DNA of 64,000 bases. It comes from Vibrio tubiashii ATCC 19109 (GTDB lineage Bacteria > Pseudomonadota > Gammaproteobacteria > Enterobacterales > Vibrionaceae). The DNA lies in the NCBI RefSeq assembly GCF_000772105.1, contig NZ_CP009354.1, positions 310,001 to 374,000 on the forward strand, in the 5' to 3' direction. Shown piece after piece: positions 1 to 64,000 of the stretch (its first letter is position 1; each line of letters opens with the position of its first letter). Below the pieces are notes generated by a model. That model was not told the origin of the DNA. It worked only from the letters and a program-made list of their open reading frames with translations, and did not search any database. The position numbers were made by a program, and so were the translations under genes.

Positions 1-92
1 CTGTAATTGCGATGGTGGTTTGCATTTTACCTATCTTGCTGTTTACAAACGCAATCAACATAGCGGCAGCTGATAGGAAACAGAGAGTGTAA
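1..92 (+). CDS. C-terminal fragment of an unidentified membrane protein
   Basis: Frame 3 is open from the window edge and ends with TAA at 90-92. It gives about 29 residues: a hydrophobic stretch (VIAMVVCILPILLF) followed by a short charged tail ending KQRV. This looks like the last membrane helix of a protein that begins before the window. No family can be named from so little sequence, and chance cannot be excluded. Confidence 0.4.
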   Translation, partial: VIAMVVCILPILLFTNAINIAAADRKQRV

Positions 93-198
93 TAGACCGA
101 CATTAGAATCTCGACATGTAACAAATTATGAATGGGAATTTTCTGCCTACTATGTACAAATAGCAAACATTTTTTTGTCATAACTAAGTCATCAATTA

Positions 199-222
199 AG
201 TCTTTTAGACGTCTAGACTCCT
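199..222 (+). promoter_or_regulatory. Probable MetJ operator upstream of metH
   Basis: Three consecutive 8-mers resemble the met box AGACGTCT: AGTCTTTT (199-206, 5/8), AGACGTCT (207-214, 8/8) and AGACTCCT (215-222, 6/8). MetJ binds tandem met boxes with S-adenosylmethionine as corepressor. The site lies 50-75 bases before the metH start. This is an inference from motif match and location. A second perfect box precedes metK at 46929-46936. Confidence 0.7.
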
Positions 223-272
223 TTTTAATGTGTGATAGGATGGAGTGATAACTAAAGGAATGAGGCTGTACC

Positions 273-3200
273 GTGGGAAGTAATGTAAGGCAACAGATTG
301 AAGCTCAATTAAAACAACGTATCTTGCTGATCGATGGTGGTATGGGCACCATGATTCAAGATTACAAACTAGAAGAGCAAGACTATCGAGGTGAGCGCTT
401 TGCTGACTGGCATTGCGATTTAAAAGGCAACAACGACTTACTTGTTCTTTCTCAGCCTCAACTTATTAAAGATATCCATTCTGCTTATCTAGAAGCAGGT
501 GCAGATATCCTCGAAACCAACACCTTCAACGCAACCACTATTGCAATGGCTGACTATGAAATGGAAAGCCTAAGCGAAGAGATTAACTTCGCTGCAGCCA
601 AACTCGCACGTGAAGCGGCCGATGAGTGGACGGCAAAAACGCCAGAAAAACCTCGTTACGTTGCAGGTGTATTGGGCCCAACTAACCGCACATGTTCTAT
701 TTCACCCGATGTGAACGATCCCGGTTATCGAAACGTTAGCTTTGATGAGCTTGTCGAAGCGTATTCCGAGTCGACACGCGCTCTGATTAAAGGCGGCTCA
801 GATTTAATTCTGATCGAGACTATCTTCGATACCTTGAACGCTAAAGCTTGTGCCTTTGCGGTAGACACTGTGTTTGAAGAGTTGGGTTCCAAACTGCCAG
901 TGATGATATCGGGCACCATTACCGATGCGTCAGGTCGAACGCTTTCTGGCCAAACAACCGAAGCTTTCTACAACTCACTTCGTCACGTCAATCCAATCTC
1001 ATTTGGTTTGAACTGTGCGCTAGGCCCTGACGAGCTACGTCCGTATGTGGAAGAGCTCTCACGTATCTCAGAGACATTTGTTTCTACTCACCCTAATGCG
1101 GGTTTACCTAACGCCTTTGGTGAGTATGATTTATCACCTGAAGATATGGCAGTGCATGTTAAAGAGTGGGCGGAAAGTGGTTTCTTAAACCTGATTGGCG
1201 GTTGTTGTGGTACGACTCCAGAGCATATCCGCCAAATGGCTATCGCGGTAGAAGGAGTAAAACCGCGCGCATTACCAGAACTTATCACGGCTTGTCGTCT
1301 ATCTGGTCTTGAGCCACTGACAATCGAAAAAGAAACCCTGTTTGTTAACGTTGGTGAACGCACTAACGTAACGGGTTCTGCACGCTTTAAACGTCTGATC
1401 AAAGAAGAGCTTTATGATGAGGCGTTAGAGGTTGCACGCCAGCAAGTCGAGAACGGTGCACAGATCATCGATATCAACATGGATGAAGGCATGCTTGATG
1501 CTGAAGCATGTATGGTGCGTTTCCTCAACCTGTGTGCCTCTGAGCCAGAAATTTCCAAAGTGCCTATCATGGTCGACTCCTCTAAGTGGGAGGTTATCGA
1601 AGCTGGCTTGAAGTGTATTCAGGGTAAAGGCATTGTTAACTCCATCTCACTCAAGGAAGGCAAAGAGAAGTTTGTTGAGCAAGCCAAGCTGATTCGTCGC
1701 TACGGTGCGGCTGTTATCGTGATGGCGTTTGATGAAGTTGGTCAGGCAGAAACGCGTGAACGCAAACTGGAAATTTGTACTAATGCCTACAATATCTTGG
1801 TTGATGAAATTGGCTTCCCACCGGAAGATATTATCTTCGACCCGAACATTTTTGCTGTTGCGACCGGTATCGAAGAGCATAACAACTACGCAGTAGACTT
1901 TATTGAAGCGGTTGCGGATATCAAGCGCGACCTACCTTACGCTATGATCTCTGGAGGTGTCTCTAACGTCTCTTTCTCATTCCGCGGCAACAACTATGTA
2001 CGTGAAGCGATTCACGCCGTATTCCTTTATCACTGTTTTAAAAACGGTATGGATATGGGGATCGTAAATGCTGGTCAGCTTGAAATTTACGACAACGTAC
2101 CCGACAAGTTGCGTGAAGCGGTAGAAGATGTGGTTCTAAACCGACGTGATGATGGTACAGAGCGACTGCTCGATATTGCCGCTGAATATGCAGGTAAAGG
2201 CGTTGGAAAAGAAGAAGATGCCTCAGCACTTGAATGGCGTACCTGGTCAGTTGAGAAGCGTTTAGAGCATGCGCTAGTTAAAGGCATCACCGAGTTTATT
2301 GTTGAGGATACCGAAGAGGCGCGAGTTAATGCTAGCAAGCCGTTAGAAGTGATTGAAGGTCCATTAATGGACGGCATGAATGTGGTTGGCGACCTGTTTG
2401 GTGAAGGCAAGATGTTCTTACCTCAGGTGGTAAAATCAGCTCGCGTGATGAAGCAGGCGGTTGCTCACTTAGAACCTTATATTAATGCATCGAAGCAAGC
2501 GGGCTCGTCGAACGGTAAAATTCTTCTAGCGACAGTAAAAGGTGATGTTCACGATATTGGTAAGAACATTGTTGGCGTTGTTCTACAGTGTAATAACTAC
2601 GAGATCATTGACCTTGGCGTCATGGTGCCGTGTGAGCAGATCCTCAAGGTCGCCAAAGAAGAGAATGTTGATATTATTGGTTTGTCCGGCCTGATTACTC
2701 CTTCATTGGACGAAATGGTTCATGTGGCCAAAGAGATGGAACGTCTTGATTTTGATTTGCCACTGCTGATTGGTGGCGCGACGACATCGAAAGCCCACAC
2801 TGCGGTTAAGATTGAGCAAAACTACAAACATCCCGTGGTGTATGTAAACAATGCTTCGAGAGCGGTTGGCGTGTGTACATCACTTCTTTCAGATGAACTG
2901 CGTCCTGCCTTTGTCGAGAAGTTAGATGCGGATTACGTCCGTGTTCGTGATCAGCATAATCGTAAGAAGCCAAGAACCAAGCCTGTCATTCTTGAGCAAG
3001 CGCGTGCTAACAAAGTGGCGATTGATTGGGAGTGCTATACACCTCCAGAGCCTGCTAAGCCGGGTGTCCATGTGTTCGATGATTTTGATGTTGCCACATT
3101 GCGTAACTACATTGACTGGACGCCTTTCTTTATGACTTGGTCGCTTGTCGGTAAGTACCCAGCGATTTTAGACCATGAAGAAGTCGGTGAAGAGGCGAAG

Positions 3201-3950
3201 CGTCTGTTTAAAGATGCCAATGATCTGCTAGACCGAGTAGAAAACGAAGGGTTACTTAAAGCTCGCGGTATGTGTGCACTCTTTCCTGCAGCAAGCGTTG
3301 GTGATGATATTGAAGTGTACACCGATGAGTCTCGTACAGAAGTGGCCAAAGTGTTGTATAACCTGCGTCAGCAAACAGAGAAGCCAAAAGGCTTTAACTA
3401 CTGTTTATCAGATTACATTGCTCCTAAAGAGTCAGGTAAGAAGGACTGGATTGGTGCGTTTGCAGTCACGGGCGGTATAGGTGAGCGCGAACTTGCTGAC
3501 CAATATAAAGCGGCCGGTGACGACTATAACGCCATCATGATTCAGGCGGTGGCCGATCGCTTAGCTGAAGCGTTTGCCGAGTATTTACATGAACAGGTAC
3601 GTAAAGAAATCTGGGGTTATTCTGCCGATGAGAACTTATCGAATGACGAGTTGATCCGTGAGAAATATCAGGGGATTCGTCCTGCTCCAGGTTACCCAGC
3701 TTGTCCAGAACATACTGAGAAAGGCTCTCTGTGGGAGCTGCTTAAAGTTGAAGAGACCATCGATATGTCACTGACGACAAGTTATGCGATGTGGCCAGGC
3801 GCGTCTGTTTCCGGTTGGTATTTCTCTCACCCAGACTCTCGTTACTTTGCGATCGCTCAGATCCAACAGGATCAAGCGCAAAGCTACGCGGATCGCAAAG
3901 GTTGGGATATGCTTGAAGCAGAGAAATGGTTAGGGCCAAACCTTAACTAG
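273..3950 (+). CDS. metH: Cobalamin-dependent methionine synthase
   Basis: MetH transfers a methyl group from 5-methyltetrahydrofolate through cobalamin to homocysteine, making methionine. The 1225-residue product has the full four-module order: homocysteine/zinc domain (zinc cysteines Cys248, Cys311 and Cys312, in GLNC and GGCCG), pterin-binding domain (about 350-630), B12 domain with the DxHxxG motif (GDVHDIG, His760 as lower axial ligand), and the C-terminal AdoMet reactivation domain with [10 protein letters not shown]. The length matches E. coli MetH. The start is GTG at 273, with AAAGGAA about 12 bases upstream and the N-terminus aligned to the family. Met boxes upstream suggest MetJ repression. 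It converges on mgtE across a shared terminator. Confidence 0.98.
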
Positions 3951-3965
3951 TTCTAAATTAGCAAC

Positions 3966-3995
3966 AAAAAGCGCAGCTTATAAGCTGCGCTTTTT
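3966..3995. terminator. Bidirectional rho-independent terminator between metH and mgtE
   Basis: AAAAAGCGCAGCTTA and its near-perfect complement form a hairpin (AAGCGCAGCTTATAAGCTGCGCTT) with A-runs before and T-runs after. It can therefore stop transcripts from both convergent genes. Confidence 0.9.
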
Positions 3996-4012
3996 AGTCT
4001 CTGAGAGTCTGA

Positions 4013-5368
4013 TTAAATCATGATGGTTGCTAAGCCAAGGAAGACCGATAGGCCGATAACATCGGTCACTGTTGTGAGCGCCATGCCTCCTGCCAGTGCC
4101 GGGTCGATGTTCATCTTCTTGAGCAGAATAGGGATGGTTACCCCAGCCACACCAGCGACCAGTAAATTGGTCAGCATTGCGGCGGAAATAATGCCGCCTA
4201 ACATCCAATTTCCTTTCCAAGCGACAACGATACCGCCAATAATCAGTGCCCACATGATGCCATTGAGTAGGCCGATCGCGGCTTCTTTCATCAGCAGTTC
4301 ACGTTTATTGGCATCACCGATATGACCAAGTGCTAGACCGCGAATTACGAGCGCTACGGTCTGGTTACCCGCGACACCGCCCATAGAGGGGACTATGGTC
4401 ATCAAGACAGCAATTGCCGCCATTTGGTCAAGCGTTGCTTCAAACATGTTTGAAACGGATGCGGCCGCAAGGGCTGCGAGAACATTCGCACCTAGCCAGA
4501 TACTACGCTTACGCGCTGATTTTACTACAGGGGCGAAAGTGTCTTCGTCATCATCCATACCCGCCATACTCATCATGGAGTGCTCAGCGTCTTCACGGAT
4601 AACATCGACCACGTCATCGATAGTGATACGACCGACCAAGTGTTGGTTCTCATCGATAACAGGCGCCGAGACCCAGTTACGACGTTCGAACAGGCTAGCA
4701 ATGTCAGAGTCGCTCATGGTGACATCGATAGCTTCATCGGCATCTTCCATGACATCGCTGATCTTAACGTCAGGCTGAGTGGTCAGAAGGGTTGTGATCG
4801 GCAGTTCGCCAATCAGACGGCTCTCTTCGTCAATCACGTACAAAGCATCGGTGGCTTCTGGAAGCTCTCCTTTCATACGCAAATAACGAAGCACAACATC
4901 GACGTCGACATCACCACGAATGGTGATAACGTCGGTGTTCATCAAACTACCAGCAGTGTCTTCCGGATAGGAAAGGGCCGTTTCAACCAATAGACGCTCA
5001 GCAGCATCCATTTGGGATAAGACTTCGCGCGAGACGTCATCAGGAAGGCTTCGGAGTACGTAAGCGACGTCATCCGTTTCCATACCTTCAGTGGCTTCAG
5101 CAAGCATCTCCGGCGCCATCTTAGACACCAGATCATCTTTAACGTCTTCGTTTAATTCATCAAGAATTTCACCGTAATCTTCCGGATCGGTGAGTTGCCA
5201 AAGGACTTCACGACTTTTACGTGGAGAGGCTTCTAAGAGATGGGCAATATCTTCTGGTTCCATGTCCTGAAGTTGGCGACGGACATGGACAAAACGACCA
5301 TTTTCTAGAGCTTCGGTAACTTCTTGGAGGGCTTGGTGAGCTTGATCGAATTCTATTTGCTCTGCCAT
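4013..5368 (-). CDS. mgtE: Magnesium transporter MgtE
   Basis: MgtE is a Mg2+-gated inner-membrane channel for magnesium uptake. The 451-residue protein has an N-terminal superhelical MgtE_N domain (about 20-135, rich in acidic residues that sense Mg2+), a CBS pair (about 140-260), and five hydrophobic helices from about 285 to the C-terminus. The pore-region signature PSMGGVAGNQT is present. The length is typical (about 450). The start is ATG with a GGGGGAAT ribosome site just upstream. It follows ptsO at a gap of about 110 bases and may be co-transcribed or have its own promoter. Confidence 0.96.
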   Translation of the reverse strand: MAEQIEFDQAHQALQEVTEALENGRFVHVRRQLQDMEPEDIAHLLEASPRKSREVLWQLTDPEDYGEILDELNEDVKDDLVSKMAPEMLAEATEGMETDDVAYVLRSLPDDVSREVLSQMDAAERLLVETALSYPEDTAGSLMNTDVITIRGDVDVDVVLRYLRMKGELPEATDALYVIDEESRLIGELPITTLLTTQPDVKISDVMEDADEAIDVTMSDSDIASLFERRNWVSAPVIDENQHLVGRITIDDVVDVIREDAEHSMMSMAGMDDDEDTFAPVVKSARKRSIWLGANVLAALAAASVSNMFEATLDQMAAIAVLMTIVPSMGGVAGNQTVALVIRGLALGHIGDANKRELLMKEAAIGLLNGIMWALIIGGIVVAWKGNWMLGGIISAAMLTNLLVAGVAGVTIPILLKKMNIDPALAGGMALTTVTDVIGLSVFLGLATIMI

Positions 5369-5480
5369 TCATTCCCCCTGACTCTCTATGCTTACAATGC
5401 TGTGAATAGTAACTTAATTTTAGAATGTATTTAATAAGTTATTGTGAAGGAGGGTTATTTAGTGCTAATTGGTCGGTGAA

Positions 5481-5759
5481 TTACTCGTCTTCGTCAAACT
5501 TGTCTTCAATAAGATGACAAACGGCTTCAAGTGCAGGGTGCGCATCGCTACCTTCAGCGCTTATAGTGACATGTTCGCCTTGCGCTGATTCGAGCATTAG
5601 CAGCCCCATTACGCTATCTGCAGTCGCTTCTTTGCCTTCATGATTTTGAATGGTGAGAATGGCATCAAAGGATTGAGCCAATTCGACTAGTTTTACAGCA
5701 GCACGAGCGTGAAGACCTAAACGATTTTGGATTAAGACAGTACGGCTTTGCTGCTGCAT
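5481..5759 (-). CDS. ptsO: Nitrogen-PTS phosphocarrier NPr
   Basis: NPr is the HPr-like carrier of the nitrogen phosphotransferase system, passing phosphate from EI-Ntr (PtsP) to PtsN. The 92-residue protein shows the HPr active-site motif LGLHARAA with phosphorylatable His17, and the second conserved segment DSVMGLLML. It lies 3 bases after rapZ in the rpoN-hpf-ptsN-rapZ-ptsO operon, the usual proteobacterial order. The C-terminus is acidic (KFDEDE). Confidence 0.95.
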
Positions 5760-5762
5760 AAA

Positions 5763-6626
5763 CTATTCCTTGTGGTTTTTCTCTAGTGAAGCGTGACGAA
5801 TCTGAACTTGATGTCCCATCTGCGCAAAGTATTCGCCAATTTGCTGAGTGAGATAGACGGAGCGATGTTTGCCGCCAGTACAACCAATCGCGACGGTGAG
5901 ATAGCTACGATTGTTTTTCTCCAGCATTGGCAACCAGTGTTCAATGAACTTTTGAATTTGCTGCTTGAGTTCCATCACTTCATGATGACCTTCCAAGAAG
6001 GATTTGATTGGTGCATCTAAGCCAGTTAATGGCCTTAAATCAGGCTGCCAGTGCGGGTTGGGTAAGAAGCGTACATCAAACACGTAGTCGGCATCGCTTG
6101 GCAGACCGTACTTGAAACCAAAGGACTGAAAAACCATCACGAGATCTTTGCGTTCTCGCCCTTCAACGCGCATACGTACTGTTTCACTCAGTTCATGCAG
6201 AGATTGATTACTACTGTCGATCACTAAGTCAGCATGCTCTTTGAGAGGAGAGAGGATACAGCGTTCTTTCTCAATCGCCTGCTCTAACGAGGTGTTTTCA
6301 ATACTGAGTGACAAAGGATGAATACGGCGAGTCTCGCTGTAGCGTTTTAATAGCGTCTCTTTGTTGGCATCCAAAAATAGCACGCTGACATCAGAACTTT
6401 TCTTTAGCTTAGTTAACACAGCTTCGACTAAGTTTGGCTCTGTTGGTAGGTTACGGATATCGATGCTGACGGCGACATTCTGTTTGCTGGTTTGAACCGA
6501 TTGAACAAAGACTTCAAGCAGGTCGACTGGCAGATTATCTACGCAGTAGTAACCTAAGTCCTCCAGTACGCGTAATGCAACGCTTTTACCTGCACCGGAC
6601 TGACCGCTAACAACGATAAGGCGCAT
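5763..6626 (-). CDS. rapZ: RNase adapter protein / nucleotide-binding RapZ
   Basis: The 287-residue protein has a Walker A motif GQSGAGKS at residues 8-15 and the conserved C-terminal motif [10 protein letters not shown] typical of RapZ (YhbJ). In E. coli RapZ binds glucosamine-6-phosphate and steers RNase E to the small RNA GlmZ, thereby controlling glmS. That circuit is described for Enterobacterales. Whether it works here is unknown, but glmS also occurs in this window at 63 kb. The start overlaps the ptsN stop by one base, indicating translational coupling. Confidence 0.96.
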
Positions 6627-7072
6627 TATTGATTAACCATGATGTCGTAGAGCTCTTGGTCTGACTGAGCTTTACGCAGTTGTTTGAGGATCTGTTTGTC
6701 GTTTAGACGTTCTGCCATGCTCGAAAGTGTTTTTAGGTGCTCTTTACATTGTGCGTCTGGCACGAGTAGAGCAAAAAGTAGGTCGACAGGGCGATTGTCA
6801 ATGGCGTCAAACTCAACAGGTGATTCACACTGCAGCAATACTGCGACAGCTTTATCGCTTGCTTGCATACGAGCATGGGGAATGGCTATTCCATTTCCAA
6901 TGCCAGTACTGCCCATTTTCTCGCGACTGAGCATACATTCAAAAAGTTCGGTTGAGTTTTGCCCCGTTTGTTCAGCGACAAGTTCACTGATCATTTCAAG
7001 GGCTCGTTTTTTACTAGTACATTGAACTGCACTTTTGGTGCAGTCCAATGTAAGGATTTCGCTTAATTGCAT
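6626..7072 (-). CDS. ptsN: Nitrogen-PTS enzyme IIA
   Basis: This is a 148-residue PTS EIIA type-2 domain protein. The phosphorylated histidine is His66 in IPHARM. It has the family layout starting [10 protein letters not shown], which PtsN proteins share. PtsN is the output protein of the nitrogen PTS. In other bacteria its phosphorylation state affects potassium uptake, sigma-54-related and envelope stress functions. It sits between hpf (4-base gap) and rapZ (1-base overlap). Confidence 0.96.
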
Positions 7073-7076
7073 GGTT

Positions 7077-7364
7077 TTAGTGGGCGTTTAGCTTTTCTTT
7101 GTGCTTGTTGAGCTGTCGAACAAGTTTGTCGACGAGCGAATCTATCGCTGCATACATGTTTTCATCGTCTGAAGAGGCATGAATTTCAGCTTGATTTACG
7201 TGAAGGGTAGCTTCCGCGATTTGACGGAGTTTTTCAACTTTTAATACCACATGAATACTGTTGATATGGTCAAAAAAGCGTTCGAGCTTCTGAAACTTTT
7301 CGTTTACGTAGTCTTGCATTGAATCGGTTAGATCAACGTGGTGGCCATTAATATTGATTTGCAT
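7077..7364 (-). CDS. hpf: Ribosome hibernation promoting factor (short type)
   Basis: The 95-residue protein starts MQINI and carries the S30AE/YfiA fold pattern, with two helical segments and the conserved DLYAAID-like segment (MYAAIDSLVDKL). Being about 95 residues it is the short HPF, which works with RMF to form 100S ribosome dimers in stationary phase, rather than the long form of Gram-positives. It lies directly downstream of rpoN, its normal position. Confidence 0.95.
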   Translation of the reverse strand: MQININGHHVDLTDSMQDYVNEKFQKLERFFDHINSIHVVLKVEKLRQIAEATLHVNQAEIHASSDDENMYAAIDSLVDKLVRQLNKHKEKLNAH

Positions 7365-7388
7365 AGACTTTCCTTCTCGGTTGTAGGC

Positions 7389-8855
7389 CTAAAGCAGGCG
7401 TTTGCGCTGACTTGAAGGGGCTATTCCTAAAGACTCTCGGTATTTCGCTATTGTCCTACGAGCGACCTGAATCCCTTGGTCAGCGAGTAGAGCTGCAATC
7501 TTACTGTCACTGAGTGGTTTCGCACTGTTCTCTGCAGCGACGAGTTTCTTAATCAGTGCACGGATTGCAGTTGATGAGCACTCTCCGCCATTGTCGGTGC
7601 TGACATGGCTTGAAAAGAAGTACTTCAGTTCAAAAATGCCACGAGGGGTATGCATGTATTTCTGCGTGGTAACCCTAGAAATGGTGGACTCATGCATGTC
7701 GACAGCTAACGCAACATCATTAAGCACCATTGGTTTCATGGCTTCTTCACCATACTCAAAGAAATCGCGTTGATGTTCAACAATACACTTAGCAACTTTG
7801 AGTAACGTCTCATTTCTACTTTCTAAGCTTTTAATTAGCCATTTTGCTTCTTGCAGATTACTGCGAATGTACTGGCTATCCGCATTATTACCTTTACCCA
7901 GCGCGGCATATTGCTGGTTGACCTTAAGTCTTGGTACTGAATCTGGGTTGATGGTGACCACCCATTTTCCGTGGTCTTTAAATACGGACACATCTGGAAT
8001 GACATATTCAGCATGGTCTGGGGCAATGCGACTTCCCGGTCTTGGGTCAAGCTGTTGAATTAGCTTGAGCACTTCACGCAGCTCTGCTTCTTTTAGCTTA
8101 GTCTCTTTTATAACCAGTTTGTAATCACGGTTACCTAACTGATCAATATGGTTAGTCAGTACTAACTTAGCTTCTGTTAGCCAAGGTGTGTCTTCTGGGA
8201 AGGTAGCTAACTGGAGTAACAAACAGTCTTGGAGATTATTAGAGGCAACGCCGAGTGGATCAAATTGTTGGATACGTTTACGTACCGCTTCAATCTCTTC
8301 GATCTCAATCTCTTCGTTATTGAAACTTTCAAGGATGTCCTCAGTTGAGACGGTTAAGTAACCATAGTCATCAATGGCATCGATCAGTGCTAAGGCGATA
8401 GTACGGTCCGTTTCACTAAATGGCGTGAGGTCCAATTGCCAGATTAGGTAGTCTTGCAGAGATTGAGTGGTTTCACCTTGGTAGACGGGAGCGTCATCAT
8501 CAAGAGCGATGCCTGTACTACCCGTGTTTGCACTGTAGACATCTTCCCAAGTGGTATCAATTTCGAGGTCGTTGCTGATTTCAGATTTTTCTATCAGCTC
8601 TGAGCTGTCTTTTACATCAGGCTCTGCTGTTTCTGCAAGCTCAACTGTGGGTTCTTTCTCTTCATTGCGGTTTGTTTCTTCAGCAGACGGCTCATCACTG
8701 GTTTCTTCAACCTCGAGGAGAGGGTTTGAATCCAAAGCTTCTTGAATCTCTTGTTGAAGATCTAGCGTCGACAGCTGCAACAAACGAATCGCTTGCTGCA
8801 ATTGAGGTGTCATCGCTAACTGCTGTCCTAGCTTGAGTTGTAATGAGGGTTTCAT
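7389..8855 (-). CDS. rpoN: RNA polymerase sigma-54 factor
   Basis: RpoN directs RNA polymerase to -24/-12 promoters and needs AAA+ enhancer-binding proteins. The 488-residue protein has the glutamine- and leucine-rich region I (residues 5-50), a strongly acidic region II (about 55-115), the core-binding domain, and the diagnostic C-terminal RpoN box [10 protein letters not shown] followed by the tail SQRKRLL. In vibrios RpoN controls flagella, nitrogen assimilation and quorum-sensing small RNAs. It is preceded by lptB with a gap of about 50 bases. Confidence 0.98.
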
Positions 8856-8905
8856 TCAGTATTACTTGCCTTAATGCTGGAGAATCTTACCGTTCTTCCC
8901 TTTAA

Positions 8906-9631
8906 TCATAGACGGAATTGTTCGCCGAGATAAACTTGTTTCACTTGCTCGTTGTTTAGCACTTGATCTGGTGTGCCTTCTGCGATGAGGTGACCTTGGC
9001 TTACAATGTAAGCTTTTTCACATACATCCAGTGTTTCACGAACGTTGTGGTCAGTGATCAATACACCCAGTCCACGATCTCTTAGATGTTCAATGATCTT
9101 TTTAATGTCGATAACCGAAATCGGGTCAACACCTGCAAACGGCTCATCCAACAGAATGAATTGAGGGTTGGCTGCTAGTGCGCGTGCAATTTCTACACGG
9201 CGACGCTCACCCCCTGATAATGCCATACCCGCGCTGTGGCGTATGTGCTGAATGTGGAATTCTTCTAACAAATCTTCTAGCTTGTCTTGGCGTTCTTCGC
9301 GAGTCATCTCTTCGCGAGTTTCCAAAACCGCCATAATGTTGTCTTCAACAGACAACTTACGGAAGATAGATGCTTCCTGAGGCAGGTAGCCAATACCCAT
9401 ACGTGAACGACTATGCATCGGTAGGATACTGATGTCTTCACCGTCGATAGTAATCGCACCTTGGTCACGCGCCACTAGGCCGACAATCATATAAAACGAG
9501 GTCGTTTTACCTGCACCGTTAGGACCTAAAAGGCCAACAATCTGACCCGATTCCACTTGCAAACTTACATCGGTAACAACGGTACGGTTGCCGTAAGTTT
9601 TCGCTAAGTGCTCAGCTTTAAGTATTGCCAT
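8906..9631 (-). CDS. lptB: LPS export ABC transporter ATPase
   Basis: LptB powers LptFG-mediated extraction of lipopolysaccharide from the inner membrane. The 241-residue protein has Walker [10 protein letters not shown], signature LSGGERRR, Walker [14 protein letters not shown] and switch histidine in ITDHNVRE, which are characteristic of LptB. It follows lptA with a 2-base gap, so lptC-lptA-lptB form a tight unit. The length equals the family norm (241). Confidence 0.97.
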
Positions 9632-9633
9632 AA

Positions 9634-10131
9634 TTATTCTTGTACTGCTTGTGGCTGAAGTACGGTAGAGACGCGATCGCCTTTCTGTTTACCGTCAGCA
9701 ATCAGCTTCTGAGATGAAATTTTGTAGCGTATTTTCGTGCCGCGAATCACGCTGTCATCTTGCGAAAGCATGGCTTCATCGATCATGGTCAATTGGTCAT
9801 CGACCATGACGTAGTAAAGCTCTTTTGCTTCCCCGTAAAGCGTTTTTCCATCATCCGTTAACTGAGAAAACGTAGCTAAATCCCCATACCCTTCAATCTC
9901 TTGGATTGAACCATCTTTGGGGTCACGGGTAACAATAACTTTATCAGCATTGATATTAATACTGCCTTGTTTGAGTTTTACGTCACCAAGGAAAGTAACT
10001 TTGTTGCTCTGCATATCTAGCTGTTGGCTATCTGAGTCGATATAAACCGGTTGATCTTGGTCGGTCGACAAAGCCATCGCTTGGCTAGACAGTAATAAAC
10101 AAGAAATCAGACTAAGGTGTGAGAGTTTCAT
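9634..10131 (-). CDS. lptA: Periplasmic LPS transport protein LptA
   Basis: LptA forms the beta-jellyroll bridge that carries LPS across the periplasm. The 165-residue protein has a signal peptide (about residues 1-20, cleavage after AMA) followed by an OstA-type repeat with [15 protein letters not shown] and VIVTRDP segments. The start lies 20 bases inside the end of lptC, indicating coupling. Confidence 0.95.
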
Positions 10132-10675
10132 ATCTACTTTGTACGTGATTGTAGAGGGTAGCGTGATTATCGGCGAAATTACCCGTCATCGCTTGCCCTA
10201 CTGTTTCAAATTGAGGCCCAACCATGATTACTTGGTTGTCTGCCCAAAAGTCTCTACTGTCTAGCTGGATGTTCATAACATCGGTAGACAGGGTGTCAAA
10301 GCCTGAATCAGGTAATAAGTTTGTCGCTAAAACATCTTCATAAAGCGTCAAAACATGATCTTTGCTTAAAACACCACGGACTGCTGTCACTTCCCACTCT
10401 TGAGTGGTGCCTTCCTTATAAACTTTAAGGACCGGCTGATAAAAAATGGTATCGCCACTTCTTGCGAAGTGGTCAAGATTTACCGATGTTATTACGTAGC
10501 TGCGAATGCCTGACTCATTGTATGAGGTGTTGACTAGACCTTCACCACTGAACATCGGGAGCTCTGTATCTGGCTCTACCTGAATATCATAACCCTGCTG
10601 CTTATCGAAAAGATAGTAAGCAGACCAGCATATTATGAAAGTCAGGATGAGATATCCAATACGAGATAGACTCAT
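10112..10675 (-). CDS. lptC: LPS export protein LptC
   Basis: This 187-residue bitopic protein has one N-terminal transmembrane helix (about residues 6-23) and a periplasmic jellyroll. It receives LPS from LptBFG and hands it to LptA. The start ATG overlaps the kdsC stop (ATGA type, 4 bases) and the 3' end overlaps lptA. Sequence conservation is modest as usual for LptC, so the call rests on topology, size and position. Confidence 0.93.
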   Translation of the reverse strand: MSLSRIGYLILTFIICWSAYYLFDKQQGYDIQVEPDTELPMFSGEGLVNTSYNESGIRSYVITSVNLDHFARSGDTIFYQPVLKVYKEGTTQEWEVTAVRGVLSKDHVLTLYEDVLATNLLPDSGFDTLSTDVMNIQLDSRDFWADNQVIMVGPQFETVGQAMTGNFADNHATLYNHVQSRYETLTP

Positions 10676-11229
10676 ATACTTAGACCTTTATGAACATCGA
10701 GTTCGTTTCGTGCTTGTAGAATTAGGTCGCAGACTTCTCTTACTGCTCCATGTCCACCTCGAATAGAGGTCACGTAGTTTGCTCGACGCGCCAGTAGTGG
10801 GTGTCCATCAGCCACACATACTTTTAAAGCAACTTGCTCCATCACTGGCCAATCAATTAGGTCATCACCAATATAGCCAGTTTGTTCTGGTGCAATGTCG
10901 AGCTTGGTACAAATATCCTGATAGGCTTTGATTTTGTCATCTTGGCCTTGGTAAATCAGGCTGATACCTAATGCCTTCATTCGGTTTTCGACGATCTGAG
11001 AGCGTCGACCGGTAATAATGGCGATTTCAATCCCCGCATTCATCAGCGATTTTACGCCATAGCCATCACGGGTATGAAATGTTTTCAGTTCTTCACCATT
11101 GTTGCCCATGTAAATCAGACCGTCAGAGAAGACGCCATCTACATCGCAGATCAATAGTTTAATGTCTTTGGCAATATCTAGAATGGATTGTTCCACTGGT
11201 TGATATAAAGTTTCAATCATTTTCGACAT
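10672..11229 (-). CDS. kdsC: 3-deoxy-D-manno-octulosonate 8-phosphate phosphatase
   Basis: KdsC dephosphorylates Kdo-8-phosphate to Kdo for the LPS inner core. The 185-residue protein is a HAD-family C0 enzyme with the nucleophile motif CDVDGVFSDG (Asp29 and Asp31), the second motif IITGRRS, and GYIGDDLIDWPVM as the metal-binding motif. It overlaps kdsD by one base. Size matches the family (about 188). Confidence 0.96.
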   Translation of the reverse strand: MSKMIETLYQPVEQSILDIAKDIKLLICDVDGVFSDGLIYMGNNGEELKTFHTRDGYGVKSLMNAGIEIAIITGRRSQIVENRMKALGISLIYQGQDDKIKAYQDICTKLDIAPEQTGYIGDDLIDWPVMEQVALKVCVADGHPLLARRANYVTSIRGGHGAVREVCDLILQARNELDVHKGLSI

Positions 11230-12194
11230 TACATCACTCCAGCTTTTAATAAATCATGCATGTTGAGTGCGCCAACCACTTTGCCATTGTCACATAGGAT
11301 TAGGCCACTAATGCTTTTATCCTGCATTAAGTTTAACCCCTCAGCCGCGAGCATATTTGGTATTGCGACGGTTGGGTTTACTGTCATCACATCACCAATC
11401 AGCGCTGTGTGAATATCGACTCGTTTATCCAAGGTTCGGCGTAAATCACCATCGGTAAAAATACCAACCAGTTGCTGGTGGTCATCGACGACCGCCGTCA
11501 TTCCAAGCCCTTTTTGGCTGATTTCGAGCAGCGCATCACGAACAACTGTGTTTGGAGTGACAAGCGGTAAGTCCTCGCCTGTGTGCATGATATCAGACAG
11601 CTTAAGCAACAATTTTCTTCCCAACGCACCACCTGGATGCGATAGGGCAAAGTCTTCTGCTGTAAAACCGCGTGCTTGCATCAGTGCCATTGCTAACGCA
11701 TCGCCCATTACTAAGGTTGCCGTGGTGCTAGATGTTGGCGCAAGTTGGATTGGACAAGCCTCTTTTGGCACTGTGATTTGCAGATGAATATCAGCCAGTT
11801 TTGCCATGTTCGACTTCGGCTTGCCAGTCATACTGATGATTTTAATATTGAGGCGTTTTAATACTGGGAAAAGCCCAAGGATTTCTCCAGATTCACCTGA
11901 GTTGGAAATCGCTAGCACAATATCTCCGGGCTCGATCATGCCTAGATCGCCGTGAGCAGCTTCGCCTGGATGAACAAAAAAGGATGAGGTGCCTGTACTG
12001 GCAAGTGTCGCAGCAATTTTGTTGCCGATATGACCAGATTTACCCATACCCATGACTACTACCTTGCCATCTTTATTAGCAAGGATAAGCTCACATGCTT
12101 TGATAAAGTCTTGGTTTAGATATTGGTCGAGCTGTTCTAGTGCTGCGATCTCGGTTTTTAGTACTTCTAGTGCCGCAGAGCGATAGTCAAACAT
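11229..12194 (-). CDS. kdsD: D-arabinose 5-phosphate isomerase
   Basis: KdsD interconverts ribulose-5-phosphate and arabinose-5-phosphate, the first step toward Kdo. It has an N-terminal SIS domain (GMGKSGHIGNKIAATLAS at about 48-65) and two CBS domains in the C-terminal half. The start chosen is ATG at 12194 (protein begins MFDYRS, 321 residues), because GGAG lies 6 bases upstream. An in-frame TTG at 12206 would overlap that ribosome site and is unlikely. Confidence 0.95.
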   Translation of the reverse strand: MFDYRSAALEVLKTEIAALEQLDQYLNQDFIKACELILANKDGKVVVMGMGKSGHIGNKIAATLASTGTSSFFVHPGEAAHGDLGMIEPGDIVLAISNSGESGEILGLFPVLKRLNIKIISMTGKPKSNMAKLADIHLQITVPKEACPIQLAPTSSTTATLVMGDALAMALMQARGFTAEDFALSHPGGALGRKLLLKLSDIMHTGEDLPLVTPNTVVRDALLEISQKGLGMTAVVDDHQQLVGIFTDGDLRRTLDKRVDIHTALIGDVMTVNPTVAIPNMLAAEGLNLMQDKSISGLILCDNGKVVGALNMHDLLKAGVM

Positions 12195-12213
12195 ACAGAA
12201 CTCCAACAGGGTT

Positions 12214-13179
12214 TTAGGCGGTCATGTTCATAATTAAGTAGGCTTGGTAGCCAATAAAGCAGCAAAATAGGGCTGCGCCTTCAAAACGATTAATGCTACG
12301 AGATTTACCTAGCGCCATCGCAACAAGCAGTAGTGAGACGCCAAGCATGACCCAGAAATCACGCCCCATTGCATATTCACTTAAAATTGATGGGTTTAGA
12401 ATGCCAGGGATCCCCATGACTGCGAGAATATTGAATACGTTCGAGCCGATGATGTTACCGACTGCCATGTCATCTTCGCCTTTCATAACGCCAGCAAGAG
12501 AAGCCGCTAGTTCAGGTAAGCTAGTACCAACCGCAATAATCGTCAGGCCTATCACTAGATCGCTCATGCCAAAGTATTGAGCAATGATCACCGCATTGTC
12601 GACTAATACATCGGCAGCGAGTGGCAAAACAATCAGGCCGATCACTACCCACATGGCCGCTTTACCGTTACTTACGCCTTCTGGTACTTCGGATTCTTGC
12701 TCTTCAATGAATGCATCGCCGTTCTTTTTCTCGTTACGGCTGATGCGCAGCATAGTGAGGATAAAAGCGGCAAAAAGAGCAAACAGCAATACACCTTCAT
12801 AGAAGCCTAAGTGGCTATCCCACAAGAGAACACCTGCTAAAAGCGTCACCCCAATCATCAAAGGTAATTCACGGCGTAGAACGCCTGAACTGATTGAGAG
12901 TGGCTTGATTAGTGCGGTGATACCTAAGATTAACGCAATGTTGGCAATGTTTGAGCCTAAGACGTTACCCACTGCTGTGTCGGTTTTACCATCGAGAGCT
13001 GCAGTGGCAGAAACCATCATTTCAGGTGCTGAAGAGCCCATAGCAAGGATGGTCATACCGATAACGAGAGGAGAAATACCTACGTTACGAGCCAGGGCAG
13101 CAGCACCAAACACCAGTTTGTCGGCACTCCAAACCAAAAATACCAATCCAATAATGAGAAACACAACGGCTTCAAGCAT
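12214..13179 (-). CDS. yrbG: Calcium/sodium antiporter of the YrbG family
   Basis: This is a 321-residue inner-membrane protein with about ten hydrophobic segments in two inverted halves. Each half carries the cation-exchanger alpha-repeat motif: GSSAPEMMVSATA in the first and GTSLPELAASLAG in the second. The family exchanges Ca2+ for Na+ (or similar cations), and the exact substrate in vibrios is not shown by sequence. It stands just upstream of kdsD, as yrbG does in E. coli, and diverges from mlaF. Confidence 0.93.
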   Translation of the reverse strand: MLEAVVFLIIGLVFLVWSADKLVFGAAALARNVGISPLVIGMTILAMGSSAPEMMVSATAALDGKTDTAVGNVLGSNIANIALILGITALIKPLSISSGVLRRELPLMIGVTLLAGVLLWDSHLGFYEGVLLFALFAAFILTMLRISRNEKKNGDAFIEEQESEVPEGVSNGKAAMWVVIGLIVLPLAADVLVDNAVIIAQYFGMSDLVIGLTIIAVGTSLPELAASLAGVMKGEDDMAVGNIIGSNVFNILAVMGIPGILNPSILSEYAMGRDFWVMLGVSLLLVAMALGKSRSINRFEGAALFCCFIGYQAYLIMNMTA

Positions 13180-13422
13180 GATGATTCCTAATCAATATAC
13201 AACGAGAGAATTTAACCGTTAATTTTGACGGTTTGGGGGTAAAAAGAAAAGCAGTTCATTCAATTAATTGTTAACCAAATACGTAATTGGAGCGACTAAG
13301 GTAGAGTAGGCGGGCTATAGAGTGAGAATTCGAATAACTCACATTTAATTGAACAGTGCTTTAAATTCAATTTGAATGTGCTTATGATTGCCCATTCTTA
13401 AAGGAACAAATATGAGTCCAGC

Positions 13423-14220
13423 ATGGAATCTGAAGACCTAGTCACCGTTAAGCAGCTAACGTTTTCTCGTGGCGAGCGCAAGATCTTTGATAACGTCAGT
13501 CTACATGTACCTAAAGGTAAAGTGACTGCGATCATGGGTCCATCAGGGATTGGTAAAACAACCTTGCTGCGCCTTATCGGCGGCCAAATCTACCCTGAGA
13601 GCGGCGATATTTGGTTTGATGGTAACAATATCCCCACTTTAGGCCGACGCAAGCTCTATCAAGAACGTAAGAAAATGAGCATGTTGTTCCAATCTGGAGC
13701 CTTGTTTACTGACTTGTCAGTGTTTGACAATGTCGCCTTTCCTTTGCGTGAACATACCGAGTTGGACGAGTCGATTATTCGCACTTTAGTCCTGCTTAAA
13801 TTAGAAGCTGTCGGATTACGTGGTGCGGCGCAGTTAATGCCAAGTGAACTCTCTGGGGGTATGGCAAGACGTGCTGCTTTAGCTCGAGCGATCGCACTCG
13901 ACCCCGATCTCATCATGTACGATGAACCTTTTGTAGGCCAAGACCCGATAACGATGGGCGTGCTGGTGGAGCTGATTCGTAACTTAAATCAGGCGTTAGG
14001 TGTTACCTCTATCGTCGTGTCGCATGATGTTCCTGAAGTGATGAGTATTGCGGACTGGGTGTATATCTTGGCCAACGGTAAAGTGATTGCGAGCGGAACG
14101 CCACAAGAGTTACGTGCCAATATGGATCCACAAGTGCAGCAGTTTCTTAAAGGGGATGCGGATGGTCCAGTGCCATTTCGTTTCCCATCTCAACCTTTAG
14201 CTAAGGAGCTGTTCTTATAA
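13423..14220 (+). CDS. mlaF: Phospholipid transport ATPase MlaF
   Basis: MlaF is the ABC ATPase of the Mla complex, which maintains outer-membrane lipid asymmetry by moving phospholipids between membranes. The 265-residue protein has Walker [10 protein letters not shown], signature LSGGMARR and Walker [14 protein letters not shown], the MlaF/Ttg2A pattern. The start ATG at 13423 has no strong ribosome site, but the N-terminus ([11 protein letters not shown]) fits the family. It overlaps mlaE by one base and begins the operon mlaFEDCB-ibaG-murA. Confidence 0.95.
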
Positions 14221-15005
14221 TGGGCTTAGCGAATTTCGTAGCTTCGATTGGCCGCCGTACTATGTCGGTGTGTGAAGCGTTTGGTAGAGCAAGCTTGATG
14301 CTGTTTGGCGCATTAGCGAGTCGACCTCAGCCACTTAAAAATTTACCTCTACTAGTTAAACAGCTCTATAGCGTGGGCGTTCAATCCCTGATTATTATTG
14401 TCTTGTCAGGTCTTTTCATCGGCATGGTGTTGAGTCTGCAAGGTTATGTCATCTTGGTCGACTTTGGCGCTGAAGGTGCTTTAGGCCAAATGGTTGCGCT
14501 CTCTTTGCTTCGAGAGCTAGGGCCAGTGGTAACAGCACTATTGTTTGCTGGGCGTGCAGGCTCTGCATTAACGGCTGAAATTGGCCTAATGAAAGCGACT
14601 GAGCAGCTATCGAGCATGGAAATGATGGCGGTTGATCCACTTAAACGCGTCATCGCGCCTCGGTTCTGGGCTGGCGTTATCTCTATGCCACTGTTAGCGA
14701 TGATTTTTATGGCTGTCGGTATCTGGGGTGGTCAGTTAGTTGGGGTTGATTGGAAAGGGATTGACCACGGTAGCTTCTGGTCGGCAATGCAAGCTTCCGT
14801 TGAACTTGGACAAGATATTGGTAACAGTATGATAAAGAGCTTAGTGTTCGCGATAACTGTTACTTGGATAGCGCTTTTTAATGGATACGATGCGATTCCG
14901 ACTTCGGAAGGGATCAGTCGCGCAACGACTCGCACCGTTGTCCACTCTTCTTTGGCTGTACTTGGTCTAGACTTCGTACTAACTGCCTTGATGTTTGGTA
15001 ATTAA
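14220..15005 (+). CDS. mlaE: Phospholipid transport permease MlaE
   Basis: This 261-residue inner-membrane permease of the MlaE/YrbE family has about five to six hydrophobic segments. It shows the conserved segment [20 protein letters not shown] and the [14 protein letters not shown] coupling region that contacts the ATPase MlaF. Its start overlaps the mlaF stop. Confidence 0.96.
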
Positions 15006-15025
15006 ATGATGTTTGGGAACTAATC

Positions 15026-15502
15026 ATGCAACAAACTCGAAAGATAGAATTATGGGTTGGTAGCTTCGTTCTCGCTGGAATTTGCGCAATTCTGGTGATG
15101 ATTTTTCAAGTTGCTGACGTAAAGGGGCTCGGCTCTAACGATACTTATACTCTCAAGGCCGAGTTCGATAACATTGGCAGCTTGAAAGTACGTTCCCCAG
15201 TTAAGGTAGGCGGAGTGGTAGTCGGGCGCGTGACCAGTATTGGTCTCAATAGTGAGTCTTTACTCCCTGTGGTTTCCATGGCAATCAGCAGCACCTACAA
15301 CCAGTTTCCAGAAACGTCGAGCGTGAAAATTTTAACGTCAGGTTTAATTGGCGAACAGTACATTGGTTTAACGCCGGGCTTTGTGTTTGAAGATGAGCAG
15401 ATGCTGGTGGAAGGCGACTATATTGAAGATACCAAGTCTGCTTTGGTGCTAGAAGATTTGATTGGTCAGGTCTTGTATAGCGTTGGTGGCTCTGAAGAGT
15501 AA
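15026..15502 (+). CDS. mlaD: Phospholipid transport MCE-domain protein MlaD
   Basis: This 158-residue protein has one N-terminal membrane anchor (about 8-28) and one MCE domain (DNIGSLKVRSPVKVGGVVVGRV). MlaD hexamers bind phospholipid in the periplasm and sit on MlaFEB. A hydrophobic pore-loop segment and the C-terminal LIGQVLYS match the family. Confidence 0.95.
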   Translation: MQQTRKIELWVGSFVLAGICAILVMIFQVADVKGLGSNDTYTLKAEFDNIGSLKVRSPVKVGGVVVGRVTSIGLNSESLLPVVSMAISSTYNQFPETSSVKILTSGLIGEQYIGLTPGFVFEDEQMLVEGDYIEDTKSALVLEDLIGQVLYSVGGSEE

Positions 15503-15512
15503 GGAGAGAATG

Positions 15513-16154
15513 ATGTTGAGAAAGTTAGTACTTACTCTGTTTTCAATGTTTTTGGCGTTTAATGCTTCTGCACAGCCAATTGATAAGACTCAACCTTATC
15601 AGATGATGAAGCAGGTATCAGAGATCGCTTTTGCTCGCTTGAAAGCAGAGCAAGATCAGGTACAGCAAGATCCTAATCATCTAAAAGTGATTGTTGATGA
15701 AGAATTAATGCCTTACGTCAACGAAAAGTATGCGGCTTTGAAATTGCTTGGGCCGAACTTAAAAGGGGCCAAGCGCGAGGATGTAGGTCAGTTTATCGTT
15801 GCATTTCGTGCCTATTTAGTCAGCTCTTATGCGCAAGTATTGACTCAGTATACTGACCAGACAATCGAGTTTGGTCCAGAGCCAAAGCTTGACACTAAAA
15901 AGAGCATTACTAGCATTAAGGTCGACATTGTTGATACGCCGCGACCAAACATTAAGTTGGAATTTAAGCTGCGCCGTGACAAGAACAGTGGCGAATGGCA
16001 AGCATTTGACATGATTGCCGAAGGTATCAGCCTTCTGTCTAGCAAACAGTCTGAGTGGAGCACTAAGCTTCGCCAAGAAGGTATTCTGTCGGTCGCTCAA
16101 GAGCTCGAAGAGCTTGCCAAGCAACCGATTCGTCTTGAGAGTAAAGCTCAATGA
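15513..16154 (+). CDS. mlaC: Periplasmic phospholipid-binding protein MlaC
   Basis: MlaC shuttles phospholipids between MlaA in the outer membrane and MlaD. The protein (213 residues from the chosen start) has a signal peptide MLRKLVLTLFSMFLAFNASA followed by a Tol_Tol_Ttg2 domain. ATG at 15513 is preferred because AAGGAG (15501-15506) lies 6 bases upstream. ATG at 15510 is the alternative. A longer reading frame back to 15462 overlaps mlaD and would destroy the signal peptide. Confidence 0.93.
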   Translation: MLRKLVLTLFSMFLAFNASAQPIDKTQPYQMMKQVSEIAFARLKAEQDQVQQDPNHLKVIVDEELMPYVNEKYAALKLLGPNLKGAKREDVGQFIVAFRAYLVSSYAQVLTQYTDQTIEFGPEPKLDTKKSITSIKVDIVDTPRPNIKLEFKLRRDKNSGEWQAFDMIAEGISLLSSKQSEWSTKLRQEGILSVAQELEELAKQPIRLESKAQ

Positions 16155-16480
16155 TGGAACCCAAATGGCAGCAAGATAATGATGGTCAGTACTTACTAAC
16201 GGGTGACCTGAATCGAGATACTGTCCCTAAGTTGTGGCAGTCTATTCAAACATCGCAGCTAGCTAGTGAGCAGGTTGAAGTTTCGTTAGAAGCCGTAACA
16301 AGAATAGACTCTGCTGGAATGGTGATGCTAATTCATCTAATTGAGAATGCAAAAAAACAAAACTGTCATATAATGCTCAGTTTCGTGCCGGAACAACTGC
16401 GCACATTATTTCAGTTGAGCAATGTCGATGAACTCATTGCAGGGCATTTAAAGAATACTACAGGGGTGAATTGTGGATAG
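16151..16480 (+). CDS. mlaB: STAS-domain protein MlaB
   Basis: This small cytoplasmic STAS protein (109 residues) supports assembly and activity of the MlaF ATPase. The core shows the STAS phosphosite region [14 protein letters not shown]. The start ATG overlaps the mlaC stop (ATGA). It overlaps ibaG by 8 bases. Confidence 0.92.
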
Positions 16481-16727
16481 CGCAAAAGTACAACAGATTT
16501 TAAACGAAGCACTTAAATTAGAAGAACTGCACGTGAAAGGCGAAGGCAGTCATTATGAAGTAGTTGCTGTTGATGCTTGTTTCGATGGAATGAGTCGCGT
16601 TAAAAAACAACAGCTAATTTATGCACCACTGATGGAATACATCCAAAGAAATGACATCCACGCTGTCTCTATCAAGGCATACACTCCTGAAGAGTGGGCT
16701 CGTGATAAGAAGTTGATGTCACTGTAA
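16473..16727 (+). CDS. ibaG: BolA-family protein IbaG
   Basis: This 84-residue BolA-like protein has the family segment [22 protein letters not shown] and the conserved histidine near [13 protein letters not shown]. BolA-type proteins bind [2Fe-2S] clusters with monothiol glutaredoxin. IbaG (YrbA) was named for acid induction. The start is GTG at 16473 inside the end of mlaB. It lies immediately before murA as in E. coli. Confidence 0.93.
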
Positions 16728-17996
<1,269 letters not shown>

Positions 17997-18020
17997 AGAT
18001 AGAATCAGCTAACGCTTGTA

Positions 18021-18047
18021 AGCCGAAACGCGAGTTTCGGCTTTTTT
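18021..18047 (+). terminator. Rho-independent terminator after murA
   Basis: A 9-bp stem (AGCCGAAAC / GTTTCGGCT) with a GCGA loop is followed by six T residues. Confidence 0.9.
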
Positions 18048-18111
18048 ATGAATGATAGATCAGTTAGAGTCTGCTCAACTGATAAATGACTCTCTATTTT
18101 GGAGAACCACA

Positions 18112-18852
18112 ATGATTGCACTATTACGTGTATTGGCTGTTGCGATATTTGCAATTGTGATGTTTATTTTTGGCTGTGGCTATTGCTTACTGAGCCCGCG
18201 TAATCCAAAGCACGTGTTTACCTTTGGTCGTCTATTTGGAAAGATGTCGAGAGTGTTCGGTATTAAGCTTGAGCTGCGCATTCCTGAAGACGCTTACAAA
18301 CGCGGTCAGCATATTTACATTGCCAACCACCAAAACAACTGGGATTTGTTTACTGTCTCATCGGCGGTAACACCAAAGGTTGTGACAGTAGGTAAAAAGA
18401 GCCTAGCTTGGATGCCTTTATTTGGTCAGTTGTACTGGCTAACAGGTAATATTCTTATCGACCGTGCTAACCGCTCTAAAGCAAAAGGGACAATCGATCA
18501 GGTAGTGGATAGCCTAAACAACAGTGACGTATCTGTGTGGATGTTCCCAGAAGGGACACGTTCGCGAGGTCGTGGTCTACTGCCTTTCAAAACAGGTGCT
18601 TTCCATGCTGCTATTGGCGCTAAGCTACCTATCATTCCTATCGTATGTAGCTCAACAGGTGGCGTGAAGCTTAACCGCTGGAACAATGGCCACGTTATTA
18701 TTGAAATGTTGCCTCCAGTACAAGTCGAAGATTACGGCAAAGAGAATGTTCGTGAGCTCGCCAATACATGCCGTGAGCAGATGAAAGCTAAACTAGAGTC
18801 GCTTGATAAAGAGGTTGCAATGCTCAACCAGCAGCAAGGTGTGAAAGCCTAG
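18112..18852 (+). CDS. plsC: 1-acyl-sn-glycerol-3-phosphate acyltransferase (PlsC family)
   Basis: This enzyme acylates lysophosphatidic acid to phosphatidic acid in the inner membrane. The 246-residue protein has an N-terminal hydrophobic segment (about 3-28), the HX4D catalytic motif (HQNNWD) and the FPEGTRSRG substrate motif. The start ATG at 18112 has GGAG 7 bases upstream. An upstream in-frame ATG at 18052 lies within the murA terminator region and adds a non-conserved 20 residues. Vibrios can carry several PlsC paralogues, so the symbol is likely but not certain. Confidence 0.9.
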   Translation: MIALLRVLAVAIFAIVMFIFGCGYCLLSPRNPKHVFTFGRLFGKMSRVFGIKLELRIPEDAYKRGQHIYIANHQNNWDLFTVSSAVTPKVVTVGKKSLAWMPLFGQLYWLTGNILIDRANRSKAKGTIDQVVDSLNNSDVSVWMFPEGTRSRGRGLLPFKTGAFHAAIGAKLPIIPIVCSSTGGVKLNRWNNGHVIIEMLPPVQVEDYGKENVRELANTCREQMKAKLESLDKEVAMLNQQQGVKA

Positions 18853-18874
18853 CCTAGAGCAAGCGATTAGAGAG

Positions 18875-18902
18875 AGCCAGTCCAGTGAGTGACTGGCTTT
18901 TT
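18875..18902 (+). terminator. Rho-independent terminator after plsC
   Basis: The stem AGCCAGTC / GACTGGCT with an 8-base loop is followed by TTTTTC. A-poor upstream flanking makes it mainly a plus-strand terminator. Confidence 0.8.
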
Positions 18903-18915
18903 CGTATCTAGCCGT

Positions 18916-19647
18916 CTACACCGCAATACCTACATCGAGCTCATCAAGCCAAGCTAAGAAGCATTGGACATTATCACCTTTAAAAATCCCACCGTGCTGC
19001 GGACAAATCATATCGATATCAAGATTTCGCACTCGTTCAATCCAAGCACTCTTAGCCTTATTTGACGGCATCCAACGTCGATGGAAGTACTCCATCTTTG
19101 GAATATGAGCTTCAAAGTCTTCGACAAATAAAGGGGCATTGGGCACATCGAGCGCCGCCCCAATATCCCCTGACATTAAAATCTTGGCTTTACGATCATA
19201 GACGGAAAAGTTCCCTGATGAGTGCATGTAGTGCGCGGGAATAAATTCGATATCTATGTCAGCAAGCGATAAGCGTCCACCTTCATCTTTGATCGGAGAA
19301 AAGGAGATAGACTCCATACCAAAGTGACGGATAAAGCCTTCCCATAGCCAAGGAGAGTATAGGGTCGCGCTTGGCAAAGCTTTATCCCATAAACCGAGAG
19401 ACGAGATGATGTCCGGATCTTGGTGAGAAGCAAACAGATACTTAATTTGCTCTGTGGGTACTTCCTTGACGACGCTGCTGAGCATGGAAGAAAACATCTC
19501 TATACCACCGGGATCAAGCAGAATCGCTTGCTGCTTGTTGACGATCATATATTGATTGGTATCGATGATCTTTTCCGGTTTGTGAGGATCGCGGGCAAAC
19601 ATGATCCAACGGTGTTCATCATCTCTAAATAAGACTTTTGATTGCAT
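18916..19647 (-). CDS. Flavin-less diiron metallo-beta-lactamase-fold protein (ODP-like)
   Basis: The 243-residue cytoplasmic protein has a metallo-beta-lactamase fold like the N-terminal half of flavodiiron proteins but lacks the flavodoxin domain. Candidate metal ligands are His75, Asp77 and Asp79 (HQDPD in place of the usual HxExD), His142 (YMHSSGN), Asp161 (SGD) and His218 (CPQHGG). This matches oxygen-binding diiron proteins (ODPs), of which the Treponema denticola member is described as an oxygen sensor for chemotaxis. It is the second gene of a pair with a short chemoreceptor-like protein, 9 bases apart. Function is inferred from family and neighbour. A hydrolase role cannot be excluded. 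Confidence 0.8.
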   Translation of the reverse strand: MQSKVLFRDDEHRWIMFARDPHKPEKIIDTNQYMIVNKQQAILLDPGGIEMFSSMLSSVVKEVPTEQIKYLFASHQDPDIISSLGLWDKALPSATLYSPWLWEGFIRHFGMESISFSPIKDEGGRLSLADIDIEFIPAHYMHSSGNFSVYDRKAKILMSGDIGAALDVPNAPLFVEDFEAHIPKMEYFHRRWMPSNKAKSAWIERVRNLDIDMICPQHGGIFKGDNVQCFLAWLDELDVGIAV

Positions 19648-19656
19648 AGTATTCCT

Positions 19657-20256
19657 TTACTCGAACAATGAGAATAATTTGAGGGATTGCAGAACATGGC
19701 TACGGATAGCTTCCGCAGACTCTTGGACACTGTCGGCAATGGAGTTCAGTTGCCCTTTAAAACGCTCTTCGACTTGGGAGGCTTCAACGCTTAGCAAGGT
19801 TGAAATGATCAAGGCAACTCTCAACTCACTGTGGAGCGTATTAAGAAGCGTGCTGAGCTCTTTAGAGTCTTGAATGAAGGTCTGACTGAGCTGCTCTGCT
19901 TCTTCAAAACATCGAGAGCGGGTTGCATCAAGGCTATGGAGGTAAACAGCGCCTTGTGAGCGCGTATAGACGGTTTCAAAATGATTCAGAACAGTACGCG
20001 AGCGCGCTTCAGCAGTGGCTATCTTGCTGAGCCTCTGCGCCTTTAAATTGATACTGCTAGAAGCATTGAGAGTAAGGCGGACAAGTTCGTCAATGGAATC
20101 AGTGATAGGGTGGAAACCAGCCGCACTTTCTCCAGCACGTAAAGCCAAGGCGCGCGCATTGCTTGCAACAAGCTGGAGCTGTTTCGCAATAAGTACACCA
20201 CGATTAAGTTCTGCAGAGATCTCCGCAGCAATGACAAACAGTTGCTTCCTAGCCAT
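19657..20256 (-). CDS. Short soluble protein resembling a degenerate chemoreceptor signalling tip
   Basis: The 199-residue protein has no signal peptide, transmembrane segment or HAMP domain. Residues 21-58 align without gaps with the signalling hairpin of the chemoreceptor at 21254-22879: IAKQLQLVASNARALALRAG here corresponds to [20 protein letters not shown] there, and RAGE, GF and D.I..L are shared. Several tip residues that contact CheA/CheW differ (E to K, T to L, N to Q). The rest is predicted helical coiled coil. It precedes the ODP-like gene by 9 bases, suggesting one transcript and a joint sensory role. No named family was recognised with certainty. Confidence 0.7.
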   Translation of the reverse strand: MARKQLFVIAAEISAELNRGVLIAKQLQLVASNARALALRAGESAAGFHPITDSIDELVRLTLNASSSINLKAQRLSKIATAEARSRTVLNHFETVYTRSQGAVYLHSLDATRSRCFEEAEQLSQTFIQDSKELSTLLNTLHSELRVALIISTLLSVEASQVEERFKGQLNSIADSVQESAEAIRSHVLQSLKLFSLFE

Positions 20257-20364
20257 GATATTTCCTTATAGATATTATGGAATAAATATAGGAAGCGAAG
20301 ATGGCTTTTTCCAATGTGCTTGAGGAATTACCGACAATGGGGTAGGTGAGGGAGGGCTGACAAC

Positions 20365-20534
20365 AAAAAGCTTCATCTTGCGATGAGGCACTTTCAAATA
20401 TGGCTCCCTCTGTCGGAACTCAACGCGGCCGGCTAGGACGGTCCGACGCTTCGGCTGAGACATTGGTTTGGAACAAACCAGGAGCAGTAGAAACGAAAAA
20501 GCCTCATCTTGCGATGAGGCTTTTTCTAATATGG
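20365..20534 (-). repeat. Tandem unit derived from a tRNA-Asn 3' end plus terminator
   Basis: Reading the plus strand, a terminator-like hairpin (20365-20394) is followed by a 36-base relic (20401-20436, TGGCTCCC...GGAACTCAACG...CGGCTAG) that resembles the 3' end of tRNA-Asn including CCA. A spacer follows, then the real terminator hairpin (20496-20525) and the intact tRNA-Asn 3' end at 20532. The 37-base spacer at 20459-20495 recurs at 23263-23299. This is a partial duplication of tRNA end plus terminator, and the relic cannot fold as a tRNA. Confidence 0.75.
20496..20525 (-). terminator. Terminator of the first tRNA operon
   Basis: The stem GCCTCATC / GATGAGGC (20501-20508 and 20513-20520) is flanked by A5 and T5. 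On the minus strand it follows the tRNA-Asn CCA end by only a few bases. Confidence 0.88.
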
Positions 20535-20607
20535 CTCCCCCTGCGGGACTCGAACCTGCGACATACGGATTAACAGTCCGCCGTTCTACCAACTGAACTA
20601 AGGGGGA
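20532..20607 (-). tRNA. tRNA-Asn (anticodon GTT)
   Basis: This 76-base gene on the minus strand starts TCCCCCTTAG and ends in encoded CCA. The anticodon loop reads CTGTTAA. The acceptor stem TCCCCCT/AGGGGGA pairs fully. It is the last gene of the first tRNA operon. Confidence 0.97.
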
Positions 20608-20643
20608 ATTATGCTTTAAGAACGAATTCTTAAAGATAATAAA

Positions 20644-20719
<76 letters not shown>

Positions 20720-20729
20720 ACACTAAAAA

Positions 20730-20805
20730 TGGCTCCTCCTGCTGGGCTCGAACCAGCGACCTGCGGATTAACAGTCCGTCGCTCTACCAACTGAGCTAAG
20801 GAGGA
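20730..20805 (-). tRNA. tRNA-Asn (anticodon GTT), variant body
   Basis: This 76-base gene starts TCCTCCTTAG and has anticodon GTT and encoded CCA. It differs from the other Asn copies in the acceptor stem, D-stem, anticodon stem and T-stem, with compensating base changes (TCCTCCT/AGGAGGA). It is therefore a diverged but functional-looking isodecoder. Confidence 0.95.
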
Positions 20806-20826
20806 ATTGTCCATTAGGAAAAGAAA

Positions 20827-20902
<76 letters not shown>

Positions 20903-20956
20903 GCACGTTATTTCTTTTCTTGTTGTTGTCTAGCTTAGACACCAACAAATAAATTG

Positions 20957-21032
20957 TGGTGCCCGGAGGCGGAATCGAACCACCGACACGAGGATTTTCA
21001 ATCCTCTGCTCTACCGACTGAGCTATCCGGGC
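20957..21032 (-). tRNA. tRNA-Phe (anticodon GAA)
   Basis: This 76-base gene starts GCCCGGATAG with anticodon loop TTGAAAA and encoded CCA. It is the first gene of the operon, about 10 bases after the predicted -10 element. Confidence 0.97.
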
Positions 21033-21042
21033 GACGAGGTGT

Positions 21043-21071
21043 ATTAAACGGCTTTTCGTGCTTTAGGTCAA
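21043..21071 (-). promoter_or_regulatory. Promoter of the first tRNA operon
   Basis: On the minus strand there is a -35 TTGACC (21066-21071), a 17-base spacer, and a -10 TTTAAT (21043-21048). The short segment before the tRNA-Phe 5' end is ACACCTCGTC. The same layout occurs before the second operon, which strengthens the call. Confidence 0.8.
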
Positions 21072-21208
21072 CATTAAAATGCAAAAAAAATATCGTTTGT
21101 TGTTTTTCTATACTTAATGGGCTGTTTTTATCCATTTTGGATATTAAATGTATAGAGGACAACAGGCGTTATACGCTTTGATAGGTGAAATAGTCCAGTT
21201 TAGACAAC

Positions 21209-21238
21209 AAAAAAGCACGCGAAGAGGCGTGCTTTTTG
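21209..21238 (-). terminator. Terminator of the chemoreceptor gene
   Basis: The stem AGCACGC / GCGTGCT with a 6-base loop is flanked by A and T runs on both sides. It lies 16 bases beyond the chemoreceptor stop codon on the minus strand. Confidence 0.88.
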
Positions 21239-21253
21239 CTACTCCAAGCCGAA

Positions 21254-22879
21254 TTAGTGCTTAACAGTAAACTTGCTTACCCAGTTTTCTAGCTCATTCG
21301 CTAATCTTGCTAGGCTTTGAGTACTGTTATGACTCTCGGTGACGACGCCACTTAACTGGTTGCCGCTCTCTTCGATCATATTGATTCGCTGAGAAATATC
21401 ATCACTTACTTGAGTCTGTTCAGCCGCTGCTGTGGCAATTTGCTGACTCATTTGGGTAATAGACTCTAGTGCGACAACGATTTGCTGCAATGCTTCAGAA
21501 GCATTTTGCGACTCTTGAACCGTGCTTTCACTGGTTTCTGCACACACTTCCATAGTTTGGATCGCGTTGCGTGAGCCTTCCTGTAAGTTGCTAATCATCT
21601 GCTGAATTTCTTTGGTGCTGTCTTGAGTTCGACCCGCTAGGTTACGAACTTCATCGGCAACTACAGCGAAACCTCGGCCCTGTTCACCAGCACGGGCTGC
21701 CTCGATAGCCGCATTAAGCGCTAGCAGGTTAGTTTGCTCGGCAATATCACCGATAACATCGAGTACCTTAACGATATTGTTTACATCGTTATCTAGGTCA
21801 GCGACAGCTTGACTTGCTGTACCAAGTTGAGTGGCTAAGCCTTGAATATTATCGACAGTATTATGAATCAGGTGCTGAGTATGTTGGCTCTGTTTATCCG
21901 CTTCATCAGTGTTTCTTGCAGTATCACTGGCTGAATCAGCAACATTGCTTGCAGAAGAGGCCATTTCTGTCATTGCTGTAGCGATCATAGCGGTAGATTG
22001 CTGCTGAGAATCAGTAAGCTGGGCAATACTTCCTGCGCGATCTTCTACACTTGCCAATTCGCTACGTAAGTCATGCATTGAACCTTCAAGGTTACTCACT
22101 AGTTGAGCCAAAGACTGACTCATCTGCTGAACTGCTTGATAGATGCTGCCGTCATCGGCTTGGTTTTCAAACGTTGTCTGGATGTTGCCTTTCGCGACTT
22201 CTTGAACTGCTCGGCGTACTTCTTGTGGCTCACCACCAAGAAGAGTGAGCATGCGGCGTATTGACACAATTAATGTGGCTAAGATAGCGCCCGCAATACC
22301 TAAACAGAGCACCAGCTGCCATTGCGCTGTAGACCAAAAACGAGCATTGACTTCATTAAAGCCGATACCTGTCCCTACCACCCAACCCCAATGAGGAGTT
22401 TTCTCCGCGATAGACAGTTTCTCTTCGATGCTGCCATCTGGTTGTTTCTGCGTCCAAGTATACTCAACCATTTGCCCAGTTTTACGACCTAGCACATCGA
22501 GAATGAGTTGCCCAACGCTGTTACCATCGCCATCTTTGAAGTCATGGAAGCTTGTTCCATGAAGCTGCGGATCAAGAGGGGTGGCAACAAAGGTCATCTT
22601 CTCATCGGCAACATAAACATACTCATTGTCTTTGTAGATGTTGTTGCGCAGCAAGCGTGTTGCCAGTTCTTTAGCTTGTTGCTCTTCGAGTGTGCCGTCG
22701 ATCGCCATCTGCTCAACTTCAGTAAGGATACTGTAGGCGCTGCGGAACAATTCTGTTACGCGAGCCTTGTTGTCTAAGTTACTTGCCACGCGCAGAGTCC
22801 ACAGACCTGTTGCGGTTAACGCAAGCAAGGCGATCAAGATAATTCCTGATAATAAATAAGCTTGTGTCTTAAGTTTCAT
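21254..22879 (-). CDS. Methyl-accepting chemotaxis protein with a single Cache domain
   Basis: This 541-residue transmembrane chemoreceptor has a first membrane helix at about 8-30. A periplasmic sCache_2-type domain ([24 protein letters not shown]) covers about 35-190, followed by a second helix at about 188-210, a HAMP region, and a cytoplasmic coiled coil. The hairpin tip is [20 protein letters not shown]. Glutamine/glutamate-rich heptads flank the tip as methylation sites. It signals to CheA/CheW, and the ligand is unknown. It stands alone between two tRNA operons on the same strand, with its own terminator. Confidence 0.95.
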
Positions 22880-23170
22880 AAAAATTGCTCATCAATAGGT
22901 CGATTTCTAACGAAAACGAAGTTGGTGTCTTATTTTAATATTGTTGTCATCTTATTTTAGATGCTCTAAGCCTAATAGCAGACTGAGTTCAAACTATGAT
23001 TTAGATTAAATTTTTGGTGTGAAATAAGTCGTTTTTTACGACAGCACAAGCATAAAACAGGCTTGGACAACAATTTTAAGGGCAGGGCTACATAATCGAG
23101 GCAATAAGTAATATATGAAACCAGTGCGGTAAAGGTCTTGTGTTTGGAAAGATTCTTTGGGAGAAATATG
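22880..23170. other. Intergenic stretch upstream of the chemoreceptor gene
   Basis: AT-rich sequence without a convincing gene. It should hold the chemoreceptor promoter, but I see no single clear -35/-10 pair. It leads into the tRNA-derived repeat block at 23171. Confidence 0.5.
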
Positions 23171-23451
23171 AAAAAAGCCAAGTCTTTCGTCGGGGACGCC
23201 CAGTTTTGGCTTCTTGAAAGTGGCTCCCACAGTCGGAACTCAACGCGGCCGGCTAGGTCTGAGACATTGGTTTGGAACAAACCAGGAGCAGTAGAAACGA
23301 AAAAGCCTCATCTTGCGATGAGGCTTTCTCTAATATGGCTCCCCTTGTTGGGACTCAACGCGGGCGGCTAGCTCTGAGACATTTACTTGGTACAAGTAAG
23401 TCGCAGTTAAAAACGAAAAAAGCCAAGTCTTTCGACTTGGCTTTTTGAAAG
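23171..23451 (-). repeat. Two tandem units derived from a tRNA-Asn 3' end plus terminator
   Basis: The block has three hairpins (23171-23214, 23300-23330 and 23416-23446) alternating with two 36-base tRNA-end relics (23221-23256 and 23336-23371), each starting TGGCTCCC. The real tRNA-Asn end follows at 23452. Relic-to-relic spacing is 115-116 bases, equal to the distance from the last relic to the intact tRNA end. The first hairpin carries an internal insertion. The spacer at 23263-23299 equals that at 20459-20495, so both tRNA loci share the repeat family. Confidence 0.78.
23416..23446 (-). terminator. Terminator of the second tRNA operon
   Basis: The stem AGCCAAGTC / GACTTGGCT with a four-base loop has A6 and T5 flanks. 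It lies directly after the tRNA-Asn CCA end on the minus strand. Confidence 0.88.
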
Positions 23452-23527
23452 TGGCTCCCCCTGCGGGACTCGAACCTGCGACATACGGATTAACAGTCCG
23501 CCGTTCTACCAACTGAACTAAGGGGGA
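23452..23527 (-). tRNA. tRNA-Asn (anticodon GTT)
   Basis: This 76-base gene with encoded CCA appears identical in sequence to the tRNA-Asn at 20532-20607. It is the last gene of the second operon. Confidence 0.97.
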
Positions 23528-23582
23528 ATTATTTGTGTTAACAACAGGTCTGTAAGACCACTATTTGTTAAGCACCAAATAA

Positions 23583-23658
23583 TGGTGCCTCGAGGCGGAA
23601 TCGAACCACCGACACGAGGATTTTCAATCCTCTGCTCTACCGACTGAGCTATCGAGGC
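23583..23658 (-). tRNA. tRNA-Phe (anticodon GAA), acceptor-stem variant
   Basis: This 76-base gene has an acceptor stem of GCCTCGA/TCGAGGC instead of GCCCGGA/TCCGGGC, with all pairs preserved. The rest matches the other tRNA-Phe copies. CCA is encoded. Confidence 0.96.
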
Positions 23659-23665
23659 AAAAGAA

Positions 23666-23741
<76 letters not shown>

Positions 23742-23797
23742 ACACTAATATTCTTTTTGCTAACTTATTGATGTCTTAGACACCAACAATCAAATTG

Positions 23798-23873
23798 TGG
23801 TGCCCGGAGGCGGAATCGAACCACCGACACGAGGATTTTCAATCCTCTGCTCTACCGACTGAGCTATCCGGGC
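23798..23873 (-). tRNA. tRNA-Phe (anticodon GAA)
   Basis: This 76-base gene appears identical to the copy at 20957 and is first in its operon. The leader between it and the following Thr (TTAGACACCAACAA...) also resembles that in the first operon. Confidence 0.97.
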
Positions 23874-23884
23874 GACGGAGCGCT

Positions 23885-23913
23885 ATTAAACGGATTTTCG
23901 GTCTTGCCGTCAA
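23885..23913 (-). promoter_or_regulatory. Promoter of the second tRNA operon
   Basis: On the minus strand there is a -35 TTGACG (23908-23913), a 17-base spacer and a -10 TTTAAT (23885-23890). The following GC-rich discriminator GCGCTCCGTC is typical of stringently controlled stable-RNA promoters. Confidence 0.8.
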
Positions 23914-23976
23914 CTTGTTTTTAGAAAAAAATTCAAAAAAGTGGTTGAGTGCCGATTATTTAGGCGTTTTTGATGA

Positions 23977-25113
23977 TTATGTTTTGCCTGAGTTAAAATC
24001 CTTTTTGAATTTGGTAACTTTTTCGAGATAACGACGTGCTTCCGCATTAGGGTGCTTTTTGGTTAATGCCCAATAAACTTGATTAGGTTGCAGTGAGTTA
24101 AGATCTCGCATTGCACGTTTACGGTCATTGCGATTGAAAGTATTGAGTACCCCACCTGTGCCTCCGTTGTAAGCAGAAATCATACTGTACTCCAATGAAA
24201 GGGGGTGGCTGACATCTTTCAGGTAGCGATTTTTGAGAATATAGAAATAGGCGGTACCGGTATCGATATTGTTCTCTGGATTAAACAGGTATTCCGGTGA
24301 AGGTTGTCCCGATTTTTTCTTTACTAACTTGAAGACGTCTTTTCCGGCTGTTTTTGGCACGACTTGCATCAAGCCATACGCATTCGCCCAGCTAACCGCA
24401 TATGGATTGAAGCTACTTTCTGTTTTGATGATTGCGTAGATCAGGTCTTCTGGGATGTCATATTTACGTGAAGCGCGCTGAACAATGTCGGCGTATTTGT
24501 AACTACGAATCTCAAATTGTTCTTCGACCATCGGAATTTCGACGTAATACGCTTTCTTAAAGTCGACATTTTTCACTTTTAGCTTATTAGCGATCAAATA
24601 ATCAGCGAAACGATTGGCGCGCCAAGACCATTGAATTGCCTTTTTGTCTTGATCGACCACTTGTCGGTAGAGAAAAGGTTGCCCTTCAAGTTTGACGTCT
24701 TTGGAAGAAAACAGATCGACGTTAGCGGGATCATCAGGAGTGAGAAGAGTGGTAACGATCGCGTTTTTAAGGTGTCTCTTTGGGTCAGTTGGGGAGACGG
24801 TTTCTATAGTAATCAAGCCTTTATCAAAGTTTACTTCGGAGCGGCTAAGATAGTTATCGATGTACTTTACGTAATTGCTTTTGCCAGCAAATTTAATTTC
24901 TCCTCGTCCCCAGCGTTTTTCAATGTTGCCAGAAAAGCTGCTGATGAGCGCATCGAGAGCTGCAGTATCTTTCTGAAATTGCCCCGGTAGCTCTGCAAGG
25001 TTCTTCGCAAACCTATTGGTCGGTTCATAATTGACATCATAAAGGCTTTCTACAAACTCGCGGCTACAGCCTGTCAGTGTCACTGCAATTAAAAAGTACG
25101 CTAACTTTCTCAT
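23977..25113 (-). CDS. mltC: Membrane-bound lytic murein transglycosylase C
   Basis: MltC cleaves peptidoglycan to 1,6-anhydromuropeptides at the outer membrane. The 378-residue protein begins with a lipoprotein signal (lipobox LTGC, Cys16). It has an N-terminal DUF3393-type domain and a C-terminal SLT domain with the catalytic glutamate in KTESSFNPYA and the motifs AYGLMQVVP and AYNGG. It follows mutY-yggX on the same strand but is separated from them by a terminator. Confidence 0.95.
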   Translation of the reverse strand: MRKLAYFLIAVTLTGCSREFVESLYDVNYEPTNRFAKNLAELPGQFQKDTAALDALISSFSGNIEKRWGRGEIKFAGKSNYVKYIDNYLSRSEVNFDKGLITIETVSPTDPKRHLKNAIVTTLLTPDDPANVDLFSSKDVKLEGQPFLYRQVVDQDKKAIQWSWRANRFADYLIANKLKVKNVDFKKAYYVEIPMVEEQFEIRSYKYADIVQRASRKYDIPEDLIYAIIKTESSFNPYAVSWANAYGLMQVVPKTAGKDVFKLVKKKSGQPSPEYLFNPENNIDTGTAYFYILKNRYLKDVSHPLSLEYSMISAYNGGTGGVLNTFNRNDRKRAMRDLNSLQPNQVYWALTKKHPNAEARRYLEKVTKFKKDFNSGKT

Positions 25114-25122
25114 AACTCTCCT

Positions 25123-25158
25123 AAAAAAATGACATCACTGCAGGCAATGATGTCATTT
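25123..25158 (-). terminator. Terminator between yggX and mltC
   Basis: The stem AAATGACATCA / TGATGTCATTT has a T7 run on the minus strand. It lies after the yggX stop and just before the mltC ribosome site, so it probably ends the mutY-yggX transcript. Confidence 0.8.
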
Positions 25159-25182
25159 CTCTGTTTCAACTTGGGCTATTCG

Positions 25183-25455
25183 TTACTCGCTTGGTGGAGT
25201 GTAGCCTTCGATATGAACGTCTTTACCTTCAAATAGGAAGTTAACCATTTCGGTTTCGATCAACTTGCGGTGCTCAGGATCCATCATGTTGAGCTTCTTT
25301 TCATTGATCAACATGGTCTGCTTGTGTTGCCACTCAGCCCAAGCTTGCTTTGAAATGTTATCAAAAATACGTTTGCCTAGCTCGCCTGGATAAAGTTGGA
25401 AATCTAATCCATCGGCTTCTTTTTGTAGTCGAGCACAAAATACAGTGCGGCTCAT
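25183..25455 (-). CDS. yggX: Iron-trafficking / Fe-S protection protein YggX
   Basis: This 90-residue protein begins [10 protein letters not shown] with the conserved Cys7 and carries YPGELGKRI and the [11 protein letters not shown] segment typical of YggX. The family helps protect Fe-S clusters from oxidative damage. It sits 19 bases after mutY, the conserved mutY-yggX-mltC order of enterics. Confidence 0.96.
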
Positions 25456-25474
25456 AACGACTCCTTAACAATAA

Positions 25475-26530
25475 TTAGCTTTGAAGTTCGAATGGTAAGC
25501 TTTCCAGTAACTGTTTTACTGGTGCAGCTAAGCCAATCTCTTCAGGTTGCGATAAGTTATACCAAAGACCTTTGCTTCCTTCCATTATCACATGAGGTTG
25601 CTTTGATAGGTCTACCAAAATTGGTGTGATATCGAGGTGGTAATGGCTAAAGGTATGGCGAAAGGCAATCAGTTGAGTTTGCTGCTCAATCATTTTCGAA
25701 GATACTCCTCGAATATCAAGCTGATGCGCAAGCTCTGCATCTGGATTTTCAGGAAAGCAGAACAAACCACCCCAAATACCGGATTGAGGGCGCTGTTCTA
25801 GCCAAACTTGCCCTTGGTAGTGCAGCATGACAAACCAAGTTTCTTTTATTGGCTTGTCTTTCTTAGGTTTTTTACCCGGATAATCGAGTGGGTTACCTTG
25901 CTTATTAGCGATGCAATAAGATTCAACAGGGCACAATGTACATTTTGGTTTGCTGCGAGTGCAGACCATCGCCCCCATATCCATCATGGCTTGGTTATAC
26001 TTATCGACATCGACATCCGGTGTGTGTTCTTCGGCGTATTGCCAAAGTTGATTTTCGACCTTCTTTTGTCCTGGCCAGCCTTCTACGGCAAAACTTCGCG
26101 CTAGGGTTCTTTTGACGTTGCCATCTAAAATAGCATGAGGCTGTTTGTATACGGACGAAAGGACAGCCGCAGCGGTCGAGCGGCCGATTCCCGGCAGGGC
26201 ATTCATCTGCTCGATATCTAATGGAAACTGACCATCATATTCTTGCGCGACAATTTTGGCGGCTTTGTGCAGGTTTCTAGCACGAGCGTAATAACCTAAA
26301 CCTGTCCAGAGGTGGAGGACCTCATCTTGCTCTGCATTAGCAAGATCAACCACGGTTGGAAAGCGCTCTAGAAACCGTTGGTAATAGGGAATCACGGTCG
26401 CAACTTGAGTTTGCTGCAACATGATTTCTGATAGCCATACGCTATAAGCAGTTTTATCCTGCTGCCAAGGTAGGCTCTTACGTCCATAGTTTTCGTACCA
26501 ATCTAAGATGGCACTGGCAAATGGGGTCAC
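25475..26530 (-). CDS. mutY: Adenine DNA glycosylase
   Basis: MutY removes adenine mispaired with 8-oxoguanine. The 351-residue protein has the catalytic glutamate Glu35 (LSEIMLQQT) and helix-hairpin-helix [13 protein letters not shown] [4Fe-4S] motif follows (C-X6-C-X2-C-X5-C, in [17 protein letters not shown]), and the C-terminal NUDIX-like domain has the [10 protein letters not shown] segment. It is divergent from trmB, with a MITE-like element between them. Confidence 0.97.
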
Positions 26531-26547
26531 GATATGCTCAATATAAT

Positions 26548-26815
26548 TAGGGTCTGTTGACCTTTTGCGGTTAAATTTTGTTCGAGATAAAAGCGTTTTA
26601 ATCGCGGCGAGAGGTTTGTCGCTTAGTCATTCTAAGCAAATACCTCTCAACAAAGAGTAAAACGCTTTTAGCCGAACCCTTCGGGCAGCGTTTGTGGCTC
26701 CCTTCTGCTGCGTTATCGGCTTATCGGGTAGGGCAACTACAATTCAAAGCCTCTGCCTTGCATAAAGAACCCACAAACTGCTGCAAAAATCAGCTCAAAA
26801 GGTCAACAGACCCTA
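26548..26815. mobile_element. 268-bp MITE-like element with perfect terminal inverted repeats
   Basis: The element starts TAGGGTCTGTTGACCTTTT (26548-26566) and ends with the exact inverse AAAAGGTCAACAGACCCTA (26797-26815). The outer TA may be a target-site duplication, as made by IS630/Tc1-type transposases. Inside, AAAAGCGTTTTA (from 26588) and GAGAGGT are mirrored by ACCTCTC and TAAAACGCTTTT (to 26670), so the left half folds into a long hairpin. No transposase-sized reading frame is present. It is non-autonomous and lies between divergent mutY and trmB. Confidence 0.8.
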
Positions 26816-26979
26816 GATTAGGCAAAATTGCACCATATAACATGGGTAAAGTACAACCGATAAAGAGTAAGGATATAAGCGAACAAAGCTGAAATTCGCT
26901 AAAAAACTTGCACCGATAGCAATTCTTTGGATAATCACAATCCCTTTGAGGCGAGACCAATTTTTAAACAGGCAAAATC

Positions 26980-27699
26980 ATGAGTGAAGTGACCACTAAC
27001 GAGTATAACGAAGACGGTAAACTGATACGCAAAGTTCGCAGCTTTGTTCGACGCGAAGGTCGTTTGACCAAGGGTCAAGAAAACGCGATGAATGAGTGCT
27101 GGCCGACTATGGGTATTGATTACCAAGAACAGCTTCTTGATTGGAAAGAAGTGTTTGGTAATGACAACCCTGTCGTTCTAGAAATTGGTTTTGGCATGGG
27201 CGCATCGCTAGTAGAAATGGCGAAAAACGCTCCTGAGAAGAACTTCATCGGTATTGAAGTGCACAGCCCAGGCGTTGGTGCATGTCTTTCAGATGCGCGT
27301 GATGCAGGCATTACTAACCTGCGCGTAATGTGTCACGATGCGGTAGAAGTTTTCGCTAACATGATTCCTGACAGCAGCTTAGCGACTCTACAGCTATTCT
27401 TCCCAGACCCATGGCATAAAAAGCGTCACCACAAGCGTCGTATCGTTCAGTTAGACTTTGCTGAGATGGTTCGCCAAAAGCTTATCGAAGGTGAAGGTAT
27501 CTTCCATATGGCAACAGACTGGGAGAACTACGCAGAGCATATGATTGAAGTGATGAACGAAGCGCTGGGTTACGAAAATATTGCTGAACAAGGCGATTTT
27601 GTACCTCGTCCAGATGAGCGCCCGCTAACAAAATTTGAAGCACGTGGTCACCGTTTAGGTCACGGCGTTTGGGATATTAAGTTTAAGCGCGTAAAATAA
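26980..27699 (+). CDS. trmB: tRNA (guanine-N7-)-methyltransferase
   Basis: TrmB makes m7G46 in tRNAs using S-adenosylmethionine. The 239-residue protein has the SAM-binding motif [27 protein letters not shown], and the active-site segment [15 protein letters not shown]. The start ATG at 26980 fits the family N-terminus ([14 protein letters not shown]). It is divergent from mutY and followed by a terminator. Confidence 0.97.
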
Positions 27700-27760
27700 C
27701 CAAAACGAATGCAATGACCGCTTTCTGAACATGAGAGCATGCATCGAATAGAATTTTAAA

Positions 27761-27786
27761 GCCAACATGCCTATGTTGGCTTTTTT
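27761..27786 (+). terminator. Rho-independent terminator after trmB
   Basis: The stem GCCAACAT / ATGTTGGC with a 4-base loop is followed by T6. Confidence 0.88.
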
Positions 27787-27833
27787 GACCCTACAAGAAA
27801 ATAATAATAACTGATTGATTTTTAAGGTTGCTG

Positions 27834-28754
27834 ATGAAACCGACACAACAAATATTACAAGAGATTCTAGAAGAGGTTCGTCCACTTATCGGTCAAGGTA
27901 AGGTTGCTAACTACATTCCTGCCTTGGCGAAAGTCCCAGCTTCAAAGTTTGGTATTGCTGTTTTTACCAATCAAGGTGAAGTAATCAAAGCGGGCGATGC
28001 TGATGAAGCATTTTCTATTCAATCAATCTCCAAAGCGCTCAGCCTGACGCTAGCGATGTGCTTGTATAAACCTGAAGAGATTTGGGCTCGTGTTGGTAAA
28101 GAGCCTTCAGGGCAAGCATTTAACTCTCTTATTCAGCTTGAAATGGAGCAGGGTATTCCGCGCAACCCGTTTATCAATGCCGGAGCCATTGTTGTGGCGG
28201 ATTTGCTTAATAGTCGCTTGTCGGCTCCTCGCCAGCGTTTATTGGAGTTTGTTCGCCAGTTGTCTGGTGATACTCATATCTGTTACGACAAGATTGTGGC
28301 TGCTTCAGAGATGATGCACAGTGATCGCAATGCGGCAATTGCCTACTTAATGCGATCGTTTGGTAACTTTGAAAATGAAGTCATTCCTGTACTAAACAAC
28401 TATTTCCACGCGTGTGCACTCAAGATGAGCTGTGTCGATCTGGCAAAAACTTTTAGCTACCTTGCTAACAAAGGAACTTCAGTTCAAACCGGAAAGCCTG
28501 TGATTACACCAACGCAAACCAAGCAGCTTAATGCTTTGCTCGCGACCTGTGGTCTATACGATGGTGCCGGTGAGTTTGCCTACCGAGTGGGTATGCCAGG
28601 AAAGTCGGGTGTCGGTGGTGGTATTATGGCCGTTGTACCGGGTGAAATGACGATTGCTGTTTGGTCACCAGAACTGGATCCATCAGGTAACTCTTTAGCA
28701 GGAACCAAAGCGCTAGAACTGTTAGCAGAACGTATTGGGCGCTCGATTTTTTAG
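27834..28754 (+). CDS. glsB: Glutaminase
   Basis: Glutaminase hydrolyses glutamine to glutamate and ammonia. The 306-residue protein has the serine-hydrolase fold motif SIQSISKA (S-X-X-K), [10 protein letters not shown] and the C-terminal [15 protein letters not shown] loop. The start ATG at 27834 has AAGG 6 bases upstream. In-frame TTG and CTG codons just before it are not favoured. Confidence 0.95.
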
Positions 28755-29011
28755 AGAAGTATGGTGCGCTTCGCTGCTAGAGAACTGGGTCGGGCTTCGC
28801 CCTGCTAGATAGCTATGTTGATTCTCTACTGAAGTGTGGCTCAACGTCAGTTATCCAGTTATCCAAAATGAAAAAAGGATTGAAGCAATGCGCCAGTCCT
28901 TCAAGATTCTCTAGCTCTCTAGCTCTCTAGCTCTCTAGCTCTCTAGCTCTCTAGCTCTCTAGCCCTCCATAGGACGAAGTTCGTTCCTTCCTCCCGCTTC
29001 CCATTAACGCT
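28755..29011. other. Intergenic region between convergent glsB and hemW
   Basis: It holds no gene. A weak terminator-like hairpin for hemW lies near 28873-28902 (minus strand AAGGACTG ... CAATCCTTTTTT, one mismatch). An octanucleotide repeat tract lies at 28909-28964. Confidence 0.5.
28909..28964. repeat. Octanucleotide simple-sequence repeat (CTCTAGCT)x7
   Basis: Seven consecutive copies of CTCTAGCT are present, the last with one change (CTCTAGCC). Six CTAG tetramers in a row are unusual in an enteric-type genome, where CTAG is normally scarce. It is intergenic, downstream of both flanking genes, so slippage would not alter a reading frame. Confidence 0.95.
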
Positions 29012-30187
29012 CTACTCTTCCACCATAAAGGCTTCTAGTAAGTCGTTGAGGAACAGTTTGCCTTTCTCGGTGATTTGCCAGTGAGTGTCGCTCTCGTCGA
29101 TGTAGCCCATCTCAATAGCCCAATCTATGGTCTCTTGAATGGCTGCAAAGCCAAGCCCTGTCGTATCTAAGAAGTCTTGTTTAGGGCACGCTTCTATCAG
29201 GCGGAAGCGGTTCATAAAGAACTCGAAAGGACGGTCTTCAACAGCGACTTCTTGCTCGCTGTTGAGATAAGGCTTAACCATATTATCGTAAGCGGCAAGA
29301 TAGCCTTTAGGGTGCTTAATCTTGGTGGTACGTACAATGCGACCATCCGCAAAGCTTATTTTACCGTGTGAGCCGCAGCCAATCCCGAGGTAGTCACCAA
29401 AGCGCCAGTAGTTGAGATTATGCTGACATTGATAACCGGGCTTGCTGTAGCCAGATATCTCGTACTGCACATAGCCTGCGTCAGCTAACTTTTTATGCCC
29501 TAACTCAAAGATATCCCACAAATCATCGTCGTTAGGCAAAGTTGGCTGCTTGTAGTAGAACATGGTGTTTGGCTCGATCGTCAACTGATACCAAGATAAG
29601 TGTGGGGGAGCGAGCTCGATCGCCTTTTCAAGATCGCTAAGTGCTTGATCAACAGACTGATCCGGTAGGCCATGCATCAGATCGAGGTTAAAGCTGTTGA
29701 GGCCAATCTTATGGGCAAGCTTAGCAGCATTCACCGCTTCATCTTGACCGTGAATACGGCCAAGCCTTTCTAGTTTCTGCTGCTCAAAACTTTGTACACC
29801 CACGGATATTCGAGTCACTCCCGCTTTTTGGTAACCAGCAAAACGTTCCGCTTCTATGGTTCCGGGGTTGGCTTCCATTGTGATTTCGATGTCTGACTTG
29901 AATGGGATTCGCGCCTCGATACCTTGCAACAAGTCTGCGATCCCTTGGGCCGAAATCAGACTTGGCGTTCCGCCACCTATAAAAATCGAGTGCAGTTGGC
30001 GCTGATTGTCTGCAATCTGGTAGCGCTCAATATCTGCATCTAAATCTTGTAGCAGGGCAGCAATATACTCTTGCTCTGGAATATCCGCTTTAAGCGCGTG
30101 CGAGTTAAAGTCGCAATAAGGGCACTTTTGTACACACCACGGGATGTGTACATAAAGGCTCAGAGCTGGTGGAATTAACTGATTCAT
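29012..30187 (-). CDS. hemW: Radical SAM heme chaperone HemW
   Basis: The 391-residue protein belongs to the HemN-like radical SAM group, with the cluster motif C-X3-C-X2-C (Cys18, Cys22, Cys25 in WCVQKCPYCDF). It has FIGGGTPSL and ISVGVQSF, and a C-terminal HemN_C domain. It lacks the longer N-terminus of true coproporphyrinogen dehydrogenase HemN, so HemW, which delivers heme to respiratory enzymes, is the better call. It follows rdgB by 18 bases. Confidence 0.94.
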   Translation of the reverse strand: MNQLIPPALSLYVHIPWCVQKCPYCDFNSHALKADIPEQEYIAALLQDLDADIERYQIADNQRQLHSIFIGGGTPSLISAQGIADLLQGIEARIPFKSDIEITMEANPGTIEAERFAGYQKAGVTRISVGVQSFEQQKLERLGRIHGQDEAVNAAKLAHKIGLNSFNLDLMHGLPDQSVDQALSDLEKAIELAPPHLSWYQLTIEPNTMFYYKQPTLPNDDDLWDIFELGHKKLADAGYVQYEISGYSKPGYQCQHNLNYWRFGDYLGIGCGSHGKISFADGRIVRTTKIKHPKGYLAAYDNMVKPYLNSEQEVAVEDRPFEFFMNRFRLIEACPKQDFLDTTGLGFAAIQETIDWAIEMGYIDESDTHWQITEKGKLFLNDLLEAFMVEE

Positions 30188-30205
30188 AGTGGTGAAAAAG
30201 ATGAC

Positions 30206-30811
30206 CTAGACCGCTTGCTCAGATAGTGTCGCAAAAAGCTGTTTCAATGCTTTGCCGCGGTGCGAAAGCTGCTTTTTACGTGCAGGTTCTAGCTCTGCTG
30301 AAGCGCAATTATCTTCAGGGACAAAGAATATAGGGTCGTAGCCAAAGCCATTCTCGCCATGTGCTTTAGTTAAGATGCGGCCTTCCCATTTGCCATGACA
30401 GACGATCGGGGTTGGATCGTTTTCATGACGCATCAGTACTAGCACGCAGTGAAAGCGAGCAGTGCGTTGTTCTTCAGGGACATCTTTCATGGCTTCTAGC
30501 AGTTTTTCTAGATTCTGCTGATCGCTTGCGTCTTCGCCTGCATAACGAGCCGAGTAGATACCTGGCGCACCTTTTAGAAAGTCGACTTCAAGACCTGAAT
30601 CATCGGCGATAGCGGCAAGTCCCGCTTCTTTAGCTGCATGACGCGCTTTGATGATAGCGTTTTCAATGAATGTTGTTCCGGTCTCTGCTACTTCAGACAC
30701 ATTGAACTCGCTTTGAGCAACAACATCAAAACCAAAGTCAGACAGTAAATCTGCCATTTCGCGCACTTTGCCTTGGTTACCGGTCGCTAGAACAATCTTA
30801 TTGCTTTTCAT
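30206..30811 (-). CDS. rdgB: XTP/dITP pyrophosphatase
   Basis: RdgB removes non-canonical purine nucleotides (dITP, XTP). The 201-residue Ham1-family protein has the N-terminal [20 protein letters not shown] with catalytic aspartate, and [15 protein letters not shown], then SHRGKAL near the C-terminus. It is upstream of hemW as in E. coli. Confidence 0.97.
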
Positions 30812-30831
30812 CGTATCGCCTTATCTATTTC

Positions 30832-30865
30832 TCGACTGTCGACTGTCGACTGTCGACTGTCGACT
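30832..30865. repeat. Heptanucleotide simple-sequence repeat (TCGACTG)x4.9
   Basis: Nearly five copies of TCGACTG lie between the stop of the DUF4426 gene and the rdgB start, ending 21 bases before the rdgB start codon. Slippage would change the spacing of upstream elements but no reading frame. Each unit contains GTCGAC palindromes at the junctions. Confidence 0.93.
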
Positions 30866-30866
30866 T

Positions 30867-31298
30867 CTATTCTTCGACATAAAATTTTTGGGTGAACTTT
30901 AATGCCCCTGCGCCTTTATTACCAGCGCTAACGTCAATGTTGAAAGTTAGTTGCTCTTCGTCTGAGATTGGAAACTCAGCAAGATAGTAAATAGCACTGC
31001 CTTCTTTCACTTCGCGGAAGCTGAGTTCACGCGTTTGACCAATCAGGTTTTTTGCGCTGCCAGAAAGCTCTGCGGTGATCGCAGGTTTGCCCACTTGAGA
31101 GTTATCTAACACGCTTATATTGAGAATAGCTGAGTAACCGTTACGCTTGAGTTTATAGCTGCGTGCGACTTGAGGGGTTAAAAACGTTGAGTTAAAGGCT
31201 GAATAATGCACTTCAACATCTTTGATGGTTTTAAACTGACCTGCCCATGCAGGTAGGGCTAGGGCTGTAGCAAGAATAAGAGTGATCCATTGTTTCAT
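30867..31298 (-). CDS. Exported DUF4426 protein
   Basis: The 143-residue protein has a signal peptide (MKQWITLILATALALPAWA) and a predicted beta-rich mature part with the segment VHYSAFNSTFLTP, typical of DUF4426 proteins found beside yggU/yggT/proC in vibrios. The function is unknown. The start ATG at 31298 has AAAGGA 7-8 bases upstream. The longer frame to 31355 would overlap yggU and hide the signal peptide. Confidence 0.85.
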   Translation of the reverse strand: MKQWITLILATALALPAWAGQFKTIKDVEVHYSAFNSTFLTPQVARSYKLKRNGYSAILNISVLDNSQVGKPAITAELSGSAKNLIGQTRELSFREVKEGSAIYYLAEFPISDEEQLTFNIDVSAGNKGAGALKFTQKFYVEE

Positions 31299-31351
31299 AA
31301 TGCTTCCTTTGTATTGGGCGTGTGCTCTACATGAACACAAATAAAAAGCCA

Positions 31352-31642
31352 TCATAGGATGGCTTCTATCTCGTTAGGTATTTGGGATGGAGAGCTGATT
31401 CGGACTTGTTTATGTCTGCCCAGCTCGCCTTTTTCTATTGTTATTAATCCCTTTGCCACCTTAAATTGCTTGGCGAGATACTTACTCAGGTGAGCGTTGG
31501 CTTTACCATCGACAGGAGGCGCTGTAATCGCTATTTTCAGTTCCTCGCCGTGTTGACCTACAATCTTATCTCGACTTGCTTTCGGCTGAATATAGAGCCG
31601 AATAACAAGGTCTTCACCATCAAACCAAGCTGCTTGTGACAT
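31352..31642 (-). CDS. yggU: DUF167 family protein YggU
   Basis: This 96-residue protein has the DUF167 pattern [14 protein letters not shown] and [12 protein letters not shown]. The family is conserved but of uncertain function. Its start overlaps the yggT stop by one base, showing coupling. Confidence 0.93.
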
Positions 31643-32199
31643 TATAGTTGGAACCAGATTGGGCCGATCAGATCACCCATCAAGAAATTGGCAAACTGTA
31701 GCGCAATAAATAAAACCAGTACGCTTAGGTCAAAGCCACCCATCGCAGGAATAATACGACGAATCGGCGCTAGCATAGGCTCTGTTAGTTGATGGAAAAC
31801 ATACTCAATTGGGCTTCGGCCTTGGCTCACCCAGCTTAGAATTGCGCGGATTAATAGCACCCAGAACAATAAGCCGCCTGCTGCTTTAGCCAATGACAAT
31901 AGACCTAAGAATAGGAAGTCAGCACTGAATGAAACGGAGCCATTTGAAGCGACTAGAATAAGCGCGACAAATTTAAGCACACAAAGCACATAGGCAAATA
32001 GCAGAGTCGCTAAATCAAGGCTGCCGACAGAAGGGATTACACGACGCAGCGGTGCAATCACTGGTTGAGTAGCCTTGACGATAAATTGCGAAAACGGGTT
32101 ATAGAAGTCTGCACGGGCAGCTTGTAACCAAATACGTAAGATCACCACCATGATGTAGAGATCAAACAGGGTGGAAATCAGAAAACTCATTGAATTCAT
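31642..32199 (-). CDS. yggT: YggT family integral membrane protein
   Basis: This 185-residue protein has four hydrophobic segments arranged as a two-fold repeat. Each half carries the YggT signature [20 protein letters not shown] or [18 protein letters not shown]. Related proteins act in membrane organisation or osmotic protection, but the role is not established. It is in the yggS-proC-yggT-yggU operon. Confidence 0.93.
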
Positions 32200-32238
32200 A
32201 GGTTACCCTTATTGTCTAGAGACTATTGCTCTGGTCAT

Positions 32239-33057
32239 TTAAAATAATTTTTCCATCTCTTCAGCGCGTGAAACCGCGGCTTGCATCGCTTTGGCTACTA
32301 TATCTGAAAGTTGATGTTGGTTGAATGTTCGCAGCGCTTCTGCGGTGGTGCCACCTTTTGAAGTCACGTTCTCACGCAGGGTTGAAAGTTCAGTATCGGG
32401 ATTACCTTCAACCATGCTAGCAGCGCCAAGAGCCGATTGTTGTACCAGCAAGCGAGCCGTTTGTTTATCAAAACCTTGAGCGATGGCTTCAGCTTGCATC
32501 GCTTCCATAAATAAGAAGAAATACGCAGGTGCGCTGCCAGCCGCCGCAATAATGTTGTTGATGCCAGATTCTTGTTCAACCCAGCATACTTTGCCGCATG
32601 ATTCCATCAGCGCGGCGGCGAAGGTTTTATCTTGCTGCGATACCTTTTCTGGCGCATAAAGGCCACTCATACCTAGCCCGAGTTGCGAAGGCGTGTTCGG
32701 CATGACGCGTACAAGGTTAAGTTCACAATCAAGCATTTGGTCAAAGCGTGCACTTTGAATTCCAGCAGCAATGGAAATCACCAGTTTTTGTGACCAATCG
32801 ATGTCTTGCAGTGGTTTACACACTTCTTCCATCATTTGAGGTTTTACCGACAGTACGACAACGTCCGCTTGCTGCGCCGCTTGAAGGTTGTCATCGGTGG
32901 TACGAATACCAAACTCTAGCTCTAAAGGCACTCGGCGCGTCTCTGATGGCGCAGTCGCTGTAATTAGCTCCGCTGGATAACCATCAGCCACTAAGCCCGA
33001 CACTATGGCTTTTACCATGTTTCCTGCGCCGATAAAGGCAATTTTCTTATGTTCCAT
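32239..33057 (-). CDS. proC: Pyrroline-5-carboxylate reductase
   Basis: ProC performs the last step of proline synthesis, reducing pyrroline-5-carboxylate with NAD(P)H. The 272-residue protein starts MEHKKIAFIGAGNM, giving the Rossmann motif GAGNM right at the N-terminus. It also has the C-terminal ENVTSKGGTTAEAL signature. The start ATG at 33057 was chosen over a frame extended to 33156, which would run into yggS. Confidence 0.96.
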   Translation of the reverse strand: MEHKKIAFIGAGNMVKAIVSGLVADGYPAELITATAPSETRRVPLELEFGIRTTDDNLQAAQQADVVVLSVKPQMMEEVCKPLQDIDWSQKLVISIAAGIQSARFDQMLDCELNLVRVMPNTPSQLGLGMSGLYAPEKVSQQDKTFAAALMESCGKVCWVEQESGINNIIAAAGSAPAYFFLFMEAMQAEAIAQGFDKQTARLLVQQSALGAASMVEGNPDTELSTLRENVTSKGGTTAEALRTFNQHQLSDIVAKAMQAAVSRAEEMEKLF

Positions 33058-33082
33058 TACTGTTGTATTCCTTGTGAACCGC

Positions 33083-33799
33083 TTACGCTTTATTACTGTA
33101 ATCTCGTGCGCCAAATATCGCTGTGCCGATACGTACCATAGTGCTGCCAGCTTCAATTGCTGCTTGCATATCGCCGCTCATACCCATTGATAAGGTATCG
33201 ATGTTTTGCTCTGGAAAACGCTGCGCAAGCTTATCTTTTAGTTGAGCTAGTTGAGTAAAGGCGTCTAGCTGTGAGGCATAGTCTGAGACGTTAGCCGGAA
33301 TTGACATCAATCCTCTTAAAGTGAGGTTGGGCAGGCTAGAAATCAACTCTGCTAGCTCAAAGATTTCATCATCATTGATGCCTGATTTCGAATCTTCGCC
33401 GCTGGTGTTGACCTGGATTAGCACTTGTATTGGTGCCATATCATCAGGTCGCTGTTCGTTGAGGCGCTTAGCAATCTTGGCTCTATCAACGGTATGAACC
33501 CAAGCAAAGTTCTCAGCAACATGGCGTGATTTATTCGACTGGATTGGACCGATAAAGTGCCACTCAAGCTCTAACTGTGGATGGTGCTCGGCAAAATACT
33601 CGACTTTGTTTGCGCCTTCCTGCACATAGTTCTCGCCAAAAGAGACTTGCCCGGCTTGAGCTGCCTCTAAAATTGCCTCGACTGGCTTAGTTTTACTTAC
33701 TGCCAGAAGTTGCACTGTGTCTCGACCGCGTCCACACTTTTGTTGTGCGCCCTCAATCTGTGAGGTGATCTGTTCAATGTTTTGTTGAATACTAGTCAT
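33083..33799 (-). CDS. yggS: Pyridoxal phosphate homeostasis protein
   Basis: This 238-residue PLP-binding protein has a TIM-barrel fold. The PLP lysine lies in LLAVSKTKP, and GENYVQE, HFIGPIQSNK and SMGMSGDM are family signatures. It balances the B6 vitamer pool and has no known catalytic activity. It is divergent from pilT with only 25 bases between starts, so the two promoters must overlap the coding ends. Confidence 0.95.
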   Translation of the reverse strand: MTSIQQNIEQITSQIEGAQQKCGRGRDTVQLLAVSKTKPVEAILEAAQAGQVSFGENYVQEGANKVEYFAEHHPQLELEWHFIGPIQSNKSRHVAENFAWVHTVDRAKIAKRLNEQRPDDMAPIQVLIQVNTSGEDSKSGINDDEIFELAELISSLPNLTLRGLMSIPANVSDYASQLDAFTQLAQLKDKLAQRFPEQNIDTLSMGMSGDMQAAIEAGSTMVRIGTAIFGARDYSNKA

Positions 33800-33824
33800 A
33801 GCAGATTTTACTTAAGGATTTTAA

Positions 33825-34862
33825 ATGGATATCGCCGAATTACTGGATTTTAGTGTAAAGCATAATGCTTCAGATCTACATCTTTCTGCCGGAGTATCTC
33901 CAATGGTACGGATAGATGGTGAAGTAAGAAAGCTTGGCGTGCCTGCTTTTAGCCATGCAGATGTGCATCGTTTAGTATTCGAAATTATGAATGATGGTCA
34001 ACGCAGTGAATTTGAAGAGCGCCTTGAAGTCGACTTTTCTTTTGAGTTGCCGAATGTTGGTCGTTTCCGTGTTAATGCATTTAACCAAGCGCGTGGTTGC
34101 GCGGCGGTATTTCGTACCATTCCGACCGAGATCCCAACCTTAGAGCAATTGTCAGCCCCGCAAATCTTCGAAAGCATCTCCAATATGGAAAAAGGCTTGG
34201 TACTGGTGACGGGCCCTACAGGCTCGGGTAAGTCCACTACTTTGGCGGCGATGGTTGACCATATCAACCGCAACCACAATAAGCATATTCTGACGATTGA
34301 AGACCCAATTGAATTTGTTCATAGCAATAATAAGTGCTTAATCAACCAACGCGAAGTCCACCGAGATACGCATAGTTTTAATAATGCGCTGCGCAGTGCA
34401 CTGCGTGAAGACCCAGACGTGATCTTAGTGGGTGAATTGCGTGACCAAGAGACAATCAGCCTAGCACTGACAGCAGCAGAAACCGGGCACTTGGTGTTTG
34501 GGACTTTGCATACCAGTTCAGCGGCAAAAACCATCGACCGTATTATCGATGTTTTCCCGGGGAGTGATAAGGACATGGTTCGCTCTATGCTCTCTGAGTC
34601 ATTACGCGCAGTCATTGCACAAAAGTTGCTGAAGCGTATTGGCGGTGGCCGTACCGCTTGTCATGAGATCATGATGGCGACACCGGCGATCCGTAACTTG
34701 ATCCGTGAAGACAAGGTTGCTCAGATGTTTTCTGTGATTCAAACCGGTGCTGCACATGGCATGCAAACCATGGAGCAAAATGCCAAGCAGTTGATCGCAC
34801 AAGGTCTTGTTGATCAAGATGAAGTAGCGAAGAAGATCGAACTTGAAACTTCAATGTTCTAG
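33825..34862 (+). CDS. pilT: Type IV pilus retraction ATPase PilT
   Basis: PilT depolymerises type IV pili, driving twitching motility and DNA uptake. The 345-residue hexameric ATPase has Walker A GPTGSGKST (about 129-137), the Asp box, Walker B ILVGELRD, the His box TGHLVFGTLHT, and the PilT-type AIRNLIREDK C-terminal motif. It is followed by pilU after 10 bases. Confidence 0.97.
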   Translation: MDIAELLDFSVKHNASDLHLSAGVSPMVRIDGEVRKLGVPAFSHADVHRLVFEIMNDGQRSEFEERLEVDFSFELPNVGRFRVNAFNQARGCAAVFRTIPTEIPTLEQLSAPQIFESISNMEKGLVLVTGPTGSGKSTTLAAMVDHINRNHNKHILTIEDPIEFVHSNNKCLINQREVHRDTHSFNNALRSALREDPDVILVGELRDQETISLALTAAETGHLVFGTLHTSSAAKTIDRIIDVFPGSDKDMVRSMLSESLRAVIAQKLLKRIGGGRTACHEIMMATPAIRNLIREDKVAQMFSVIQTGAAHGMQTMEQNAKQLIAQGLVDQDEVAKKIELETSMF

Positions 34863-34872
34863 GGAAAGAGTT

Positions 34873-35979
34873 ATGGATATTGATGTTTTTTTGCAACAGA
34901 TGATCGACCAGAATGCGTCTGATCTTTACATTACAGTTGATGCGCCAATTCTTTACCGTGTCGATGGAGAGTTGCGTGCACACGGGGACAAACTATCGCA
35001 CGCTGTTGTGAGCTCTTTGTTGGATGGGATTATGGATCATGATCGCCAACACGAGTTTCATTCGAGCAAGGAAGCGAACTTTGCCATTGTGCGTCACTTT
35101 GGTCGATTCCGTGTCTCTGCATTTTATCAGCGCGAATTGCCTGGGGCGGTGATTCGCCGAATTGAAACCAAGATTCCTACCTTTGATGAGCTTAAGTTAC
35201 CAGATGTTTTGCAAGACTTATCGATTGCGAAACGGGGTTTGGTGCTGGTGGTTGGAGCGACGGGATCGGGTAAGTCGACGACCATGGCTGCAATGACAGG
35301 GTTTCGTAATAGCCAGCGGACAGGGCATATTTTAACTGTTGAAGACCCGATAGAGTTTGTTCATGAGCATCAGCGTTGTATTGTTACGCAACGTGAAGTG
35401 GGGTTAGATACCGAAAGCTATGAAGTGGCGTTGAAGAACTCACTGCGCCAAGCTCCAGATATGATCTTAATAGGTGAGATTCGTACACGTGAGACGATGG
35501 AATACGCAATGACCTTTGCTGAAACTGGGCATCTGTGTATGGCGACCCTTCATGCAAACAATGCTAACCAAGCGTTAGAGCGGATCCTTCATTTGGTGCC
35601 TAAGGAACAAAAAGAACAGTTCCTATTTGATTTATCGATGAACCTACGTGGTGTGATAGGTCAGCAACTTATTCGAGATAAAAATGGTCAAGGTCGGCAC
35701 GGCGTGTTTGAAGTTTTACTCAACAGCCCACGTGTGTCGGATCTGATTCGCCGCGGCGATCTGCATGAGCTTAAAGCGACCATGGCTAAATCGAAAGAGG
35801 TTGGCATGCAAACTTTTGATCAGGCGCTTTATCAACTAGTAGTGGAAGACAAGATCAGTGAAGAAGATGCCATGCACAGTGCAGATTCAGCTAATGATTT
35901 ACGCCTAATGCTTAAAACACAACGTGGTGATGTATCTAGCTCAGGATCACTCAGTGGCGTGAAGATTGATATGGACTAG
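34873..35979 (+). CDS. pilU: PilT-dependent retraction ATPase PilU
   Basis: PilU is the PilT paralogue that assists retraction under load. The 368-residue protein has Walker A GATGSGKST, Walker B ILIGEIR and the His box TGHLCMATLHA. The C-terminus is extended relative to PilT and ends in a low-complexity SSSGSLSGV tail. The start ATG at 34873 was chosen because the family begins MDIDVFLQQM. The frame reaching back to 34843 overlaps pilT. Confidence 0.96.
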   Translation: MDIDVFLQQMIDQNASDLYITVDAPILYRVDGELRAHGDKLSHAVVSSLLDGIMDHDRQHEFHSSKEANFAIVRHFGRFRVSAFYQRELPGAVIRRIETKIPTFDELKLPDVLQDLSIAKRGLVLVVGATGSGKSTTMAAMTGFRNSQRTGHILTVEDPIEFVHEHQRCIVTQREVGLDTESYEVALKNSLRQAPDMILIGEIRTRETMEYAMTFAETGHLCMATLHANNANQALERILHLVPKEQKEQFLFDLSMNLRGVIGQQLIRDKNGQGRHGVFEVLLNSPRVSDLIRRGDLHELKATMAKSKEVGMQTFDQALYQLVVEDKISEEDAMHSADSANDLRLMLKTQRGDVSSSGSLSGVKIDMD

Positions 35980-36028
35980 TCTTCTAGCCTCTAGCGATTA
36001 CTATTTTTAACTCTGTGATATTAAAATG

Positions 36029-36054
36029 AAACCCAGCCGTACTGGCTGGGTTTT
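36029..36054 (+). terminator. Terminator after pilU
   Basis: The stem AACCCAGCC / GGCTGGGTT with a 5-base loop is followed by TTTTC. It separates pilU from the convergent feo cluster. Confidence 0.85.
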
Positions 36055-36067
36055 CTCGTTTAAGTTG

Positions 36068-36223
36068 TTACTTCTTTTTAGTTTGAGAGGCGCAGTCACC
36101 GCCACATCCATTGCCACAACTGCCTTTCTTTTTCACTAAACGGAAGTAGAGGTAACCCACGGCGATGGCGACAACGACCACTAGGGTCAGGATGTCCCAC
36201 ATTTCTACGTTTTGTTGATACAT
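36068..36223 (-). CDS. Small FeoB-associated cysteine-rich membrane protein
   Basis: This 51-residue protein begins MYQQNVEMWD and has one transmembrane helix (about residues 10-28, LTLVVVVAIAVGYLYF). It ends in a short basic tail with three cysteines (CGNGCGGDC) and KKK. It fits the FeoB-associated Cys-rich membrane protein family, which takes the place of FeoC in many feo operons. It starts 2 bases after the feoB stop, so it is co-translated. The cysteines may handle iron or sense redox, which is inferred and not known. Confidence 0.85.
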   Translation of the reverse strand: MYQQNVEMWDILTLVVVVAIAVGYLYFRLVKKKGSCGNGCGGDCASQTKKK

Positions 36224-36225
36224 GG

Positions 36226-38727
36226 CTATTTCTCAATCATCTGAATTGGGATCGGCTTACCCTGCTTTTTCTGTTGCGCACTATCGCGTAAACCTACGAT
36301 GAGCAATGCCAATAGAGCGGAGAAGTAAGTCAGCGACATGACTTGAATGCCACTGAGTGCAAAATGAGTCCCAATGGTGTACACCGCTGTTGCGACTGTA
36401 AAACCTAGTAAAGTGGGTAAGAAGATCGATAGCAACAGCCATTTATACTGACCGGTTTGGACCTTAATCATCATCACGGTCGCTAGGCAAGGCGGGTAAA
36501 GAATGAAGAACAGAATAAGTGCCACTGCCGCAACCTCACCATGGCTCGCCAGTTCATCTGATTCTGCCATTCGTTGCTCAAGCTTTTGATTACTGCCCTC
36601 TTCTGGTTGAAACAGCACCCCTAAGGTTGCGACACTACTTTCGCGCGCTGCAAAGGAAGAGAACAGCGCGACGTTGATTTTCCAATCAAAACCAGCAAAT
36701 TGCGTCACAGGTTCAATGGAGCGACCAAAACTACCCAGTAAGGAAGCTTCTAAGCGTCGCTCTTTCATTTCGCGACGAATTTTCTTACGTTCGGAAGCAA
36801 GCTTGCGCAGTGGTTTGTTAAGCTTCTTGGCATCTTTATCACCCTTACGAGCAGTAATCGCAAAGTAGAGCTCATTGCGAGCTTGAAAATCGGCATTTAC
36901 CTTCTGTGAGGCTTGTGCGCCTTTGGCATTCAGTTTCGCTTGACGATAGTCGGTGTAGAAGTTGACCAGATCCGTCAAAGTATGTTGGTCAAAAGCATCA
37001 GCATATTGTGTTTTGTTGGCTGCTTTTTGGAATTGAGCTACTGCTTTTTCTGCGCGTAGTTGGTAGTCATTGAGCTCTTGCTGTGGAACCCCTGGGAACT
37101 GGAGCAGAACGAAGATGACGGTTGAAACCGCAAGCACTATGGTCCCGACTTTGCGAACGTACATCCAAGTTCGCTCCATCGCCCGAGTCACGACACTGCG
37201 AGCTGTTGGCAGGTTGTAGCGTGGCAGTTCCATGACAAAGGGCGCTTGCTCGGTACGACGCAGTACCGATTGAGTTAGCAGTTTTGCCACTAGCAGCGCA
37301 GCGATAATGGAAATGGTTGAAATATAAAATGTCATCAATGACTTATCTTCAACAAAGAAAATACCGAGCAGTAGTGTATACAGGGGAACTTTAGCCAAAC
37401 AGTTCATATAAGGAACCGTTAAGATGGTCGCGATACGGGCTCGGTTATCCGGTATCCCTTTGGTTGCCATAACGCCGGGTACTGCGCACCCTCCGGCAAA
37501 TACGCCGGCTAAAATCATCGGAAGAGTGCTTTGCCCATGAAGGCCAAATCGGTTCAAAACTCGGTCAGAAATAAACGCGATTCGAGCCATATACCCCGAG
37601 TCTTCCAATATTGCGATTAGGGCAAAAAGGATCAAAAAGATCGGGATGTAGTTGAGTAGAGTGTTGGCTGAATCGATGATCCACAGCCCTAGTGAGCGAA
37701 CATAAGGATCGTGCAAGAAGCCCGCTTCGGGAAGTAAGCTTGCCACCAACTCACGAAATGCAGCAAGGTAAGGCCACCAATAATTGGTCAGTTCATAGCC
37801 GTAGACGATAGAGCTCTGGTAAATGATGAATACAGTGGCAATTAAGAACAGTGGGGCGCCGAACTTATTCAGGACTACTTTATCGATTTTGTCGGTGAGT
37901 GAAAGCTGGTTGCTTTGGTGTTGGGATTGAGTTGTGCAGCGCTCAATAATTGTTGATACACGCTGATGGCGCTGAGCGACGATATAATCGCTGACGGTTC
38001 CACTCAATGTCTGTGTAATTTTGTCTAAGTGCTGTTCGACTCTAGCACTTAGCTGTTTAAGCTGTGGCTCGGGCATCAAATCTTCTAACCACTTTCCTAT
38101 GTGGCTATCACGTTCAAGTAATCGTAGAGCAAGCCAGCGGGTACTGTAGGTCTGTGGCTCAATATAGAAATCTATCCACTGGGTGAAAGAGGTGAGTTCT
38201 GGCTCTAAGAGAGGATATTCAACAGGTGTTGAGCCAATTTGGGCCTCTACTAACGCAGTCGTGATGCCTTCTACCCCTTTACCTTTTCGCCCTATACATT
38301 CAACGACAGGGACTCCGAGTTCCTGACTTAAAGAATGTGAGTCGATAGTAATTCCTTCGGCTTGTGCGACATCCATCATGTTGAGAGCGAGGGCGAGTGG
38401 GAGCTCCATCTCAAGTAACTGCATGGTGAGATGCAAAGAGCGATTAAGGTTGGCGGAATCAACAACATTCAAGACCACATCTGCCGCTTCGTTTCGTAAT
38501 GCGTCGCGAGCGACCCTTTCCTCAAGTGAAAAGCAGCTTAAGCTATAGGTGCCTGGTAAGTCGATGAGCTGATAAGCGGCGTTATCGTTAGAGAAGTAGC
38601 CGGTTTTCTTGTCTACAGTCACACCGGGGTAGTTGGCTACGTGCTGTCTTGCCCCTGTCAGCATGTTAAAAATGGTCGATTTGCCGGCATTTTGTTGACC
38701 AGCTAATAGTACTTTTGTCCGTTGCAT
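36226..38727 (-). CDS. feoB: Ferrous iron transporter FeoB, long form
   Basis: FeoB imports Fe2+ across the inner membrane. The 833-residue protein has the N-terminal G domain (G1 GQQNAGKST, G3 DLPGT, G4 NMMD), a helical spacer and two Gate repeats, including GGCAVPGVMAT. Between membrane segments, at about residues 545-665, lies a hydrophilic Lys/Arg/Ala-rich insertion absent from the roughly 770-residue E. coli type. It follows feoA by 23 bases and is coupled to the small Cys-rich protein downstream. Confidence 0.94.
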   Translation of the reverse strand: MQRTKVLLAGQQNAGKSTIFNMLTGARQHVANYPGVTVDKKTGYFSNDNAAYQLIDLPGTYSLSCFSLEERVARDALRNEAADVVLNVVDSANLNRSLHLTMQLLEMELPLALALNMMDVAQAEGITIDSHSLSQELGVPVVECIGRKGKGVEGITTALVEAQIGSTPVEYPLLEPELTSFTQWIDFYIEPQTYSTRWLALRLLERDSHIGKWLEDLMPEPQLKQLSARVEQHLDKITQTLSGTVSDYIVAQRHQRVSTIIERCTTQSQHQSNQLSLTDKIDKVVLNKFGAPLFLIATVFIIYQSSIVYGYELTNYWWPYLAAFRELVASLLPEAGFLHDPYVRSLGLWIIDSANTLLNYIPIFLILFALIAILEDSGYMARIAFISDRVLNRFGLHGQSTLPMILAGVFAGGCAVPGVMATKGIPDNRARIATILTVPYMNCLAKVPLYTLLLGIFFVEDKSLMTFYISTISIIAALLVAKLLTQSVLRRTEQAPFVMELPRYNLPTARSVVTRAMERTWMYVRKVGTIVLAVSTVIFVLLQFPGVPQQELNDYQLRAEKAVAQFQKAANKTQYADAFDQHTLTDLVNFYTDYRQAKLNAKGAQASQKVNADFQARNELYFAITARKGDKDAKKLNKPLRKLASERKKIRREMKERRLEASLLGSFGRSIEPVTQFAGFDWKINVALFSSFAARESSVATLGVLFQPEEGSNQKLEQRMAESDELASHGEVAAVALILFFILYPPCLATVMMIKVQTGQYKWLLLSIFLPTLLGFTVATAVYTIGTHFALSGIQVMSLTYFSALLALLIVGLRDSAQQKKQGKPIPIQMIEK

Positions 38728-38750
38728 TACTCTGTCCTCACTGCCTGCGC

Positions 38751-38981
38751 TTAATCTAAACGCACGATTACAGTGTCTGCTTCTGTTGTTCTGATCACGA
38801 CGCTGGTGGCACCGACGCGAAACTCAAGTGGGTCCCCTAGTGGTGCCTTGCGTACAAATTCAATCTTGGTCTGTGGAATAAGTCCCAAATCCAGTAAGCG
38901 TTGGCGAATCGCGCCATCAGACATGTGAGCTGTGATAGTCGCATGCGCCTTAATTGGTAATTGGCTTAGAGTGGTTTCCAT
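38751..38981 (-). CDS. feoA: Ferrous iron transport accessory protein FeoA
   Basis: The 76-residue protein has the SH3-like FeoA fold, with RQRLLDLGLIPQTKIEFVRKAPLGDPLEFRV-type layout in which the LDLGL and GDP segments are diagnostic. It is thought to bind FeoB and modulate GTP-dependent uptake. ATG at 38981 (MET...) is chosen. An in-frame GTG at 38990 is the alternative. It is first in the operon, downstream of FNR- and Fur-like sites. Confidence 0.93.
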   Translation of the reverse strand: METTLSQLPIKAHATITAHMSDGAIRQRLLDLGLIPQTKIEFVRKAPLGDPLEFRVGATSVVIRTTEADTVIVRLD

Positions 38982-39061
38982 AAAGAACACACCGAGTTGT
39001 TTTTCGTCTCAAGATTGTAATCAATATCCGTTTTGTTAAATCAAAAATAACTCCACTAAAT

Positions 39062-39075
39062 ATGATTTAAATCAA
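39062..39075. promoter_or_regulatory. FNR-like site between divergent iron genes
   Basis: The minus strand reads TTGATTTAAATCAT, a 9/10 match to the FNR half-sites TTGAT-N4-ATCAA. It lies 81 bases from the feoA start and 126 bases from the start of the divergent exported-protein gene. FNR activation of feo under anaerobiosis is known in E. coli. Here it is inferred. Confidence 0.6.
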
Positions 39076-39087
39076 TGAAGGTGTAGT

Positions 39088-39102
39088 TAAGAATCATTCT
39101 CA
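39088..39102. promoter_or_regulatory. Fur box between divergent iron genes
   Basis: The minus strand reads TGAGAATGATTCTTA, matching 12 of 15 positions of the 7-1-7 Fur consensus TGATAATNATTATCA. It lies 13 bases from the FNR-like site and could repress both the feo operon and the DUF4198 gene pair when iron is plentiful. Confidence 0.75.
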
Positions 39103-39200
39103 CTTTCATTTAAATAAATAGATCGTTAGTCTTCCCTTCATCAAATTGAGAGCAAGTCTCAATATCTGTCTATTTGCGTAAGCTCAAAATGGAATTAGCA

Positions 39201-39512
39201 ATGAAAAAATCAACCCTGTTGTTATTGGCTAGCGCCGCTTTACCTAGCTTGGCGTTTGCCCATACCCCTCTATTTTCCTGTTATGACTTTGGTGATAACA
39301 CCATTCTTTGTGAAGGTGGTTTCTCTGATGGTTCATCAGCCGCTGGCGTAGAAATTTTAGTCGTGGATGGCTCAGGTACAGAGCTAATTAAAAGTGAAAT
39401 AAACGAAGACGGTGAAATTGAATTTAATAAGCCACAAGGTGCTTATAAAGTTCTGTTTAATGCAGGTCCAGGACATTCCATCGAAGTCGATGGCAAAGAT
39501 ATTGTTGAATAG
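39201..39512 (+). CDS. Small exported protein next to a DUF4198 gene
   Basis: The 103-residue protein has a signal peptide (MKKSTLLLLASAALPSLAFA). The mature part begins HTPLFSCYDFGDNTILCEGGF and then forms a short beta domain like a carboxypeptidase-regulatory (Ig-like) fold. Two cysteines, Cys34 and Cys44 by count, could form a disulfide, and an N-terminal histidine follows the predicted cleavage site. The start ATG at 39201 was chosen for its signal peptide. I do not recognise a named family. The location suggests a role in periplasmic iron handling with the next gene. Confidence 0.8.
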   Translation: MKKSTLLLLASAALPSLAFAHTPLFSCYDFGDNTILCEGGFSDGSSAAGVEILVVDGSGTELIKSEINEDGEIEFNKPQGAYKVLFNAGPGHSIEVDGKDIVE

Positions 39513-39537
39513 TTATTTGTATTTAGGGAAATAAAAA

Positions 39538-40323
39538 ATGAAAAAGCTATCTTTAGCTGTTGGTATGGCAGCACTCTCTATATCCGCAGTTTCTCAAGCA
39601 CACTTTCAATTGATGTATACACCAACTTCTCAGCTTGAAAAACCAGCGACTGTCGACATGAAACTTGTGTTTGGTCACCCGATGGAAAATGGTCACGTGA
39701 TGGACATGGGTCAACCAGAAGAGTTTTTTGTAAGCTTCAAAGGTGAAAAGACAGATCTTCTAAAAGATTTGAAGAAAATCTCTTGGGCTGGTCACGATAA
39801 CAAAGCAGATGCGTACAAGGTAGACTACAAAATCCGTCGCAACGGCGATTACATCTTTGGTCTAGTACCAGCGCCTTATTATGAAGGTGGCGAAGACATT
39901 TATATCCAACAGATCACTAAACGCTACATCAACAAAGGTGCAATGCCAACAGGTTGGGAAGAGCCTCTAGGTCTTAAGACAGAAATCGTCCCTAAGAACA
40001 AGCCTTACCAAGTGTTTGCAGGCAGCACATTCACTGGTCAACTTCTATCTGAGGGTAAGCCAGCAGCTGGCGTTGAGTGTGAGATTGAATTCCTAAACAC
40101 TGATATCGATACTAAAGCCAATGCGTTTGGTAAAGACACTCACCGTGCGACTCCAGCTTCTGCTATCGTTGCGATTACAGACGACAACGGTATGTTCACT
40201 TTCGGCATCCCAACAGCTGGCAAGTGGGGCTTCGCTTGTCTAGGTTCTGGTCCAGATACCGAGTTTAAAGGTAAAGAGCTGTCGCAAGACGCAGTACTTT
40301 GGATTGAGGCGCAAGACCTATAA
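39538..40323 (+). CDS. Periplasmic DUF4198 protein of the iron locus
   Basis: The 261-residue protein has a signal peptide cleaved near SQA; the mature chain starts HFQLMYTPT. It has the DUF4198 layout: an N-terminal histidine and the histidine/methionine-rich segment FGHPMENGHVMDMG, then a C-terminal Ig-like region with NGMFTFGIPTAGKWGF. DUF4198 proteins include NikK-type metal-binding components of nickel/cobalt importers. Here the neighbours are feoAB, so periplasmic ferrous-iron binding or delivery is inferred. It is 25 bases after the small exported protein. Confidence 0.85.
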   Translation: MKKLSLAVGMAALSISAVSQAHFQLMYTPTSQLEKPATVDMKLVFGHPMENGHVMDMGQPEEFFVSFKGEKTDLLKDLKKISWAGHDNKADAYKVDYKIRRNGDYIFGLVPAPYYEGGEDIYIQQITKRYINKGAMPTGWEEPLGLKTEIVPKNKPYQVFAGSTFTGQLLSEGKPAAGVECEIEFLNTDIDTKANAFGKDTHRATPASAIVAITDDNGMFTFGIPTAGKWGFACLGSGPDTEFKGKELSQDAVLWIEAQDL

Positions 40324-40343
40324 ACCACTCGATGTAAAAACAA

Positions 40344-40366
40344 AGCTGGCACTTGTGCCAGCTTTT
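40344..40366 (+). terminator. Terminator after the DUF4198 gene
   Basis: The stem AGCTGGCAC / GTGCCAGCT with a TT loop is followed by TTT. It ends the short exported-protein operon. Confidence 0.85.
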
Positions 40367-40395
40367 GTCGTTTAGTCTCAGCTAAGTGTAAGTAG

Positions 40396-40821
40396 TTATT
40401 CACCCCATTGGGCTTCAAACCAACTTTCTAAAATGACTACCGCAGATTGGCAATCGACATTGCCTTTGCTCAAGGCTTTATAGCCGCCCATCTCGAACAG
40501 ATCGGCACGTGCTTCCATGGTAGAAAGTCTTTCATCATGGAGTTCAACAGGCAGACCAAATCGTCCATGCAGGCGGTTGGCGAACTTTTTTGCTCTTGGC
40601 GTAATGGTTTCTAAATCTTTGCCATACAGATCGGTAGGTAAGCCAACAACCAGTAAATTGGGTTGCCACTCTTTAATCTGTTTCTCAATATCATCCCAGT
40701 TTGGAATGCCATCATTGGCTTTAAATGCTTTTAGTGGTGAAGCTGTGCCTGTGATCTCTTGCCCAATCGCACTACCAATGCTTTTAGTGCCGAAATCAAA
40801 GGCCATAATTGTTTTAGACAT
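40396..40821 (-). CDS. ruvX: Holliday junction resolvase-like / pre-16S rRNA nuclease RuvX (YqgF)
   Basis: This 141-residue RNase H-fold protein starts [16 protein letters not shown] with the first catalytic aspartate. It has VGLPTDLYG, the glutamate in HDERLST and a final aspartate in [14 protein letters not shown]. YqgF processes the 5' end of 16S rRNA and is also named as a putative resolvase. It follows yqgE by 18 bases. Confidence 0.95.
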
Positions 40822-40839
40822 AAACAGGTATCTTTTTTG

Positions 40840-41403
40840 TTATGCGTGGCCGATATCACTTGAGAGCTGCGAGACGTCAATACCAAGCATTTGTACTGCT
40901 TTCTGCCAGCGTTCATTGATTGGTGTATCGAACATCACGTTAGGATCCGCTTCTACGGTTAACCAAGAGTTTTCAGAGAGCTCGATTTCTAGCTGACCTG
41001 CTTCCCAACCTGAATAACCTAAAGCGACGATATAGTGGTTTGGCTCAGCCTCTGTCCCAAGTACGCCAAGAATATCTTTAGAGGTGGTGACAGATATGTT
41101 ATCCGTCATCTTGATGCTTGATTCATATTCATCTTTAGGCTGATGAAGAATGAACCCGCGATCTTCAGAGACAGGGCCGCCGTTAAGCACTGGCTTGTCT
41201 AAACTCTCGGTCACAAGCTTAGGGTGAGAGGGCTCTACATCGACTCGTTCCAACATTTTACCGATGGTGATATCGATAGGAGCATTAATCATTAAACCCA
41301 TCGCGCCATCTTCATTGTGCTCGCACACATAGATAACACTGCGCTGGAAGTAGGGATCTTTCATCCCCGGCATTGCCACTAAAAAATGGTTGGTTAAATT
41401 CAT
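40840..41403 (-). CDS. yqgE: YqgE/AlgH family protein
   Basis: This 187-residue DUF179 protein has [15 protein letters not shown] near the N-terminus and the [12 protein letters not shown] segment. The function is not established. ATG at 41403 has GGGAG 5 bases upstream and gives the family's usual length. The in-frame GTG at 41415 overlaps that ribosome site. It lies in the conserved rsmE-gshB-yqgE-ruvX operon. Confidence 0.95.
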
Positions 41404-41455
41404 AAAGACTCCCACTTACAAAAGAAGGGCAACCAATAGCGTTGCCCAAATATGA

Positions 41456-42403
41456 TTAGGCTTTTAAGCGGCGCTCAATGGCATCCATTAGCTTGCCTGT
41501 AATTGACACATCGAATGCAGCCTCGATTTCACGAATACATGTTGGGCTTGTTACATTGATTTCTGTCAGCTTGTCACCAATAACGTCGAGACCAACAAAG
41601 ATCAGTCCTTTTTCTTTAAGTGTAGGCGCTACAGCCTCAGCGATCTTTTTATCTGTCTCACTAAGTGGTCGAGCTTCACCTGTGCCACCTGCCGCTAAGT
41701 TACCGCGAGTCTCGCCTTTGGCTGGAATTCGCGCCAAACAGTAAGGCATTGGTTCGCCGTCAACGACAAGAATTCGTTTGTCGCCATTGCTGATATCAGG
41801 AACGAAAGTCTGCGCCATTGCGTAGTTTTGACTATGATTGGTCAAGGTTTCAATGATCACCGAAACGTTAGGATCGTTTTCTTTAACGCGGAAGATCGAA
41901 GCGCCACCCATGCCATCAAGAGGTTTTAGGATCACATCACCATGCTCTTCACGGAAAGCTTTAATCTTATCTGCTTTACGCGTCACAATCGTGGTCGGAG
42001 TGAGGTCAGGGAACCAAGCCGTGAATAACTTTTCATTACAGTCACGTAGGCTTTGCGGCTTGTTGACGATCAATGTGCCTTGCTCTTCAGCGCGCTCTAG
42101 AATGTATGTCGCGTAGATGTACTCAGTATCAAACGGAGGATCTTTACGCATCAATACGGCATCTAACTCAGACAGTTCAATAGTTTGCTCCGACTTGAAC
42201 TCATACCAAGCGTTTGGATCTTCTTTTAGTTCAACAACTTTGGTATCTGCAATGGCTACACCTTGATCTAGATGTAGGTCGTGCATTTCCATGTAGTGAA
42301 TTTCGTAGCCGCGGCGCTGCGCTTCAAGCATCATGGCAAAGCTAGAGTCTTTTTTGATGTTAATGGACGAGATTGGGTCCATTACGATACCTAATTTGAT
42401 CAT
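41456..42403 (-). CDS. gshB: Glutathione synthetase
   Basis: GshB joins gamma-glutamylcysteine and glycine using ATP. The 315-residue ATP-grasp enzyme starts MIKLGIVMDPISSI, the typical GshB N-terminus. It has ILKPLDGMGGASIFR and ends with the metal-binding region FVGLDVIGDKLTEINVTSPTC. The start ATG at 42403 has GGAG 7 bases upstream. The longer frame overlaps rsmE. Confidence 0.97.
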   Translation of the reverse strand: MIKLGIVMDPISSINIKKDSSFAMMLEAQRRGYEIHYMEMHDLHLDQGVAIADTKVVELKEDPNAWYEFKSEQTIELSELDAVLMRKDPPFDTEYIYATYILERAEEQGTLIVNKPQSLRDCNEKLFTAWFPDLTPTTIVTRKADKIKAFREEHGDVILKPLDGMGGASIFRVKENDPNVSVIIETLTNHSQNYAMAQTFVPDISNGDKRILVVDGEPMPYCLARIPAKGETRGNLAAGGTGEARPLSETDKKIAEAVAPTLKEKGLIFVGLDVIGDKLTEINVTSPTCIREIEAAFDVSITGKLMDAIERRLKA

Positions 42404-42416
42404 GTATTTTCTCCGT

Positions 42417-43148
42417 TTAACCAAGATCGCCGAAACGAACTTGCAAGGCTGTAATTGCAGTGAGAGCCGCTGTTTCTGTACGTAATACGCGCGGACCAAG
42501 CAGCGTCTCTTCAAATTTGTATTCTTCAGTCATACCGATTTCTTCTGCGGATAGCCCACCTTCAGGACCAATCAACAGACGCACTTTTTCAACAGGTGCA
42601 GGTAGGGTATTGATTGAGTATTTTGCGCGAGGATGAAGGTTGAGTTTCAAGCCGTCATACTCTTCAGCACACCACTCTTCAAGCTGCATAATTGGGCGAA
42701 TTTCAGGTACGGTGTTACGTCCGCATTGCTCGCAAGCACTAATAGCAATTTTTTGCCATTGCGCGAGTTTTTTTTCAAAACGCTTTTGATCAAGCTTAAC
42801 GCCACAACGCTCTGATATGAGGGGAGTAATGGTGTTTACACCCAGCTCAACAGATTTTTGAATGGTGAACTCCATTTTATCACCACGTGAAATGACTTGA
42901 CCAAGATGTAGGTCGAGCGGTGATTCAGAGCTGCGTTCGATACGCTCCGTGACGTCGACTTCTACTGATTTCTTCGACACATTCGCAATGGTTGCTGGAA
43001 ACTCAGCCCCACTACCATCAAACAGTAAAATATCTTGTCCTTCCTTCATGCGCAGCACGCGGCCGATATGGCCAGCAGCGTCATCACTGAGCATCAAAGA
43101 GCCTAACTGAGAAATGGCTTCTGGGTGGTAAATTCGTGGGATTCGCAT
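42417..43148 (-). CDS. rsmE: 16S rRNA (uracil-1498-N3)-methyltransferase
   Basis: RsmE methylates U1498 of 16S rRNA in assembled 30S subunits. The 243-residue SPOUT enzyme has the N-terminal PUA-like part (MRIPRIYHP) and the knotted C-terminal SAM site [14 protein letters not shown] and [11 protein letters not shown]. It is the first gene of the gshB operon. Confidence 0.96.
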
Positions 43149-43223
43149 GGTGTCTCGATTTCCAACAAGAGATTTGAAGTTCTCTCTAACATGGATGCTT
43201 TGGGTTTAAAAAACAAGGGTTAG

Positions 43224-43257
43224 AAAGAGTTTCCAATTAATTACCAGAAACTCTTTT
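43224..43257 (-). terminator. Probable terminator after endA
   Basis: The ten-base inverted repeat AAAGAGTTTC / GAAACTCTTT with a 13-base loop lies just past the endA stop on the minus strand. The T-run is short. Confidence 0.6.
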
Positions 43258-43265
43258 GAGCTAAC

Positions 43266-43967
43266 TTATAACGCTTGGCAAGCTTGATGCACAAATGGGT
43301 TGTGATTGCCTTGAACCTTGAAGATGCGCTGCTCACGTTCGCATTCCCAATGGTCGACAGGGAATTGTTTATTCCACGCATTCATTAACTGTGTTTGCTG
43401 CTTAGAGAGGCGAAAGCCATACTCTTGGCTCATGTACAGATAAGTACGGGCAATGGAACCCTTAGCGCGATCTGGTGGCATCACCTTACGATGCTTAAAG
43501 TTGACCTGCATTTCACAACGACCATAGCTTACGCCATCGATGCCATTCCACTGACTGAAGTTATAGTTAGAACGGTCACCGTTAACTTCACCAATCGCAG
43601 GAGTCAGGTTGTGTAAGTCAGCTTCCATCATACGGAAGGCTTTATCATTCTTAGTACAGTTTTTACGTCCACCATTTTGCCAACATTGACGTTGGTGACC
43701 AAACTGCCAGGCTGGAACAACATGTTCCCATTCGATGCGCGATGCTCGTTTTTGCTGTTTACGAACCTGATAGCCACATGATTCTAAGTCAGGTATTCCT
43801 TTGCGACCTTGCCATGAAATATTGCAGCCGCAATAAAAACTGGTGGGATGGTCAGCGTATATCTTTACCGCTTCTTTTTTTGCCTTAGAGAAAGATGAAG
43901 GGGGCGCAGCATGTACAACAGCAGCACACAACAAGCCGATAGCAGATAACCACAGAGATTTGTTCAT
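43266..43967 (-). CDS. endA: Secreted endonuclease I (Dns/EndA type)
   Basis: This non-specific nuclease is secreted to the periplasm or medium. The 233-residue protein has a signal peptide (about 1-20, ending VHA) and the endonuclease I fold with [11 protein letters not shown] (catalytic His region). It has [18 protein letters not shown] and eight cysteines for disulfides. In Vibrio cholerae the homologue Dns degrades extracellular DNA and limits natural transformation under quorum control. The sequence alone supports only the enzyme family. Confidence 0.95.
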
Positions 43968-44044
43968 GATTGAGTGTTAGAAAAGTAGTAATAACTACAG
44001 TTTAACACGCAAATCTAGCTATAAATTGATGATGCTCTACTTAA

Positions 44045-44542
44045 TTATGACAGTTGCTTACCTGTAAAACTAAGTGGTTGCTGACACTGCTGGCAACGGT
44101 AGCTTGCTTGATAACGTAATACTTTATTATGGCGGCGAATGGATAACGGATAAGTGCTACAGCCACAGTAGTACTCAAAGGTTTTCCCTTGCACTGACGT
44201 TGTTTCGAAGCTGTGGGTGGTGCGGGCTGGCACGTTAAATACTGATTCCATGACTCCTTGCCATTCTTTACCATGTGGTCGAACGCGGCCATAGACTTGG
44301 TAGGTAATCAGATGAGCGACTTCATGAGGAATAACTTCCGCTAAAAATGCCTGCTGATTCTCTGTGAACAAGACTGGGTTGAGGCGAATCTCATTCAGTT
44401 GCAAGTAGGCTTTACCCGCCGCTTTGCCGCGTAGATTGAAGTTTAACTGCGGGAGAGGAAAAGAGCGCTTAAAGGTATGTGATGCGGTCTGGATGCAGTC
44501 AGCCATGACCTTTTTTGCTCGGTATTCAAGTTCCAAGTCCAA
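44045..44542 (-). CDS. sprT: SprT-family zinc metalloprotease-like protein
   Basis: The 165-residue protein has the zinc motif HEVAHLITY (HExxH), a third ligand region HGKEWQGVM and a C-terminal zinc ribbon (Y-C-G-C ... CQQC). SprT is related to the Spartan protease domain; its bacterial role is unclear. No ATG fits the N-terminus. TTG at 44542 ([11 protein letters not shown]) has GGAG 6 bases upstream and gives the normal length of 165, so it is preferred over TTG at 44554, which overlaps the ribosome site. Confidence 0.88.
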
Positions 44543-44556
44543 CGCACACTCCAAAT

Positions 44557-44583
44557 AAAAACGCCTCTATAGTTAGAGGCGAA
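44557..44583 (-). terminator. Terminator between the DUF2189 gene and sprT
   Basis: The stem CGCCTCT / AGAGGCG is followed by TTTTTATTT on the minus strand. It ends the DUF2189 transcript just before sprT. Confidence 0.8.
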
Positions 44584-44612
44584 TCATATACTGGTTCAGT
44601 GTAGAGCGCGAC

Positions 44613-45410
44613 TTATGGGTGATGCTTTTTCTTGATCGTTTCGTGATAAGCATGCCAAGTACCATAACCAAGAATTGGCATGGTAAACAGCATTCCGATT
44701 CCGTAGGTCGCAAAGCCGACGAGAATACCGCCACAAATGAGGGCAGCCCACACAATCATGGCTGGAATATTCGATTTCACTGCATTGAAGCTTGAGAAAA
44801 CCGCAGTCATCATATCAACACGACGTTCCATCATTAATGGAATGGAAAACGCTGAGATACTGAATACGACACATGCTAGAACGAAACCGACCAGCGAGCC
44901 TATGACTAAGAAAGGCAGAAACTCCGTTAGCGGTGCGCCCTGGACGGATGGATATAGAGCGTGTAGAAGTGCTGCTATTCTCATCCAGAAGATCATACAT
45001 ACCGCCAGTAAGACGGCGAATGCCCATTGAGAAGATGAGTTACGACCAATCGCTTTCATTGAGTGAAGTAGGCTTGCACTATGGCCTTTTTCTCTTTCCC
45101 AGCTCGCATCATAAAGACCAAGCGCTAAGAAAGGACCAATAAGCATATAGACAACGAGACTTGGCATCACGACTAAGTGCGTGCCCTGCCATTGGACAAG
45201 TAAAACAATACCTATTGCGGCGGCCATAAAGCACAAACCGTAAAAGGCGCTGATAAGTGGCATACGGACAAAGTCATGCAGACCGAGGGCAAGCCAATGG
45301 AATGGGGCAGAAATACTGACCTGATTACACGGAATCGTGCGGGCGTATTCTGAGTCTTTGACTTCTTTGTTCTTGTCATCGAAGTCGTGTGGATTCACCG
45401 TACGAGGCAT
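44613..45410 (-). CDS. DUF2189 integral membrane protein
   Basis: This 265-residue protein has a hydrophilic N-terminus of about 35 residues and then six to seven hydrophobic segments. It shows the DUF2189 pattern GLHDFVRMPLISAFYG and GPFLALGLYDASWEREKG. The domain is also found in cytochrome-oxidase-related loci, but the function is unknown. It is a single-gene unit with its own terminator. Confidence 0.85.
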   Translation of the reverse strand: MPRTVNPHDFDDKNKEVKDSEYARTIPCNQVSISAPFHWLALGLHDFVRMPLISAFYGLCFMAAAIGIVLLVQWQGTHLVVMPSLVVYMLIGPFLALGLYDASWEREKGHSASLLHSMKAIGRNSSSQWAFAVLLAVCMIFWMRIAALLHALYPSVQGAPLTEFLPFLVIGSLVGFVLACVVFSISAFSIPLMMERRVDMMTAVFSSFNAVKSNIPAMIVWAALICGGILVGFATYGIGMLFTMPILGYGTWHAYHETIKKKHHP

Positions 45411-45623
45411 ATATCCTCCTTGATCGATTCTCTACCTACACTGCGCTCTTGAGCGACAGTGAACGAAACTCGATGCCCGGCTTGGCGACCTCTAATAATG
45501 TAAGCGGCGCATCAGTTAAACAGTTTACGAAGCAAGATCGCTGTGCGATTTGTTCGTTAACATATTTTTAACTATTGACCGCATGGCAAAAAAATACAAA
45601 TTTCTTGATGTTTTTTTGCGCAT

Positions 45624-45654
45624 AAAAAAAGAACGTCTGGTAATCCAGACGTTC
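45624..45654 (-). terminator. Terminator after metK
   Basis: The ten-base stem GAACGTCTGG / CCAGACGTTC with a TAAT loop is followed on the minus strand by T7. Confidence 0.9.
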
Positions 45655-45681
45655 TTAATATTTTTATAGTGTAATCAAAGA

Positions 45682-46836
45682 TTACTTCAGACCAGCGAAC
45701 TCGCGCAGTAGAGCTGCTTTATCTGTCGCTTCCCATGGGAACTCTTCGCGACCGAAGTGGCCGTATGCCGCAGTCTTCTTGTAGATAGGCTGAAGTAGGT
45801 TCAGCATCTCTTGCAGACCGTATGGGCGAAGGTCGAAGTTTTGACGAACTGCTTCGATGATGATGTCGTGAGATACTTTCTCAGTACCAAACGTCTCAAC
45901 CATGATAGACGTTGGATCAGCAACACCGATCGCGTAAGAAAGTTGGATTTCACAACGATCTGCTAGACCAGCAGCAACGATGTTTTTCGCAACGTAGCGT
46001 GCTGCGTATGCTGCAGAACGGTCAACTTTTGATGGATCTTTACCAGAGAAAGCACCACCACCGTGACGAGCCGCACCACCGTAGGTATCAACGATGATCT
46101 TACGACCAGTTAGACCACAGTCACCCATAGGACCACCGATTACAAAACGGCCGGTTGGGTTGATGAAGAAGTTAGTCTCTTTATTGATCCACTCAGAAGG
46201 CAGTACAGGTTTGATGATCTCTTCCATTACTGCTTCACGTAGGTCAGGCGTCGAGATTGAATCACAGTGCTGAGTAGAAAGAACAACTGCATCAATACCA
46301 ACGATCTTACCTTGGTCGTACTGGAAAGTTACCTGAGACTTAGCGTCAGGGCGTAACCATGGCAGTGTACCGTTTTTACGTACTTCAGCTTGCTTTTGAA
46401 CAAGAAGGTGAGAGTAAGTAATTGGAGCTGGCATTAGAATGTCAGTTTCGTTGGTCGCATAACCGAACATGATCCCTTGGTCACCAGCGCCTTGCTCTTT
46501 AGGGTCTGCTTTATCAACGCCTTGGTTGATGTCAGGTGATTGCTTACCGATAGTGTTTAGAACCGCACAAGAGTCAGCATCGAAACCCATGTCAGAGTGA
46601 ACATAACCAATTTCACGCACTGTCTGGCGAGTTAGCTCTTCGATATCTACCCATGCTGAAGTCGTGATTTCACCACCAACCATCACCATGCCGGTCTTTA
46701 CGTAAGTTTCACAAGCAACACGTGCCTTTGGGTCTTGCTCTAGAATCGCATCAAGGACTGCATCAGAAATTTGGTCTGCAATTTTATCTGGATGACCTTC
46801 TGAAACAGACTCAGAAGTAAACAGGTGCTTAGCCAT
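45682..46836 (-). CDS. metK: S-adenosylmethionine synthetase
   Basis: MetK makes S-adenosylmethionine from methionine and ATP. The 384-residue protein has [32 protein letters not shown] and [19 protein letters not shown], the three family signatures. Codon use is strongly biased, as in highly expressed genes. A perfect met box lies about 90 bases upstream. Confidence 0.98.
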
Positions 46837-46920
46837 GTGAGCTCCACTTTAAATTTTTAGAGAGCGCTCCGTTATCAAAGGGGGAGCACTAATAAATAAT
46901 ACTGATATCTGTAGGTGTAT

Positions 46921-46936
46921 CTACATCTAGACGTCT
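46921..46936 (-). promoter_or_regulatory. Probable MetJ operator upstream of metK
   Basis: On the minus strand AGACGTCT (8/8) is followed by AGATGTAG (5/8) and further weak 8-mers ATACACCT and ACAGATAT toward metK. MetJ binds arrays of such boxes. The same perfect box precedes metH at 207-214. Confidence 0.7.
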
Positions 46937-46986
46937 ATTTTAGTTTTGAATGCTCGGATTACAAGCTCTTTTTTGTTATTTACTAA

Positions 46987-47002
46987 AACCAAACGTTTGC
47001 GT
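46987..47002. promoter_or_regulatory. PurR-like operator between metK and tkt
   Basis: AACCAAACGTTTGCGT matches 14 of 16 positions of the PurR box ACGCAAACGTTTGCGT. It lies about 160 bases before the transketolase start and about 150 before metK. Another LacI-family regulator with the same core is possible. Confidence 0.55.
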
Positions 47003-47158
47003 TAATCGGTCGAAATATTAGTAACTTTTATCGATATGTTGCGAAAGCGAGGAAATTTGTGAGCTTTTGTCTTGGAAAACGATTGCAGTGCTGGTGGTGC
47101 TTTGAGAGAATTATCGCTCATTTTATATTTGATTCGCTTAATGCATTCAGGAGCTGAC

Positions 47159-49153
47159 ATGTCTTCTCGTCAACATCTCGCTAACGCAATTCGTGCTCTA
47201 AGCATGGATGGAGTTCAACAAGCTAACTCTGGTCACCCAGGTGCACCTATGGGTATGGCTGATATCGCTGAAGTTCTTTGGCGTTCTCACCTAAATCACA
47301 ACCCGTCTAACCCTGAGTGGGCTGACCGCGACCGTTTCGTTTTATCAAACGGCCACGGCTCTATGCTGATTTACTCTTTGCTACACCTTTCTGGCTATGA
47401 GTTATCAATTGACGATTTGAAAAACTTCCGTCAGCTACACTCTAAGACTCCAGGTCACCCAGAGTATGGTTATGCACCAGGCGTTGAAACTACAACGGGT
47501 CCTCTAGGTCAAGGTATCACTAACGCTGTTGGTATGGCGCTAGCTGAGAAGACACTTGCAGCACAGTTCAACAAAGAAGACCACGATATCGTTGATCACT
47601 TCACCTATGCATTCATGGGTGACGGCTGTCTGATGGAAGGTATCTCGCACGAAGCATGTTCTCTAGCAGGTACACTAGGTCTGGGCAAACTGATCGCGTT
47701 CTGGGATGACAACGGCATCTCTATCGACGGTGAAGTAGAAGGTTGGTTCTCTGACGACACACCTAAGCGTTTTGAAGCATACGGCTGGCACGTAATCCCT
47801 GCAGTAGACGGTCACGATCCAGAAGCGATCAATGCAGCTATTGTTGCAGCGAAAGCTGACCCACGCCCAACTCTAATCTGTACTAAGACGATCATCGGTT
47901 TTGGTTCACCTAACAAGTCTGGTTCACACGACTGTCACGGTGCTCCGCTAGGCGCTGAAGAAATTGCAGCAACTCGCAAAGAACTTGGCTGGGAACACGG
48001 TCCATTCGAAATCCCTGCTGACGTATACGCAGAGTGGGATGCGAAAGAAGCAGGCGCAGCTAAGGAAGCAGCGTGGAACACTAAGTTTGATGCATACGCA
48101 GCAGCTTACCCAGCTGAAGCGGCTGAGCTTAAACGTCGCCTAAACGGTGAACTACCTGCCGAGTGGGAAGAGAAAGCCAATGCAATCATTGCTGATCTTC
48201 AGGCTAACCCTGCCAACATCGCATCACGTAAAGCGTCGCAAAACGCACTAGAAGCGTTCGGTGCTATGCTACCTGAATTCCTAGGCGGCTCTGCTGACCT
48301 TGCCCCTTCTAACCTAACTATGTGGTCTGGTTCTAAATCTGTGTCTGCTGAAGATGCGTCAGGTAACTACATCCACTACGGTGTACGTGAATTCGGTATG
48401 ACAGCGATCATGAACGGTATTGCACTACATGGTGGTTTCGTACCATACGGCGCAACGTTCCTAATGTTCATGGAGTACGCACGTAACGCGATGCGTATGG
48501 CGGCTCTGATGAAAGTTCAGAACATCCAAGTTTACACGCACGACTCTATCGGTCTTGGTGAAGATGGCCCAACTCACCAACCGGTTGAGCAAATGGCTTC
48601 TCTGCGTCTAACGCCAAACATGAGCACATGGCGTCCATGTGACCAAGTGGAATCTGCAGTCGCTTGGAAACTGGCTATCGAGCGTAAAGACGGTCCAACA
48701 TCTCTGATCTTCTCTCGTCAAAACCTTGCACAGCAAGAGCGTAACGAAGAGCAGGTTGCAAACATCGCTCGCGGTGGTTACATCCTAAAAGATTGTGAAG
48801 GCAAGCCAGAGCTAATCCTTATCGCTACAGGTTCTGAGGTTGAGCTAGCAGTAGAAGCAGCAGCGCAACTAACGGCTGAAGGTAAGAAGGTACGTGTAGT
48901 ATCTATGCCTGCTACTGACGCATTCGACAAGCAAGACGCTGAGTACCGTGAATCTGTACTTCCATCTGACGTTACAGCTCGTATCGCTGTAGAAGCTGGC
49001 ATCGCTGACTTCTGGTACAAGTACGTTGGCTTCGACGGTCGTATCATCGGTATGACAACATTTGGTGAATCTGCACCAGCAGGTGAGCTATTCAAGATGT
49101 TCGGTTTCACTACAGAAAACGTAGTAAACACAGCAAAAGAGCTACTAGCATAA
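47159..49153 (+). CDS. tkt: Transketolase
   Basis: Transketolase links the pentose phosphate pathway and glycolysis. The 664-residue thiamine-diphosphate enzyme has [10 protein letters not shown], the cofactor motif GDGCLMEG...N and the C-terminal [22 protein letters not shown] region. The start ATG at 47159 (MSSRQHL) has AGGAG 6 bases upstream. The frame open to 47072 adds unconserved residues. It has high-expression codon bias and stands divergent from metK. Vibrios often have a second tkt, so A/B naming is not attempted. Confidence 0.97.
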
Positions 49154-49180
49154 GATTTGCTGAAGTCATGAAGTAGAAAA

Positions 49181-49205
49181 CCGAGCCTAGTGGCTCGGTT
49201 TTTTT
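49181..49205 (+). terminator. Terminator after transketolase
   Basis: The stem CCGAGCC / GGCTCGG with a TAGT loop is followed by T7. Confidence 0.9.
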
Positions 49206-49233
49206 ATGCGTTCAATCTGAGGTCAAGTAGCGA

Positions 49234-49470
49234 CTACTCAAACTCGTTACCCCAGTTATCCTTCTCTTTGTGGCCGCAGACTTTACACGTGACATATCTG
49301 TCCATGTCATAGTAGTGACCGCCATTAATAAAGGCATGAGCCATCAGTTTGACTCTACCTAACAAAGAAGTGTCCGTGTCGTAGCTGCTGGTCTTTCTTA
49401 CAAGCACTTCACTATGGGGTGCTTCTTGTTCGCACTGTTTACAAAAGTGAGTGGCTGGGTACCCAGACAT
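49234..49470 (-). CDS. Small zinc-ribbon protein of unknown function
   Basis: The 78-residue protein has two CxxC knuckles (CKQC at the N-terminus and CKVCGHKE near the C-terminus), likely binding one zinc ion. The middle is an uncharged loop with HAFINGGHYYDMD. ATG at 49470 is preferred because AAAGGAA lies about 6 bases upstream. An ATG 6 bases earlier is too close to it. It is convergent with tkt. I recognise no named family beyond a zinc ribbon. Confidence 0.8.
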   Translation of the reverse strand: MSGYPATHFCKQCEQEAPHSEVLVRKTSSYDTDTSLLGRVKLMAHAFINGGHYYDMDRYVTCKVCGHKEKDNWGNEFE

Positions 49471-49668
49471 AGTCATTTCCTTTGGTTGATGAAACTAGAT
49501 AAGAAACAGCCATAAGGAAAACAACCTCACACAGCGACTATCTATATTGCTGGCTTATTATTCAAGTTATACAGTTTCAATTGTTCGGCACACATCACTA
49601 ACTTAATGCGCTTTGGCCTACTATCGGGTAGTATTTGTGACACGAAAATGATGTAGGGCGATGGAGTT

Positions 49669-50709
49669 ATGCTGAAAGTTGCGATCAACGGGTTTGGACG
49701 TATTGGCCGTAATGTTTTGCGAGCGGTATATGAAAGTGGCAAAAACCAACAAATAAAGGTAGTGGCGGTGAATGAACTGGCGCAACCGGATGCGATGGCC
49801 CATCTACTTCAATATGATACTAGTCATGGTCGTTTTGGTAGAAAAGTGACCAACGATCAAGAGCACATCTATATCCACCATGATACTCCTCATCAAGGCA
49901 CTGGTGAGTTTGATTCCATCCGTATCCTTCATCTTAATGATATTGAGCTACTGCCTTGGCGTGATCTCGAAGTGGATTTAGTTCTCGACTGCACAGGTGT
50001 ATTTGGCACTCAAGCGGATGGTCAGGAGCATATCAAAGCAGGAGCCAAGAAAGTCCTGTTCTCGCATCCTGGTGCCTGCGACCTTGATAACACCATCATC
50101 TATGGTGTTAATCACGAAACGCTCAAAGCGGAACACAATGTGGTTTCCAATGGCTCTTGTACCACCAATTGTATTGTGCCGATCATTAAAGCGCTTGATG
50201 ATGCGTTTGAAATTGAATCTGGCACTATCACTACTATCCACTCTTCTATGAACGACCAGCAAGTCATAGACGCCTACCATTCGGACCTAAGACGTACCCG
50301 TGCAGCGAGTCAGTCGATCATTCCTGTGGACACCAAGTTGCATAAAGGTATTGAAAGAATCTTCCCGAAATTTTCCAACAAGTTTGAAGCGATTTCTGTA
50401 AGAGTTCCGACGGTAAACGTCACAGCAATGGATTTAAGTGTCACAATTAATACAAATGTGAAAGTTAATGACGTAAATCAAACCATTGTTAACGCATCTC
50501 AGTGTACATTACAGGGCATTGTTGACTATACTGAAGCGCCGCTCGTTTCGATCGACTTTAATCATGATCCCCATAGCGCGATTGTCGATGGTACACAGAC
50601 ACGAGTGAGTAATGGGCACTTAGTAAAAATGCTCGTTTGGTGCGATAACGAATGGGGCTTTGCGAACCGTATGTTGGATACAGCGCTCGCAATGCAGAGT
50701 GCGAAATAA
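49669..50709 (+). CDS. epd: D-erythrose-4-phosphate dehydrogenase
   Basis: Epd oxidises erythrose-4-phosphate to 4-phosphoerythronate, the first step of pyridoxal phosphate synthesis. The 346-residue GAPDH-family protein has GFGRIGRN and the catalytic Cys164 in SNGSCTTNC. The segment [20 protein letters not shown] distinguishes Epd from GAPDH. The order epd-pgk-fbaA is the standard gammaproteobacterial one. Codon use is less biased than in pgk and fbaA, fitting a low-flux enzyme. Confidence 0.95.
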
Positions 50710-50860
50710 CCACTCTTTTAATGGAGAAATATTTATTTTAACCCTTGAAATAAATATTGAGCATCTCCACTATACCAACAGCGTTTGAAGAATTAATAGG
50801 TCTGGCAGGGTTGCCGGGCTACTGAAAACTTTACTTATTGAAAATTTGAGAGGACACATC

Positions 50861-52021
50861 ATGTCTGTAATCAAGATGACTGACCTGGATCTAGCAGGTA
50901 AACGTGTATTTATCCGTGCGGACCTAAACGTACCAGTAAAAGAAGGCAAAGTGACTTCTGATGCACGTATTCTAGCATCTCTACCAACAATCAAGCACTG
51001 TCTAGAAGCAGGCGCGAAAGTTATGGTTACTTCTCACCTAGGTCGTCCGACTGAAGGTGAATACGCAGAAGAGTTCTCTCTACAACCTGTTGTTAACTAC
51101 CTAAACGACGCACTAGATTGCGAAGTTAAGCTAGCTAAAGACTACCTAGAAGGCCTAGAGCTAAACACTGGTGAGCTAGTTGTTCTTGAGAACGTTCGCT
51201 TCAATAAAGGCGAAAAGAAGAACGAAGAAGAGCTATCTAAGAAATACGCTGCCCTATGTGACATCTTTGTAATGGATGCATTCGGTACTGCTCACCGTGC
51301 ACAAGCATCTACTCACGGTGTTGGCATGAATGCACCTGTAGCGTGTGCTGGTCCTCTACTTGCTGCTGAACTGGAAGCACTAGGTAAAGCAATGGACAAC
51401 CCAGAGCGTCCACTTGTTGCTATCGTTGGTGGTTCTAAAGTTTCTACTAAGCTAACAGTTCTAGAATCTCTATCTAAAGTTGCTGACCAACTTGTTGTTG
51501 GTGGTGGTATCGCAAACACGTTCATCGCAGCTGATGGCCACAACGTAGGTAAGTCTCTATACGAAGCAGACCTAGTTGAAACAGCTCAAAAGCTAATGAA
51601 AGAGTGTTCTATCCCAGTAGCGACTGACGTTGCATGTGCGAAAGCATTCGATGAAAACGCAGAAGCTGAAATCAAGCACGTTTCAGAAGTAGCTGACGAC
51701 GACATGATCTTCGACCTAGGTCCAGAATCAACAGCGGCTCTAGCTGATATCATCGGCAACGCAAAAACTATCCTTTGGAACGGTCCTGTAGGCGTATTTG
51801 AATTCAAGAACTTCGAAGCAGGTACTAAAGGTATCTCTGAAGCAATCGCTCAGTCTGCAGGTTTCTCTGTAGCAGGTGGTGGTGACACGCTAGCGGCTAT
51901 CGACAAGTTCGGTATTAAAGCTGACGTTTCTTACATCTCTACAGGTGGTGGTGCATTCCTTGAATTCGTTGAAGGTAAAGTACTACCAGCAGTTGCGATG
52001 CTTGAAGAGCGCGCTAAGTAA
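50861..52021 (+). CDS. pgk: Phosphoglycerate kinase
   Basis: Pgk makes ATP and 3-phosphoglycerate from 1,3-bisphosphoglycerate. The 386-residue enzyme has [11 protein letters not shown], the HLGRP motif and the C-terminal nucleotide site [13 protein letters not shown]. The start ATG at 50861 (MSVIKMTD) has AGGA in front. It has very strong codon bias (CTA for Leu, GGT for Gly). The gap of about 150 bases to epd may hold its own promoter. Confidence 0.98.
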
Positions 52022-52030
52022 TTAAGTGAA

Positions 52031-52055
52031 AGCGGGGGAGTTAATCTCCCGCTTT
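52031..52055 (+). terminator. Possible terminator or attenuating hairpin after pgk
   Basis: AGCGGGGGAG / CTCCCGCT forms an 8-bp stem with a two-base bulge, followed by TTCTTG. The weak T-run suggests partial read-through into fbaA. Confidence 0.5.
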
Positions 52056-52102
52056 CTTGTTTGCTGCACATCACACTTTTTTGCTAGAATAGCGCGAGTT
52101 GT

Positions 52103-52118
52103 GAGCAAACGTTTGCAA
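52103..52118. promoter_or_regulatory. PurR/LacI-type palindrome upstream of fbaA
   Basis: GAGCAAACGTTTGCAA contains a perfect 12-base palindrome GCAAACGTTTGC, the core of the PurR box, 57 bases before the fbaA start. The outer positions do not match PurR. A different LacI-family regulator is possible. Confidence 0.45.
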
Positions 52119-52174
52119 GAATTTAAACTTAACAAGTTTTATTTTTAAAACGACAGATAAATAGGATTAAATCC

Positions 52175-53251
52175 ATGTCTAAGATCTTCGATTTCGTAAA
52201 ACCAGGTGTTATCTCTGGCGACGACGTACAGAAAGTTTTTGAAGTTGCTAAGGAAAACAACTTCGCTCTACCTGCAGTAAACGTAGTAGGTACTGACTCT
52301 GTAAACGCAGTACTAGAAGCAGCTGCTAAAGTTAAAGCTCCAGTTGTTGTTCAGTTCTCTAACGGCGGTGCAGCTTTCTTCGCTGGTAAAGGCGTTAAAC
52401 TTGAAGGTCAAGGTGCTCAAATCCTTGGTGCTGTAGCTGGTGCTAAATACGTTCACGCTGTAGCTGAAGCTTACGGTGTGCCAGTAATCCTACACACTGA
52501 CCATGCTGCTAAGAAACTTCTTCCTTGGATCGACGGTCTACTAGACGCAGGTGAAGAGTTCTTCGCTCAAACTGGTAAGCCTCTATTCTCTTCTCACATG
52601 CTAGACCTTTCTGAAGAGTCTCTAGAAGAGAACATCGAAACATGTGCTAAGTACCTAGAGCGCATGGCTAAAATGAACATGACAATCGAGATCGAACTTG
52701 GTTGTACTGGTGGTGAAGAAGACGGCGTAGATAACTCTCACATGGACGCATCTGAGCTATACACTTCTCCAGAAGACGTTGCATACGCGTACGAGAAACT
52801 AAACGCTGTTTCACACCGTTTCACTATCGCAGCTTCTTTCGGTAACGTACACGGTGTATACAAGCCAGGTAACGTTGTACTAACTCCAACTATCCTACGT
52901 GACTCTCAAGCATACTGTGCAGAGAAGTTCGGTATCGCACCTAACGCTCTAAACTTCGTATTCCACGGTGGTTCTGGTTCTACTGAAGCTGAGATCCAAG
53001 AGTCTATCGGCTACGGTGTTATCAAAATGAACATCGATACTGATACACAGTGGGCTACATGGGATGGTATCCGTGCATACGAAGCGGAAAACCGCGATTA
53101 CCTACAAGGTCAAATCGGTAACCCAACTGGTGAAGATGCGCCAAACAAGAAGTACTACGATCCACGCGTATGGCTACGTGCTGGTCAAGCTTCTATGGTT
53201 GCTCGTCTTGAGAAAGCATTCGCTGACCTTAACGCAGTAGACGTACTATAA
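52175..53251 (+). CDS. fbaA: Class II fructose-bisphosphate aldolase
   Basis: This zinc-dependent aldolase cleaves fructose-1,6-bisphosphate. The 358-residue protein has HTDHAAKKLLPW (zinc His), the TIEIELGCTGGEEDGVDN loop and VFHGGSGS. Extreme codon bias indicates very high expression. It has a LacI-type palindrome upstream and a strong terminator after it. Confidence 0.98.
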   Translation: MSKIFDFVKPGVISGDDVQKVFEVAKENNFALPAVNVVGTDSVNAVLEAAAKVKAPVVVQFSNGGAAFFAGKGVKLEGQGAQILGAVAGAKYVHAVAEAYGVPVILHTDHAAKKLLPWIDGLLDAGEEFFAQTGKPLFSSHMLDLSEESLEENIETCAKYLERMAKMNMTIEIELGCTGGEEDGVDNSHMDASELYTSPEDVAYAYEKLNAVSHRFTIAASFGNVHGVYKPGNVVLTPTILRDSQAYCAEKFGIAPNALNFVFHGGSGSTEAEIQESIGYGVIKMNIDTDTQWATWDGIRAYEAENRDYLQGQIGNPTGEDAPNKKYYDPRVWLRAGQASMVARLEKAFADLNAVDVL

Positions 53252-53276
53252 TTCGTCTTTACTAAGTTAAATGAAA

Positions 53277-53302
53277 AACCGCTCACCTTGAGCGGTTTTT
53301 TT
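53277..53302 (+). terminator. Terminator after fbaA
   Basis: The stem CCGCTCA / TGAGCGG with a three-base loop is flanked by A5 and T7. Confidence 0.92.
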
Positions 53303-53576
53303 ATGTCTGTTATTCAGTAAAGTTATCTGCTTGCGAGATGAAAGTGATGGCGAAATAGAAATTTGTTGCGTAACCTGTAATGTGTCGATATCAGAGAATT
53401 CTGATAAGTTTTTGTTTTTGCTCTCTTTGCAAAAACATAACTTTGAGATTAGTCAAAAATGAGATATCGTGCCAAAAAGCTGACATTGCTTCAGTGAATG
53501 TATAGGGATGTTGTTTCTGATTGGTAATTAAAAGCAGTTTGGTTCATAGAATCATTTTATTGAGAGGATAGAAATT
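53303..53576. other. Intergenic region upstream of mscS
   Basis: No gene is seen. A palindrome GTTTTTGC...GCAAAAAC (53410-53440 region) could be a protein site or weak hairpin. A GAGAGGAT ribosome site ends the region before mscS. Confidence 0.5.
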
Positions 53577-54443
53577 ATGGCGGGTGAATCAGCAGGGATT
53601 GAAACTCCTTTGGTTGATGGTTTAAGTCATGCCGAGCAGTGGTTGACTAACAATTCCGATCTTTTAGTGCAGTATGGCGTGAACATTATTTCCGCTGTTC
53701 TGATCTTATTTATCGGTAACATCATAGTTAAAATGGTCGCCAACAGTGTGGCTAAAGTTTTAAACAAGAAGAAGATGGATAAAGCGGTTGTTGAGTTTAT
53801 CCATGGTCTGGTTCGTTACCTTCTATTTGTTATTGTGCTGATTGCGGCACTAGGTCGTTTAGGTGTACAAACCGCGTCTGTGGTTGCTGTTATCGGTGCG
53901 GCTGGCTTAGCTGTAGGCTTAGCTCTACAGGGCTCACTTTCTAACTTTGCTGCTGGTGTGCTTATTGTTGCTTTCCGTCCATTTAAGTCGGGTGACTACG
54001 TGGAAATTGGTGGTGTGGCAGGCTCGGTAGATTCAATCCAGATTTTCCAAACCGTGCTAACTACACCAGACAACAAAATGGTCGTAGTGCCGAATGGTAG
54101 TGTAATTGGTAGCCCAATCACTAACTACTCACGTCATGAAACACGCCGAATTGATCTGATGATTGGTGTTTCTTACAGCGCAGATCTACAGAAGACCAAA
54201 GAGCTACTGACAAAGATTTGTGAATCAGATGAGCGCATTCTTAAAGAGCCTGGTGTACAGGTTGGCGTGCATACACTAGCTGACTCTTCAGTTAACTTTG
54301 TCGTGCGTCCTTGGGTTAAAACCGCCGACTACTGGAATGTCTACTTCGATTTGATGCAAGCGATCAAAGAAGGCTTAGATAAAGAAGGTATCGAGATTCC
54401 ATTCCCACAAATGGATGTTCATATGAACAAAGTGGACGCATAA
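53577..54443 (+). CDS. mscS: Small-conductance mechanosensitive channel MscS
   Basis: MscS opens under membrane tension to release solutes in hypo-osmotic shock. The 288-residue protein has three N-terminal membrane helices, the pore helix rich in Gly/Ala (GAAGLAVGLALQGSLSNFAAG) and the beta domain with PNGSVIGSPITNYS. The start is ATG or the codon at 53577 after GAGAGGAT. The length matches E. coli MscS (286). Confidence 0.97.
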   Translation: MAGESAGIETPLVDGLSHAEQWLTNNSDLLVQYGVNIISAVLILFIGNIIVKMVANSVAKVLNKKKMDKAVVEFIHGLVRYLLFVIVLIAALGRLGVQTASVVAVIGAAGLAVGLALQGSLSNFAAGVLIVAFRPFKSGDYVEIGGVAGSVDSIQIFQTVLTTPDNKMVVVPNGSVIGSPITNYSRHETRRIDLMIGVSYSADLQKTKELLTKICESDERILKEPGVQVGVHTLADSSVNFVVRPWVKTADYWNVYFDLMQAIKEGLDKEGIEIPFPQMDVHMNKVDA

Positions 54444-54465
54444 TCTCTAAGCGTAGATTGAACAA

Positions 54466-54490
54466 AGCGAGGCAAACTGCCTCGCTTTTT
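54466..54490. terminator. Bidirectional terminator between mscS and the YbaK-type gene
   Basis: The stem AGCGAGGC / GCCTCGCT with a 5-base loop has A and T flanks on both sides. Confidence 0.85.
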
Positions 54491-54971
54491 ACATTTCTAG
54501 CACTTTATTTTCTAGCGAGCTTAAGACGGTTTTTAATTGGTTGGCTGGGATGCCAAAGGTCACCTCTGGTTTACCCGGTGTATATAAGATTTCATTGTGT
54601 TGATACAGTTTGCTATCCACAATAATTTCTACTTCAGTAGGCAGACCGAAAGGGCACACCGCTCCCGGTACGCAACCAATCTGCTCAATCATCTCGTCAT
54701 TGCTGACTATCGAAGGTCGCTTGCCGGTTAGGGCTTTAATCCCCTTAGTGTCTAAACGGCTATCTTTGTCGGTGAGAAGCAACGCATAGCCAGATCCTTT
54801 TAGCTTGAGAAATAGGCTTTTACTATGAGTGCCCGTCCAACCTAATTGCTCTGCTACCTTCTCGTCGGTGGCAAAATCTAATATAGGTTCGTGTTGCCAC
54901 TCTTGATAATCAACATTCAATTGCTCTAAGAGCTTTTTGTTGAACTGATAAATAGCATCCAGCTTGTTCAT
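54489..54971 (-). CDS. YbaK/EbsC family aminoacyl-tRNA deacylase (ProX-like)
   Basis: This 160-residue single-domain protein is related to the ProRS editing domain. It shows THSKSLFLKLK with the conserved lysine, and GCVPGAVCPFGL, the loop typical of ProXp-ala/PrdX proteins that hydrolyse mischarged Ala-tRNA(Pro). The exact substrate cannot be told from sequence. It follows argO by 7 bases, so both may share a transcript. Confidence 0.85.
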   Translation of the reverse strand: MNKLDAIYQFNKKLLEQLNVDYQEWQHEPILDFATDEKVAEQLGWTGTHSKSLFLKLKGSGYALLLTDKDSRLDTKGIKALTGKRPSIVSNDEMIEQIGCVPGAVCPFGLPTEVEIIVDSKLYQHNEILYTPGKPEVTFGIPANQLKTVLSSLENKVLEM

Positions 54972-54978
54972 ACATCAC

Positions 54979-55605
54979 CTACATTAACTGATTGAATAAC
55001 TCTTTTGCCAACAAGGCGGCAATCACGTACATCATAATCGCAACCACAATATCAATACCTTGCTTAACTCGCGGTTGTGACAAAGTGGGACCGAGCTTGG
55101 CCGCGCCAATTGAAAGAGAGAAGAACCACACTAGCGAAGCCATCATGGTGCCGATGGCAAATGCGATACGATCTTGGCCTTCAAATTGGCCGCCTATTGA
55201 GCCGAGAATCACCACAGTATCAAGGTAAAGGTGAGGGTTCAGTACCGTCACTGCTAAAGCGCCTAGAATGACAGCGCGCTTACCTCTGAGTGTCTGGTTG
55301 AGCTGAGTCTCTTCCGCTTGTGGTGTAAAAGCGCTTTTGAGTGATAGTGAGCCATACACAGCAAGAAAAGTAATACCACCGAGAGTGACCAACATGAGCA
55401 AGGTTTCATTTTGTGATAGCAGAGCACCGCCACCGAAGATTCCGAGCGAAATAAATACAATATCAAGCACACTGCAGATCGTCGCGGTTGTAAGGTGGTG
55501 ATGGCGCTTAATGCCTTGATTTAGTACGTAAGCGTTTTGGGCGCCAATAGGGATGATCATACTTGCGCCTAGGCCAAAGCCTTGTAGTAGTAGCCAAAAG
55601 TTCAC
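54979..55605 (-). CDS. argO: Arginine exporter ArgO (LysE family)
   Basis: This 208-residue membrane protein has six predicted helices and the LysE motif GASMIIPIGAQNAYVLNQG at the N-terminus. ArgO exports arginine (and analogues such as canavanine). It stands divergent from argP, its known activator, which supports the symbol. Confidence 0.93.
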   Translation of the reverse strand: MNFWLLLQGFGLGASMIIPIGAQNAYVLNQGIKRHHHLTTATICSVLDIVFISLGIFGGGALLSQNETLLMLVTLGGITFLAVYGSLSLKSAFTPQAEETQLNQTLRGKRAVILGALAVTVLNPHLYLDTVVILGSIGGQFEGQDRIAFAIGTMMASLVWFFSLSIGAAKLGPTLSQPRVKQGIDIVVAIMMYVIAALLAKELFNQLM

Positions 55606-55730
55606 GGCTTTCTCTCCAACAAATTAACTGATATGGCGAGAAGATAAGTAAACTGTCAAAATAAGTATATTTAATAATTTTTATACTATATTAGACTATC
55701 TAATAAACTGGTCGTAGAGAGGAATAAAAG

Positions 55731-56627
55731 ATGCGTGGCTTGGATTATCGGTGGATAGAAGCTCTAGAGGCGGTGATCAGTAGTGGTAATTTTGAGCGTG
55801 CCGCTGAAGCATTGTTTGTCTCTCAATCGGCAGTTTCGCAACGACTAAAACAGCTAGAAAAGTATCTAGCTCAACCCGTTTTAGTGCGCGAGCAACCGCC
55901 AAGACCTACCCCGATAGGGCAAAAGCTTCTCGCGCTCTACCAACAAGTCCAATTGCTAGAGTCCGAGTTGATTCCAGAGCTAGATAACGAAACGGCTGAG
56001 CGTCTACAAACCGCGGCTATTGCGACTAACGCAGACAGCTTAGCGACATGGCTGCTGCCTGCTTTAGCACCAATTATGAAGTCACGGCGGGTTCAGTTTG
56101 AACTTGAGGTTTATGGGGAAGCGAGAACGTTAGACAAATTAAAAAATGGCGAAGTCTTGGGCGCGTTAAGCATGGAGCCCAAAGCCATGGTTGGCTGTGA
56201 AGCGAAATACATTGGTCGGATGGATTATGTATGTGTGGCGAGCCCAGAGTTTGCTCAGGAGTATTTTCCAACAGGAGTGACGCGAGAAGGGCTAAAACAA
56301 GCACCGGCTGTCTCTTATGATCAGCATGATGAACTACATCGTGATTTTCTTAAGCAGCATTTTAATATTTCTCCCGATTCTGTGCCGCATCATCATGTTG
56401 CAAGCTCTGAGGCTTTCGTCAACTTAGCTTTGATGGGATGTGCTTATTGCTTGATCCCTAAGCTACAAATAGAACGGGAACTTGCCTCTGGAAAATTAGT
56501 GGATTTGATGCCGGGTTTTTTTATGAGCTTTCGTATTTACTGGCATCATTGGCAACTTGAAACGGGTTTACTTAAACAGGTGACACAGGCCATTGTCGAA
56601 TACACAAAGGATTTGCTGCCGAAATAG
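55731..56627 (+). CDS. argP: LysR-family regulator ArgP
   Basis: ArgP (IciA) senses arginine and lysine and activates argO. The 298-residue protein has the N-terminal winged HTH ([25 protein letters not shown]) and a LysR substrate-binding domain. The intergenic 55606-55730 should contain its binding site and both promoters. The start ATG at 55731 follows GAGAGGAATA. Confidence 0.94.
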
Positions 56628-56745
56628 CGAGTATGTAGCCGCGTAAGTGCTCAGTTAATTCTCTGTCAGAACTGATGGCTAGATCTTGGTGTAGATTTAT
56701 TCCATGCCTATGATGTATTGAGTTAATGGCATATGGTAATTGAGT

Positions 56746-57441
56746 ATGAAAGCTATCCCTACAGTTGTTGCAGCTTTGTCGCTGTCTTTAAGCAGTTTTG
56801 GCGTGTTGGCCAATAGTCCCGATTTTCCACATTTATCAACCACAGGTTATGGTGAAGTGATCGCCAAACCCGATATGGCTGAGTTCTCGGTTAAGGTTGT
56901 AGAGTCAACCATGACGGCAGAGCAAGCAAAGCAGTCGGTTGATAAAGTTGTCCGTACCTTCCTTGATGCTCTAAACAAAGAGGGCGTAGAGAAGCAGGAC
57001 GTGACTAGCTCGAACCTCTACATTACCCCTCAATACCACTACCCTAAAGACGGTAAACCAGAGCTTGTAGGCTACCGAGCTTCACGCAGTGTTACGGTGA
57101 CGGTCGAAGATTTGGCTGACTTAAACCAATACTTAGATCTGGCGCTCAACTCTGGCATCAATCAAGTTGATAACATTCAGCTAAAAGTCAAAGACCAAGC
57201 TAAGTATCAACAGCAGGCACGAATGGCGGCGATCAAAGATGCCAACAGCAAGGCCGAGTCGCTCGCAGAGGGCTTTGGTAAAGAGCTGAATGGTGTTTGG
57301 CGCATTGATTACAATATGCCTGGCAATCAGCCTGTTTTGCTGCGCTCAATGGCTATGGATGCGCGTTCAGAATCGAACAGTTACCAAGACTCTACCATCG
57401 TTATCCGCGATAGCGTTGATGTGATTTATAAGATCGATTGA
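56746..57441 (+). CDS. yggE: Periplasmic SIMPL-domain protein YggE
   Basis: This 231-residue exported protein has a signal peptide (about 1-22, ending VLA) and a SIMPL domain (STTGYGEVIAKPDMAEFSV). YggE is reported to reduce oxidative stress in E. coli, and the mechanism is unknown. ATG at 56746 is used. A TTG at 56740 is an alternative; neither has a strong ribosome site. argP-yggE adjacency is common. Confidence 0.9.
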   Translation: MKAIPTVVAALSLSLSSFGVLANSPDFPHLSTTGYGEVIAKPDMAEFSVKVVESTMTAEQAKQSVDKVVRTFLDALNKEGVEKQDVTSSNLYITPQYHYPKDGKPELVGYRASRSVTVTVEDLADLNQYLDLALNSGINQVDNIQLKVKDQAKYQQQARMAAIKDANSKAESLAEGFGKELNGVWRIDYNMPGNQPVLLRSMAMDARSESNSYQDSTIVIRDSVDVIYKID

Positions 57442-57472
57442 TCAATTCAGTGATTCTATTGCTAGTAAAGTC

Positions 57473-57507
57473 GCCCCTATTCTACTTCTTCCGGTAGGGG
57501 CTTTAAT
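57473..57507 (+). terminator. Possible terminator after yggE
   Basis: The stem GCCCCTA / TAGGGGC with a loop of about 15 bases is followed by TTTAAT. Moderate quality. Confidence 0.5.
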
Positions 57508-57565
57508 CCTATTTCGATTAAATGATATACTGCTCGGCCTTATCGACACGAGCCTTCTTCACCTA

Positions 57566-59449
57566 ATGCAGCGTAAATCCGTATTTTCATATCTCGCTAT
57601 TACTACGCTGGTCTTTTTTTCTCTCGTTTCTTTTTACTATTTCAAGAAACATCAACAGCTTGAAAAAGACATCATTGTTCAAAATGCTGAGTTGGCGATT
57701 CACCAGCTTGCGTACAGTGAGCGTGAATACCAAAGCGTTCGTAGCCAGTTTATCTCGATTATTGAGTTGCTTTCTCATAGTCGCAACCTCTATGAGTATG
57801 TACTAGAGCCGACAAAGACCAATAAAGGCGTTGTTGAAGAGGTTTGGTCGTCAGTTGCAAGCAATCAAAAGTGGTACACCCAGATCCGTTTTTTAGATAC
57901 TAACGGAATGGAGAAAATTCGCCTCAATTACAGCGACGGAGTTGCCGAGGTTGAGAGCGAAAAAAATCTTCAAGATAAATCACAGCGAAATTATTACCTG
58001 TACGCTCAAACTCTGAATGAGAATGATATTGGCGTATGGGGAATCGATCTAGAGCATGAACATGGCAAGCTTGTCGAGCCTTATCAGCCCGCGCTGCGCT
58101 TAATTACACCTGTCTATGTCGCTGGAAGCCGAGCAGGTTATTTGGTCCTCAATATTGATGTTCGCTATCTTTCATCTCGTTTAAACTATTCGCCCGATGA
58201 GCGATTTAGCCCCGAGCTTATTGGTGAGCAGGGCTTTTATTTGGCGGGTTCAAGCCTCAATGAGCTATATGGTCATTTAGTCAAAGAGAGAAATGAGCAC
58301 AATTTTGCACGCTCTTTCCCTGTCACTTGGCAGATGATGCAACACAATAAGTCGGGTTACCTGATGGAGAAAGAGGGTTTGATTGTCTTTAATCAGATTT
58401 ATCTTTCTCCACAGCAGCCCCTCTATCTGGTGATAGAACTTGATGGCAAAGAGTTAGACGCGATTGCCAAGCATGAGAGCGAAGCTTTAGTGCAAGAAGC
58501 AACTTTAGTGTTCGTTTTGATGCTAGCGTTCGTTATCCCAGGTACTTTACTCGTTGGTCACTACCGAAAACGCAGTATCGAAAGCCAATTAGCCCGTGCA
58601 GCCTTGAGTGGTATGTCTGCTGTGATTATTTCCGACCGCAACCATCGTGCGATTATGGTTAATGATCAATTTTGTGCGCTCACCGGACTCGCCCATCGCG
58701 ATATCCACTCACGCAATATCATCAAGCACTTGCTTGGCGAAGAGCAAATTGAACTATCGCTAGAGATCTTTGAGCAAGTAGCCCATCAACAGCTATGGGA
58801 AGGCGAAATTAGTATTCAAAGAGCCGATGAAGAGCGAGCTGTCACTGCGTTACTACGGGTACAAAGTGTATTGGCAAAATCAGGTCGAGTTAGCTATTAC
58901 ATCACCTCAATTGTCGATATCAGTGATCGTAAAGAGCTTGAAGAACGCCTGCGTATTTTAAGTGAAAGAGATGAGCTCACCCAGCTTTGGAATCGTCGTA
59001 AGTTTGAATTGGAGCTGCGCCGTAATGCCCGGCTTATGGAGCGTTATCCTGCCACCTCGAATGCTTGCTTGGCTTTGCTCGATATCGACTTTTTTAAACG
59101 CGTTAATGATGAGCTTGGTCACGACGAAGGAGACCGCGTCATTACTAATGTGGCTCAGATGCTTGAGTCCACCTTGCGTGAGACAGATTTTGTGGCTCGA
59201 ATCGGTGGTGAGGAGTTTGCGATCATTATGCCTCATACCTCAATATCAGAGGCTGAACTGGCCTTAGAGCGCTTACGTATAGCGATTGATTTGGAAGCGA
59301 GCATCCCTGTCACCGTCAGTATTGGTGTGACCGATTTTATTGCTGATAGCACGCGTTGTTACAAGTGCGCGGATATTGCGCTCTACGAGTCGAAGTCTTC
59401 TGGTCGTAACCGAGTGTCGGTCTGTTTTAGCTCCGAAGAGGTGGCATAA
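57566..59449 (+). CDS. Membrane-bound diguanylate cyclase with Cache-like and PAS domains
   Basis: The 627-residue protein has a first membrane helix (about 8-26) and a large periplasmic dCache-like sensor (about 35-305). A second helix (about 312-333) and a PAS domain (about 345-450) precede a GGDEF domain with the active-site motif GGEEF (about 549-553). An inhibitory-site RxxD (RETD) lies five residues before GGEEF, so product inhibition by c-di-GMP is expected. The sequence YESKSSGRNRV closes the domain. There is no EAL domain. It probably makes c-di-GMP in response to an unknown periplasmic signal. Confidence 0.93.
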   Translation: MQRKSVFSYLAITTLVFFSLVSFYYFKKHQQLEKDIIVQNAELAIHQLAYSEREYQSVRSQFISIIELLSHSRNLYEYVLEPTKTNKGVVEEVWSSVASNQKWYTQIRFLDTNGMEKIRLNYSDGVAEVESEKNLQDKSQRNYYLYAQTLNENDIGVWGIDLEHEHGKLVEPYQPALRLITPVYVAGSRAGYLVLNIDVRYLSSRLNYSPDERFSPELIGEQGFYLAGSSLNELYGHLVKERNEHNFARSFPVTWQMMQHNKSGYLMEKEGLIVFNQIYLSPQQPLYLVIELDGKELDAIAKHESEALVQEATLVFVLMLAFVIPGTLLVGHYRKRSIESQLARAALSGMSAVIISDRNHRAIMVNDQFCALTGLAHRDIHSRNIIKHLLGEEQIELSLEIFEQVAHQQLWEGEISIQRADEERAVTALLRVQSVLAKSGRVSYYITSIVDISDRKELEERLRILSERDELTQLWNRRKFELELRRNARLMERYPATSNACLALLDIDFFKRVNDELGHDEGDRVITNVAQMLESTLRETDFVARIGGEEFAIIMPHTSISEAELALERLRIAIDLEASIPVTVSIGVTDFIADSTRCYKCADIALYESKSSGRNRVSVCFSSEEVA

Positions 59450-59475
59450 AAAATCGAGCCTTTTGGCTCGATTCT
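59450..59475. terminator. Bidirectional terminator between the GGDEF gene and the GntR gene
   Basis: The stem AATCGAGCC / GGCTCGATT with a TTTT loop is preceded by A-rich and followed by T-rich sequence. Confidence 0.8.
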
Positions 59476-59487
59476 TATCTCATATCG

Positions 59488-60156
59488 CTATGCAGCGACG
59501 GCTTGCTCATCAATGATGGCTTGAATTTTCTGTCTGTTATGCTCTAGGTGACTATCTAGTGTCTTGGCGGCTTTTTCTCCGTCTTTGGCTAATACTAGCT
59601 TCATAATTTGTTCGTAGTCATCTAAGCAAGAACTGCCATACTCTAAACCGTTAACGATTGCGTAGTAGCGATAACGTTTGATCTGGGTGATGAGATCACT
59701 GAAGAAGCCAAGCATGTTATTCGAACGTGCCCCTTCGAGGAGTGAAATGTGGAACTGATGTTGACGCTCTTCCCACTCTTGCCAGTCAAAGCCTTCTTTT
59801 GCGTGTTGTACGCGCGACAACTTATGAAATGACGTCAGTACTTCTAGCTCCCAGCCTTCATCGCCAGCTTCAATCGCTTGCTTGAGGAGAATGGAAGAGA
59901 TAAAGCGTAAGCTTTCATAGAGATCGTTCAGTTCATCAATAGAGACAGGCGCAACCCAACAACCTTTTTGCGGTTGTAAGCTGACATACTTGCTCCAAGA
60001 AAGTTGTACCAGTGCTTCTCTGATAGGAGAGGCACCGACATCGTATCTCTGTTTAAGCTCAGCAACGACCAGCTTTTCATCTGGTTGAAGTTGCCCATTC
60101 AAAATATCTTGCACAATCATTTTAGCGACTTTGTCTGTTAACGTCGGGCTAGACAC
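59488..60156 (-). CDS. GntR-family regulator with FCD ligand domain
   Basis: This 222-residue protein has an N-terminal winged HTH (VAELKQRYDVGASPIREALVQL) and a helical FCD domain of the FadR group, with metal-ligand residues near DLYESLRF and HQFHISLLEGA. Ligand and targets are unknown. No neighbouring catabolic operon gives a hint; the flanking gene is pykF on the same strand. Confidence 0.88.
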   Translation of the reverse strand: MSSPTLTDKVAKMIVQDILNGQLQPDEKLVVAELKQRYDVGASPIREALVQLSWSKYVSLQPQKGCWVAPVSIDELNDLYESLRFISSILLKQAIEAGDEGWELEVLTSFHKLSRVQHAKEGFDWQEWEERQHQFHISLLEGARSNNMLGFFSDLITQIKRYRYYAIVNGLEYGSSCLDDYEQIMKLVLAKDGEKAAKTLDSHLEHNRQKIQAIIDEQAVAA

Positions 60157-60274
60157 GATGCATTCCTCACTACTTACACTGCTACTAAGACACCACTAAT
60201 AATTATTAAACGGTATGTGGTACTGAATTTTGGTTGATAATACAGCGTACGGAATGGGTGGGCAAGAAAAATAT

Positions 60275-60300
60275 ATAAAAAAAGAGGGCCTAAGCCCTCT
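60275..60300 (-). terminator. Terminator after pykF
   Basis: On the minus strand the stem AGAGGGC / GCCCTCT with a TTAG loop is followed by T7. Confidence 0.88.
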
Positions 60301-60330
60301 TTAATAGAATGTGCAATTGTATGCGTTTTA

Positions 60331-61743
60331 TTATAGAACGTGTACAGATGCAGTGTTTGTTGTACCAGAAGCAACTAGTGCACCAGATACCATAACAACG
60401 ATGTCGCCTTTGTTACCTAGGCCAGACTCTAGTGCAAGTTCTTTACCTGCTACGTAGAACGCGTCTGTGTTCTCGATAGAATCAACAACAACTGGAGTAA
60501 CACCTTTAGTTAGAACTAGCTGTGCTGCTGTCTTAGTGTTAGTTGTAAGCGCTAGGATGTTCGCTGTTGGGAAGTACTTACGTACTGAACGTGCTGATTT
60601 ACCACCTTCAGTTGCAACAACGATTAGAGGAGCTGCTAGTTTCTCAGCTGTATCAACTGCGCCTTTACATACTGCTTCAGTGATGCGTAGACGTGGGCTA
60701 TCTAGGCGAGAGCCAAGCTCAGCTTTTAGTGCTGAATCAGTACGGTTCGCGATTTGAGCCATGATAGTTACCGCTTCAACAGGGTACTTACCTTTTGCAG
60801 TTTCGCCAGAAAGCATCACTGCGTCAGTACCGTCCATTACTGCGTTAGCAACGTCGCCTGCTTCCGCACGAGTAGGGCGTGGGTTGTTGATCATAGAATC
60901 AAGCATTTGAGTTGCAGTGATAACCATCTTACGTGCACGGTTACACTTCTCGATCATCATCTTCTGAGCGAAGATTACTTCTTCAGCTGGAATTTCAACA
61001 CCTAGGTCACCACGAGCAACCATGATGCCGTCAGAAAGCTCTAGGATCTCGTCGAAGTTATCAACACCTTCTTGGTTTTCGATCTTAGAGATGATGTGGA
61101 TGTTCTCGCCACCGTTTGCAGCAAGTACTTCACGGATTTCTTGAACGTCAGAAGCTTTACGGATGAATGAAGCTGCAACGAAGTCAACGCCTTGCTCACA
61201 ACCAAACTTAAGGTCGTTCTTATCTTTTTCAGATAGAGCAGGTAGGTTTACTGAAACGCCTGGTAGGTTAACACCTTTGTTTTCACCTAGTGCTCCGTTG
61301 TTAAGAACTTTACACTTAACTTCAGTTTCAGAAGTAGCAAGTACTTCCATTTCGATTAGACCGTCGTCTACTAGGATAGTGTTACCAACGTTTAGGTCTG
61401 CTGCGAAACCAGCGTAAGTCACTGCTACTTTATCTTTGTTACCTACAACTGAGATATCAGTTGTGAAAGTGAACTCTTGACCAGCTACTAGATCAACGTC
61501 GTCGCCGTTTTCTAGTTTGATAGTACGGATTTCTGGACCTTTAGTATCTAGAAGGATAGCAAGCTGCTTACCAGACTCTTCCATTACTTTGCGGAAGTTC
61601 GCGATACGAGTGCCGTGCTCTTCGTAGTCACCGTGAGAGAAGTTCAGGCGCATTACGTTCATGCCTGCGTTTACTAGTTCAGTTAGCTTCTCTACAGATT
61701 CAGTTTTAGGGCCAATCGTACATACGATTTTGGTCTTTTTCAT
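60331..61743 (-). CDS. pykF: Pyruvate kinase I
   Basis: This enzyme converts PEP and ADP to pyruvate and ATP. The 470-residue protein starts [16 protein letters not shown]. It has the active-site segments [38 protein letters not shown] and [12 protein letters not shown]. The size equals E. coli PykF, the fructose-1,6-bisphosphate-activated form. Start ATG at 61743. The frame extended to 61836 has no family support. It has high-expression codon bias. Confidence 0.97.
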
Positions 61744-62111
61744 GGAAGATACTCTCCGGTCGATAATAGTTACAATTTGAAAGTCGGTTATTGGTCTGAA
61801 ACCAAGGCTGTCGAATAGGCATTTTGTGCCTGCCAACTCTTCATGACAGCATTACATCTAGTTGGCTCCAGAACTGAAAGTCTTTCACATAGTTTAGTCA
61901 TTTTATGACCAACTTAATGCCGTTCAACGCCGTATTTTTGTGACAACACTAGGATATAGTGGCTAGATTGCAAAAAAATAACGGTCAATTCTGTAATTTT
62001 TTTTCTTTTAGGGTGCGAATTCTACCACCTAATGATTTCAATATCACTGCTTAACAATTGTCTTAGGACAAGGTTTTTGCGCTAAATATTAATTTTTTGG
62101 ATCGAAATAAA
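61744..62111. other. Intergenic region upstream of pykF and the DeoR gene
   Basis: This region of about 370 bases holds no gene on either strand that I can support. It becomes AT-rich from about 61970 and must hold the pykF promoter. I could not pick one clear element. Confidence 0.5.
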
Positions 62112-62160
62112 TGGACATGAATGTTTCGACTTGACTATAATTTCTTTCAGTTCGAAACTT
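62112..62160 (+). promoter_or_regulatory. Promoter and possible self-operator of the DeoR gene
   Basis: -35 TGGACA (62112-62117), an 18-base spacer and -10 TATAAT (62136-62141). TTTCGA (62124-62129) lies inside the spacer, TTCGAAA follows the -10, and TCGAAACGAAAC overlaps the start codon region (from 62178). Repeated TTTCGA-type elements are typical operators of the GlpR/DeoR family, so autoregulation is inferred. Confidence 0.55.
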
Positions 62161-62175
62161 GAATGTATAAATTAA

Positions 62176-62937
62176 ATGTCGAAACGAAACACTCAGCTAA
62201 GAAGACACGCTATTTCTAATCTAGTAAATGAGAAAGGAGAGGTCAGCGTTGAAGCACTTTCTGTTCAATTTGAAACCTCTGAGGTGACGATTAGAAAGGA
62301 TCTTGCTTCGCTAGAAAAAAATGGTCAGCTTCTTCGTCGCTATGGTGGTGCGATTGCCTTACCCAAAGAAGTGGTAAGCGACGAAATGAACGAAAATGTT
62401 TCGATTCGAAAGAACGAATTGGCGGAGGCGGCGGTTAAGCTGATCCGCGAGCATAACCGTATTGTGATCGACAGTGGCAGTACAACTGGCGCTCTGATCA
62501 AAATGCTTGATGGCATGCGCGGTTTGGTGGTGATGACCAATTCTCTTAATGTCGCTAACGCGCTGAATGAGCTTGAAAGCGAACCGACTCTATTGATGAC
62601 AGGCGGAACTTGGGATGCACACTCTGAGTCGTTTCAAGGTCAAGTTGCAGAATCTGTTCTACGCTCATATGACTTTGACCAGTTATTTATTGGCGCAGAC
62701 GGTGTCGATCTTGAGCGCGGGACCACCACCTTCAATGAGCTCGTTGGCCTAAGTAAAGTGATGGCTGAGGTGTCACGCGAGGTCATCGTCATGGTCGAGT
62801 CGGAAAAGATCGGCAGAAAGATCCCTAACTTAGAGTTAGCTTGGGATGCCATCGATATCTTGATTACCAACAAAGACTTAGACCCAGAGTTAAAAACAAA
62901 AATTGAATCTCATGGCGTCAAAGTGCTTTGTGCATAA
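62176..62937 (+). CDS. DeoR/GlpR-family regulator upstream of glmS
   Basis: This 253-residue regulator has the DeoR-type HTH (VEALSVQFETSEVTIRKDLASLEKNGQLLRRYGG) and a sugar-phosphate isomerase-like sensor domain with IDSGSTTGALIKML, MTGGTWDAHSESFQG and FIGADGVD. Members bind phosphosugars. It lies 82 bases before glmS on the same strand, suggesting control by an amino-sugar phosphate, which is inference. The start is ATG at 62176 or a nearby codon. Confidence 0.9.
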   Translation: MSKRNTQLRRHAISNLVNEKGEVSVEALSVQFETSEVTIRKDLASLEKNGQLLRRYGGAIALPKEVVSDEMNENVSIRKNELAEAAVKLIREHNRIVIDSGSTTGALIKMLDGMRGLVVMTNSLNVANALNELESEPTLLMTGGTWDAHSESFQGQVAESVLRSYDFDQLFIGADGVDLERGTTTFNELVGLSKVMAEVSREVIVMVESEKIGRKIPNLELAWDAIDILITNKDLDPELKTKIESHGVKVLCA

Positions 62938-63019
62938 CGTTAAACAAATTTTTTAATCTTACTTCTCCGAATCTGGCCTTTGCTTGCTGCCTATCGGAAT
63001 CAACAAATTGGAGTTGAAT

Positions 63020-64000
63020 ATGTGTGGAATCGTCGGTGCTGTTGCACAACGAGATGTCGCTGAAATTTTAGTAGAAGGATTACGTCGCCTTGAATACCGT
63101 GGTTATGATTCTGCGGGTGTGGCGATTGTTGATGGTGAGTCAAACCTAACTCGCGTCCGTCGCCTTGGTAAAGTGCAAGAGCTAGCAGACGCGGTAGATT
63201 CGGCACAAGTTGTCGGCGGCACAGGTATTGCGCACACTCGCTGGGCGACTCATGGTGAACCTTCTGAAGCGAATGCCCACCCACATATGTCAGGCGACAT
63301 TGCAGTGGTGCACAACGGTATTATTGAAAACCACGAAGAACTGCGTGAGCTACTTAAGTCTCGCGGTTATGTATTTGAGTCTCAAACAGATACTGAAGTA
63401 ATCGCTCATATGGTTGAGTGGGAGCTGCGTAGCTCTGAGACACTATTGGAAGCAGTCCAAAAGACCGCGAAGCAACTTGAAGGTGCTTACGGCACTGTGG
63501 CATTGGATCGTAAAGATCCTTCGCGTATTGTCGTAGCTCGTTCAGGCAGCCCAATCGTGATTGGTTTTGGTGTTGGTGAGAACTTCCTTGCCTCTGACCA
63601 ACTTGCTCTGCTTAACGTGACTCGCCGCTTTATGTATCTAGAAGAAGGTGACGTTGCGGAAATCACTCGCCGTGAAGTAACGGTATTTGATGCTTCAGGT
63701 GAGCGTGTAGAACGTGAGATTACGGAATCTAACGCTGAGCATGATGCGGGTGACAAAGGCCAGTACCGTCACTTCATGCAAAAAGAGATTTATGAGCAGC
63801 CAACGGCACTGATCAACACCATGGAAGGCCGTATTACGGCAGACTCTGTGGTAACAGAAGCTATCGGTGTTAACGCAGCGGAAATCCTAAGCAAAGTCGA
63901 GCATGTACAAATTGTTGCGTGTGGTACTTCTTACAATGCAGGTATGACAGCTCGTTACTGGTTTGAAGATCTCGCTGGCGTAAGCTGTGACGTAGAAATT
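63020..64000 (+). CDS. glmS: Glutamine-fructose-6-phosphate aminotransferase, 3' end beyond window
   Basis: GlmS makes glucosamine-6-phosphate, the entry to amino-sugar and cell-wall synthesis. The frame is open from ATG 63020 to the window end (327 residues of about 610). The N-terminal nucleophile MCGIVGAV (Cys2 by count, Cys1 after Met removal), [25 protein letters not shown] and the start of the first SIS domain ([11 protein letters not shown]) are visible. GGAG lies 6 bases upstream. No ribozyme-sized leader exists between it and the DeoR gene. Confidence 0.97.

Follow-up and report, generated by a model that had tools for sequence, protein, structure and literature searches.

A co-inherited mini-chemoreceptor and ODP gene pair that probably feeds oxygen or iron status into bacterial steering

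The stretch of DNA analysed here, referred to as the window, comprises 64,000 nucleotides of the Vibrio tubiashii ATCC 19109 genome and carries a short chemoreceptor-like gene followed on the same strand by a gene of the oxygen-binding diiron protein (ODP) family. The coordinates of the open reading frames confirm the original prediction that the two frames encode 199 and 243 residues and that the second begins nine bases past the first. The genes and features discussed below, in positions of the window, are as follows:

19657-20256, (-) strand: mini chemoreceptor gene, 199 residues, predicted four-helix single chain, the upstream member of the pair
20077-20190, (-) strand: tip 1 region of the mini chemoreceptor (residues 23-60), with N33, R40, G47, and F48 kept and the turn at 45-48
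19717-19821, (-) strand: tip 2 region of the mini chemoreceptor (residues 146-180), with E158 kept and the turn at 160-164; eroded in Vibrio
19648-19656, (-) strand: intergenic gap of 9 bases from the mini chemoreceptor gene to the ODP gene; both genes share a frame here
18916-19647, (-) strand: ODP gene, 243 residues, diiron metallo-beta-lactamase fold, no flavodoxin domain
19411-19425, (-) strand: ODP diiron ligand positions H75-x-D77-x-D79
19222-19224, (-) strand: ODP diiron ligand position H142
19165-19167, (-) strand: ODP diiron ligand position D161
18994-18996, (-) strand: ODP diiron ligand position H218
20532-21032: tRNA genes, upstream of the pair
21254-22879: receptor gene with an sCache_2 sensor, upstream of the pair

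With start codons guessed by script, the two genes overlap by 23 bases at 17 of 25 Vibrio loci, and the nearest named match to the window's mini chemoreceptor, at 100%, comes from V. europaeus PP-638. The tRNA arrays at 20532-21032 and 23452-23873, which hold Asn, Thr, and Phe copies, bracket the sCache_2 receptor gene. A 53-base stretch is present twice, at 20365-20417 and 20496-20548, with 87% identity, and includes a terminator-like hairpin together with the beginning of a tRNA-Asn 3′ end; the duplication suggests that the interval from the tRNA array to the mini chemoreceptor gene may hold a decayed tRNA copy.

Judged by its sequence, the 243-residue protein is a clear member of the ODP family. 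It matches PF19583 in Pfam at E 1.8e-76 (256.8 bits against a curated cut-off of 27.2), and the ODP structures 6qrq and 6qnm match it at E 1.2e-63 and 2.6e-61, respectively. The diiron ligands originally proposed by inspection, H75, D77, D79, H142, D161, and H218, lie at the places claimed for them and align with both structures, and all six are conserved in 98 of 98 aligned ODPs. The proposed absence of a flavodoxin domain also holds, because PF19583 and PF00753 are the only Pfam matches to the protein. From its family, we infer that the window's ODP would bind Fe(II) and O2 at the diiron site and serve as a sensor of both.

The upstream partner, referred to here as the mini-receptor, is a receptor homologue adjoining the ODP and has no membrane or sensor part. 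It had been proposed to share a motif with the hairpin tip of a true chemoreceptor (MCP), and the resemblance proves to be real, being weak for the window's sequence taken singly (E 0.0088 and 16.3 bits against PF00015, below the Pfam curated cut-off of 34.6) and strong for a family profile. In the profile comparison, which set an alignment of 124 mini-receptor rows (102 distinct) against 30 MCP rows from the window's genome, the first half of the mini-receptor (residues 1-104) matches the MCP tip at E 5.4e-12 with a score of 71. The corresponding decoys score at most 29.2 (60 heptad-preserving shuffles) and 15.2 (reversed alignment), and exclude a chance similarity between coiled coils. In a PDB search with a 42-sequence mini-receptor profile, MCPs make up the top 13 of 21 matches (best E 1.1e-10). 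On this profile evidence, the window's mini-receptor is homologous to the MCP hairpin tip. It has none of the long adaptation arms of a receptor, the helices predicted by AlphaFold2 spanning merely 42, 52, 55, and 33 residues. Foldseek returned no match to this model at E ≤ 0.001, and VIA-align listed 50 entries, for the most part generic helical bundles, among which PilJ (7zjr, periplasmic region; 8wdf) is the sole chemoreceptor; the missing MCP tips carry no weight in a fold search because the MCP dimer consists of two chains.

The mini-receptor was initially described as one degenerate hairpin tip, and in this respect the description has to be revised, as family-level evidence points to two tips in one chain. 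With the 124-row profile, the second half (residues 105-199) also matches the MCP tip, at E 3.5e-7 with a score of 42.2 (at most 16.9 for 60 shuffles and 16.8 for the reversed alignment), and the two halves match each other at E 6.7e-5 with a score of 26.6 (shuffles at most 16.4). Taken separately by region of the MCP profile, the scores against the N arm, the tip, and the C arm are 16, 65, and 19 for the first half of the mini-receptor and 13, 37, and 14 for the second. In one relative (L222), the tip 1 sequence is NAKGVAARAGE and the tip 2 sequence is NSRTEAARAGE. The AlphaFold2 model contains the antiparallel hairpins expected of the mini-receptor, with four helices, turns at the expected places of both tips, and helix breaks at 99-106 and 160-164. 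This second tip is inferred at the level of the family and is eroded in Vibrio, since it is seen solely with non-Vibrio rows. A profile restricted to the 67 Vibrio-type rows (50 distinct, the remainder near-copies) gives no recognisable tip 2 (E 0.098) and no similarity between the two halves (E 0.13), and even its tip 1 match is weak (E 9.6e-5).

Homology and predicted fold together support the view that the mini-receptor would be a single-chain imitation of the receptor dimer, with its two tips at one end. The same protein could instead be a single truncated receptor hairpin with a short N arm and a long C arm, as suggested by the silence of the Vibrio-type rows on a second tip, by the window's sequence alone, in which the second stretch matched by the MCP model is co-linear with the MCP C-terminal arm and not with the tip, and by the best PDB profile matches, which are co-linear with one hairpin (2ch7, with 13-190 aligned to 125-306). 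This is nevertheless a very improbable reading, opposed by the family's C-terminal half, which scores 37 against the tip and 14 against the C arm with decoys no higher than 16.9, by both predicted helix breaks, and by the tip 2 motif of L222.

Tip positions are given below in what we take to be the corresponding Tsr numbering. In tip 1, N381 is kept in 124 of 124 rows, R388 as R or K in 123, G395 in 119, F396 in 120, and E385 in none, while tip 2 keeps E385 in 122 of the 124 rows and N381 in eight only. The positions R394, V398, E402, and R404 are presumably CheA/CheW-side or tip positions of receptors, and the changes that had been noted at contact positions extend throughout the Vibrio-type group, where R394 is replaced by A, V398 by P, and R404 by D in 67 of 67 rows, and E402 is lost in all of them as well (50 distinct). 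Among the 57 non-Vibrio-type rows, V398 is kept in 17, E402 in 18, and R404 in 22; mini-receptors encoded in che operons retain R404 in 6/6, E402 in 3/6, and V398 in 2/6. Having lost the residues that normally contact CheA/CheW, the Vibrio mini-receptor probably acts through receptor-receptor contacts. An asymmetric pair of tips in one chain is mechanically plausible, since within a receptor trimer each dimer directs one subunit toward the axis and the other toward CheA/CheW (PMC4692393).

That the mini-receptor and the ODP form a real, co-inherited unit is strongly supported. In a Vibrio survey that scored at most 14 mini-receptor candidates per receptor-rich genome, and may thus have missed some, strong matches (E ≤ 2.2e-51) occur in 25 of 227 genomes, and ODP matches (E ≤ 1e-20) occur in the identical 25; the anticipated co-occurrence in vibrios is therefore found, though in just this small share of the genus. 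Any mini-receptor match at E 0.001 is present in 141 Vibrio genomes, 116 of which have weak matches only (best E 1.1e-6), and among those listed almost all are in receptor-sized frames. The two shortest frames among the weak matches listed in this genus survey (G091, 208 aa; G218, 246 aa) were rejected as mini-receptors and are interrupted ordinary receptors with a canonical tip and no ODP nearby. In the class sample of 321 genomes, an ODP is found in 66, and 27 strong mini-receptor matches (E ≤ 1.9e-16; at most nine candidates scored per genome, so that some may be missed) fall in 25 genomes, all 25 of them ODP-positive. Each of the 27 adjoins an ODP match by coordinates, and one has an internal stop within the aligned stretch; the class matches listed at E 2e-12 or worse lie in receptor-like frames of at least 310 residues.

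Both genes were found at 63 loci, which represent 60 distinct places because three Vibrio loci were counted twice; the two lie on the same strand with the mini-receptor upstream, and many overlap by the start codons that the script guessed. ODP loci were fetched best match first: the order survey gave 30, of which 24 have a mini-receptor, the class survey added 29, of which 13 have one, and the phylum survey added a further 26, of which 1 does. A tree of the 98 distinct fetched ODPs places the 51 with a mini-receptor on one side of a branch with 100/99 support, recovered in 200 of 200 bootstrap trees, and all 47 without one on the other side. Loci L061-L145, with flanks of at most 1.5 kb, were searched for an ordinary MCP beside the ODP, and the MCP profile matched mini-receptor genes only (E 0.001); when the regions were widened, L241 proved to have an MCP frame after the ODP, and L239 and L240 each an MCP-like frame no more than ~4 kb away.

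Several observations concern ODPs that have no mini-receptor. In six such loci (L071, L074, L076, L077, L079, and L089) the domain match is 27-30 bases longer, and PLP-enzyme genes lie beside the ODPs of L071 and L079, the two that were scanned. In an ODP clade elsewhere in the phylum (L122-L144, family f217), small genes are often found on both sides, and in the one locus of this group that was scanned a Roadblock/LC7 protein is encoded beside the ODP (L127:2200-2574), possibly another type of ODP partner. Many ODP matches elsewhere in the phylum lie in frames of 600-1,200 aa, which suggests that fused ODP domains may be common.

The proposed connection to chemotaxis is supported by pairs that lie inside che operons. 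The regions around 26 other class pairs were labelled, giving 27 pairs with the window's own, and six of the 27, from six families, are inside che operons (L216-L220 and L241); the labels of L217, L218, and L219 are confirmed with Pfam, and L216, L220, and L241 were labelled by phmmer and profile matches. One such operon has the order MCP-CheW-CheW-mini-receptor-ODP-CheR-CheB, and a second the order CheY-STAS-CheA-MCP-MCP-CheW-CheB-mini-receptor-ODP-CheR. In L221, a cluster encoding CheA, CheW, CheR, CheD, CheB, and MCPs ends ~1.8 kb upstream of the pair. Twenty of the 27 pairs, including that of the window, have no che cluster as far as could be seen, several regions ending at contig ends; these twenty include L239 and L240, with the MCP-like frames already mentioned, and L226, where a response-regulator-like frame adjoins the mini-receptor. 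On the window's contig, the nearest CheW gene is hundreds of kb from the pair. The six che-linked mini-receptors cluster with that of L233 (97/93), and two genomes (G770 and G577) each encode a mini-receptor from this group together with one from the other. CheW is found in 47 of 47 mini-receptor-bearing genomes tested, a count obtained without a matched control set and accompanied by positives in 7 of 14 standard genomes. The che operon of L218 (11195-15358) also encodes receptors with NIT and Tll0287-like sensor domains, a hint of nitrogen-oxide or heme signals. A promoter scan covered 12 of 26 upstream regions, where FNR-like sites occur in six against a shuffled mean of 3.7, not clearly above chance, a sigma-28 motif occurs in one against 3.35 in shuffled sequence, and no Fur, NorR/NsrR, or sigma-54 motifs were found.

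The reading preferred here, to which we assign a probability of roughly 0.57, is that the mini-receptor and the ODP form a soluble oxygen- or iron-sensing module that would feed the chemosensory array and, in Vibrio, would do so via trimer contacts and tune CheA. The mini-receptor would be a dedicated ODP partner of ~200 residues whose two hairpins, with their tips at one end, mimic the tip of a receptor homodimer; the ODP would dock on it, and the mini-receptor would pass the state of the ODP into the array, a step for which the che-operon linkage speaks. In Vibrio, it would most likely join the array through receptor-receptor (trimer) contacts and not through the usual CheA/CheW face, and CheA activity would thereby be tuned by oxygen or iron. 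A model of an artificial in-frame fusion of the mini-receptor and the ODP has a pLDDT of 80.1 and a pTM of 0.59.

The residues lost and kept at the tips bear on a different role, that of a decoy or insulator, in which the mini-receptor would fill receptor trimers or cap CheA/CheW without supporting the kinase, and the state of the ODP would remove or release receptors. Loss of the equivalents of R394, V398, E402, and R404 in every Vibrio-type row would fit such a role, as would the near-universal retention of N381 and R388 in tip 1 and of E385 in tip 2 (124, 123, and 122 of 124 rows), but the contact roles of these residues are presumed, and the che-operon relatives keep R404 throughout and E402 and V398 in part; we consider the decoy unlikely. 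That these relatives keep part of the usual face also suggests that the ancestral role of the mini-receptor may be ordinary input. A module independent of chemotaxis, with the ODP as an enzyme or an iron/O2 buffer and the mini-receptor as a receptor-derived coiled-coil scaffold, would suit the 20 of 27 class pairs seen outside che clusters and the other-clade ODPs that adjoin unrelated genes for PLP enzymes and a Roadblock protein. It is quite unlikely in view of the pairs within che operons in six separate families, the descent of the mini-receptor from an array protein, and, with the reservation on controls already made, the presence of CheW in every mini-receptor genome tested. Decay into a functionless remnant, for which the weak PF00015 match might be cited, is scarcely credible for a protein whose sequence is conserved and whose pairing is strict across families.

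The preferred reading has a precedent in Treponema denticola, whose ODP is reported to be coupled to a soluble MCP, itself a modulator of CheA, and to alter CheA order in the arrays when deleted (PMC7666581). ODPs are also reported in operons with MCP genes, in two gene orders (PMC7319448). The pair described here resembles T. denticola ODP TDE2498 and the soluble receptor TDE2496 (Muok 2019; PMC7666581, PMC7319448) in its ODP fold and ligands and in the genetic coupling of an ODP to a receptor homologue that lacks a membrane or sensor part; TDE2496, compared by its description only, is an MCP homologue modulating CheA, whereas the mini-receptor is a 200-aa chain with two short, divergent tips. 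Natural soluble single-chain receptor signalling domains are reported to exist, with function unknown, by Mowery 2015 (PMC4692393), and the mini-receptor shares with these and with engineered single-chain receptors the presence of two receptor signalling units per chain, but differs in consisting of little beyond the tips, in being asymmetric, and in having a fixed sensor partner. It likewise resembles DosM, a receptor of the purely cytoplasmic V. cholerae F9 arrays (PMC7534058), in having two signalling domains per polypeptide, although DosM forms a long rod that carries one domain at either end, while the mini-receptor model implies that both turns lie at the same end. Relative to the PF00015 MCP signalling domain, the mini-receptor has a homologous tip (profile E 5.4e-12) but falls below the curated cut-off, lacks the long adaptation arms, and, in Vibrio, lacks the canonical CheA/CheW contact residues. 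An aerotaxis review of 2026 covers a hemerythrin-type receptor, and the word ODP is absent from its available text (PMC13401364); a literature search that excluded the PNAS 2019 ODP paper and Wuichet 2010 found no description of a ~200-residue two-tip chain tied to one ODP clade. ODP-receptor pairs and single-chain receptors are thus already known, and it is their combination here that looks new.

A further, tentative proposal is that these proteins are minimal single-chain dimer mimics, each tied to its own clade of diiron O2/iron sensors, with the conserved tip residues split between the two hairpins, and that the Vibrio mimic switches its trimer neighbours. If this is true, the Vibrio mimic would enter trimers but could not hold CheA/CheW, and oxygen or iron status would turn the receptors alongside it on or off through the substitution of subunits, not through the binding of a ligand. 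As it stands, the mini-receptor appears to be a miniature single-chain receptor with a fixed sensor partner of known chemistry, linked to che genes and broadly distributed in Gammaproteobacteria. The pair opens two questions to testing: the function of single-chain receptors, and the residues that a receptor requires on its trimer-axis face compared with the side turned to CheA/CheW. Co-inherited across many bacteria and sometimes located in che operons, it probably feeds oxygen or iron status into steering, and suggests that chemotaxis has an oxygen/iron input that has received little recognition.
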